In this document: positions 1 through 32,532 of the stretch, piece after piece
How the letters are laid out: the number at the start of each line of letters is the position of its first letter
How positions within the stretch are numbered: the stretch's first letter is position 1
Origin: Lutibacter sp.
Lineage (GTDB): Bacteria; Bacteroidota; Bacteroidia; Flavobacteriales; Flavobacteriaceae
Length of the DNA stretch: 32,532 nt
NCBI GenBank assembly: GCA_030656195.1
Contig: JAUSOJ010000305.1
Span: 1-32,532 of the forward strand
Direction of reading: 5' to 3'
Position numbers and translations under genes: made by a program
The notes under the pieces: generated by a model
The model's database searches: none
Seen by the model: only the letters and a program-made list of their open reading frames with translations
Told to the model about the DNA's origin: nothing

Positions 1-1
1 C

Positions 2-1411
2 GGGCCGGCATTATTTTTTACAAATTCAGATTCTTTAATTCTTCAAATTCATCCAAAAGCAGCGCTAATAGATAGTTTATGGATGAATAAATTGATAAAA
101 TCTCCTTTGTATGACAAGGAATTATATGTATTAGGCAATGACGAAATGTTTGTTGCTGAACTTGAAGAGTTGTCAACCGAATTGTTAAAATCACGTTTAA
201 AACATTTAAACAGCAAAACGCCTTTTAAAATTGAATACAATCCAGATCTGGAACAAATCATAAGGACCTATTTGCAAAAAAGAAAATCGTCCATTTCTAC
301 CATTATGGAGCGGGCACGTTATTTTTTCCCTATGTTCGAAGAACATTTGGCTAAATATAACATCCCTATGGAACTAAAGTATTTGGCGGTTATTGAGTCG
401 GCTTTAAATCCAAATGCGCGATCTCGTGTGGGAGCAACAGGTTTGTGGCAATTTATGTATCCAACAGGGAAATTTTACAATTTAGAGGTGAGTTCGTATA
501 TAGATGAACGTTCAGATCCATACAGAGCTACCGAAGCTGCTTGCAAGTATTTGGAAAGTTTATATAAAATGTATGGTGATTGGAGTATGGTTTTGGCAGC
601 CTACAATTACGGTCCGGGAAATGTTTCCAAAGCCATCAGAAGAGCCGGAGGAAGCACCAACTATTGGACTATCCGTAAATATTTACCTAAAGAAACCGCA
701 GCTTATGTACCGGCTTTTTACGCCACGATGTATCTTTTTGAATATGCAAAGGAGCACAATTTAAAATCGAAGGAAAATGCAATTTCTTATTATGCAACAG
801 ATACAGTCCAAGTTAAAAGACAGTTGACTTTTGCACAAATCAATGAAACTTTAAATATTGATATTGAGGTACTTAAATTTTTAAATCCGCAATATAAACT
901 GGATATTATTCCTTATATTAAAGATAAAAACTATATACTAACCTTACCGATAAAAGATATAGGAAATTTTGTAAGCAATGAAAGGTTGATTTATGCCTAT
1001 GCCGATTTAGCCGATGCAAAAGAAGAAAAGCCATTGTTGGAACTCATAAAATTGGAAGATAAGATTACATACAAGGTGAGAAGTGGCGATAATTTAGGAA
1101 AAATAGCCCAAAAACATGGTGTTGCCGAAAGCAATTTGAAAAAATGGAACAATTTAAAAAGCTCAAGAATATTGGTAGGGCAAAATTTGGTGGTTTATCC
1201 TAAAAACACCAATCCGGTTGTTGCACAAAAAGCGACTCCAGCCAATAGCGAAAGCAAAGAACAAACGTATTACATTGTTAAAATGGGAGATTCATTATGG
1301 TCTATCGCAAAAAAATATTCAAATGTTTCGGTCCAAAATATTAAAGATTGGAACAATATTTGGAGTGTAAATAGTCTAAAACCCGGAATCAAATTAAAAA
1401 TATTTAATTAA
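2..1411 (+). CDS. mltD: Membrane-bound lytic murein transglycosylase, MltD-like, with two LysM domains (5' partial)
   Basis: Cleaves peptidoglycan glycan strands at the cell envelope. The track starts this ORF at the ATG at 83, but the same frame is open back to base 2 with no stop and encodes plausible protein (..IHPKAALIDSLWMNKL), so the real start lies upstream of the window. Numbering from the ATG at 83, the SLT domain spans roughly residues 65-225. It has the catalytic glutamate in AVIESALNP (E105), then ATGLWQFM and AAYNYGPGN, all classic family-1 transglycosylase motifs. Two LysM peptidoglycan-binding domains follow, near 328-372 (YKVRSGDNL) and 393-441 (YIVKMGDSL). The stop codon TAA overlaps the first base of a dispersed repeat that separates it from the DUF4837 gene. 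Family assignment is firm; the MltD label is by architecture. Confidence 0.93.
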   Translation, partial: GPALFFTNSDSLILQIHPKAALIDSLWMNKLIKSPLYDKELYVLGNDEMFVAELEELSTELLKSRLKHLNSKTPFKIEYNPDLEQIIRTYLQKRKSSISTIMERARYFFPMFEEHLAKYNIPMELKYLAVIESALNPNARSRVGATGLWQFMYPTGKFYNLEVSSYIDERSDPYRATEAACKYLESLYKMYGDWSMVLAAYNYGPGNVSKAIRRAGGSTNYWTIRKYLPKETAAYVPAFYATMYLFEYAKEHNLKSKENAISYYATDTVQVKRQLTFAQINETLNIDIEVLKFLNPQYKLDIIPYIKDKNYILTLPIKDIGNFVSNERLIYAYADLADAKEEKPLLELIKLEDKITYKVRSGDNLGKIAQKHGVAESNLKKWNNLKSSRILVGQNLVVYPKNTNPVVAQKATPANSESKEQTYYIVKMGDSLWSIAKKYSNVSVQNIKDWNNIWSVNSLKPGIKLKIFN

Positions 1412-1498
1412 TGAAACGAGCATAACAAATTTTGATGCACAAGGGAATGATTAATAGCGAACAGCAGCTGTTACCGCAAATAAATAAAATTTAAACAG
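1411..1498 (+). repeat. Dispersed 88-nt start-adjacent element, copy R1
   Basis: Fills the whole gap between mltD and the DUF4837 gene. It starts ATGAAACGAGC, has AACAAATTTTGAT and ATGATTAAT, a near-perfect palindrome AACAGCAGCTGTT at 1460-1472, and ends ..AAACAG directly against the next gene's ATG. Two more copies lie at 28975-29062 and 29063-29166. It contains a very short ORF (MKRA, stop). Confidence 0.85.
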
Positions 1499-2473
1499 AT
1501 GAAAAAGATCGGACTTTTATTGGCATTTATCTCCATGCTGATTTCCTGTGATACAGGCAGTAATAAAAAAGTACTGCAAGAAGCAAACGGCCGAATGAAC
1601 AATTTGCTGATCGTTATGAAAAATAGCGAATGGCAAGGCGAAATTGGCGATGAATTGCGAAAAATTATTGCAGAACCAGTAATTGGATTGCCACAACCTG
1701 AAGCACAATTTGAAGTGACCCAAGTGCCGCCAGAAAGTTTTGGAAGCATGTTTAAAGCCAGCAGAAGCATTTTGCATGTGGGCATTGGAGCAGAGAATTC
1801 TTTTTTGGGAGTTTCAAATGTATATGCAGAGCCGCAAAAAATTATCACCATTACCGGAAAAGACAAAGAATCGCTGATTCTTGAAATTCAAAAAAACGCA
1901 AAAGCACTTATCTCCGGATTTAAAACCGCCGATTTGCTCACCGTGCAACGTTCAATTTATAAAAATTACTGGGATCCGACAAAAATGGAAACTTTTACAA
2001 AAAACGGTTATTCCTTAAAAATTCCAAAAACCTTCAGCAAAGTTGACGATACCGGAGATTTTGTTTGGTACAGGATGCGTTTAGACGGCGGAAACAGCAT
2101 GGAATTGTTTTCCTACACGGTTCCAATTCAATCCATAGATGACGAAAACGGAAACAATCTTGTGGCGATAAGGGACACCATCGGCAAAAAACATATTCCA
2201 GGTCAAATTGAAGGATCTTATATGATTACAGAAGCGGCGTACACGCCACATATTTTTGAGGTAAAACTTGATGGAAAAAAAGCCCTGGAAGCAAAAGGAA
2301 AATGGGAAGTGAAAGGCGTTTATATGGCCGGCCCGTTTTTAAGTTATTCCATTATCGACAAGGCAAAAAACAGGTTGGTGGTGGTTGAAGGTTTAACCTA
2401 TGCGCCATCAATTAACAAACGCGACTATATGTTTGAATTGGAAGCGATAATGAAAACCATTAAGATAAATTAA
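1499..2473 (+). CDS. DUF4837 family lipoprotein
   Basis: A 324-residue protein of the Bacteroidota-specific DUF4837 family; its biochemical role is unknown. The N-terminus is a lipoprotein signal with lipobox LISC (lipidated Cys17), so it should be anchored in a membrane of the envelope. The start of the mature region (NGRMNNLLIVMKNSEWQGEI) is the typical family opening. It lies 88 bases after the transglycosylase gene in the same direction, a pairing I recall from other flavobacteria, which hints at a cell-envelope role; that is inference. A strong hairpin terminator follows at 2498-2536. I see no recognisable enzyme motif. Confidence 0.85.
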   Translation: MKKIGLLLAFISMLISCDTGSNKKVLQEANGRMNNLLIVMKNSEWQGEIGDELRKIIAEPVIGLPQPEAQFEVTQVPPESFGSMFKASRSILHVGIGAENSFLGVSNVYAEPQKIITITGKDKESLILEIQKNAKALISGFKTADLLTVQRSIYKNYWDPTKMETFTKNGYSLKIPKTFSKVDDTGDFVWYRMRLDGGNSMELFSYTVPIQSIDDENGNNLVAIRDTIGKKHIPGQIEGSYMITEAAYTPHIFEVKLDGKKALEAKGKWEVKGVYMAGPFLSYSIIDKAKNRLVVVEGLTYAPSINKRDYMFELEAIMKTIKIN

Positions 2474-2497
2474 GGAATTGGTATAGTGCTATAATTT

Positions 2498-2536
2498 ACA
2501 CCCGCATATTTATTAAAATATGCGGGTGTTTTTTTA
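2498..2536 (+). terminator. Rho-independent terminator after the DUF4837 gene
   Basis: The stem ACACCCGCATATTT pairs with AAATATGCGGGTGT and is followed by a run of about eight T. It lies 25 bases after the stop codon at 2473. Confidence 0.92.
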
Positions 2537-2781
2537 CATTTAGATTCTTTTAAACCACAATCTCCCATATTTATTTTTAGTTCAATGTTTATTACCAACA
2601 AAGATTCAATTTTTTTGATGTTATGTTTTGGTTCTCTTGATTTTGAATTATAAATTTTTGAATAAAATTTATGAAAGTTGGACTTATTTAATTTATTGGT
2701 TTTGTTTTCTTTTAGCAGGTAATTATGAGGCATTTGTCCTAATAAATATTTTTGAAATGTCTGTTAATTGAAAAAATTAAA
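2537..2781. other. AT-rich intergenic stretch, no gene seen
   Basis: Lies between the terminator at 2498-2536 and the promoter of the repeat-protein gene. The minus-strand 87-residue ORF on the track spans the terminator hairpin, is dominated by Lys, Asn and Ser, and resembles no protein I know. I see no repeat or RNA here. Confidence 0.6.
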
Positions 2782-2789
2782 TATATTTG
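2782..2789 (+). promoter_or_regulatory. Bacteroidota -7 box (TATATTTG) for the repeat-protein gene
   Basis: Matches TAnnTTTG and lies 16 bases before the ATG at 2806. The -33 element is not clear. Confidence 0.55.
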
Positions 2790-2805
2790 AAAAAAGTTTA
2801 AAACA

Positions 2806-3378
2806 ATGAAATACTTATTTACGCTATTATTTGCAATTTTTATTATTTCTAATTCGATTGCACAAACGCAAAAAGCGAATATCAATACTTCTCGTTCAAA
2901 TATTAAAAAGGGATTAAATAACCCAGCCGACAGTTTGCAGCAAAAAGCGAATATCAATACTTCTCGGTCAAATACTAAAGGGGGTTTAAACAAGCCAGCC
3001 GATAGTTCGCAGCAAAATAAAGGTTATGATGCGTCTCATAGACTAACAAGAGGCACTAGTTCTTCTATCAAAAGTGATGAAAGAAACACAACCGACAGTC
3101 TGCAGCAAAAAGCGAATCACAACACTGCCAGAAGCAACAAAAGTACAGTTAAAGGTGATGGAGGAAGTCCAGCCGACAGTTTGCAGCAAAAAGCGAATAT
3201 CAACACTTCACGGTCAAATTCTAAAGGGGGATTAAACAAGCCTGCCGACAGTCTGCAACAAAAAGCAAACATCAATACTTCTCGGTCAAATATTAAAGGG
3301 GGATTAAACAAGCCAGCCGACAGTCTGCAACAAAAAGCAAACATCAATACTTCTCGGTCAAATATTAAAAAGAATTAA
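2806..3378 (+). CDS. Secreted protein of 24-residue tandem repeats, function unknown
   Basis: A 190-residue protein I do not recognise. Residues 1-20 form a signal peptide ending SIAQ. The rest is almost entirely repeats of a unit like QKANINTSRSNIKGGLNKPA followed by DSLQ (24 residues, 72 bp). Units 1, 2, 5 and 6 are nearly identical, units 3 and 4 are longer and diverged, and a final partial unit ends SNIKKN. The composition (Lys, Asn, Ser, Ala, Gln; no Cys, few aromatics) suggests an extended or disordered basic protein. No catalytic motif or sorting domain is visible. The unit sequences are also close at DNA level, which predicts copy-number change by slippage or recombination. It has its own promoter box and ends at a bidirectional terminator that originally separated it from convergent glnS. 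Confidence 0.75.
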   Translation: MKYLFTLLFAIFIISNSIAQTQKANINTSRSNIKKGLNNPADSLQQKANINTSRSNTKGGLNKPADSSQQNKGYDASHRLTRGTSSSIKSDERNTTDSLQQKANHNTARSNKSTVKGDGGSPADSLQQKANINTSRSNSKGGLNKPADSLQQKANINTSRSNIKGGLNKPADSLQQKANINTSRSNIKKN

Positions 3379-3426
3379 AAAAGCGATTTTATTGAGAGTG
3401 TCATCTCACATAAATAATAAAATATT

Positions 3427-3462
3427 AAACAAAAAGCGCCTTGAAAAGGGCGCTTTTTGTTT
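3427..3462. terminator. Bidirectional terminator, left copy
   Basis: The stem AAACAAAAAGCGCC pairs with GGCGCTTTTTGTTT around the loop TTGAAAAG, with A-runs on one side and T-runs on the other, so it can serve the repeat-protein gene (+) and a minus-strand gene. A second copy at 4409-4444 has the same arms, but its centre is the reverse complement of this one. Confidence 0.9.
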
Positions 3463-3479
3463 AATATAATTTTGTAAAC

Positions 3480-3624
3480 CTATTCTTCTATTTTAGCCCA
3501 GCTGTCTCTCAATGGCACGGTTCTGTTGAAAACCAAATGGAATTCGGTGGTATCTTTATCAACACAAAAATACCCCAAACGCTGAAACTGGAATCGGTCC
3601 AAAACATTGGCTTCTTTTAAACTT
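3480..3624 (-). pseudogene. Displaced 3' end of glnS (last 47 codons)
   Basis: Encodes [16 protein letters not shown] through DSWAKIEE and a TAG stop. This is the C-terminus of GlnRS with one amino-acid change (I for M in AKMEE) compared with the intact gene at 4463. The frame continues a short way upstream as unrelated residues ([16 protein letters not shown]), which gives the 63-residue ORF of the track. It lacks the catalytic domain and cannot be a synthetase. It is most simply a glnS tail cut off when the toxin-antitoxin cassette arrived. Whether the 63-residue peptide is made is unknown. Confidence 0.88.
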
Positions 3625-3726
3625 AACCTTTGTTTAGAGATAAGAGTACATAAACCCTTAAATTTCTTCATATAGTTTTGATTGAATTTAAACGAAAAAA
3701 AAGAATTCTTGAAAAATTGTACTCAG

Positions 3727-3750
3727 AAAGTTTCACTTTGGTGCAACTTT
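3727..3750. promoter_or_regulatory. Putative operator palindrome of the toxin-antitoxin operon
   Basis: The inverted repeat AAAGTTTCAC-TTTG-GTGCAACTTT has 9 of 10 positions paired. It sits just upstream of the TATATTTG box and the toxin start, where an HTH antitoxin would bind to repress its own operon. Binding is inferred from position and symmetry. Confidence 0.6.
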
Positions 3751-3752
3751 TG

Positions 3753-3760
3753 TATATTTG
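3753..3760 (+). promoter_or_regulatory. -7 box (TATATTTG) of the toxin-antitoxin operon
   Basis: Ends only 4 bases before the toxin ATG at 3765. If it is used, the transcript would start at or next to the start codon, giving a nearly leaderless mRNA. Confidence 0.5.
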
Positions 3761-3764
3761 AATT

Positions 3765-4103
3765 ATGAAAAAGATACGAACAATAATTTTTTACAAAGAT
3801 TACTTTGAAGAATTCTTTGTAAAGCAACGTGAAAAAGTGAAGTCGAAAATTATTTGGACGCTAACATTAATGGAAGAATTAGAAAGAATTCCCGAAATAT
3901 ATTTAAAACATATTGAAAGCACAGCGGGGCTTTTTGAAATTAGAATTCAGCAAGGGAGTGATATTTTCAGAATCTTTTGCTTTTTTGATGAAGGACAATT
4001 AATAATTTTAGCAAACGGATTTCAAAAGAAAACACAAAAAACACCTAAAAAGGAAATCGAAAAAGCACTTAAAATTAAGCAAGATTATGAAAACGAAAAA
4101 TAA
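3765..4103 (+). CDS. RelE/HigB-type toxin (phage Gp49-like family)
   Basis: A 112-residue type II toxin of the RelE/ParE superfamily, Gp49-like (HigB) branch. Members are usually ribosome-dependent mRNA endonucleases. Family features visible are the helical N-terminal part, LFEIRIQQGSDIFRIFCFFD (the strand region with conserved Arg), ILANGFQKKTQKTPKKEIEKA and a basic C-terminus. The order toxin then antitoxin, with the ORFs overlapping by 17 bases (4087-4103), is the usual higBA layout and implies translational coupling. The pair lies inside a 983-bp duplication unit at the end of glnS. The exact cleavage activity is inferred from the family. Confidence 0.88.
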   Translation: MKKIRTIIFYKDYFEEFFVKQREKVKSKIIWTLTLMEELERIPEIYLKHIESTAGLFEIRIQQGSDIFRIFCFFDEGQLIILANGFQKKTQKTPKKEIEKALKIKQDYENEK

Positions 4104-4392
4104 CAATACCAAAACACTTGACCAATTTAAAGACAAGCATTACGGAAAAATTGGAACAGCAAAACGTGATGAACTTGAAAGCGGTTATGAAAACTTTAAA
4201 ATTGGCGCAATGATTTACAATGCCCGAATTCAAAAAGGTTTGACTCAAGAAGAACTTGCTAAAAAAGCCGGAACTACAAAATCCTATATTTCTAAAATTG
4301 AGAATAATATTAAAGAAGCAAGGTTTTCAACTTTGCAAAAAATCGTTGAATTAGGTTTGGACGGGCATTTAGAATTATCGATTAAACTTTAA
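4087..4392 (+). CDS. XRE-family HTH antitoxin (HigA-type)
   Basis: A 101-residue protein with a Cro/C1-type helix-turn-helix in the C-terminal half, about residues 38-92 (IYNARIQKGLTQEELAKKAG, then TTKSYISKIENNIKEARFST). The N-terminal 35 residues are charged and probably contact the toxin. It should neutralise the upstream toxin and repress the operon, plausibly at the palindrome at 3727-3750. The ATG lies inside the toxin ORF. The gene ends 16 bases before the right copy of the bidirectional terminator, so it converges on glnS. Confidence 0.9.
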   Translation: MKTKNNNTKTLDQFKDKHYGKIGTAKRDELESGYENFKIGAMIYNARIQKGLTQEELAKKAGTTKSYISKIENNIKEARFSTLQKIVELGLDGHLELSIKL

Positions 4393-4408
4393 GAGAAAAT
4401 ATGCAATC

Positions 4409-4444
4409 AAACAAAAAGCGCCCTTTTCAAGGCGCTTTTTGTTT
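4409..4444. terminator. Bidirectional terminator, right copy
   Basis: Same arms as the copy at 3427-3462. The central GCGCCCTTTTCAAGGCGC is the exact reverse complement of the left copy's centre. It separates the antitoxin (+) from glnS (-). Confidence 0.92.
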
Positions 4445-4607
4445 TATTATAATTTAGTAGACTTATTCTTCCATTTTAGCCCAGCTGTCTCTCAACGGAA
4501 CGGTTCTGTTGAAAACCAAATGGAATTCAGTGGTGTCTTTATCAACACAAAAATACCCCAAACGCTGAAACTGAAATCGGTCCAAAACATTGGCTTCTTT
4601 TAAACTT
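4409..4607. repeat. Direct repeat (terminator plus glnS 3' end), right copy
   Basis: The functional glnS copy of the duplication, offset 983 bp from the left copy. Similarity ends at 4607, where this copy continues into the rest of glnS (..GGCTCCAC). Confidence 0.92.
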
Positions 4608-6142
4608 GGCTCCACAAAAGCTTCCAAAACCGTTAAAGAATCCGGATTTAAAAAGTCTTTAAAATCTTTTTCTTTATGGCTGTCTGGCGCTTCTTCGGTA
4701 AACAATCGGTCGTAAACCCGAACTTCTGCTTTTATGGCGTGTTTAATGGAAACCCAGTGCAACGTGCCTTTAACTTTGCGCTGACTTGCTTCTGTGCCGC
4801 TTCCGCTCAAACTTTCGGTATCATAGGTACAGTGAATTTCAGTAATTTCACCGTTTTCGTCTTTTACCACCGATTCAGCTTTAATAATATAGGCATTTTT
4901 CAAACGCACTTCATTTCCTAATTTTAAACGGAAGAACTTTTTGTTTGCCTCTTCTCTAAAATCTTCTTTTTCAATATAAATTTCTCTGCTAAAAGGAACT
5001 TCTCTAAAACCGGCACTTTCATCTTCCTGGTTGTTTTCAGCAGTTAGCCATTCTTCATTTCCTTCAGGATAATTGGTTATCACTACTTTTATTGGATCTA
5101 AAACTGCCATCACGCGTGGCGCCGTTTTGTTTAAATCGTCTTTAATGCAATATTCCAGCAACGCCACATCGGTTACGTTATCGCGCTTCGAAATTCCTGC
5201 AGTTTCGCTAAAAGTCCTGATAGATTCTGGCGTATAACCTCGTCTTCGCAAACCCGATATGGTTGGCATTCTTGGGTCATCCCAACCGGTAACAATGCCT
5301 TCTTCAACCAATTGCAGCAATTTGCGTTTGCTCATCACCGTATAACTCAAATTTCTTCGCGCAAATTCACGTTGTTTCGGACGCAATTTTTCCGGATCGT
5401 AAACCTGGTCAATATACCAGTCGTACAAATCCCTGTGACTTTTAAACTCCAATGTGCAAATAGAATGCGAAATTTGCTCCAAATAATCACTTTCGCCGTG
5501 CGTCCAGTCGTACATCGGATAAATACACCAATCATTTCCTGTTCTGTGGTGGTGTCTTTTTAAAATGCGGTACATAATGGGGTCGCGCATATGCATATTC
5601 ACGTGTTTCATGTCAATTTTTGCGCGCAAAACGTGTGAACCTTCCTCAAAATCACCATTTTTCATTTTTAAAAACAGCGCCAAATTTTCTTCTACCGACC
5701 TGTTTCGGTTCTTACTGTCGGTTCCCGGTTCGGTTGGCGTTCCTTTTTGCAAAGCCATTTCTTCCGATGATTGGTCATCAACATACGCTTTTCCGTTTTT
5801 TATAATTTCAACAGCCCAATCATACAATTGCTGAAAATAGTCCGATGAATACAATTCTTTGTCCCACGTAAAACCCAGCCATTGCACATCGTGTTTTATG
5901 GAATCAACATATTCCTGTTCCTCTTTTGCCGGATTTGTATCGTCAAAACGCAGGTTCACCGGCGCATTGTAGCGCAATCCCAAACCAAAATTCAAACAAA
6001 TGGAAGCCGCGTGGCCAATATGTAAATAACCATTTGGTTCAGGCGGAAATCTAAATCGTAATTTATCTTGGGCCAAACCGTTTGCCAAATCATCTTCAAT
6101 AATTTGCTCAATAAAATTCAGCGATTTTTTTTCTTCACTCAT
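4463..6142 (-). CDS. glnS: Glutamine--tRNA ligase (GlnRS)
   Basis: Charges tRNA-Gln with glutamine in the cytoplasm. It is a class I synthetase: FPPEPNGYLHIGHAASICLN carries the HIGH motif and VMSKRKL is the KMSKS counterpart. The C-terminal beta-barrel anticodon-binding domain follows. The track ORF starts at 6190, but I choose the ATG at 6142 (MSEEKKSLNFIEQ): this is where the family similarity begins, and a TAnnTTTG box lies inside the longer ORF. The last 48 codons belong to the duplicated segment, so the present 3' end may have arrived with the toxin-antitoxin cassette and the gene may be a recombinant. All catalytic parts are intact. Confidence 0.97.
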   Translation of the reverse strand: MSEEKKSLNFIEQIIEDDLANGLAQDKLRFRFPPEPNGYLHIGHAASICLNFGLGLRYNAPVNLRFDDTNPAKEEQEYVDSIKHDVQWLGFTWDKELYSSDYFQQLYDWAVEIIKNGKAYVDDQSSEEMALQKGTPTEPGTDSKNRNRSVEENLALFLKMKNGDFEEGSHVLRAKIDMKHVNMHMRDPIMYRILKRHHHRTGNDWCIYPMYDWTHGESDYLEQISHSICTLEFKSHRDLYDWYIDQVYDPEKLRPKQREFARRNLSYTVMSKRKLLQLVEEGIVTGWDDPRMPTISGLRRRGYTPESIRTFSETAGISKRDNVTDVALLEYCIKDDLNKTAPRVMAVLDPIKVVITNYPEGNEEWLTAENNQEDESAGFREVPFSREIYIEKEDFREEANKKFFRLKLGNEVRLKNAYIIKAESVVKDENGEITEIHCTYDTESLSGSGTEASQRKVKGTLHWVSIKHAIKAEVRVYDRLFTEEAPDSHKEKDFKDFLNPDSLTVLEAFVEPSLKEANVLDRFQFQRLGYFCVDKDTTEFHLVFNRTVPLRDSWAKMEE

Positions 6143-6165
6143 AATAACATCAGACTTATAAGTTG

Positions 6166-6173
6166 CAAAATTA
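6166..6173 (-). promoter_or_regulatory. -7 box (TAATTTTG) of glnS
   Basis: Matches TAnnTTTG on the minus strand, 23 bases before the chosen start at 6142. It supports that start over the longer ORF. Confidence 0.5.
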
Positions 6174-6248
6174 TTGATTTTTTTCGGCAATAACTACAAA
6201 ATCACACTGCATATTCAACAAAGGCGTAAAGCCATCATTTTTAAAGCA

Positions 6249-6360
6249 TTTTTTTGGGCGTTCCCCGCCAACTGGCGGGGTCGGGCTTTCACTACTCGCA
6301 TTTTTTAGTTGCGAAAAGCAACAAAAAAAGTGCTCAAACACGCCGTTCAATCCCTAACGC
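6249..6360 (+). repeat. Two-hairpin dispersed element, copy A
   Basis: Order: TTTTTGGGCGTT box; stem 1 CCCCGCC-AAC-TGGCGGGG; box GTCGGGCTTTC; stem 2 GTTGC-GAAAA-GCAAC between T and A runs; then a GTGCTCAAACA box and ATCCCTAACGC. Copies B (6948-7042) and C (21088-21191) lie in the opposite orientation. This copy sits between glnS and folB. Confidence 0.8.
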
Positions 6361-6462
6361 GAATTCAAATTAATAATGAATCCCGCACCAGCGTCATGTC
6401 GGGCATTACAGTTTACCTTTGCACTATTTGCGGTTAATAGCAACTTCCAGCTCCATAATTGA

Positions 6463-6495
6463 ACTTCCGTCTTCTGACTTCGGACTTCTGACTTT
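6463..6495 (+). repeat. Short direct repeat (CTTCTGACTT) upstream of folB
   Basis: CTTCTGACTT occurs twice, ten bases apart, within a run of ACTTC-like units. Similar low-complexity units are common in flavobacterial intergenic DNA. Confidence 0.5.
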
Positions 6496-6501
6496 TAGAG
6501 T

Positions 6502-6509
6502 TATCTTTG
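6502..6509 (+). promoter_or_regulatory. -7 box (TATCTTTG) of folB
   Basis: Fits TAnnTTTG, 17 bases before the folB ATG. No clear -33 TTG is present. Confidence 0.5.
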
Positions 6510-6525
6510 CCTAAATATTTTTAAA

Positions 6526-6882
6526 ATGGGAATTATAAAGTTAAAAAATATACGGGTTTACGCCTATCACGGCTGTTTGCTTGAAGAAGGAAAAATTGGT
6601 TCCGATTATCGTGTGGATGTTTCTGTAAATGCAAATTTAAACTTATCGGCACAAAGCGATAACCTTACAGATACGGTAGATTATGTTCATTTAAACAAAA
6701 TTGTGAAACAGGAAATGGCCATCCGTTCCAAATTGTTGGAAACGGTGGTGAAACGCATTTTGGACCGGATTTTTTTGGAAATTCCTTTGGTTGAAGAAGC
6801 TGTTGTTGCCGTTTCAAAAATAAATCCGCCCATTGGAGGCAATGTGGCGATGGTGACCGTTGAGATGCGTAAAGTGAAATAG
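6526..6882 (+). CDS. folB: Dihydroneopterin aldolase
   Basis: Converts 7,8-dihydroneopterin to 6-hydroxymethyl-dihydropterin plus glycolaldehyde in folate synthesis. At 118 residues it has the usual family length. The opening IKLKNIRVYAYHGCLLEE holds the conserved YxxHG and the active-site Glu region. AVVAVSKINPPIGG near residue 100 carries the conserved Lys and the Pro-rich turn. It stands alone on the plus strand, divergent from glnS, between two copies of the two-hairpin element (A and B). The start is supported by a promoter box 17 bases upstream. Confidence 0.93.
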   Translation: MGIIKLKNIRVYAYHGCLLEEGKIGSDYRVDVSVNANLNLSAQSDNLTDTVDYVHLNKIVKQEMAIRSKLLETVVKRILDRIFLEIPLVEEAVVAVSKINPPIGGNVAMVTVEMRKVK

Positions 6883-6915
6883 TTGGAAGCAATATTCGTA
6901 AATCAAAAATCGTAA

Positions 6916-6933
6916 TCCCGATAGCTATCGGGA
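6916..6933. repeat. Perfect 18-bp palindrome
   Basis: TCCCGATAGCTATCGGGA is its own reverse complement. It lies 33 bases after the folB stop and next to two-hairpin element copy B. It could act as a weak terminator or as a REP-like unit. Confidence 0.8.
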
Positions 6934-6947
6934 CGTAAATCATTTTA

Positions 6948-7042
6948 CGTTAGCAATTGCAGCGGCATCCTTTTTTATAGCGAAGCGAAAAAAAGATATA
7001 GCGGAAAGTGCGACCCGCCAGCCGGCGGGGAACGTCCAAAAA
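6948..7042 (-). repeat. Two-hairpin dispersed element, copy B
   Basis: Read on the minus strand: TTTTTTGGACGTT box; stem 1 CCCCGCC-GGC-TGGCGGG; GTCGCACTTTCCGC box; a TCGCTTCGCTAT-type second hairpin flanked by T and A runs; then CCGCTGCAATTGCTAACG. Same layout as copies A and C. Confidence 0.78.
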
Positions 7043-7142
7043 ATAATTAAAAGATAAAGACTTAAAGACCAAAGTTATAGCAAACAATTGCATAAATTCA
7101 ACAAATCCGCAGTTAAACGATTATACAATTAAAAAAAAATTG

Positions 7143-7150
7143 TAAATTTG
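7143..7150 (+). promoter_or_regulatory. -7 box (TAAATTTG) of the tRNA-Cys gene
   Basis: Matches TAnnTTTG and ends 12 bases before the tRNA 5' end. Confidence 0.5.
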
Positions 7151-7162
7151 CAATCCGATAAT

Positions 7163-7233
7163 GGCGTTTTGGCCGAGTGGCTAGGCAGAGGTCTGCAAAA
7201 CCTCGTACAGCGGTTCGAATCCGCTAGACGCCT
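7163..7233 (+). tRNA. tRNA-Cys (anticodon GCA)
   Basis: A full cloverleaf can be drawn by eye. The acceptor GGCGTTT pairs with AGACGCC. The D arm is GCC-GGC. The anticodon arm GAGGT/ACCTC has loop CTGCAAA (GCA). The T arm AGCGG-TTCGAAT-CCGCT is standard. The discriminator base is U, as expected for tRNA-Cys. Length is 71 nt without an encoded CCA. A hairpin terminator follows directly. Confidence 0.96.
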
Positions 7234-7236
7234 CAT

Positions 7237-7270
7237 CAAAAACCCGAGCTAACCGCTTGGGTTTTTTGTT
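7237..7270 (+). terminator. Terminator after tRNA-Cys
   Basis: The stem AAAACCCGAGC pairs with GCTTGGGTTTT (one G-T pair), followed by a T-rich tail. Confidence 0.88.
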
Positions 7271-7282
7271 TTCTTTAACACC

Positions 7283-7310
7283 TTGTTAAAAATAAATTCT
7301 TGTATATTTG
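7283..7310 (+). promoter_or_regulatory. Promoter TTG-N17-TATATTTG for the MBL-fold gene
   Basis: TTG at 7283-7285 and TATATTTG at 7303-7310, 16 bases before the ATG at 7327. It overlaps the 5' part of the longer track ORF, which argues for the shorter CDS. Confidence 0.65.
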
Positions 7311-7326
7311 TGTTAAAGTTTTATTT

Positions 7327-8187
7327 ATGAAAATTTACCCCATTGAAACAGGGAACTTTAAACTGGATGGCGGCGCCATGTTTGGCGTAGTTCCAAAAGT
7401 AATTTGGCAACGCACAAACCCCGCAGATGAAAATAACTTAATTGATATGGCGTTGCGCTGTTTGTTGATTGAAGACGGTGACCGCCTTATTTTAATCGAC
7501 AACGGCACCGGAAACAAACAATCAGAAAAGTTTTTTAGCTACTATTATTTCTTCGGAGGCTTTTCGCTTGACGCCTCTTTGGCAAAATATGGTTTTCACA
7601 GAGACGATATTACCGATGTTTTTTTAACCCATTTGCATTTTGACCATTGCGGCGGAAGCATTCAGTGGAATAAAGACCGCACCGGCTATGAACCAGCGTT
7701 TAAAAACGCCAAATTTTGGAGCAATAAAAACCATTGGAAATGGGCGGTTGAACCAAATCCGAGAGAAAAAGCCTCGTTTTTGACAGAAAACATCAATCCA
7801 ATCCAAGAGAGCGGACAACTGAATTTAGTGGATTTGCCAACCGGTGATTTTGCCAAAAACACGCCGCTTGGTTTCGATATTTTATTTGCAAACGGACATA
7901 CCGATAAACTGATGATTCCCCACATTCAATATCAGGGTAAAACCATTGTCTTTGTATCGGATTTGTTGCCGACCGTTGGGCATATTCCTTTGCCGTACGT
8001 GATGGGCTATGACACGCGTCCGCTTTTGACCATGGAAGAAAAAGAGAAGTTCTTAAACATTGCTGCCGACAATAATTATTTTTTGTTCTTTGAGCATGAT
8101 GCCACCAATGAACTTTGTACCATAAAACACACCGAAAAAGGCGTGCGATTAAATCAAACTTATACATTTAACGAAGTATTTAATTAA
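7327..8187 (+). CDS. MBL-fold metallo-hydrolase
   Basis: A metallo-beta-lactamase-fold hydrolase of 286 residues. The zinc-binding signature THLHFDHCGG is present (HxHxDH), followed by GHTDKLMIPH and SDLLPTVGHIP, which supply the later His and Asp ligands. The overall pattern resembles the lactonase-like branch, but the substrate cannot be read from the sequence. The track begins at 7300 (TTG codon). I choose the ATG at 7327 (MKIYPIETGNF) because a promoter box overlaps the extension. It is followed 14 bases later by the S8 peptidase gene, so the two are probably co-transcribed. No signal peptide is evident, so the protein is probably cytoplasmic. Confidence 0.88.
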   Translation: MKIYPIETGNFKLDGGAMFGVVPKVIWQRTNPADENNLIDMALRCLLIEDGDRLILIDNGTGNKQSEKFFSYYYFFGGFSLDASLAKYGFHRDDITDVFLTHLHFDHCGGSIQWNKDRTGYEPAFKNAKFWSNKNHWKWAVEPNPREKASFLTENINPIQESGQLNLVDLPTGDFAKNTPLGFDILFANGHTDKLMIPHIQYQGKTIVFVSDLLPTVGHIPLPYVMGYDTRPLLTMEEKEKFLNIAADNNYFLFFEHDATNELCTIKHTEKGVRLNQTYTFNEVFN

Positions 8188-8201
8188 CACAAAACAAAAG
8201 A

Positions 8202-9845
8202 ATGAGAATATTTAAATCGATGTTTGTTGTTGCGTTGGCAACAATTTCATTAGCAAGTTGCGGTTCTGTAAAATCTATCGCTGACAAACCAGTTCCGACC
8301 ATGGAAACCACTATTTCCATGCCACAAAAGAAAGGCGCCATTGGCGAAGAACAATTCAACCATTGGGCACATGCCGATTTGGTGGCGGATACCATTCCCG
8401 GAATGAGCCTGGACAAAGCCTATAAATTTTTAGAGGGAAAAAAAGGCGTAACAGTTATTGTTGCCGTAATTGACTCTGGAATTGACATTGAGCACGAAGA
8501 TTTAAAAGACGTTCTTTGGATCAATACCAAAGAAATTCCTGGAAATGGCATTGACGATGACAATAATGGTTATGTGGATGATATTTACGGATGGAATTAT
8601 TTAGGAGGAAACGGTGATGCCGCTCCAGAACAATTGGAAATCACACGTATTGTAGCCAAATTAAATCCGCGTTTTGAAGGTAAAAAATTGGAAGACATCA
8701 GTGAAGCCGACAAAGCCGACTTTAAAAAATACCAGGAATATGTGGAAGAGTTTAAAACGGCTTCCTCAAGACATTTCCAAACCTTGACCCGTATGGAGCA
8801 AATAGCCGATAATTTTGCGGCAGTTAAGAAATACTTGGGCAAACAAGCCATTACCTTGGAAGATTTACAGGGAATAAACACGGATGACCAAACATTAAAA
8901 GCACAAGTTGGCGATTTGATTGGTTTATTTGGCAGAGGTTTGGATGAAGATGCCTATTTGGACTATTATGAAACTCAAAAGAAAAATAAAAACTACGATT
9001 TTAATTTTGACGGACGCGCCATTGTTGGCGACAATCCGGAAGATTTTAACGACAGAAATTACGGAAACGGGTTTGTGATCGGTTCAAAAGAGGAAGAATC
9101 TCACGGAACACATGTGGCCGGAATTATTTTAGCTTCAAGAAATAACAATAAAGGATTGCAAGGGGTTGCCCACAACGCAAAATTAATGTCTGTTCGGGCG
9201 GTGCCAGATGGTGATGAACGCGATAAAGATGTTGCGTTGGCAATTAGATATGCCGTAGACAATGGCGCAAAAGTAATCAACATGAGTTTTGGAAAAAGCT
9301 TTTCACCGAACAAAGAATGGGTTTTTGACGCTATAAAATACGCCGAAAAGCATGATGTTTTGTTGGTGCACGCTGCCGGAAACGACAATAAAAATATTGA
9401 TGTAAAAGACAATTTTCCAAATGATTCTGAAGATAAAGTAACCGAATTTTCAGACAATGTACTTACCATTGGGGCTTTGAGTGCCAATTTTAACGAAAAT
9501 TTGCTGGCTTCATTTTCCAATTACGGCAAACTAAATGTTGATGTTTTTGCGCCTGGAGTGCAAATTTATTCAACAGTGCCAAAAGATGAATATGCAAAAT
9601 TTAGCGGTACTTCTATGGCTTCGCCTGAAGTTGCCGGTATTGCAACATTAATTCGTTCTTATTATCCACAATTGTCCGCAAGTCAGGTAAAACACATTAT
9701 CATGAATTCAGGTGTTAAAGTAAATTTACAAGTACTTGTTCCTGGACAAAAAGGTGATAAAGCGCCGTTTTCAAGCTTGTCAAAAGCAGGAAGTATCGCA
9801 AATGCTTACAACGCCTTGTTATTGGCCGATAAAATGGTGAATTAA
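8202..9845 (+). CDS. S8 (subtilisin-family) serine peptidase, lipoprotein
   Basis: A 547-residue subtilase with a lipoprotein signal (lipobox LASC, Cys20), so it should be membrane-anchored on the envelope. The catalytic triad is visible: Asp91 in AVIDSGIDIEHED, His301 in SHGTHVAGI and Ser471 in SGTSMASPEVAGI, with the oxyanion Asn394 in AAGNDN. About 210 residues separate Asp and His, far more than the few tens usual in subtilisins. This insert is charged and helical in character (LEDISEADKADFKKYQEY). The gene follows the MBL-fold gene by 14 bases and ends at a strong terminator. The insert may shape substrate access; that is inference. Confidence 0.94.
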   Translation: MRIFKSMFVVALATISLASCGSVKSIADKPVPTMETTISMPQKKGAIGEEQFNHWAHADLVADTIPGMSLDKAYKFLEGKKGVTVIVAVIDSGIDIEHEDLKDVLWINTKEIPGNGIDDDNNGYVDDIYGWNYLGGNGDAAPEQLEITRIVAKLNPRFEGKKLEDISEADKADFKKYQEYVEEFKTASSRHFQTLTRMEQIADNFAAVKKYLGKQAITLEDLQGINTDDQTLKAQVGDLIGLFGRGLDEDAYLDYYETQKKNKNYDFNFDGRAIVGDNPEDFNDRNYGNGFVIGSKEEESHGTHVAGIILASRNNNKGLQGVAHNAKLMSVRAVPDGDERDKDVALAIRYAVDNGAKVINMSFGKSFSPNKEWVFDAIKYAEKHDVLLVHAAGNDNKNIDVKDNFPNDSEDKVTEFSDNVLTIGALSANFNENLLASFSNYGKLNVDVFAPGVQIYSTVPKDEYAKFSGTSMASPEVAGIATLIRSYYPQLSASQVKHIIMNSGVKVNLQVLVPGQKGDKAPFSSLSKAGSIANAYNALLLADKMVN

Positions 9846-9870
9846 AACCAAAAATTATAATTTATTGTTA

Positions 9871-9901
9871 AAAAAACGCACGGTTCGCCGTGTGTTTTTT
9901 T
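9871..9901 (+). terminator. Terminator after the S8 peptidase gene
   Basis: AAAAAACGCACGG-TTCG-CCGTGTGTTTTTTT: a GC stem on a UUCG tetraloop with a T tail, 26 bases after the stop. Confidence 0.93.
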
Positions 9902-9947
9902 GTTTTATAAAGTAATGTTTATATTGCGGCAAATAAACAAATCCCTT

Positions 9948-11288
9948 ATGAATAGATTTTTTGTAGTACTTTTTACAATTATTTCAACCGCAGTTTTTGC
10001 GCAAAATAACACTTCTTACTGGCAGCAACATGCCGATTACAAAATGGTTGTGGATATTGATGCAGAAAATTATCAGTATAAAGGAACACAGGAATTGATA
10101 TATACCAACAATTCTCCCGACGAATTAAATTTCGTTTTTTATCATTTGTATTTCAACGCTTTTCAGCCAAACAGTGAAATGGATGCCCGATTACAGGCTG
10201 TTCCAGATCCGGATAAAAGAATGGTAAACAATATTGGCACCAAAGAAAATCCGGTTTATGAAAGCAGAATCGCCAAATTGAAACCCAATGAAATTGGCTA
10301 TTTAAAAGTATTGTCGTTAAAACAAAACGGAAAAGACGTAACATTCAGTATCGACGGAACCGTGTTAAAAGTGACTTTAAATGAAGCAATTCAACCGGGA
10401 GAGAAAGTAAAATTTGACATGACTTTTGAAGGTCAGGTGCCTGTTCATATTCGCAGGGCCGGCAGAAACAGTGTGGATGGCGTGGCACTTTCCATGGCGC
10501 AATGGTATCCGAAAATGGCGGAATACGATTTTGAAGGCTGGCACGCAGATGCTTATATTGCCCGTGAATTTCACGGAGTTTGGGCAAATTTTGACGTGAC
10601 GCTTCATATTGATAAAACCTATACCGTTGGCGGAACAGGATATTTGCAAAATCCGCAGGAAGTTGGCCATGGCTATGAAGATAAAACCAAGGCACTGAAG
10701 CTTCCGAAGGGAAAAAAACTGAAATGGCATTTTGTGGCGCCAAATGTGCACGATTTTACCTGGGCAGCCGATCCAAATTATGTGCACGATATTTTAAAAA
10801 CGGCCAATGGAACAGAACTTCACTTCATTTATAAGAAAGACAAAAAATATGCAAAAGCCTGGAAAGCAGTTCAGCCTTTAACAGAAAAAGCATTGCAGTA
10901 TTTCAATGAAAATATTGGAGAATATCCTTGGAAACAGTATTCCGTAATTCAAGGCGGCGATGGCGGTATGGAATATGCCATGTGCACTTTAATTGAGGGC
11001 GGAGAAACCTTAAATGACATAGTTGGAACCGTTTTTCACGAATTGGCGCATAGCTGGTTTCAACAAATTTTGGCAACCAATGAAAGCAAACATTCTTGGA
11101 TGGATGAAGGTTTTACTTCGTATGTTTCAACAATGGCTTCCAGCTTAATTTTAGAAGGCGGTGACGGAAAACCAAATGCAAAAGGTTACAAAAACTATTT
11201 TTATGCGGTGAAAAATAATATTGAAGAACCATTAACCACCCACGCCGACCGATTTAATACCAATGCCGCTTTTGGTATTGGAAGCTAA
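9948..11288 (+). CDS. M1-family zinc metallopeptidase, N-terminal part (interrupted by in-frame TAA)
   Basis: Residues 1-446 of a gluzincin aminopeptidase-like protein. The start is the ATG at 9948 (MNRFFVVLFTIISTAVFAQ), which gives a clear signal peptide; the track's earlier start lacks support. The active site is complete: GGMEYA (the GxMEN-like exopeptidase region), HELAH at 364-368 and Glu387 in WMDEGF, giving HExxH-18-E. The frame then hits TAA at 11286-11288 after AAFGIGS. The same frame continues for another 169 codons with normal family sequence, so a single substitution in what was probably a Tyr codon splits the gene. A truncated protein would keep the zinc site but lose the C-terminal helical part, so it is probably inactive or unstable. 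A sequencing error is also possible. Confidence 0.85.
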   Translation: MNRFFVVLFTIISTAVFAQNNTSYWQQHADYKMVVDIDAENYQYKGTQELIYTNNSPDELNFVFYHLYFNAFQPNSEMDARLQAVPDPDKRMVNNIGTKENPVYESRIAKLKPNEIGYLKVLSLKQNGKDVTFSIDGTVLKVTLNEAIQPGEKVKFDMTFEGQVPVHIRRAGRNSVDGVALSMAQWYPKMAEYDFEGWHADAYIAREFHGVWANFDVTLHIDKTYTVGGTGYLQNPQEVGHGYEDKTKALKLPKGKKLKWHFVAPNVHDFTWAADPNYVHDILKTANGTELHFIYKKDKKYAKAWKAVQPLTEKALQYFNENIGEYPWKQYSVIQGGDGGMEYAMCTLIEGGETLNDIVGTVFHELAHSWFQQILATNESKHSWMDEGFTSYVSTMASSLILEGGDGKPNAKGYKNYFYAVKNNIEEPLTTHADRFNTNAAFGIGS

Positions 11289-11795
11289 ACCAAAGGCAGT
11301 ATGTTTCTGTCGCAGCTGAATTATATCATCGGAGAAGAAAATGTGCAAAAAACCATTAAAAAATATTTTGAAGATTTTAAATTCAAACATCCAACACCCA
11401 ATGATTTTAAACGAACTGCCGAGAAAATTTCGGGAATTCAATTGGATTGGTTTTTGAATGAATGGACGCAAACCTTGCATACCATTGATTACGCGGTTGC
11501 GAAAGTTGAGGGAACTTCGGTTACGTTGGCACGAGTTGGGCAAATACCGATGCCTATTGATGTTTCAGTCACTTATGTTGATGGCAGCACAGAAAATTTT
11601 TACATTCCTTTAAATATGATGCGCGGCGAAAAAACCACCGATGCAACATTAATTAAAAATTGGGCCTGGGCACATCCAACTTATACTTTCTCAACTTCAA
11701 AAGAAGTGAAAAAAGTTGAAATTGATCCTTCACAATTGATGGCTGATATTGAAAGAGGGAATAATGTGTTTGAAAAACAAGAAGCCAAAAACTAA
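11289..11795 (+). pseudogene. M1 metallopeptidase, C-terminal part after the in-frame stop
   Basis: Same reading frame as the N-terminal part, directly after the TAA, beginning TKGSMFLSQLNYIIGEENVQ. This matches the helical C-terminal region of M1 peptidases (KGSMFLSQL is a typical family stretch; FKRTAEKISGIQLDWFLNEW follows). The track lists it from the internal ATG at 11301, but no separate promoter or ribosome site is seen and it carries no catalytic residues. It would be made only by readthrough or reinitiation. Added to the first part, the total is about 616 residues, a normal size for flavobacterial M1 enzymes. Confidence 0.82.
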
Positions 11796-11861
11796 AAATT
11801 TCGAAATTTGATTTTTTTAAAATGACCGATTACTTTAAAATGAAAGGATTTAAATCTGAAT

Positions 11862-12707
11862 TTACGGGTTGTGCTTTTTAATTTCAACAATGGTTGATGG
11901 TAGATAAAATCCTTTTTGCAAGAGGTTTTGAACAACTTTATTTATTACAACCGACCTGATACTGTTGTGATATGTTTTTGACGAACTTTTAAAAGTATCT
12001 ATCCAAAATAAAATTTTAAAGTTTATGGTGCTGGCCGTTAACTCGTCAATAAGCACGGTTGTTTTTTTATTTTTAGTGTTCAATACGTCACTAATTTCAG
12101 AAACAGAATCTGAAATAATTTTTAAGGCTTCAGCAATGTTGCTGTTATAATCAAGGCCAATAATAAATTCATAGCGTAAAAAACCATCAATGGTATAATT
12201 GATAAGCGGATTTTTCAGGATTTGGCCATTTGGAATAAACACGTCTTTGCCGTCGGGTGTTTTTACAAGTGTTTCCCTCAAATTCAACTCCTGTACGTAA
12301 CCCAAAATAGTGCCTGATTCAATAAGGTCTTTCATCCTAAACGGACTTTTAAATGCAAGTATGATACCTGCTAAAAAATTTTCACCGATATCTTTAAAAG
12401 CAAAACCAATTATAAAAGTAAGAATTCCTGCTCCTGCCAATATTTGCGTTGTAAAGTTTTTAAAACCCAATAAATTGAGCGCCATCACAATAACAATTAA
12501 CCTGATGATTATTGAGGTAACTTGTGAAATAAAATCGGCGGATAAGGTATTGGTTAATTTTGGTTTAATTTTTTTCTGGATCAAATTTTTAAAACCACTG
12601 GAAATTAAAAAACCTATTGTTAAAATAACGATTGCAATTGAAATAGCTGGAAGTTTATCTAGGAAACTATTGTAAAGATCCAAAAAATAGTCTGTGAATT
12701 TATTCAT
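11862..12707 (-). CDS. Small-conductance mechanosensitive channel (MscS family)
   Basis: A 281-residue inner-membrane channel that releases solutes on hypo-osmotic shock. Three hydrophobic segments lie near residues 19-38, 64-84 and 88-115. The last is the pore helix (GAGILTFIIGFAFKDIGENF), followed by the beta domain with KTPDGKDVFIPNGQILKNPL, a hallmark of MscS. The size matches compact MscS proteins with no extra N-terminal domain. It lies downstream of alr on the same strand with a 149-base gap and converges on the M1 peptidase gene 66 bases away. Confidence 0.92.
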   Translation of the reverse strand: MNKFTDYFLDLYNSFLDKLPAISIAIVILTIGFLISSGFKNLIQKKIKPKLTNTLSADFISQVTSIIIRLIVIVMALNLLGFKNFTTQILAGAGILTFIIGFAFKDIGENFLAGIILAFKSPFRMKDLIESGTILGYVQELNLRETLVKTPDGKDVFIPNGQILKNPLINYTIDGFLRYEFIIGLDYNSNIAEALKIISDSVSEISDVLNTKNKKTTVLIDELTASTINFKILFWIDTFKSSSKTYHNSIRSVVINKVVQNLLQKGFYLPSTIVEIKKHNP

Positions 12708-12856
12708 TACAGTTTATTTAAGGATTGTTTTATGATGTCCATTATTTTTCAAAATTAAATAAAAGCTAAGGATTACTTATAAAGGTACTAATTATTCGTT
12801 AATAAATTAAATGTAAAACTGATTTTTAGAAAGCATTAATTAAGAAGTAACTTATT

Positions 12857-14014
12857 TCAATCAACAATTAATCTGGGTAAATTTTCAGGTAATCTTGTAA
12901 GCAATTCATAATTTACCTGCTCGCTAAATTCGCTAAACGACGAAACGCTTATTTCCAAGTCGCCTTGTTTGCCTATCAAAACAACTTCATCGCCTTTTTC
13001 AACCGAATTAACTTGGGTAACATCAACCGTAATCATATTCATATTTACGGTTCCAACAACGCTAACACGTTGTCCGTTGATCAGCACAATGCCCTGATTG
13101 CTTAAATTACGGCTAAAACCGTGAGCGTAACCAACAGGAATTATGGCTATTTTTAAATCGGAATTGGCAAGATAGGACGTGCCGTAGCCAACAAATTCGC
13201 CCGTTTTTACTTTCTTCACATCCATCACGTGGCTTTTCCAGGAAATCAGGCGTTTCAACGGATTTTGAGTCACTTTCTTTTTGGTTAAATACTCAATCAA
13301 AATTTCTTTGTTGGGAAAAAATCCATACTGAATAATGCCTAACCGCACCATGTCCATTTGAAATTTAGGATAGCGCAAAGCGGCGGCCGAACAAGCCGTA
13401 TGTTTTTGTTCGGGCGTTAGACCAGCGGCAGCTACTTTTTTCAGCACTTTTTGGAAAACCTGTTGCTGTTTGTGAATCCGATAATAATTGGCAATGCTTT
13501 CCGCTCCTGCAAAATGGGTGCAAAGTCCTTTAAAAAAAAGGTAATCACTATTGTTTTTCAGCAATTTCAACACTACCGGAAGTTGGTCCATCGCAAATCC
13601 GGTTCTGTTCATTCCGGTTTCCACTTCAATGTGAATTTTGGCCGTTTTACCAAGTCTTTTAGCTGTTTCAAGCGCTTTTTCTAGTCGGTCAGGTTCAAAA
13701 ACATAAAATTCAATATTGTTTTCAATGGCCCATTCCAGCTGCTCATTGTTGATGAGTCCCATAATCATCACCGTGCTGTTTTTAGTGCTTGCATTATGTA
13801 CACGCAAAGCTTCATCGGCACTAAATACCGAAAAATGATTGATGCCGCAATTTTCCGCCAGCGGAACAAACACTTCAAGTCCGTGCCCATAAGCATTGCC
13901 TTTGACCACCGAAGATATTTGTACGCCGTTTCCAATGTAATTTTTTAAAAACTGAAGGTTGTGCTCCAGTGCCGATTTGCTGATTTCTATGTGTGAGGTG
14001 TGAAGGGATTTCAT
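12857..14014 (-). CDS. alr: Alanine racemase
   Basis: A PLP enzyme that makes D-alanine for peptidoglycan. The 385-residue length is typical. The PLP lysine is Lys38 in SVVKGNAYGHG, and the catalytic Tyr277 lies in FVGYGTSYLA. The C-terminal beta domain carries VSVVGTVNMNMITVDVT and DEVVLIGKQGD. The start overlaps the stop of the upstream amidohydrolase by 4 bases (ATGA), implying translational coupling. The pair shares a promoter box at 15296-15303. No truncation or missing key residue was seen. Confidence 0.96.
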   Translation of the reverse strand: MKSLHTSHIEISKSALEHNLQFLKNYIGNGVQISSVVKGNAYGHGLEVFVPLAENCGINHFSVFSADEALRVHNASTKNSTVMIMGLINNEQLEWAIENNIEFYVFEPDRLEKALETAKRLGKTAKIHIEVETGMNRTGFAMDQLPVVLKLLKNNSDYLFFKGLCTHFAGAESIANYYRIHKQQQVFQKVLKKVAAAGLTPEQKHTACSAAALRYPKFQMDMVRLGIIQYGFFPNKEILIEYLTKKKVTQNPLKRLISWKSHVMDVKKVKTGEFVGYGTSYLANSDLKIAIIPVGYAHGFSRNLSNQGIVLINGQRVSVVGTVNMNMITVDVTQVNSVEKGDEVVLIGKQGDLEISVSSFSEFSEQVNYELLTRLPENLPRLIVD

Positions 14015-15165
14015 GATAAAATACGTAAGCTTATTTTGTGAAACAATTGCATGGCGACAGGTAAAATGTCATCCGGAAAATCATAATCGGGATTGTGCAG
14101 TGACGGACTTTTTTCACCCGATCCAATGCCAAACATGGCGCCTTTAAAATGTTGCGTAAACAGGCCAAAATCTTCTCCCCATTTAAAAGGAAATTTTCTT
14201 TCATAAATGTCAAAATCCAAATTTGTTGCAGATTCTTTAATAATTTCAACTGCTTTATCAGCATTTTGGTTTGCGTAAAATTCTTGTGTCCACGAACAGG
14301 TGATGGGCATTTGATGATTTTCAGCTGCTTTTTCAACACAATTTATGATATCGGCGGTTAATTTTTCCATAGTTTCTTCATTCCAGGTGCGAATGGTAAG
14401 TCGTATTTCTCCATAACCTGCTGAAATTCCGTATGCAATTTCACCCATTTCAATATGAATTGGCGTAATTAAGGTAAAATCGTTTCGGTTTGGATCATTG
14501 TTGGAAAATTTCGCCGATTCCTGTAAAATTTCTGCAATGGCAAGCGCCGGATTCAAGCCGTTTTCCGGCTCTGCGGCGTGTGCGGTTTTCCCGTTTATTT
14601 TAATGATGATGCTTTTTACGGCGGCGGTAAACGAATTGTTTTTCACCACAATTTGGTTTAAAGGATAGGCAGGCAGGTTGTGAAAAGCAAAAATATAATC
14701 GGGTCTTAATGTTTCAAATTTTGGGTCGGCAAACACTGCTTTTGCACCTTCGCCGTCTTCTTCCGCAGGTTGAAACAGTAAAAATACTTTCCCGGTTTTT
14801 GGTTTTTGTTCAGATAAAATCCTGGCCAATCCCAATAAAACAGTTGTGTGCCCATCGTGTCCGCATTTATGGGAAACGCCATCGATTGTTGATTTATGCG
14901 AAAACGTGTTGATTTCCTGTATTGGCAAAGCATCCAATTCTGCCCTAAACATGACCGATTTCCCTGGTTTTTTGCTGTCAAACACAGCCACAATACCAGT
15001 TACTCCAATGTTTTCTATGACTTGGGTTGGCGTGCAGGTTTTTAAAAAGTTGGCAACGCTTTTGGCAGTGTTGTATTCTTTCCCCGAAACTTCAGGATTG
15101 GCGTGCAGCATTTTACGAAATGTAACGAGTTCTTTTATTAATTCATTATTGAATATTGGTTCCAT
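14011..15165 (-). CDS. M20-family amidohydrolase (N-acyl-amino-acid hydrolase type)
   Basis: A 384-residue metallo-amidohydrolase of the M20D branch, whose members cleave N-acyl amino acids or related amides. The metal-binding signature is SHKCGHDGHTTV (Cys101, His103), with FQPAEEDGEG supplying the next acidic ligands and GSGEKSPSLHNPDYDFPDD the C-terminal His region. An internal dimerisation or lid domain lies near residues 180-295. No signal peptide is present, so it is cytoplasmic. It is the first gene of a two-gene operon with alr. The pairing suggests a link to amino-acid or peptidoglycan precursor recycling, but the substrate cannot be told from the sequence. Confidence 0.92.
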   Translation of the reverse strand: MEPIFNNELIKELVTFRKMLHANPEVSGKEYNTAKSVANFLKTCTPTQVIENIGVTGIVAVFDSKKPGKSVMFRAELDALPIQEINTFSHKSTIDGVSHKCGHDGHTTVLLGLARILSEQKPKTGKVFLLFQPAEEDGEGAKAVFADPKFETLRPDYIFAFHNLPAYPLNQIVVKNNSFTAAVKSIIIKINGKTAHAAEPENGLNPALAIAEILQESAKFSNNDPNRNDFTLITPIHIEMGEIAYGISAGYGEIRLTIRTWNEETMEKLTADIINCVEKAAENHQMPITCSWTQEFYANQNADKAVEIIKESATNLDFDIYERKFPFKWGEDFGLFTQHFKGAMFGIGSGEKSPSLHNPDYDFPDDILPVAMQLFHKISLRILS

Positions 15166-15295
15166 TTGTATTATTTTTTAGGTCAAACATTTCTCTTTTC
15201 ATATTGAATAAAACTTCAGATGGATGATTGAAAACTAGGAATAAAATTATTGCAGAAATCAAAAAGTCTAAAAAGGAAGATTTATCGGCTTAAAG

Positions 15296-15303
15296 CAAAG
15301 ATA
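15296..15303 (-). promoter_or_regulatory. -7 box (TATCTTTG) upstream of the amidohydrolase-alr operon
   Basis: Matches TAnnTTTG on the minus strand. It implies a leader of about 125 nt before the start at 15165. Confidence 0.45.
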
Positions 15304-15474
15304 ACCCGATTTTACCAGATTTTTAAGGTTAAACTGTTAATGATTTCTTATTTATAGGATTTTTTTCATCAAAAATTGGCGTTCTTGCGTGAAATTGACA
15401 TAAGGTCAATCCAATTTAAAACAACATGATTCTGTTAAATTATTTACCTTAGCCAATCAGAAAATAGCCTTTAA
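15304..15474. promoter_or_regulatory. Region before the ECF sigma gene with small inverted repeat
   Basis: Part of the 309-base gap between divergent operons. It holds TTGAC-ATAAG-GTCAA at 15395-15409 and, at 15445-15452, TACCTTAG, one mismatch from TAnnTTTG. No gene is seen here. Either site could control the sigma gene; this is unproven. Confidence 0.35.
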
Positions 15475-16044
15475 ATGTCTGTAACCGATAAACAATTTTT
15501 AAATCCGGAAAAATGGGTCAGCTTGCATGCCGATTACCTTTTCAATTATACCATTAGCCGGCTTAACGACAGAGATTTGGCCAAAGATTTGGTACAGGAC
15601 ACTTTTTTTTCGGCCTTAAAGGCTAAGGATAATTTTAAAGGAGAATCCAGCGAGCGCACTTGGTTAATCGCTATTCTAAAACGTAAAATTGTTGATTATT
15701 ACCGCAAAATTAATTCGACAAAAGGAAAGGCTGAAGTGCGTATGAGTTTTTATGCGGAAGGCGAAAAAGAAGGAGAATGGCTAGAAGAACGTGCGCCAAC
15801 CGACTGGAGCGGTGAAATTGAAAAAAAGATTGAAAACGAAGAATTGGCCATTGTTTTGGAAAAATGCATCGAAAGCCTGCCCGAAAAATACGCTATGGTT
15901 TTTAGGATGAAAACCGTGCATCAAATTGAAACGGAGGATATTTGTAATGAACTTGAAATTACTTCGACAAATTTTTGGGTCATTATTCACAGAGCCCGAA
16001 CCCAACTCAGAAAGTGCATGGAAGAAAATTGGTTTAAAATTTAA
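15475..16044 (+). CDS. ECF-type RNA polymerase sigma factor
   Basis: A 189-residue sigma-70 family ECF factor. Region 2 (about residues 15-80) contains YTISRLNDRDLAKDLVQDTF, the core-binding and -10-melting segment. Region 4 (about 120-180) contains LPEKYAMVFRMKTVHQIETE, then an HTH-like segment and FWVIIHRARTQLRKCMEENW. It is followed after 11 bases by a short protein with a zinc-binding anti-sigma motif, so the two probably form a switch. The signal and regulon are unknown. I see no repeated promoter in the window that would identify its targets. Confidence 0.93.
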   Translation: MSVTDKQFLNPEKWVSLHADYLFNYTISRLNDRDLAKDLVQDTFFSALKAKDNFKGESSERTWLIAILKRKIVDYYRKINSTKGKAEVRMSFYAEGEKEGEWLEERAPTDWSGEIEKKIENEELAIVLEKCIESLPEKYAMVFRMKTVHQIETEDICNELEITSTNFWVIIHRARTQLRKCMEENWFKI

Positions 16045-16055
16045 AATATATTGAC

Positions 16056-16310
16056 ATGAAAATTACATGTAATGAAGCAACTGAAATTTGCGACAAAAGC
16101 CAATATAAGGAAGCCTCCATATGGGAAAAAATAAAACTTGGCACTCATTTATTTTTATGTAAAAAATGCGGACTTTACGCCAAACAGAACAAGATGATGA
16201 GTGTTTGTTTGCGAAAATTAAAGGAAGCGGAAAGCCATAAAACGACTCATTTAAACCGAGATGAAAAAGAATTAATGGCGCAGGAATTAAAAACCAAAAT
16301 AGAAGCTTAA
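16056..16310 (+). CDS. Short ZAS-motif protein, putative anti-sigma factor
   Basis: An 84-residue protein with HLFLCKKC, the H-x3-C-x2-C part of the zinc-binding anti-sigma (ZAS) motif, plus two more Cys near the N-terminus. It begins 11 bases after the ECF sigma gene. No membrane segment follows the motif, so unlike most anti-sigma factors it would be soluble. The C-terminal 30 residues are charged (HLNRDEKELMAQELKTKIEA). The role is inferred from motif and neighbour. Confidence 0.75.
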   Translation: MKITCNEATEICDKSQYKEASIWEKIKLGTHLFLCKKCGLYAKQNKMMSVCLRKLKEAESHKTTHLNRDEKELMAQELKTKIEA

Positions 16311-16333
16311 TCCATAAATAGACCTTAAAGATT

Positions 16334-16377
16334 GCTGTGGAGAATTGATTTATCGATAAATTTTTGTTGAACACAGC
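16334..16377 (+). other. Inverted repeat in the leader of the O-methyltransferase gene
   Basis: GCTGTG (16334-16339) can pair with CACAGC (16372-16377) around an inner palindrome TTTATCGATAAA (16349-16360). It lies between the ZAS gene and the methyltransferase ATG. It could be a leader structure; no T-run makes it a standard terminator. Confidence 0.4.
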
Positions 16378-16408
16378 GTCTTTGGTTTCCTTTAAAATAT
16401 AAAATAAA

Positions 16409-17050
16409 ATGAATTTTTTACCTGAAAAAATAGATGATTACGTTGTAAATCATTCCCAAAAAGAACCAGAATTACTGCAACAGTTGAACAAGGAAACTTG
16501 GCAAAAAGTGTTAAATCCCAGGATGTTGAGCGGAGGTTATCAGGGCAGAATTTTGTCGATGATTTCTAAATTAATCCAGCCAAAAAACATTTTGGAAATT
16601 GGCACTTATACCGGTTATTCGGCTTTATGTTTGGCGGAAGGAATGCAAAAAAACGGAACGCTTTTCACCATCGATAAAAATGAAGAACTGGAAGATTTTG
16701 CCAAAAAATATTTTGAGCAATCGCCCTATAATTTACAAATAAAACAGTTGGTTGGAAATGCCATGGACATTATCCCAACCTTAAACGAAAAATTCGATCT
16801 GGTTTTTATTGATGCGGATAAAGAAAATTACATTACCTATTTTAAGATGATTATTGATAAAATGAATTCGGGCGGCGTAATTTTATCCGACAATGTGTTG
16901 TGGAGCGGAAAAGTTGTTGAAAAAATTGAACCCCATGATAAAGACACCCAAGCCTTGGTTGTATACAATGAATTGTTAAATAATGACGATAGAATTGAAA
17001 CTATTTTGCTGCCAATCAGAGATGGATTGTCAATTAGCAGGGTGAAATAA
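16409..17050 (+). CDS. SAM-dependent O-methyltransferase (class I, family 3)
   Basis: A 213-residue methyltransferase of the catechol/caffeoyl-CoA type. The SAM-binding loop is ILEIGTYTGYSALCLAEG (about residues 66-84), followed by the acidic FTIDKNEE. The metal-binding region is LVFIDADKENYITYF, with SGGVILSDNVLWSGKV. The C-terminus LPIRDGLSISRVK is typical. The natural acceptor is unknown. It converges on the tatA gene 31 bases away. Confidence 0.92.
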   Translation: MNFLPEKIDDYVVNHSQKEPELLQQLNKETWQKVLNPRMLSGGYQGRILSMISKLIQPKNILEIGTYTGYSALCLAEGMQKNGTLFTIDKNEELEDFAKKYFEQSPYNLQIKQLVGNAMDIIPTLNEKFDLVFIDADKENYITYFKMIIDKMNSGGVILSDNVLWSGKVVEKIEPHDKDTQALVVYNELLNNDDRIETILLPIRDGLSISRVK

Positions 17051-17081
17051 GCTGGAATTTTTTGATGCGGTAATTTGAAAA

Positions 17082-17612
17082 TTATCTTTCTCTTTTAACA
17101 GATCCGTTCTCTTCTTCTTTGGGATCTTTAACTTCAGGTTCAGGAGAATTTTCAGCAACGTTTTTAACTTCTTCTGTTGGCGTTGCAGAATTTTTAAGGT
17201 CTATGGCCGTAGTTGAGGAATCGGCGGTAATATTGGCGGAAATGTCAGTTACCGTATTTTTTGCATCCTTTGGTTTGCTAAAATAACTCACCAAATTTCC
17301 GTCGGCATCTTTTAAAGGATTGATGGATTTTTCAATATCATCCTTAACTTTTTTCATAGGGTTAGAGAAATCGTCAAAATTGTCTTTTATCCTGTTTACC
17401 TCATTTCTCACTTTTGCGGCAACATCAATATCAATGTCGTTTTTTTCGGCGCTATTATGAATTTCGCGCTTAATGTCATTGGTTGCATTTTTAATTTGCC
17501 GCATTCCTTTTCCCAGTTCGCGTGCAATTTCCGGAAGTTTGTCCGCTCCAAAAACCATCACAACCACCAATAAAATTACAAATATTTCGCCACCGCTGAT
17601 AAATAAAAACAT
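17082..17612 (-). CDS. tatA: Sec-independent translocase component TatA/TatB-like, with long C-terminal tail
   Basis: A component of the twin-arginine protein export system. The N-terminal membrane helix covers about residues 5-21 (GGEIFVILLVVVMVFG). The hinge and amphipathic helix follow (ADKLPEIARELGKGMRQI), matching the FG-x-x-KLP signature of TatA/B. The tail after residue 60 is unusually long, about 115 residues, acidic and low in complexity, so the whole protein is about twice the size of a minimal TatA. TatA versus TatB cannot be settled by eye. No tatC lies in the window. Confidence 0.87.
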   Translation of the reverse strand: MFLFISGGEIFVILLVVVMVFGADKLPEIARELGKGMRQIKNATNDIKREIHNSAEKNDIDIDVAAKVRNEVNRIKDNFDDFSNPMKKVKDDIEKSINPLKDADGNLVSYFSKPKDAKNTVTDISANITADSSTTAIDLKNSATPTEEVKNVAENSPEPEVKDPKEEENGSVKRER

Positions 17613-17632
17613 ATTAAATATTTTTTAGGCTA

Positions 17633-17640
17633 CAAAGATA
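17633..17640 (-). promoter_or_regulatory. -7 box (TATCTTTG) of tatA
   Basis: Matches TAnnTTTG on the minus strand, 20 bases before the tatA ATG. Confidence 0.5.
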
Positions 17641-17721
17641 ATTAAAAAATGACGCAATGAATAAATCTTAACAAACCCAACAAAACAATTAACATTATAA
17701 AAACAAAATAGCCAATATTAT

Positions 17722-20328
17722 TTACTTTTTGGTAAGCATGCGTTTTATTTCATTCAACTTCATCAAGGCTTCAATAGGCGTAAGCGTATCGATGTTGGTG
17801 GAGAGAATTTCTTCTTTGATGTTTTCAAGCAAAGGATCATCCAGCTTAAAAAAACTCAATTGCATATCGTTTTCTGAAGCCGTTTTCAAGGTTTCTTTTA
17901 CGGATGAATTTGTGTGATTTTTTTCAAGTTGCTTCAGCATTTTTGTTGCACGGTGAATAACCGATGATGGCATTCCGGCCAATTTAGCCACGTAAATTCC
18001 AAAACTGTGTTCGCTGCCTCCGGGAACCAATTTTCGCAGAAAAACCACTTTATCTTTCAGTTCTTTTACGGAAACGTTGAAGTTTTTTACACGTTCAAAC
18101 GTATTGGTCATATCATTTAATTCGTGGTAATGCGTGGCGAACAATGTTTTTGCATTTGACGGATGTTCATGCAAATATTCTGCAATGGCCCAGGCAATTG
18201 AAATTCCGTCGTAGGTGCTTGTTCCCCGGCCAATTTCATCCAGCAACACCAAACTTCTTTCGGAAATATTGTTCAAAATACTGGCGGTTTCGTTCATTTC
18301 AACCATAAAAGTTGATTCGCCCATAGAAATGTTGTCACTGGCGCCAACACGCGTAAATATTTTATCGACCACGCCAATTCGGGCGTTTTGCGCAGGTACG
18401 TAACTGCCCATTTGCGCCAACAGCACAATTAAGGCAGTTTGGCGTAAAATAGCCGATTTACCGCTCATATTCGGACCGGTAATCATAATAATTTGTTGTT
18501 GGTTTCTGTTTAAAACAACGTCATTGGCAATATATTCTTCGCCTATTGGCAATTGCTTTTCAATCACCGGATGGCGGCCGTTTTTAATTTCCAAATCGGT
18601 GCTTTCATCCAAAAGCGGACGTACATAATTGTTTTGCTTGGCCACTTCGGCAAAAGAACTCAAACAATCAATTTGGGCAATTAATTGTGCGTTTAGCTGA
18701 ATGGGCTGAATGGAATCCATCAAAGAGCTGATCAATTCCGCAAAAAGTTCATTTTCGAGTTTTCCGATTTTATCTTCAGCGCCTAAAATTTTGGTTTCGT
18801 ATTCTTTTAATTCCTCAGTAATATAGCGCTCGGCGCTTACCAAAGTCTGTTTTCGAATCCAATCTTCAGGCACTTTGTCTTTGTGTGTGTTGCGAACTTC
18901 AATATAATAGCCAAAAACATTGTTGAAGGAAATTTTTAAGGAAGAAATGCCGGTGCGTTCAATTTCACGCACCTGCATATTGTCCAAATAGCCTTTTCCC
19001 AAGGTTGAAATAGCGCGTAATTCATCCAATTCGGCCGAAACGCCGCTTGCGATGGCATTTCCTTTATTGATATTTACCGGAGCGTCTTCATTTAATGTTT
19101 TGGTAATTTTTTCACGAATGGTGGTGCAGCTTTGCAGTTGTTCACCAATTATTTTTAACGCTTCGTTGTTGCTTTTTTCTGCGGATTCTTTTATGGGAAT
19201 GATGGCATTCAGGGAATTTTTAAGCGCCACAACTTCCCGCGGATTCACTTTTCCCACCGCCACTTTTGAAACCAACCGTTCAATATCGCTAATTTGCTTT
19301 ATTTGATAAGTGGTCAGTTCAAAAAAGTCGTCGTTGTCTATAAAATATTTTACAATATCATGGCGCCTTTTAATGCGATTTAAATCTTTTAAAGGCAATG
19401 CAAGCCAGCGTTTAAGCAACCTGCCTCCCATTGGCGAAATGGTTTTGTCGATCACATCCAAAAGCGTCACGGCATTTGGCGAATTGGAATGGTACAACTC
19501 CAAATTTCGAATGGTAAACCGGTCCATCCAAACATAATTTTCTTCGGAAATGCGATTGATGACCGAAATATGCTCTAATTTGTTGTGTTGTGTTTCTGAG
19601 AGATAATACAAAACCACGGCGGATGCAATGATGCCCTCTTCCAATTCTTCAATCCCAAAACCTTTGAGGGTTTTCACTTTAAAGTGATTGGTTAAAGCTT
19701 CGTTGGCATATTCTGGCTGAAAAATCCAGTCTTCCAAATAAAAATTATAAAAGCGCTCACCAAACAATTCGTTGAATTTTGCTTTGTGCTGTTTTTGCAC
19801 CAATACTTCGCTAGGACTGAAATTTTGCAACAGTTTGTCAATGTATTCTGCATTTCCCTGTGCGGTTAAAAATTCGCCGGTTGAAACGTCTAAAAAGGAA
19901 ATGCCAAGCAGTCTTTTTCCGAAATGCACCGCTGCTAAAAAGTTATTGGTTTTAGACTGTAAAACTTCATCGTTTAAGGAAACGCCAGGCGTTATCAATT
20001 CCGTAACGCCACGTTTTACAATGGTTTTTGTCATTTTAGGATCTTCCAGCTGGTCGCAAATTGCCACACGCATTCCGGCTTTTACCAATTTCGGCAAATA
20101 AGTGTTTAGAGAGTGGTGCGGAAATCCGGCCAAAGCGGTTTCTGATTCGCTTCCCGCGCCGCGTTTGGTTAAAACGATTCCTAAAACCCGGGATGCTTTT
20201 TTGGCGTCTTCACCAAAAGTCTCGTAAAAATCGCCAACCCTAAACAACAACATGGCATCAGGATATTTTGCCTTGATTGCATTGTATTGTTTCATTAAGG
20301 GAGAGACTTTATCGATTTTTGACGCCAA
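17722..20328 (-). CDS. mutS: DNA mismatch repair protein MutS
   Basis: Recognises base mismatches and starts repair. It is 868 residues with all MutS parts: the N-terminal mismatch-binding domain with [12 protein letters not shown] (the Phe-x-Glu wedge), the connector, lever and clamp regions, and the ATPase with Walker A GPNMSGKS, then [27 protein letters not shown] and LFATHYHEL. The start codon is TTG at 20328 ([16 protein letters not shown]). An in-frame stop lies 12 bases upstream and there is no ATG between them; the next ATG is codon 12. Homologues commonly begin a few residues before PLMKQYN, which favours TTG. It is divergent from the SpoU methyltransferase gene. Confidence 0.97.
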
Positions 20329-20346
20329 TTTTTTAAGAATTTACAT

Positions 20347-20354
20347 TAGTTTTG
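20347..20354 (+). promoter_or_regulatory. -7 box (TAGTTTTG) of the SpoU methyltransferase gene
   Basis: Fits TAnnTTTG, 53 bases before the ATG at 20407. It lies in the short divergent gap with mutS. Confidence 0.4.
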
Positions 20355-20406
20355 CGAAGTTACATTTTAATTGAAATATTCAACGTTTCAACAAATAAAA
20401 AAAACA

Positions 20407-20937
20407 ATGAGAAAATTAAAAAACAGTGAATTGGAACGATTGGATGTTGAAGCGTTTAAAAAAACGGCTAAAATTCCGCTGATTGTTGTTCTTGACAATA
20501 TCAGAAGTCTGAACAATATTGGATCGGTTTTTAGAACCAGCGATGCTTTTTTGATTGAGAAAATTTATTTGTGCGGCATCACGGCAAAACCGCCGCATAA
20601 GGACATTCATAAAACTGCTTTGGGCGCCACCGAATCTGTTGATTGGGAATACGTTGAAGATACACTTGAACTTATTGAAAGACTGAACGATTCAAAAATT
20701 AAAATTTTGGCGATTGAACAGGCCGAAAACAGCACGATGCTGCAAGATTTTACCGTTGAACCCAACCAGAAATATGCAGTTATTTTTGGAAATGAGGTAA
20801 AAGGCGTGCAGCAAAAAGTGGTTTCAGCATCGGATTATTGCATTGAAATTCCGCAATTTGGCACCAAACATTCTTTGAATATTTCGGTAAGTGTGGGCGT
20901 TGTGCTTTGGGATTTGTTTAAGAAATTTAGGTTTTAG
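20407..20937 (+). CDS. SpoU/TrmH-family RNA 2'-O-methyltransferase
   Basis: A 176-residue SPOUT-fold methyltransferase that adds a 2'-O-methyl group to tRNA or rRNA. Motif 1 is LDNIRSLNNIGSVFRTSDAF, motif 2 is VIFGNEVKGV, and motif 3 is IEIPQFGTKHSLNISVSVGV, which together form the knotted SAM site. The track starts at a TTG at 20371. I prefer the ATG at 20407 (MRKLKNSELERLDVEAF) because the extra residues look unlike the family. The target nucleotide cannot be assigned. Confidence 0.92.
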   Translation: MRKLKNSELERLDVEAFKKTAKIPLIVVLDNIRSLNNIGSVFRTSDAFLIEKIYLCGITAKPPHKDIHKTALGATESVDWEYVEDTLELIERLNDSKIKILAIEQAENSTMLQDFTVEPNQKYAVIFGNEVKGVQQKVVSASDYCIEIPQFGTKHSLNISVSVGVVLWDLFKKFRF

Positions 20938-21087
20938 CGGAATCTGTTGTTTTTGATTTGGGTTAATAAGCCAAAGACTTAACCGCGAGGGACGCAAAGA
21001 AAAAAACGCAAGGTGCGCGATGTTGTTTTGGTTAATTTTTGATGATGAAAGTTTTAAAATAGAAAATCGCAGATTGTAAATCAATTT

Positions 21088-21191
21088 GCATTAAGGATTG
21101 AAGCGATTGTTTGAGCTCTTTTAATTGTTGGAAACAATTAAAAAGCGAGTGCGAAAAGCCTGACCCGCCGGATGGCGGGGAATGCCCAAAA
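21088..21191 (-). repeat. Two-hairpin dispersed element, copy C
   Basis: Read on the minus strand: TTTTGGGCATTC box; stem 1 CCCGCC-ATC-CGGCGGG; box GTCAGGCTTTTCGCACTCGC; stem 2 AATTGTT-TCC-AACAATT; then GAGCTCAAACA and TTCAATCCTTAATGC. It abuts the stop codon of mgtE. The second stem has a different sequence from that in copies A and B but still pairs. Confidence 0.8.
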
Positions 21192-22547
21192 TTAAAATCC
21201 TAAAATGATTTTTGCGATCCAAAAATAAATTAAAATCCCGAAAATATCGTTGCTTGTGGTGATAAAAGGCCCTGTTGCCAATGCCGGGTCGATGCCTCTT
21301 TTGTCTAAAATGATTGGGACAAAAGTGCCAATTATAGAGGCGATTATGATTACCGAAACCAAAGATATGGCAACGGTTAAGCCAACTTTTATGTTGAAAC
21401 CTAAAAAGAACATCCCTGCCGACATTAATAGCGCCGCAAGCACCAATCCGTTTAACAAGCTTAATGAAACTTCTTTGATCAATCTTTTCCACCAAGAACC
21501 TCTTAAACTGTCGTTTGCCAAACCTTGGAGGACAATTGCGGAAGATTGTACGCCAACGTTTCCGGCCATTGCCGCAATTAAAGGGGTAAAAAAGAACAAT
21601 TCTTTGTATTTCACCATAGCGGCTGAGAATCCGCCCAAGATGGAAACACTCACAAATCCGCCAAAAAGCGCTAAAATTAGCCAGGGCAAACGCGCTTTTG
21701 TCAATTCCCAAATGGTATCATCAGCTTCCACATCCTGTGAAATCCCTGCAGCCATTTGGTAATCTTTTTCCGCTTCATCTTTAATAACGTCAACAATATC
21801 ATCAATGGTGATTCTTCCCACCAAACGGCCAGCTTTATCCACCACCGGAATGGCTTCTAAATCGTATTTTTGCATAATTCTTGCCACATCTTCGGCCTTA
21901 TCGTCAACGTGCACAAAATCCACTTTTTTGATAAAAATGTCTTTGATGGCGGTTCTTGTTGAGGTTGTCAATAAATCTTTTAAAGACAATCGGCCTTTTA
22001 AAATGTCATGGTCATCAACCACATAGATGGAATGTACGCGCGACACTTCTTCAGCCTGGGCGCGCATTTCTTTAACGCAGGTAAGCACATTCCAATTTTC
22101 ATTGACTTTGATAAGCTCTTTCGCCATTAACCCGCCGGCAGAATTTTCATCGTACCGCAAAAGATCCCGAATGTCCTTGGCGTGCTCTTCATCTTCAATA
22201 TGGGAAATTACTTCTTCCTGTTGTTTGTTGGTAAGTTCCGCAATAATATCGGCAGCATCATCGGTGTCCAATTCCGAAATTTCTTCCGCAATCTCTTTGG
22301 ATGAAAGTCCGCCCAAGATTTTTTCACGGGTATCTTCATCCAATTCGGTAATCACATCAGATGTTACATCGCTATCCAGTAATTTTATTAAATAGATGCC
22401 TTCCTCAATGGTTAAATCCTCGATAATTTCAGCAATGTCGGCATAATGCACTTCAGCCAATTGCTTTAAAATCGACTCATTGTTGCCGTCAGCAATTAAT
22501 TCCTGAATTTCTTGGATGTAACCTTTTGTTATTTCAAACGGCATCAT
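21192..22547 (-). CDS. mgtE: Magnesium transporter MgtE
   Basis: A 451-residue Mg2+ channel of the inner membrane. The N-terminal superhelical domain spans residues 1-125 and is very acidic, with [14 protein letters not shown]-like repeats. Two CBS domains cover about 130-255, including [20 protein letters not shown]. Five hydrophobic helices follow in about 285-451, including [14 protein letters not shown]. The acidic CBS and N domains normally sense cytosolic Mg2+ and close the pore. It is the last gene of the DUF4286-rsmA-mgtE cluster; its start overlaps the rsmA stop by 14 bases. Confidence 0.95.
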
Positions 22548-23310
22548 TTTCTATTTTAGCGGTCAGACTTATAAATTCTTGAACGGATAATTGTTCCGGA
22601 CGTTTGGCAAAGATAGGGTCTTCTCTTAAATTATCGGATAAATTGAGCGTTTTTAAACTGTTACGCATGGTTTTTCTGCGCTGGTTGAAAGCGGTTTTAA
22701 CAACGGTATAGAACAATTTTTCGTTCACCGGCAAGGTGAAATTTTCTTTTCGGGTGAGCCTGATTACGCCAGAATCCACTTTTGGCGGCGGATTGAAAAC
22801 TGTGGGCGGCACCGTAAATAAATATTCCACATCGTAAAAGGCCTGCGTTAACACGGATAAAATTCCGTACACTTTGCTGCCTTCTTTTTCAGCGATGCGC
22901 TTGGCGACTTCTTTTTGGAACATGCCTGAAAATTCAGGAATTTGATGTCGGTTTTCCAGTGTTTTAAACACAATTTGCGTGGAAATATTGTAGGGAAAGT
23001 TGCCTATTATTGCCACTTGTTCTTCCCCAAAATAATCGGAAATGTTAATTTTTAAAAAGTCTTTTGAAATAATTCTGTCGGCCAGGTTTAAATAGTTTGC
23101 TTTCAAATATTCCACCGACTCTGTGTCAATTTCAATCACGTGCACAACCAAGTCTTTTTTAAGGATATACTTGGTTAAAACACCCATTCCCGGACCAATT
23201 TCCAAGACGGTTTTATAGCCTTTTTCGGTTAGGCTGTCGGCAATATTTTGCGCTATCTGCTCGTCTTTCAGAAAATGTTGTCCAAGGTGTTTTTTTGCTC
23301 TTACACTCAT
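22534..23310 (-). CDS. rsmA: 16S rRNA dimethyladenosine transferase RsmA (KsgA)
   Basis: Dimethylates two adjacent adenines in the 3' hairpin of 16S rRNA during 30S maturation. It is 258 residues long. The SAM-binding motif is [16 protein letters not shown], followed by VIEIDTESV. The catalytic motif is [11 protein letters not shown] (the N-x-P-Y type). KVDSGVIRL and [13 protein letters not shown] are conserved in the C-terminal part. It begins after [13 protein letters not shown], the usual family opening. It lies 4 bases after the DUF4286 gene and overlaps mgtE, so the three are co-transcribed. Confidence 0.97.
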
Positions 23311-23314
23311 AAAA

Positions 23315-23647
23315 TTAGTTTTTCACGCTCATGCTAAATTGCTCGCTGATTATTTTTAATTCGGTTCTGAAAGCAACAAATTTACCACTAAAAAGTTTGG
23401 TAGCTTCGTCGCGCAATCTTGCGGCGTCTTCTTTATAATATTCCTGTAAAGTTGCCAAACTTTCGGTGGTATATTGCACAGAGTAGGTTGTGCCGCCCAT
23501 TTCTTCCTCAATCATCACCTGGCTCATTTTGGCGTAGCTGAATTTTCCGGTTGAAAGCATATCGGGAATGTGTTTTTCTTTCATCCATTGCAACCATTCA
23601 TCGTGGATGGATTCTTCTATATTTGTGGTAACGCTGTAGATGTACAT
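23315..23647 (-). CDS. DUF4286 family protein
   Basis: A 110-residue cytoplasmic protein of the Bacteroidota DUF4286 family. It has the family opening [20 protein letters not shown] with [16 protein letters not shown] and [18 protein letters not shown]. The fold is probably a dimeric alpha/beta barrel, by analogy. Its function is not known. It is the first gene before rsmA and mgtE. Its start codon lies 3 bases from a 119-bp heptamer repeat array that fills the position of its leader and ribosome binding region. Confidence 0.88.
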
Positions 23648-23650
23648 ATT

Positions 23651-23769
23651 AAAAGTTAGATATTAGATATTAGATATTAAAAGTTAAAAGTTAAAAGTTA
23701 AATGTTAAAAGTTAAAAGTTAAATGTTAAATGTTAAATGATAAATGTTAAATGTTAAATGTTAAATGTT
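23651..23769. repeat. Heptamer tandem array, 17 units
   Basis: Parses without gaps into 17 seven-base units: AAAAGTT (6), AGATATT (3), AAATGTT (7) and AAATGAT (1). It ends 3 bases from the DUF4286 start on the minus strand. The seven-base period is kept throughout while the units vary. Confidence 0.92.
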
Positions 23770-23827
23770 AAAAGAAAAATAACTGCTAAAGATAAAAAAT
23801 ATCTTTCTTAAGTGACTCTTTCAAACT

Positions 23828-23846
23828 CCCTTTCCTTAGGAAAGGG
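23828..23846 (-). terminator. Hairpin downstream of the TPR gene
   Basis: CCCTTTCC-TTA-GGAAAGGG lies 23 bases beyond the stop of the TPR gene on the minus strand. There is no good T-run, so it may be a weak terminator or a dispersed palindrome. Confidence 0.5.
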
Positions 23847-23869
23847 CTGGGGATAGGATTTGCTTTTTC

Positions 23870-25645
23870 CTAATTCACCTCATCGCCCCGCAGTTTCCTG
23901 AATTTTTTCCGGGCATCCACCACATAAATGCTCGATGGATAGTCAAATATCATTTTTTGATAATATTCTTTGGCTTTTTCCGGACGGTTTAATTTGTTTA
24001 AATACAATTCGGCCAGATAATAATGGGCGTCATCGGCCAAAATATCATCTTTATTTAGGCTGATAATTTGTAAATAGTTGTTTTCAGCATTTGTAAACTG
24101 ATTTATTTTTTCAAACAATTGCGCTTGTTTAAAGAGCGCTTCATCTTCAATAGGATGACCTTTATATTGGTTCAAAACAAATTGCAAGGTATCAATGGCC
24201 TGCTGATTTTTGTTCTGATAGGAAAGCAAATCGGCAACGGCATATTTTTTCAAGGCTATTTTTAAACTGTCTTTTACGGCATTGTCTGTAATCAACAAAT
24301 TTAACGCCAAAGCATCGTTGGCGATGAGTTGCGAGGTAGAGTTTTTCAATACGCTGAGCTGCGATTGTGCCCATTCAAAATCGCCTTTAAAATAGGATGT
24401 TTGCGCAATTTTAAACCGCGCCGTTTGTCCGATCGGCTGATTTTTTAAATCGTTTTGAACTTGGGTATAATAAATTAAGGCGCTGCTGAATTTGTTTTCA
24501 AATACCAAAATATCAGCCAATTTTGTTTTTAAATACCCTTTTTGAAATTCGTTAACGGGCAATTTTAGCGCTTCTTTCAACACTGAAATCGCTTGTTCTG
24601 ATTCGTTTTTTTTGAAAGCCAAAAATTCTGCATAAATGGATTGAATACTCAAAGTGGCCACGTTTTTACCATATTGTTTAAACAATTGCTGAAATTGAAT
24701 TTCAACGGTTTCAACTGGGGCGTTTGTTTTCATATTTACTTCAAGCAAATACAATTTGGCAAGCAATTCAGTTTCTAAATTTGGCGAATTTTCCAGCACA
24801 TAGTGGAAACAGTTTTTTGTGGCTTCAAAATCGTTGTTTTCAAAAGTGATTTTTCCTAAATTTAGGATGCCGTTTAAATTGCCCACATTTCTTTTGTGCA
24901 GTGCTTTTTCCTGAATTAGTGCTTTATCGTATTCTTTTTGTTGGATAAAAAGCCAGCTCAACAATTCATTCCAGCTCTTATTCGGATTGTTTTGTGATCG
25001 TTTTAACAGGAGTTTTCTCAGTAAAATATTGGATTCACTTTCAGCATCCTCCGTAATAAATCTTCCGATATAACTTTTCGCAACCGATTCGTAATTTTCA
25101 TTTGTTTCAATCAGGTCCAGGTAGGTGTTGAACATATTTTCAATTTCCCCTTTTTCACTATAAATTAAAGCGATTTGAAAGTTGTAATTGGCATTCGGAT
25201 TCATGGCCATCGCTTTTTTGTAGGCAAGCAGGGCATAGTCCAACAGGAAATTGTCGTGAAAAGTTTTGGCGACCACATAACCCAATGCCGGCGATTTATC
25301 TATTGAAAGCAAGGCTTTTTCATAATATGGAGCGGCTTTGTCGGGAAAATTTTGCAATTGTTCGTTGTAGCCTAATTCCACATACAAATACTCTTGATTT
25401 GGGTAGCTTTTTAATTGTTTCACCACAATTTGAGTCACTTCCTCAAATTTTTCCAACTGTTGATAGCAATCAATTAATGCGTTTAAATAATTGGCGTTAT
25501 AGGGATTTTTTTCAAACAGCGTTTTGTAGAGTGAAGCCGCTTTTTCATACTCGCCATTTCTAAAATACTGCGATGCCAGTTGCGGTTCCTGTGCATAAAT
25601 TTGCAGGGAAAAGCAACAGACAAACAAGATTAAAGCGTTGCGCAT
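23870..25645 (-). CDS. Secreted/periplasmic TPR protein
   Basis: About 591 residues. I choose the ATG at 25645 (MRNALILFVCCFSLQIYAQE), which gives a clean signal peptide; the longer track ORF starts upstream inside the promoter. After the signal nearly the whole protein is helical tetratricopeptide repeats with patterns such as GEYEKAASLYKTLFEKNPYN, NFQIALIYSEKGEIENMF and DDAHYYLAELYLNKLNRPEK. There is no enzyme domain. Proteins of this type act as assembly or scaffold factors in the envelope, but no partner is named by context. It is a single-gene unit between the rsmA cluster and serS. Confidence 0.85.
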   Translation of the reverse strand: MRNALILFVCCFSLQIYAQEPQLASQYFRNGEYEKAASLYKTLFEKNPYNANYLNALIDCYQQLEKFEEVTQIVVKQLKSYPNQEYLYVELGYNEQLQNFPDKAAPYYEKALLSIDKSPALGYVVAKTFHDNFLLDYALLAYKKAMAMNPNANYNFQIALIYSEKGEIENMFNTYLDLIETNENYESVAKSYIGRFITEDAESESNILLRKLLLKRSQNNPNKSWNELLSWLFIQQKEYDKALIQEKALHKRNVGNLNGILNLGKITFENNDFEATKNCFHYVLENSPNLETELLAKLYLLEVNMKTNAPVETVEIQFQQLFKQYGKNVATLSIQSIYAEFLAFKKNESEQAISVLKEALKLPVNEFQKGYLKTKLADILVFENKFSSALIYYTQVQNDLKNQPIGQTARFKIAQTSYFKGDFEWAQSQLSVLKNSTSQLIANDALALNLLITDNAVKDSLKIALKKYAVADLLSYQNKNQQAIDTLQFVLNQYKGHPIEDEALFKQAQLFEKINQFTNAENNYLQIISLNKDDILADDAHYYLAELYLNKLNRPEKAKEYYQKMIFDYPSSIYVVDARKKFRKLRGDEVN

Positions 25646-25665
25646 AAGGCGATTTTTACATTTCT

Positions 25666-25673
25666 CAAAGATA
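25666..25673 (-). promoter_or_regulatory. -7 box (TATCTTTG) of the TPR gene
   Basis: Matches TAnnTTTG on the minus strand, 20 bases before the chosen ATG at 25645. It supports that start. Confidence 0.55.
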
Positions 25674-25748
25674 ACCAAACAAGTGTTAAAGTTTTAATAA
25701 ATAAAGCTGTTTTCACAAAAGCGCTGTTGCAAATTTACCCGTAAAAAG

Positions 25749-25762
25749 TCTTTCTAGAAAGA
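25749..25762. promoter_or_regulatory. Perfect 14-bp palindrome TCTTTCTAGAAAGA
   Basis: Lies in the gap between the divergent TPR gene and the small 47-residue ORF, 19 bases before the latter. It could be an operator. Confidence 0.35.
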
Positions 25763-25781
25763 ACCATTTAAATTTTAGGTT

Positions 25782-25925
25782 ATGAAAGCACAGGTTGAAA
25801 ATTACGAGACAAAAAAGAATAGCGCATTAAATTTTATGAAAAACGGACAATTGAACGCTTATTTTGAAGCGTTGGTTGAAATGAACAATTACAAAAAATT
25901 AATGTTTACCGTTTGCGCTAATTAA
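25782..25925 (+). CDS. Small 47-residue protein, unlisted in the ORF track
   Basis: Translates as MKAQVENYETKKNSALNFMK through AYFEALVEMNNYKKLM to VCAN, stop TAA at 25923-25925. The composition is that of a real soluble helical protein, and I recall similar short proteins in other flavobacteria, but I cannot name a function. The gene has a palindrome upstream and converges on serS, with its 3' end overlapping the serS stop by 8 bases. It is too short for the track's length cut-off. Confidence 0.62.
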   Translation: MKAQVENYETKKNSALNFMKNGQLNAYFEALVEMNNYKKLMFTVCAN

Positions 25926-27192
25926 TGAATTCAAATCCGCAATATGGCACCAATGCATCGGGAATTTTAATTCCTTCGGGCGTTTGGCAATTTTCCAATA
26001 AGCCTGCCAAAACACGTGGCAATGCTAACGAACTTCCATTGAGCGTATGCGCCAATTCACTTTTACCTTCACTGTTTTTAAACCGAAGTTTCAATCGGTT
26101 TGCCTGAAATGTTTCGAAATTAGACACCGAACTAATTTCCAGCCAACGGTCCTGCGCAGTTGAAAACACTTCAAAATCGTAGGTTAATGCCGAGGTAAAT
26201 CCCATATCTCCTCCACACAAACGCAATATTCTGTAAGGCAATTTCAGTTCCTGCAAAATCCCTTTTACGTGATTTACCATCAATTCCAAAGCCGCATAGG
26301 AGTTTGAAGGATGTTCAATTCGCACAATTTCTACTTTGTCAAATTGATGCAACCTATTCAATCCTCGAACATGAGCGCCGTAAGAACCGGCTTCTCTTCT
26401 AAAACAAGGCGTATAAGCTGTTTTAAGAATTGGAAATTCGGATTCTTTTAAAATAACGTCTCTGTAAATATTGGTGACGGGAACTTCCGCAGTTGGAATT
26501 AAATATAAATTATCGGTGGCGTCATGATACATTTGCCCTTCTTTATCGGGCAATTGTCCGGTTCCAAATCCTGATGCTTCGTTCACCAAATGCGGCACCT
26601 GAACTTCATCATAACCCGCAGCGGTATTTTTATCCAAAAAATAATTGATCAATGCGCGTTGCAATTTTGCGCCTTTTCCTTTGTATACAGGAAAACCTGC
26701 GCCTGCAATTTTATTGCCCAGTTCAAAATCGATGATGTCGTATTTTTTTGCCAATTCCCAGTGCGGCATGGCACCTTCGTGCAATTTTGGAATTTCGCCT
26801 TCCTGAAAAACATTTAGGTTGTCCTCTGCAGAAGTTCCTGCAGGCACAATTTCATTGGGAATATTTGGAATTAAGTATAATAATTCCTGTAAATCGGTTG
26901 ATTTTTGCTGAAGATTGTCGCTTAGTTCTTTTGATCTATCTTTTAGCTGAATGGTTTTTTGTTTTAAAATAGCGGCTTTTTGTGTTTCGCCCGATTTAAA
27001 TAAATCGCCAATGTCTTTAGAAAGTTTATTGGATTCGGCTAAAATAGCGTCCAGTTCTGTTTGAATGGCCCTTCTTTCTTCATCAGCCAAAATGGTTTTG
27101 TCGACCATTTCTTCGGCATTTTTATAATTTCTTTTTGCCAAACCTTTTAAAACAGTTTCTCTGTTTTCTCTTATAAACGCTACTTGTAACAT
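25918..27192 (-). CDS. serS: Serine--tRNA ligase
   Basis: Charges tRNA-Ser with serine. It is a class II synthetase of 424 residues. The N-terminal long coiled-coil arm that grips the tRNA spans about residues 28-105. Motif 2 is TPCFRREAGSYGAHVRGLNR; motif 3 is LNGSSLALPRVLAGLLENCQ. LEISSVSNFETFQANR is also a seryl signature. It is the last gene of the ribF-lipoprotein-serS cluster, with a 53-base gap that contains its own TAAATTTG box. Confidence 0.97.
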   Translation of the reverse strand: MLQVAFIRENRETVLKGLAKRNYKNAEEMVDKTILADEERRAIQTELDAILAESNKLSKDIGDLFKSGETQKAAILKQKTIQLKDRSKELSDNLQQKSTDLQELLYLIPNIPNEIVPAGTSAEDNLNVFQEGEIPKLHEGAMPHWELAKKYDIIDFELGNKIAGAGFPVYKGKGAKLQRALINYFLDKNTAAGYDEVQVPHLVNEASGFGTGQLPDKEGQMYHDATDNLYLIPTAEVPVTNIYRDVILKESEFPILKTAYTPCFRREAGSYGAHVRGLNRLHQFDKVEIVRIEHPSNSYAALELMVNHVKGILQELKLPYRILRLCGGDMGFTSALTYDFEVFSTAQDRWLEISSVSNFETFQANRLKLRFKNSEGKSELAHTLNGSSLALPRVLAGLLENCQTPEGIKIPDALVPYCGFEFIN

Positions 27193-27216
27193 GGGTTTTA
27201 TCCTTTAATTAAAAGG

Positions 27217-27224
27217 CAAATTTA
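27217..27224 (-). promoter_or_regulatory. -7 box (TAAATTTG) of serS
   Basis: Matches TAnnTTTG on the minus strand, 24 bases before the serS ATG. Confidence 0.45.
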
Positions 27225-27245
27225 ACAAATTGCAATTAAAGGATG

Positions 27246-27776
27246 TTAATTAGTTGCATTTGATTTTATACAAACTGTTTCATTGATGGCTGAAATAATT
27301 TGCGGCACTTCATCAATCTTAAAATTGAAGTCTATTTTAAGGCCTTTTTTTGAAGATTTTGTGATTTTAAATTCGCCTTTTTTGATGGGAAAATAACCCG
27401 ATTCGCCTTTGCAGAAGCATAAACGTCCAAAGTGTAATTTCGCATCCTGAAGGGTTTCATTGGTGAATGTTTTTTCTGTAATGACGGAATCCAATTCGGC
27501 AAAAACGATTTCAGAATAATTGCTGTCTTGGGTATTTGGAATGGGTTTTCTGGTATATATATATTTAAAAATCGTTTTATTTCCTTCAGAAATTACGGGA
27601 TATAAATTGCCAAATTCATCTTTTTTAAATTCCAAGGAGGAGTTTGGCAGCAATTCAATGGTGCAATCGCCATTTTCGGGACAATTTAAAGTATTGACCA
27701 AAAGGGCTTCATTTATCATAAAAGTAGATTTACAAGAAACAATAATTAAAAACAGCAATGGCAGTAGATTTTTCAT
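27246..27776 (-). CDS. Hypothetical lipoprotein between ribF and serS
   Basis: 176 residues with an N-terminal lipoprotein signal (IIVSCKS, lipidated Cys at about residue 15). The mature part has a few Cys (NCPENGDC, RLCFCKG) and alternating polar strands, suggesting a small beta-rich envelope protein. I do not recognise a domain. It lies 18 bases after ribF and 53 before serS, all on the same strand. Its start is the ATG at 27776. Confidence 0.78.
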   Translation of the reverse strand: MKNLLPLLFLIIVSCKSTFMINEALLVNTLNCPENGDCTIELLPNSSLEFKKDEFGNLYPVISEGNKTIFKYIYTRKPIPNTQDSNYSEIVFAELDSVITEKTFTNETLQDAKLHFGRLCFCKGESGYFPIKKGEFKITKSSKKGLKIDFNFKIDEVPQIISAINETVCIKSNATN

Positions 27777-27794
27777 TTGTGTAATTTAAGGTTT

Positions 27795-28736
27795 TTAAAG
27801 CTCAAACAGTGTACCGTTTATAATTTCCAATGATTTTTGTCTGTCATTCTCCAATTGATTTTTCAGATTGTCAACCGAATCAAATTTTTGTTCATCACGC
27901 AAGAATTTCAGCACATCAATTTGAATTTTTTTGCCGTATAAATCTTTGTTGAAGTTGAAAAAATGAATTTCAATGGTTTGTTTTTTGCCTTTAACCGTTG
28001 GGTTGTAGCCAATATTCATCATGCCGTAAACGGTTTGGTTTTCTATTTCAGATTTAACAATATAAGACCCTGTTTTTGGCAATAATTTATAAGTTTCTTC
28101 AATAAATAAATTTGCGGTTGGAAATCCGATTTTTTCACCTAGATTTTTCCCTTTTACAATTTCTCCAGTCAGCATAAAATGATAACCCAAATAGCGGTTT
28201 GCTTCCTCGATGTTGCCACGTTCAATGGCTTTTCTGATTTTTGTTGAACTGATGGTGATATGGTCAATTTCCTGTTGGGAAATTTTGTTTACTTCAAAAC
28301 CAAAAATCTTTCCATATTCGGATAATTGATCAAAATTACCTTCTCTGTTTTTACCGAAACGATGGTCGTAACCAATGATTAAATTGGAAATTTTAAGGTG
28401 GTCAACCAACACGTTTTTTACAAAATCCAAGGCTGTTTCTTCGGCAAAATCTTTTGTGAATTCGTGTATTACCAAAATGTCCAATGCTGTTTTTTTCAAC
28501 AATTCAATGCGTTCCTCAAGGGTGTTAATCAATTTAATATCGGCATTTTTTTGCAAAACCATTCTGGGATGCGGGAAAAAAGTCAATAAAACTGAAGATG
28601 CACTGTTTTTTTTTGCACTATTGATGAGATTCAACAACACTTTTTGATGTCCAATATGTACGCCGTCAAAAGTGCCAATGGTCACAAAAGTTTTGTTTTT
28701 TGAGGAGTAGTCGGCTAAATTGGAATAAATTTTCAA
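27795..28736 (-). CDS. ribF: Bifunctional riboflavin kinase / FAD synthetase
   Basis: Phosphorylates riboflavin to FMN and adenylates FMN to FAD. It is 313 residues long. The N-terminal nucleotidyltransferase domain has TIGTFDGVHIGHQKVL and IGYDHRFGKNREG. The C-terminal flavokinase domain, from about residue 185, has GEKIGFPTANLF and GMMNIGYNP. The start codon is TTG at 28736 (M-KIYSNLADYSSK). The frame has a stop seven codons upstream and no ATG before the conserved core, so a TTG start is needed. It is the first gene of the ribF-lipoprotein-serS cluster. Confidence 0.96.
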   Translation of the reverse strand: MKIYSNLADYSSKNKTFVTIGTFDGVHIGHQKVLLNLINSAKKNSASSVLLTFFPHPRMVLQKNADIKLINTLEERIELLKKTALDILVIHEFTKDFAEETALDFVKNVLVDHLKISNLIIGYDHRFGKNREGNFDQLSEYGKIFGFEVNKISQQEIDHITISSTKIRKAIERGNIEEANRYLGYHFMLTGEIVKGKNLGEKIGFPTANLFIEETYKLLPKTGSYIVKSEIENQTVYGMMNIGYNPTVKGKKQTIEIHFFNFNKDLYGKKIQIDVLKFLRDEQKFDSVDNLKNQLENDRQKSLEIINGTLFEL

Positions 28737-28768
28737 AATTGAAAACGGGTTTGGTTACTTATGGATTA

Positions 28769-28776
28769 CAAAAATA
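28769..28776 (-). promoter_or_regulatory. -7 box (TATTTTTG) of ribF
   Basis: Fits TAnnTTTG on the minus strand, 32 bases before the TTG start. Confidence 0.45.
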
Positions 28777-28827
28777 CTTTAATTAATTAAAATGGGATTG
28801 ATGTGTGTAATTAATTTGGTATTATAA

Positions 28828-28858
28828 TTGTGCAAAACAAATTATCAATATATATTTG
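28828..28858 (+). promoter_or_regulatory. Promoter TTG-N20-TATATTTG for the metzincin gene
   Basis: TTG at 28828-28830 and TATATTTG at 28851-28858. If it is used, the transcript would carry a leader of about 300 nt that includes both tandem copies of the dispersed element. Confidence 0.5.
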
Positions 28859-28955
28859 TGAATTAGGCATCTGGCATTGTCAAAATAATTTATGAAATGA
28901 GCATAAATGAACAATCCAGTGATTACTGATGATGTTTGAATTCCATACGATCTAT

Positions 28956-28981
28956 TAAAAAATTATAACTCCAGATGAAAC
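28956..28981 (+). repeat. 26-bp direct repeat, left copy
   Basis: Identical to 29148-29173, including the ATGAAAC at its end. The two bracket the 88-nt element copies in the leader of the metzincin gene. Confidence 0.85.
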
Positions 28982-29062
28982 GAGCCATAACAAATTTTGA
29001 TACACACAGAAATGATTAATGGCGAACAGCATCTGTACCAATAAAAAATAAATAATAAACAG
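28975..29062 (+). repeat. Dispersed start-adjacent element, copy R2a
   Basis: 88 nt, the same length as R1, starting ATGAAACGAGCC and ending ..AAACAG. It contains a 14-codon ORF (MKRAITNFDTHRND). It is followed directly by copy R2b. Confidence 0.85.
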
Positions 29063-29166
29063 ATGAAACGAGCCATAACAAATTTTGATATACAGAAATG
29101 ATTAATGGCGAACCTGCCAGCCGGCAGGCAGGCAGCAGCTGTTCCAATAAAAAATTATAACTCCAG
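29063..29166 (+). repeat. Dispersed start-adjacent element, copy R2b with palindromic insert
   Basis: Same start and core as R2a (mini-ORF MKRAITNFDIQK) but interrupted at 29113-29132 by CCTGCCAGCCGGCAGGCAGG. It ends directly at the metzincin ATG at 29167. Confidence 0.83.
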
Positions 29167-29173
29167 ATGAAAC
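29148..29173 (+). repeat. 26-bp direct repeat, right copy
   Basis: Identical to 28956-28981. It includes the real start codon ATGAAAC of the metzincin gene. Confidence 0.85.
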
Positions 29174-32100
29174 AACATTACATAAAACGGTTCCTTTTAA
29201 CATTTTCTTTATGCCTGCTATTTTTTGCTGTATCAGCCCAAAATTCGGATGAATTATGGACTAAAAGTACCGGTTTTGAAAAAAGCGCCAGTAAAAAATT
29301 AGACAGAAAATCCATTCCAAACAAATTTGAAACCTATCAATTAAACGTTAACCAACTCAAAAGTAAGTTGAGCAAGGCGCCAAAGAGAAAAGAGAATTTG
29401 GAAAAATCGACCACCGTTTTAAGTTTTCCGAATGAAAAAGGAAAATTGGAAAAATACCAAGTTTTTGAAGCTTCCATTTTAGATGAAAATCTTCAAAAGC
29501 AATATCCGAATATCAGGTCTTATGTAGGAAAAGGGATTGACAATCCGGGTTCCACAATAAGATTTAGTGTAACGCCACATGGTTTGCATGCTATGGTTTT
29601 GGGAAATGCCGAAGGAAGCGTTTTTATTGATCCAACTACTGAAAATGGCGATTCATACATTGTTTATTCAAGCAAAAATTTGCCTTCCATTGAGCCTTTT
29701 GAATGCAAATTTGATGAGGTAAACACCGTACAAAAAACAACCGCATCAACCGCTGCAGCAAAAGCTGAAAATGCCAACGACGGAAAATTAAGAACTTTTA
29801 GGCTGGCTATTGCCACAACCGGTGAATATTCAACATTTCATTTAAATAGACAAAATATTAGTCCATCAGCAACAGTTGAAGTAAAAAAAGCGGCGGTTTT
29901 ATCGGCAATCGTAACAACAATGACCAGAGTGAACGGTATTTTTGAAAGAGATGTTGCTTTAACGATGAAGCTCGTTGCCAACAATACGGCCGTTATTTTT
30001 TTGGATGCCGCAACTGATGGTTTTACAAATAACGATTCCAATAAATTAATTAATGAAAGCCAAACGATTATTGATGCGAATATAGGAGCTGCGAATTATG
30101 ATATTGGACATACATTTAGCACCGGTGGCGGTGGTTTGGCACAATTAAACGGCCCTTGTAATGCTGGAATGAAGGCCAGAGGAATCACAGGCTCAAGCAG
30201 TCCAATTGGAGACGCTTACGATATTGATTATGTTGCACATGAAATGGGACATCAATATGGTGCGCACCATACCTTTAATGGTGATTCAGGTGGTTGTGGT
30301 GGTGGCAACCGAAATAATGGAACGGCTGTAGAGCCAGGAAGCGGATCGACAATTATGGCCTATTCCGGACTTTGTGCGCCCTATAATGTTACAAATGATG
30401 CCGATGCCTATTTTCATTTGGTGAGCATCAGGGAAATGTGGTCGAATATTTCTTCAGGATACAGTACATGCGCCGCTGTTTCTGTAACAGGAAACAATGC
30501 GCCAACTTTGATCGATATCCCAAATTATACCATCCCAAAATCTACGCCTTTTATATTAAATGCCACTGCATCAGACGTTGATGGAGACATTTTGTGGTAT
30601 ACTTGGGAGCAATTGGATACTGAAATCACCACCTATCCATTGGTTTCAACTGCTACTGGAGGACCAGCTTTCAGGTCAATTCCCCCAACTGTTAATTCAA
30701 AGCGTTATTTTCCAAATCTGGCAACGATTATTAGCGGAAATTTATCAAACCAATGGGAAGTGTTGCCTTCCGTTAGCAGAACGATGAGGTTTGGGGTAAT
30801 TGTTAGAGACAACAACAGCAATGGCGGACAAACGGGCAGCAAGGAAACGACAGTTACTGTTGCCGGAGGTTCTGGACCCTTTAAGGTTACTTCTCAATCA
30901 ACCGATGTTACCTGGGCAGCAGGAACTTCCCAAACCATCACTTGGGATGTGGCAAACAGCAATGCAGCACCTGTAAATTGTTCTTTTGTAAATATTCTGT
31001 TGTCTACGGATGCTGGTTTAACTTTCCCAATAACTTTGGCTTCAAATGTGCCAAATGACGGTTCTCAAGGGATTGTTGTTCCGAATAATGCCACCAATAA
31101 GGCGCGCATTAAAGTTGAAAGCGTGGGAAATATTTTTTATGCGATAAATGCCAAAAACATAACCATTCAAACTTCTGAATTTATCATGAATTTTGTCGAC
31201 TATTCAAAAAAAGTGTGTATCCCTAATACTGCAGTTTATACGTTTACCTACAATACTTTTTTAGGATTTAATGCCCTAACTACTTTTTCCGCCACCGGAA
31301 ATCCCGTCGGTTCAACAGTTACTTTTAATCCGGCCACGGCAACAAGCAACAATACGAGTGTTCAGGTAACCATAAGCGGAATTTCAATTGTTGGGAATTA
31401 TGATGTTTCAATTATAGGGACCTCTGCTTCAATAACAAAAACTACAAGCATTAATTTAGGGGTTTACAGTGCAACTGTTGCAGCGCCAACGCTGGTTTCG
31501 CCCGCTAACAATGTGATTGATGTATTAAAACCCTTTTATTTAGATTGGAATGATGACGTAAACGCAACAAGTTACTTTGTTCAAATCTCTCAAGACTCAG
31601 GTTTTGGCAGTATTTTAGAATCTGACAATGTAGTTTTAAGCGCTTATTCACCTCAAAATCTGCAGTCAAAAACAACTTACTATTGGAGGGTTAAATCGAT
31701 AAATGATTGCAATGAAAGCGCTTATTCGGGCATATTCAAATTTACAACCGAAAATGAGGTGTGTGACACAAAAAACGCATTGGATACACCTAAAAATATC
31801 CCTGACAATAACGCTACCGGCGTTTCTTCAACCATTTCAATTTCCGATAACAAACTAATAAGAGACATAAATGTTACCGTAAATATTCCACATGAATGGG
31901 TGGGCGATTTGGATTTGACTTTAATAAGTCCAAGCGGTAGACAAGTAATGTTATCTGCCAATAATGGTGATGACGGAACAGGTTATATAAATACTGTTTT
32001 TGACGATAGTGCTTTAAATTCAATCAGAGATGGAATAGCTCCTTTTACGGGCACATTTAGTCCGGAAGGATCATTGTCCAATTTTTATAATGAAGAATCT

Positions 32101-32532
32101 TTTGGAAACTGGACTTTAAAAGTGGTGGATTCAGGTCCTGAGGATATAGGAACAATCAATAGCTGGCGTCTTGAAATTTGTGGAGTTCCTATTGCAAATG
32201 TTAATGATGATGACAATGATGGCGTTATGAATGATGTTGACAAATGCCCCAATACAACTCCAGGGTCATTGGTTGATGCGGCTGGTTGTTTTACTTTGCC
32301 GGCAAATAATTTCACCGTAGAAACACTAAGTGAAACCTGTCCGGGCAAAAACAACGGACAAATTAAAATTACGGCTGTTAAGACACTAAATTATACCGTA
32401 ACAATTAACAATGTTCCGTATAATTATACAAGTACAACCTCAACGCCGGCAAATTTGGCTCCGGGAACGTATAATTTCTGTATTGGGGTTACAGGGCAAA
32501 CTTACACGCAATGTTACGCTGTTACCGTTGCT
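29167..32532 (+). CDS. Secreted multidomain metzincin metallopeptidase (3' partial)
   Basis: Open for 1122 codons from the ATG at 29167 to the last base and missing from the ORF track. The signal peptide ends AVSAQ at about residue 25. The zinc site is HEMGHQYGAHH (H358, E359, H362, H368, the HExxHxxGxxH motif), with the Met-turn IMAYSGLC (Met397), so this is a reprolysin-like metzincin. A propeptide precedes it. After the peptidase come Ig-like stretches, a fibronectin III-like domain (about 769-862, with TYYWRVKSINDC), a proprotein-convertase P domain (about 866-1006, WVGDLDLTLISPSGRQVML) and a thrombospondin type-3-like calcium motif (DDDNDGVMNDVDKCPNTTPG). The next region resembles domains ahead of type IX secretion signals; the signal itself would lie outside the window. 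It is probably an extracellular protease. Confidence 0.93.
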   Translation, partial: MKQHYIKRFLLTFSLCLLFFAVSAQNSDELWTKSTGFEKSASKKLDRKSIPNKFETYQLNVNQLKSKLSKAPKRKENLEKSTTVLSFPNEKGKLEKYQVFEASILDENLQKQYPNIRSYVGKGIDNPGSTIRFSVTPHGLHAMVLGNAEGSVFIDPTTENGDSYIVYSSKNLPSIEPFECKFDEVNTVQKTTASTAAAKAENANDGKLRTFRLAIATTGEYSTFHLNRQNISPSATVEVKKAAVLSAIVTTMTRVNGIFERDVALTMKLVANNTAVIFLDAATDGFTNNDSNKLINESQTIIDANIGAANYDIGHTFSTGGGGLAQLNGPCNAGMKARGITGSSSPIGDAYDIDYVAHEMGHQYGAHHTFNGDSGGCGGGNRNNGTAVEPGSGSTIMAYSGLCAPYNVTNDADAYFHLVSIREMWSNISSGYSTCAAVSVTGNNAPTLIDIPNYTIPKSTPFILNATASDVDGDILWYTWEQLDTEITTYPLVSTATGGPAFRSIPPTVNSKRYFPNLATIISGNLSNQWEVLPSVSRTMRFGVIVRDNNSNGGQTGSKETTVTVAGGSGPFKVTSQSTDVTWAAGTSQTITWDVANSNAAPVNCSFVNILLSTDAGLTFPITLASNVPNDGSQGIVVPNNATNKARIKVESVGNIFYAINAKNITIQTSEFIMNFVDYSKKVCIPNTAVYTFTYNTFLGFNALTTFSATGNPVGSTVTFNPATATSNNTSVQVTISGISIVGNYDVSIIGTSASITKTTSINLGVYSATVAAPTLVSPANNVIDVLKPFYLDWNDDVNATSYFVQISQDSGFGSILESDNVVLSAYSPQNLQSKTTYYWRVKSINDCNESAYSGIFKFTTENEVCDTKNALDTPKNIPDNNATGVSSTISISDNKLIRDINVTVNIPHEWVGDLDLTLISPSGRQVMLSANNGDDGTGYINTVFDDSALNSIRDGIAPFTGTFSPEGSLSNFYNEESFGNWTLKVVDSGPEDIGTINSWRLEICGVPIANVNDDDNDGVMNDVDKCPNTTPGSLVDAAGCFTLPANNFTVETLSETCPGKNNGQIKITAVKTLNYTVTINNVPYNYTSTTSTPANLAPGTYNFCIGVTGQTYTQCYAVTVA

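What the first reader, a model, noticed from the sequence alone, without database searches (positions are those of the whole stretch)
23647..23769. A 17-unit heptamer array occupies the leader of the DUF4286-rsmA-mgtE operon
119 bases parse perfectly into seven-base units with four variants, and the array ends 3 bases from the start codon. Units are gained or lost in steps of 7, so the array could tune transcription or translation of an operon encoding the KsgA-type rRNA methylase and a magnesium channel. The nearest TAnnTTTG-like box (TATCTTTA) is on the far side at 23787-23794, so the array would be transcribed as leader.
Basis: partly seen in the sequence, partly recalled or inferred. Interest (0 to 1): 0.5.

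Follow-up and report, generated by a model that had tools for sequence, protein, structure and literature searches.

The report
Genome-wide heptamer satellite in Lutibacter
The 17 seven-base repeats in front of this operon are one copy of a repeat family scattered through the gaps between genes in one branch of the bacterial genus Lutibacter, usually placed after stop codons and often followed by a palindromic repeat, so they look like expanding filler DNA rather than a dial built for this operon.

Summary
In detail: window 23649-23767 is 17 exact heptamers in four variants (TTAAATG x7, TTAAAAG x6, TTAGATA x3, ATAAATG x1), one base from the DUF4286 start. The reading "leader of a DUF4286-rsmA-mgtE operon" is only partly supported. 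The window is a Lutibacter MAG. The same array family occurs on about 40 contigs of this genome and in 17 of 38 Lutibacter genomes, mostly one subclade, but is no more common than a reversed control elsewhere in Bacteroidota. Of 139 arrays in five genomes 138 are intergenic; most of those touching a gene start right after a stop codon (30 within 10 bp, against 5 at starts), with TTAAAAG reading away from the gene. In the window the array is the left module of a composite: array, ~50-bp spacer, palindrome AAACTCCCTTTCC-TTAG-GGAAAGGGCTGGGGATAGGATT, an order that is nearly constant elsewhere. The proposed TATCTTTA promoter lies in that repeated spacer. In several array-free relatives the upstream TPR gene sits 7-14 bp from DUF4286, so the array probably interrupts an older gene run. 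Unit number at the orthologous site ranges from 0 to ~50. Best explanation: a slippage-driven heptamer satellite coupled to a dispersed REP-like palindrome; any regulatory effect is incidental.

The parts
23649..23767 (+). 17-unit heptamer array (TTAAATG x7, TTAAAAG x6, TTAGATA x3, ATAAATG x1); the G-strand reads away from DUF4286
23768..23772 (+). partial 18th unit (TTAAA), tail of the array
23773..23822 (+). repeated spacer, type A (..TAAAGATAARAAATATYTT..); seven other copies of this type aligned in own and related genomes
23787..23794 (-).
23823..23860 (+). dispersed palindrome P (AAACTCCCTTTCC-TTAG-GGAAAGGGCTGGGGATAGGATT); 23 exact-core copies in the genome
23315..23647 (-). DUF4286 gene whose start codon abuts the array
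22534..23310 (-). rsmA/ksgA (RrnaAD)
21192..22547 (-). mgtE
23870..25678 (-). TPR-repeat gene upstream and co-directional; 7-14 bp from DUF4286 in several array-free relatives

Best explanation
The array is one copy of a lineage-specific intergenic heptamer satellite. Short TTAAAAG-type seeds, often forming the left end of a composite repeat (heptamers, spacer, palindrome P), sit between genes, mostly directly after stop codons. Shown by comparison: unit number at the same site changes between species, in whole 7-bp units where flanks are conserved. Inferred: the change comes from replication slippage or unequal recombination with a strong preference for 7-bp steps, and the composite spreads like a REP/MITE-type non-autonomous repeat and persists because it is nearly neutral in untranslated DNA. 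In the window the composite lies in reverse orientation between the TPR gene and DUF4286 of an older gene run. There it adds a hairpin and a largely unstructured A/U-rich stretch upstream of the start; an effect on downstream translation is possible but incidental.
For: Dispersed family: 44 blastn matches in G000 on about 40 contigs; 95 pattern matches against 0 for the reversed pattern. 138 of 139 arrays intergenic in five genomes; head nearer a gene edge 74 against 13, within 10 bp 35 (30 stop, 5 start) against 1 (own genome alone 25:4 and 12:0). Composite order nearly fixed: a 7-periodic run within 100 bp upstream of P in 24 of 44 copies, downstream in 1 of 44; in array-blind own DNA 3 of 10 against 0 of 10. 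P and arrays occur in the same genomes: 12 of 12 P-bearing against 5 of 26 P-free, Fisher p 2.3e-6 ignoring phylogeny. Unit number varies at orthologous sites while flanks stay alike. At the site the composite lies between the stop codon and a terminator-like hairpin in close species and is absent in the others. In array-blind DNA 11 arrays of period 7 against 1 of all other periods from 4 to 13.
Against: No mobilising enzyme is linked to P: the two Y1 transposases in the genome are flanked by other palindromes, and no clean target-site duplication was demonstrated. Array and P also occur apart, so the composite may be two repeats that prefer the same neighbourhood. Single TTAAAAG words show a weaker form of the same polarity (115:55), so part of the polarity may be sequence context at gene ends. 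Unit counts come from MAGs; 10 sampled arrays lie at or near contig ends.
Confidence: 0.72

Rival explanations
1. Expression rheostat: the array in the DUF4286 5' region tunes transcription or translation of DUF4286-rsmA-mgtE by unit number, as heptamers do for H. influenzae hmw1A.
For: Adjacent to the start codon; unit number varies strongly between relatives. The array part of the RNA is unpaired in the centroid fold, and A at -3 fits Flavobacterium initiation (PMC6847099). A distant Lutibacter (L104) has about seven units at the same position.
Against: Most family members that touch a gene follow stop codons. Downstream genes here are housekeeping rather than surface antigens. In several relatives the gap is 7-14 bp and co-directional, so this is probably not the operon's promoter region. 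The promoter-like box is repeat-borne.
Confidence: 0.12
2. Post-transcriptional regulator sites, as proposed by MacGregor for TAACTGA heptamers in Beggiatoaceae: each unit (sense strand TAACTTT/TAACATT) binds an S1-, Csp- or Csr-like protein.
For: Same unit length, same TAAC start in the sense orientation, same place just upstream of a start codon (PMC4679880).
Against: The exact TAACTGA dimer is absent in 950 kb of these genomes. Most gene-adjacent arrays lie after stop codons, where the mRNA carries the opposite strand (UUAAAAG).
Confidence: 0.08
3. Telomerase-like or DRT10-type reverse transcriptase adds the tandem repeats.
For: Tandem short repeats of fixed length with a polar start; DRT10 makes tandem-repeat cDNA (PMC12632851).
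Against: No RVT_1 match in the 99.7% complete genome although the controls ring; units are degenerate within arrays; the main DRT10 system in the paper makes 9-nt repeats.
Confidence: 0.02
4. Insertion hotspot: the heptamer array is a preferred target (after AAAG/GAAG) for palindromic elements such as P and CCTGCCTGCCGGCAG, so the composite is secondary.
For: Spacer B joins directly after -AAAG or -CCGAAG in many aligned copies. In G034 the palindrome CCTGCCTGCCGGCAG splits an array after AAAG. Two arrays with near-identical left flanks have different tail modules (L261 against L298).
Against: Order and spacing (mostly 33-50 bp) to P are strikingly constant and P is almost never on the other side.
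Confidence: 0.2

Closest known systems
Intergenic TAACTGA heptamer direct repeats (MacGregor 2015, PMC4679880)
   Same: Seven-base direct repeats between genes, dispersed in one lineage, often close to start codons; long arrays and other heptamers also reported in Bacteroidetes (Gramella, A. sublithincola, Elizabethkingia)
   Different: Unit is TTAAAAG/TTAAATG (sense TAACTTT), mostly after stop codons, degenerate units, coupled to a palindrome; no TAACTGA dimers found here
Long simple sequence repeats with heptamer predominance (Mrazek 2007, as cited in PMC4679880)
   Same: Heptamers are the favoured unit length; slippage proposed
   Different: Here almost exclusively one related unit family, with dispersed copies at dozens of sites
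Haemophilus hmw1A promoter heptamers (ATCTTTC)n (PMC8262952)
   Same: Heptamer array upstream of a gene with variable unit number
   Different: The hmw array lies between two promoters of an adhesin and expression dependence was measured; here a family of many sites, housekeeping genes, no expression data
REP elements (GTAG- or CGTC-tagged palindromes, PMC3733652)
   Same: P is a short (38 bp) dispersed extragenic palindrome in many copies
   Different: No GTAG/CGTC tag, no linked RAYT found, tied to a heptamer array on one side

Membership tests
Intergenic heptamer direct repeats (TAACTGA type, MacGregor) | unit TAACTGA in tandem | tested here: not met
   0 TAACTGA dimers in 950 kb of own and related loci
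Intergenic heptamer direct repeats (TAACTGA type, MacGregor) | majority within a few nt upstream of a start codon, forward orientation | tested here: not met
   Within 10 bp: 30 at stops, 5 at starts; the window copy itself is at a start
Heptamer long simple sequence repeats / intergenic satellite | tandem 7-bp units, intergenic, unit number variable | tested here: met
Contingency (phase-variation) locus, hmw type | unit number variable between related genomes | tested here: met
   between species only, not within a population
Contingency (phase-variation) locus, hmw type | unit number changes expression of the adjacent gene | not testable with these tools
   needs reporters or RNA-seq
REP element (GTAG/CGTC) | 20-40 bp dispersed extragenic palindrome | tested here: met
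   P, 38 bp, 23 exact-core copies in G000, hairpin in the predicted fold
REP element (GTAG/CGTC) | GTAG or CGTC tag at one end | tested here: not met
   P consensus has neither (definition)
REP element (GTAG/CGTC) | RAYT gene flanked by the palindrome | tested here: not met
   both Y1_Tnp genes are flanked by other palindromes
DRT10 / telomerase-like repeat synthesis | reverse transcriptase gene | tested here: not met
   no RVT_1 in G000

The most novel reading that the evidence does not exclude
Array, spacer and palindrome form one non-autonomous mobile unit of a new kind, which inserts with its heptamer end at gene ends and grows its own heptamer tail by a mechanism with a 7-nt ruler that also makes the unrelated-looking heptamers (ACCGAAG, CTCAAAG, GTTGAAT) in the same genomes.
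Probability: 0.15. Interest if true: 0.65.

Novelty: new variant of a known kind. Interest (0 to 1): 0.36.

Why it matters
If the composite reading holds, a subclade of the genus Lutibacter carries dozens of expanding seven-base arrays between its genes, at a defined polarity to gene ends. That gives a natural series for asking why seven bases is the favoured step of bacterial tandem repeats, and a caution against reading single arrays as promoter rheostats. It may also explain some assembly breaks: ten sampled arrays lie at or near contig ends.

Tried and rejected
Telomerase/DRT10-like origin: no reverse transcriptase in the genome. Y1/RAYT transposase as mobiliser of P: two genes found, both with other flanking palindromes. 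Known RNA family in the gap: no Rfam match above chance. RNA structure of the leader as a whole: not more stable than shuffles (z -0.28), apart from the P hairpin. Phylum-wide spread of this unit: outside the own genome 11 of 296 sampled genomes have the pattern, while about 7-8 genomes have the reversed control, so not above background. P outside the genus: only partial matches, mostly single. Two regex searches for P failed through my own pattern errors and were replaced by nhmmer.

Full report
Observation. The array is real and as described: 23649-23767 is 17 seven-base units of four types, beginning one base from the DUF4286 start codon at 23645-23647. Nothing else in the window shows a comparable period at the same threshold.

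Where it comes from. The RsmA protein is 84-98% identical to those of many Lutibacter and related Flavobacteriaceae MAGs and isolates, so the window is most likely a Lutibacter MAG. Its genome is 2.9 Mb in 336 contigs, 99.7% complete.

It is a genome-wide family. The array matches 44 places on about 40 contigs (only 40 candidates were scored, so a lower bound). A three-unit pattern has 95 matches against none for the reversed pattern. In the genus 17 of 38 genomes carry it, some with 60-100 pattern matches (overlapping matches in one array counted separately), others with none. In one search the thirteen genomes with the closest copies of a marker protein (86-100% identity) are all array-bearing, so it is largely a subclade trait; most of the more distant members, the L. 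flavus type strain included, lack arrays at the window's site. In a phylum sample it is at background.

Place and polarity. I fetched 120 stretches around array hits from five genomes and called genes with a codon model. 138 of 139 arrays are intergenic. Taking the TTAAAAG strand, its 5' end ('head') is nearer to a gene edge than its 3' end in 74 of 87 cases; within 10 bp there are 35 heads (30 at stop codons, 5 at start codons) and 1 tail. The own genome alone gives 25:4 and 12:0. Some of these are the same site in two species, so the nominal p-values overstate the case. Single TTAAAAG words lean the same way, 115:55, so part of the polarity is a property of gene ends or of decayed arrays. 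The window copy belongs to the minority at a start codon.

Composite. After the array tail many loci share a spacer and then a palindrome, AAACTCCCTTTCC-TTAG-GGAAAGGGCTGGGGATAGGATT (P). Of 44 well-matched P copies, 24 have a 7-periodic run within 100 bp upstream and 1 downstream; in array-blind own DNA 3 of 10 against 0 of 10. Distances between array and P are mostly 33-50 bp. The box is therefore repeat-borne. In the window's copy the nearest TTTG upstream of it is about 27 bp away by my reading, outside the usual 17-23 bp for Bacteroidetes (own knowledge). P has 23 exact-core copies in this genome and occurs in 12 genus genomes, all of them array-bearing. Some P loops hold further palindromes.

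The site itself. In three array-free relatives the upstream TPR gene ends 7 (L089), 14 (L090) or 9 (L094) bp before DUF4286 on the same strand; in the window's subclade the gap is mostly 107-493 bp (55 in L088). I infer that TPR-DUF4286-rsmA-mgtE is the older arrangement and that the repeats were inserted into it. Array length at the site: window 17, L079 about 8, L081 8, L082 about 50, L083 and L085 a few imperfect units, L084, L087 and L088 none, distant L104 about 7. The closest relative (L079, TPR 98% identical) lacks P altogether and carries other repeats instead, so the gap is a fast-changing mosaic.

Other sites. At a second site the array directly after a stop codon has 4, 1+4, 2 and 2 units in G000, G034, G032 and G022 and is absent in the other species listed; in G034 it is split by an inserted palindrome. 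At a third site array, spacer and palindrome sit directly after the stop codon in the same four species, ahead of a terminator-like hairpin where that is visible. So arrays persist through speciation while unit number moves in steps of seven.

Seven-base step. In 0.93 Mb of stretches not chosen for arrays (own sample partly chosen for P), 11 arrays of period 7 were found and 1 of all other periods from 4 to 13. Different heptamers (TTAAAAG, TTAGAAG, ACCGAAG, CTCAAAG) pass into each other inside one array (L062, L292), which suggests one evolving family rather than separate origins.

Mechanism. Best supported: slippage or unequal recombination on heptamer seeds, dispersed with a REP-like palindrome and tolerated in untranslated DNA. 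Shown: dispersal, placement, composite order, unit variation. Inferred: slippage, mobility, near-neutrality. An effect on DUF4286 translation is possible, since the array RNA is unpaired in the predicted centroid fold and A at -3 fits Flavobacterium initiation (PMC6847099), but nothing shows it is selected.

Comparison with known systems. Intergenic heptamer repeats have been described in Beggiatoaceae, Cyanobacteria and a few Bacteroidetes (MacGregor 2015, PMC4679880), heptamer predominance among long simple repeats was noted earlier (cited there), and a heptamer family is known in Chloroflexus (PMC6749651). The present family differs in unit, in lying mainly after stop codons, and in being tied to a palindrome. 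It is a new variant of a known kind. P fails two defining features of GTAG/CGTC REPs (tag, linked RAYT) and should be called REP-like only.

Noticed in passing
window 6463-6494: Second, degenerate heptamer array (ACTTCCG/ACTTCTG type) about 30 bp before a small ORF at 6526; its units belong to the TCAGAAG/ACCGAAG branch of the same heptamer family.
   Followed up: partly
window 2806-3378: Small secreted-looking protein (190 aa, signal-peptide-like start) with 24-residue repeats (..ADSLQQKANINTSRSNxKGGLNKP..) encoded by 72-bp tandem repeats.
   Followed up: no
L324 1300-2080 (G000 C178): Y1/RAYT-like transposase gene flanked by palindromes of the kind GAAGTC..GACTTC; the palindrome resembles the ACCGAAG/GGAAGTC heptamers found in arrays of these genomes.
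   Followed up: no
L039, L052, L221, L222, L281, L285: Loop of palindrome P replaced by further palindromes (TCCCGATAGCTATCGGGA, CCTGTCCCG..CGGGAGG, CCTGCCTGCCGCGGCAGG): palindromes nested in palindromes.
   Followed up: no
L084, L086, L087, L376, L378: Another dispersed palindrome, GGACAGGTCGCGACCTGTCC, sits in the same kind of intergenic gaps in related Lutibacter genomes.
   Followed up: no
L258, L285, L055, L046: By the gene calls some heptamer arrays run 10-19 bases into the 3' end of the coding sequence, which would change the last residues of the protein.
   Followed up: no
G031 C145:5703-5915: Four P palindromes in a row spaced exactly 60 bp apart.
   Followed up: no
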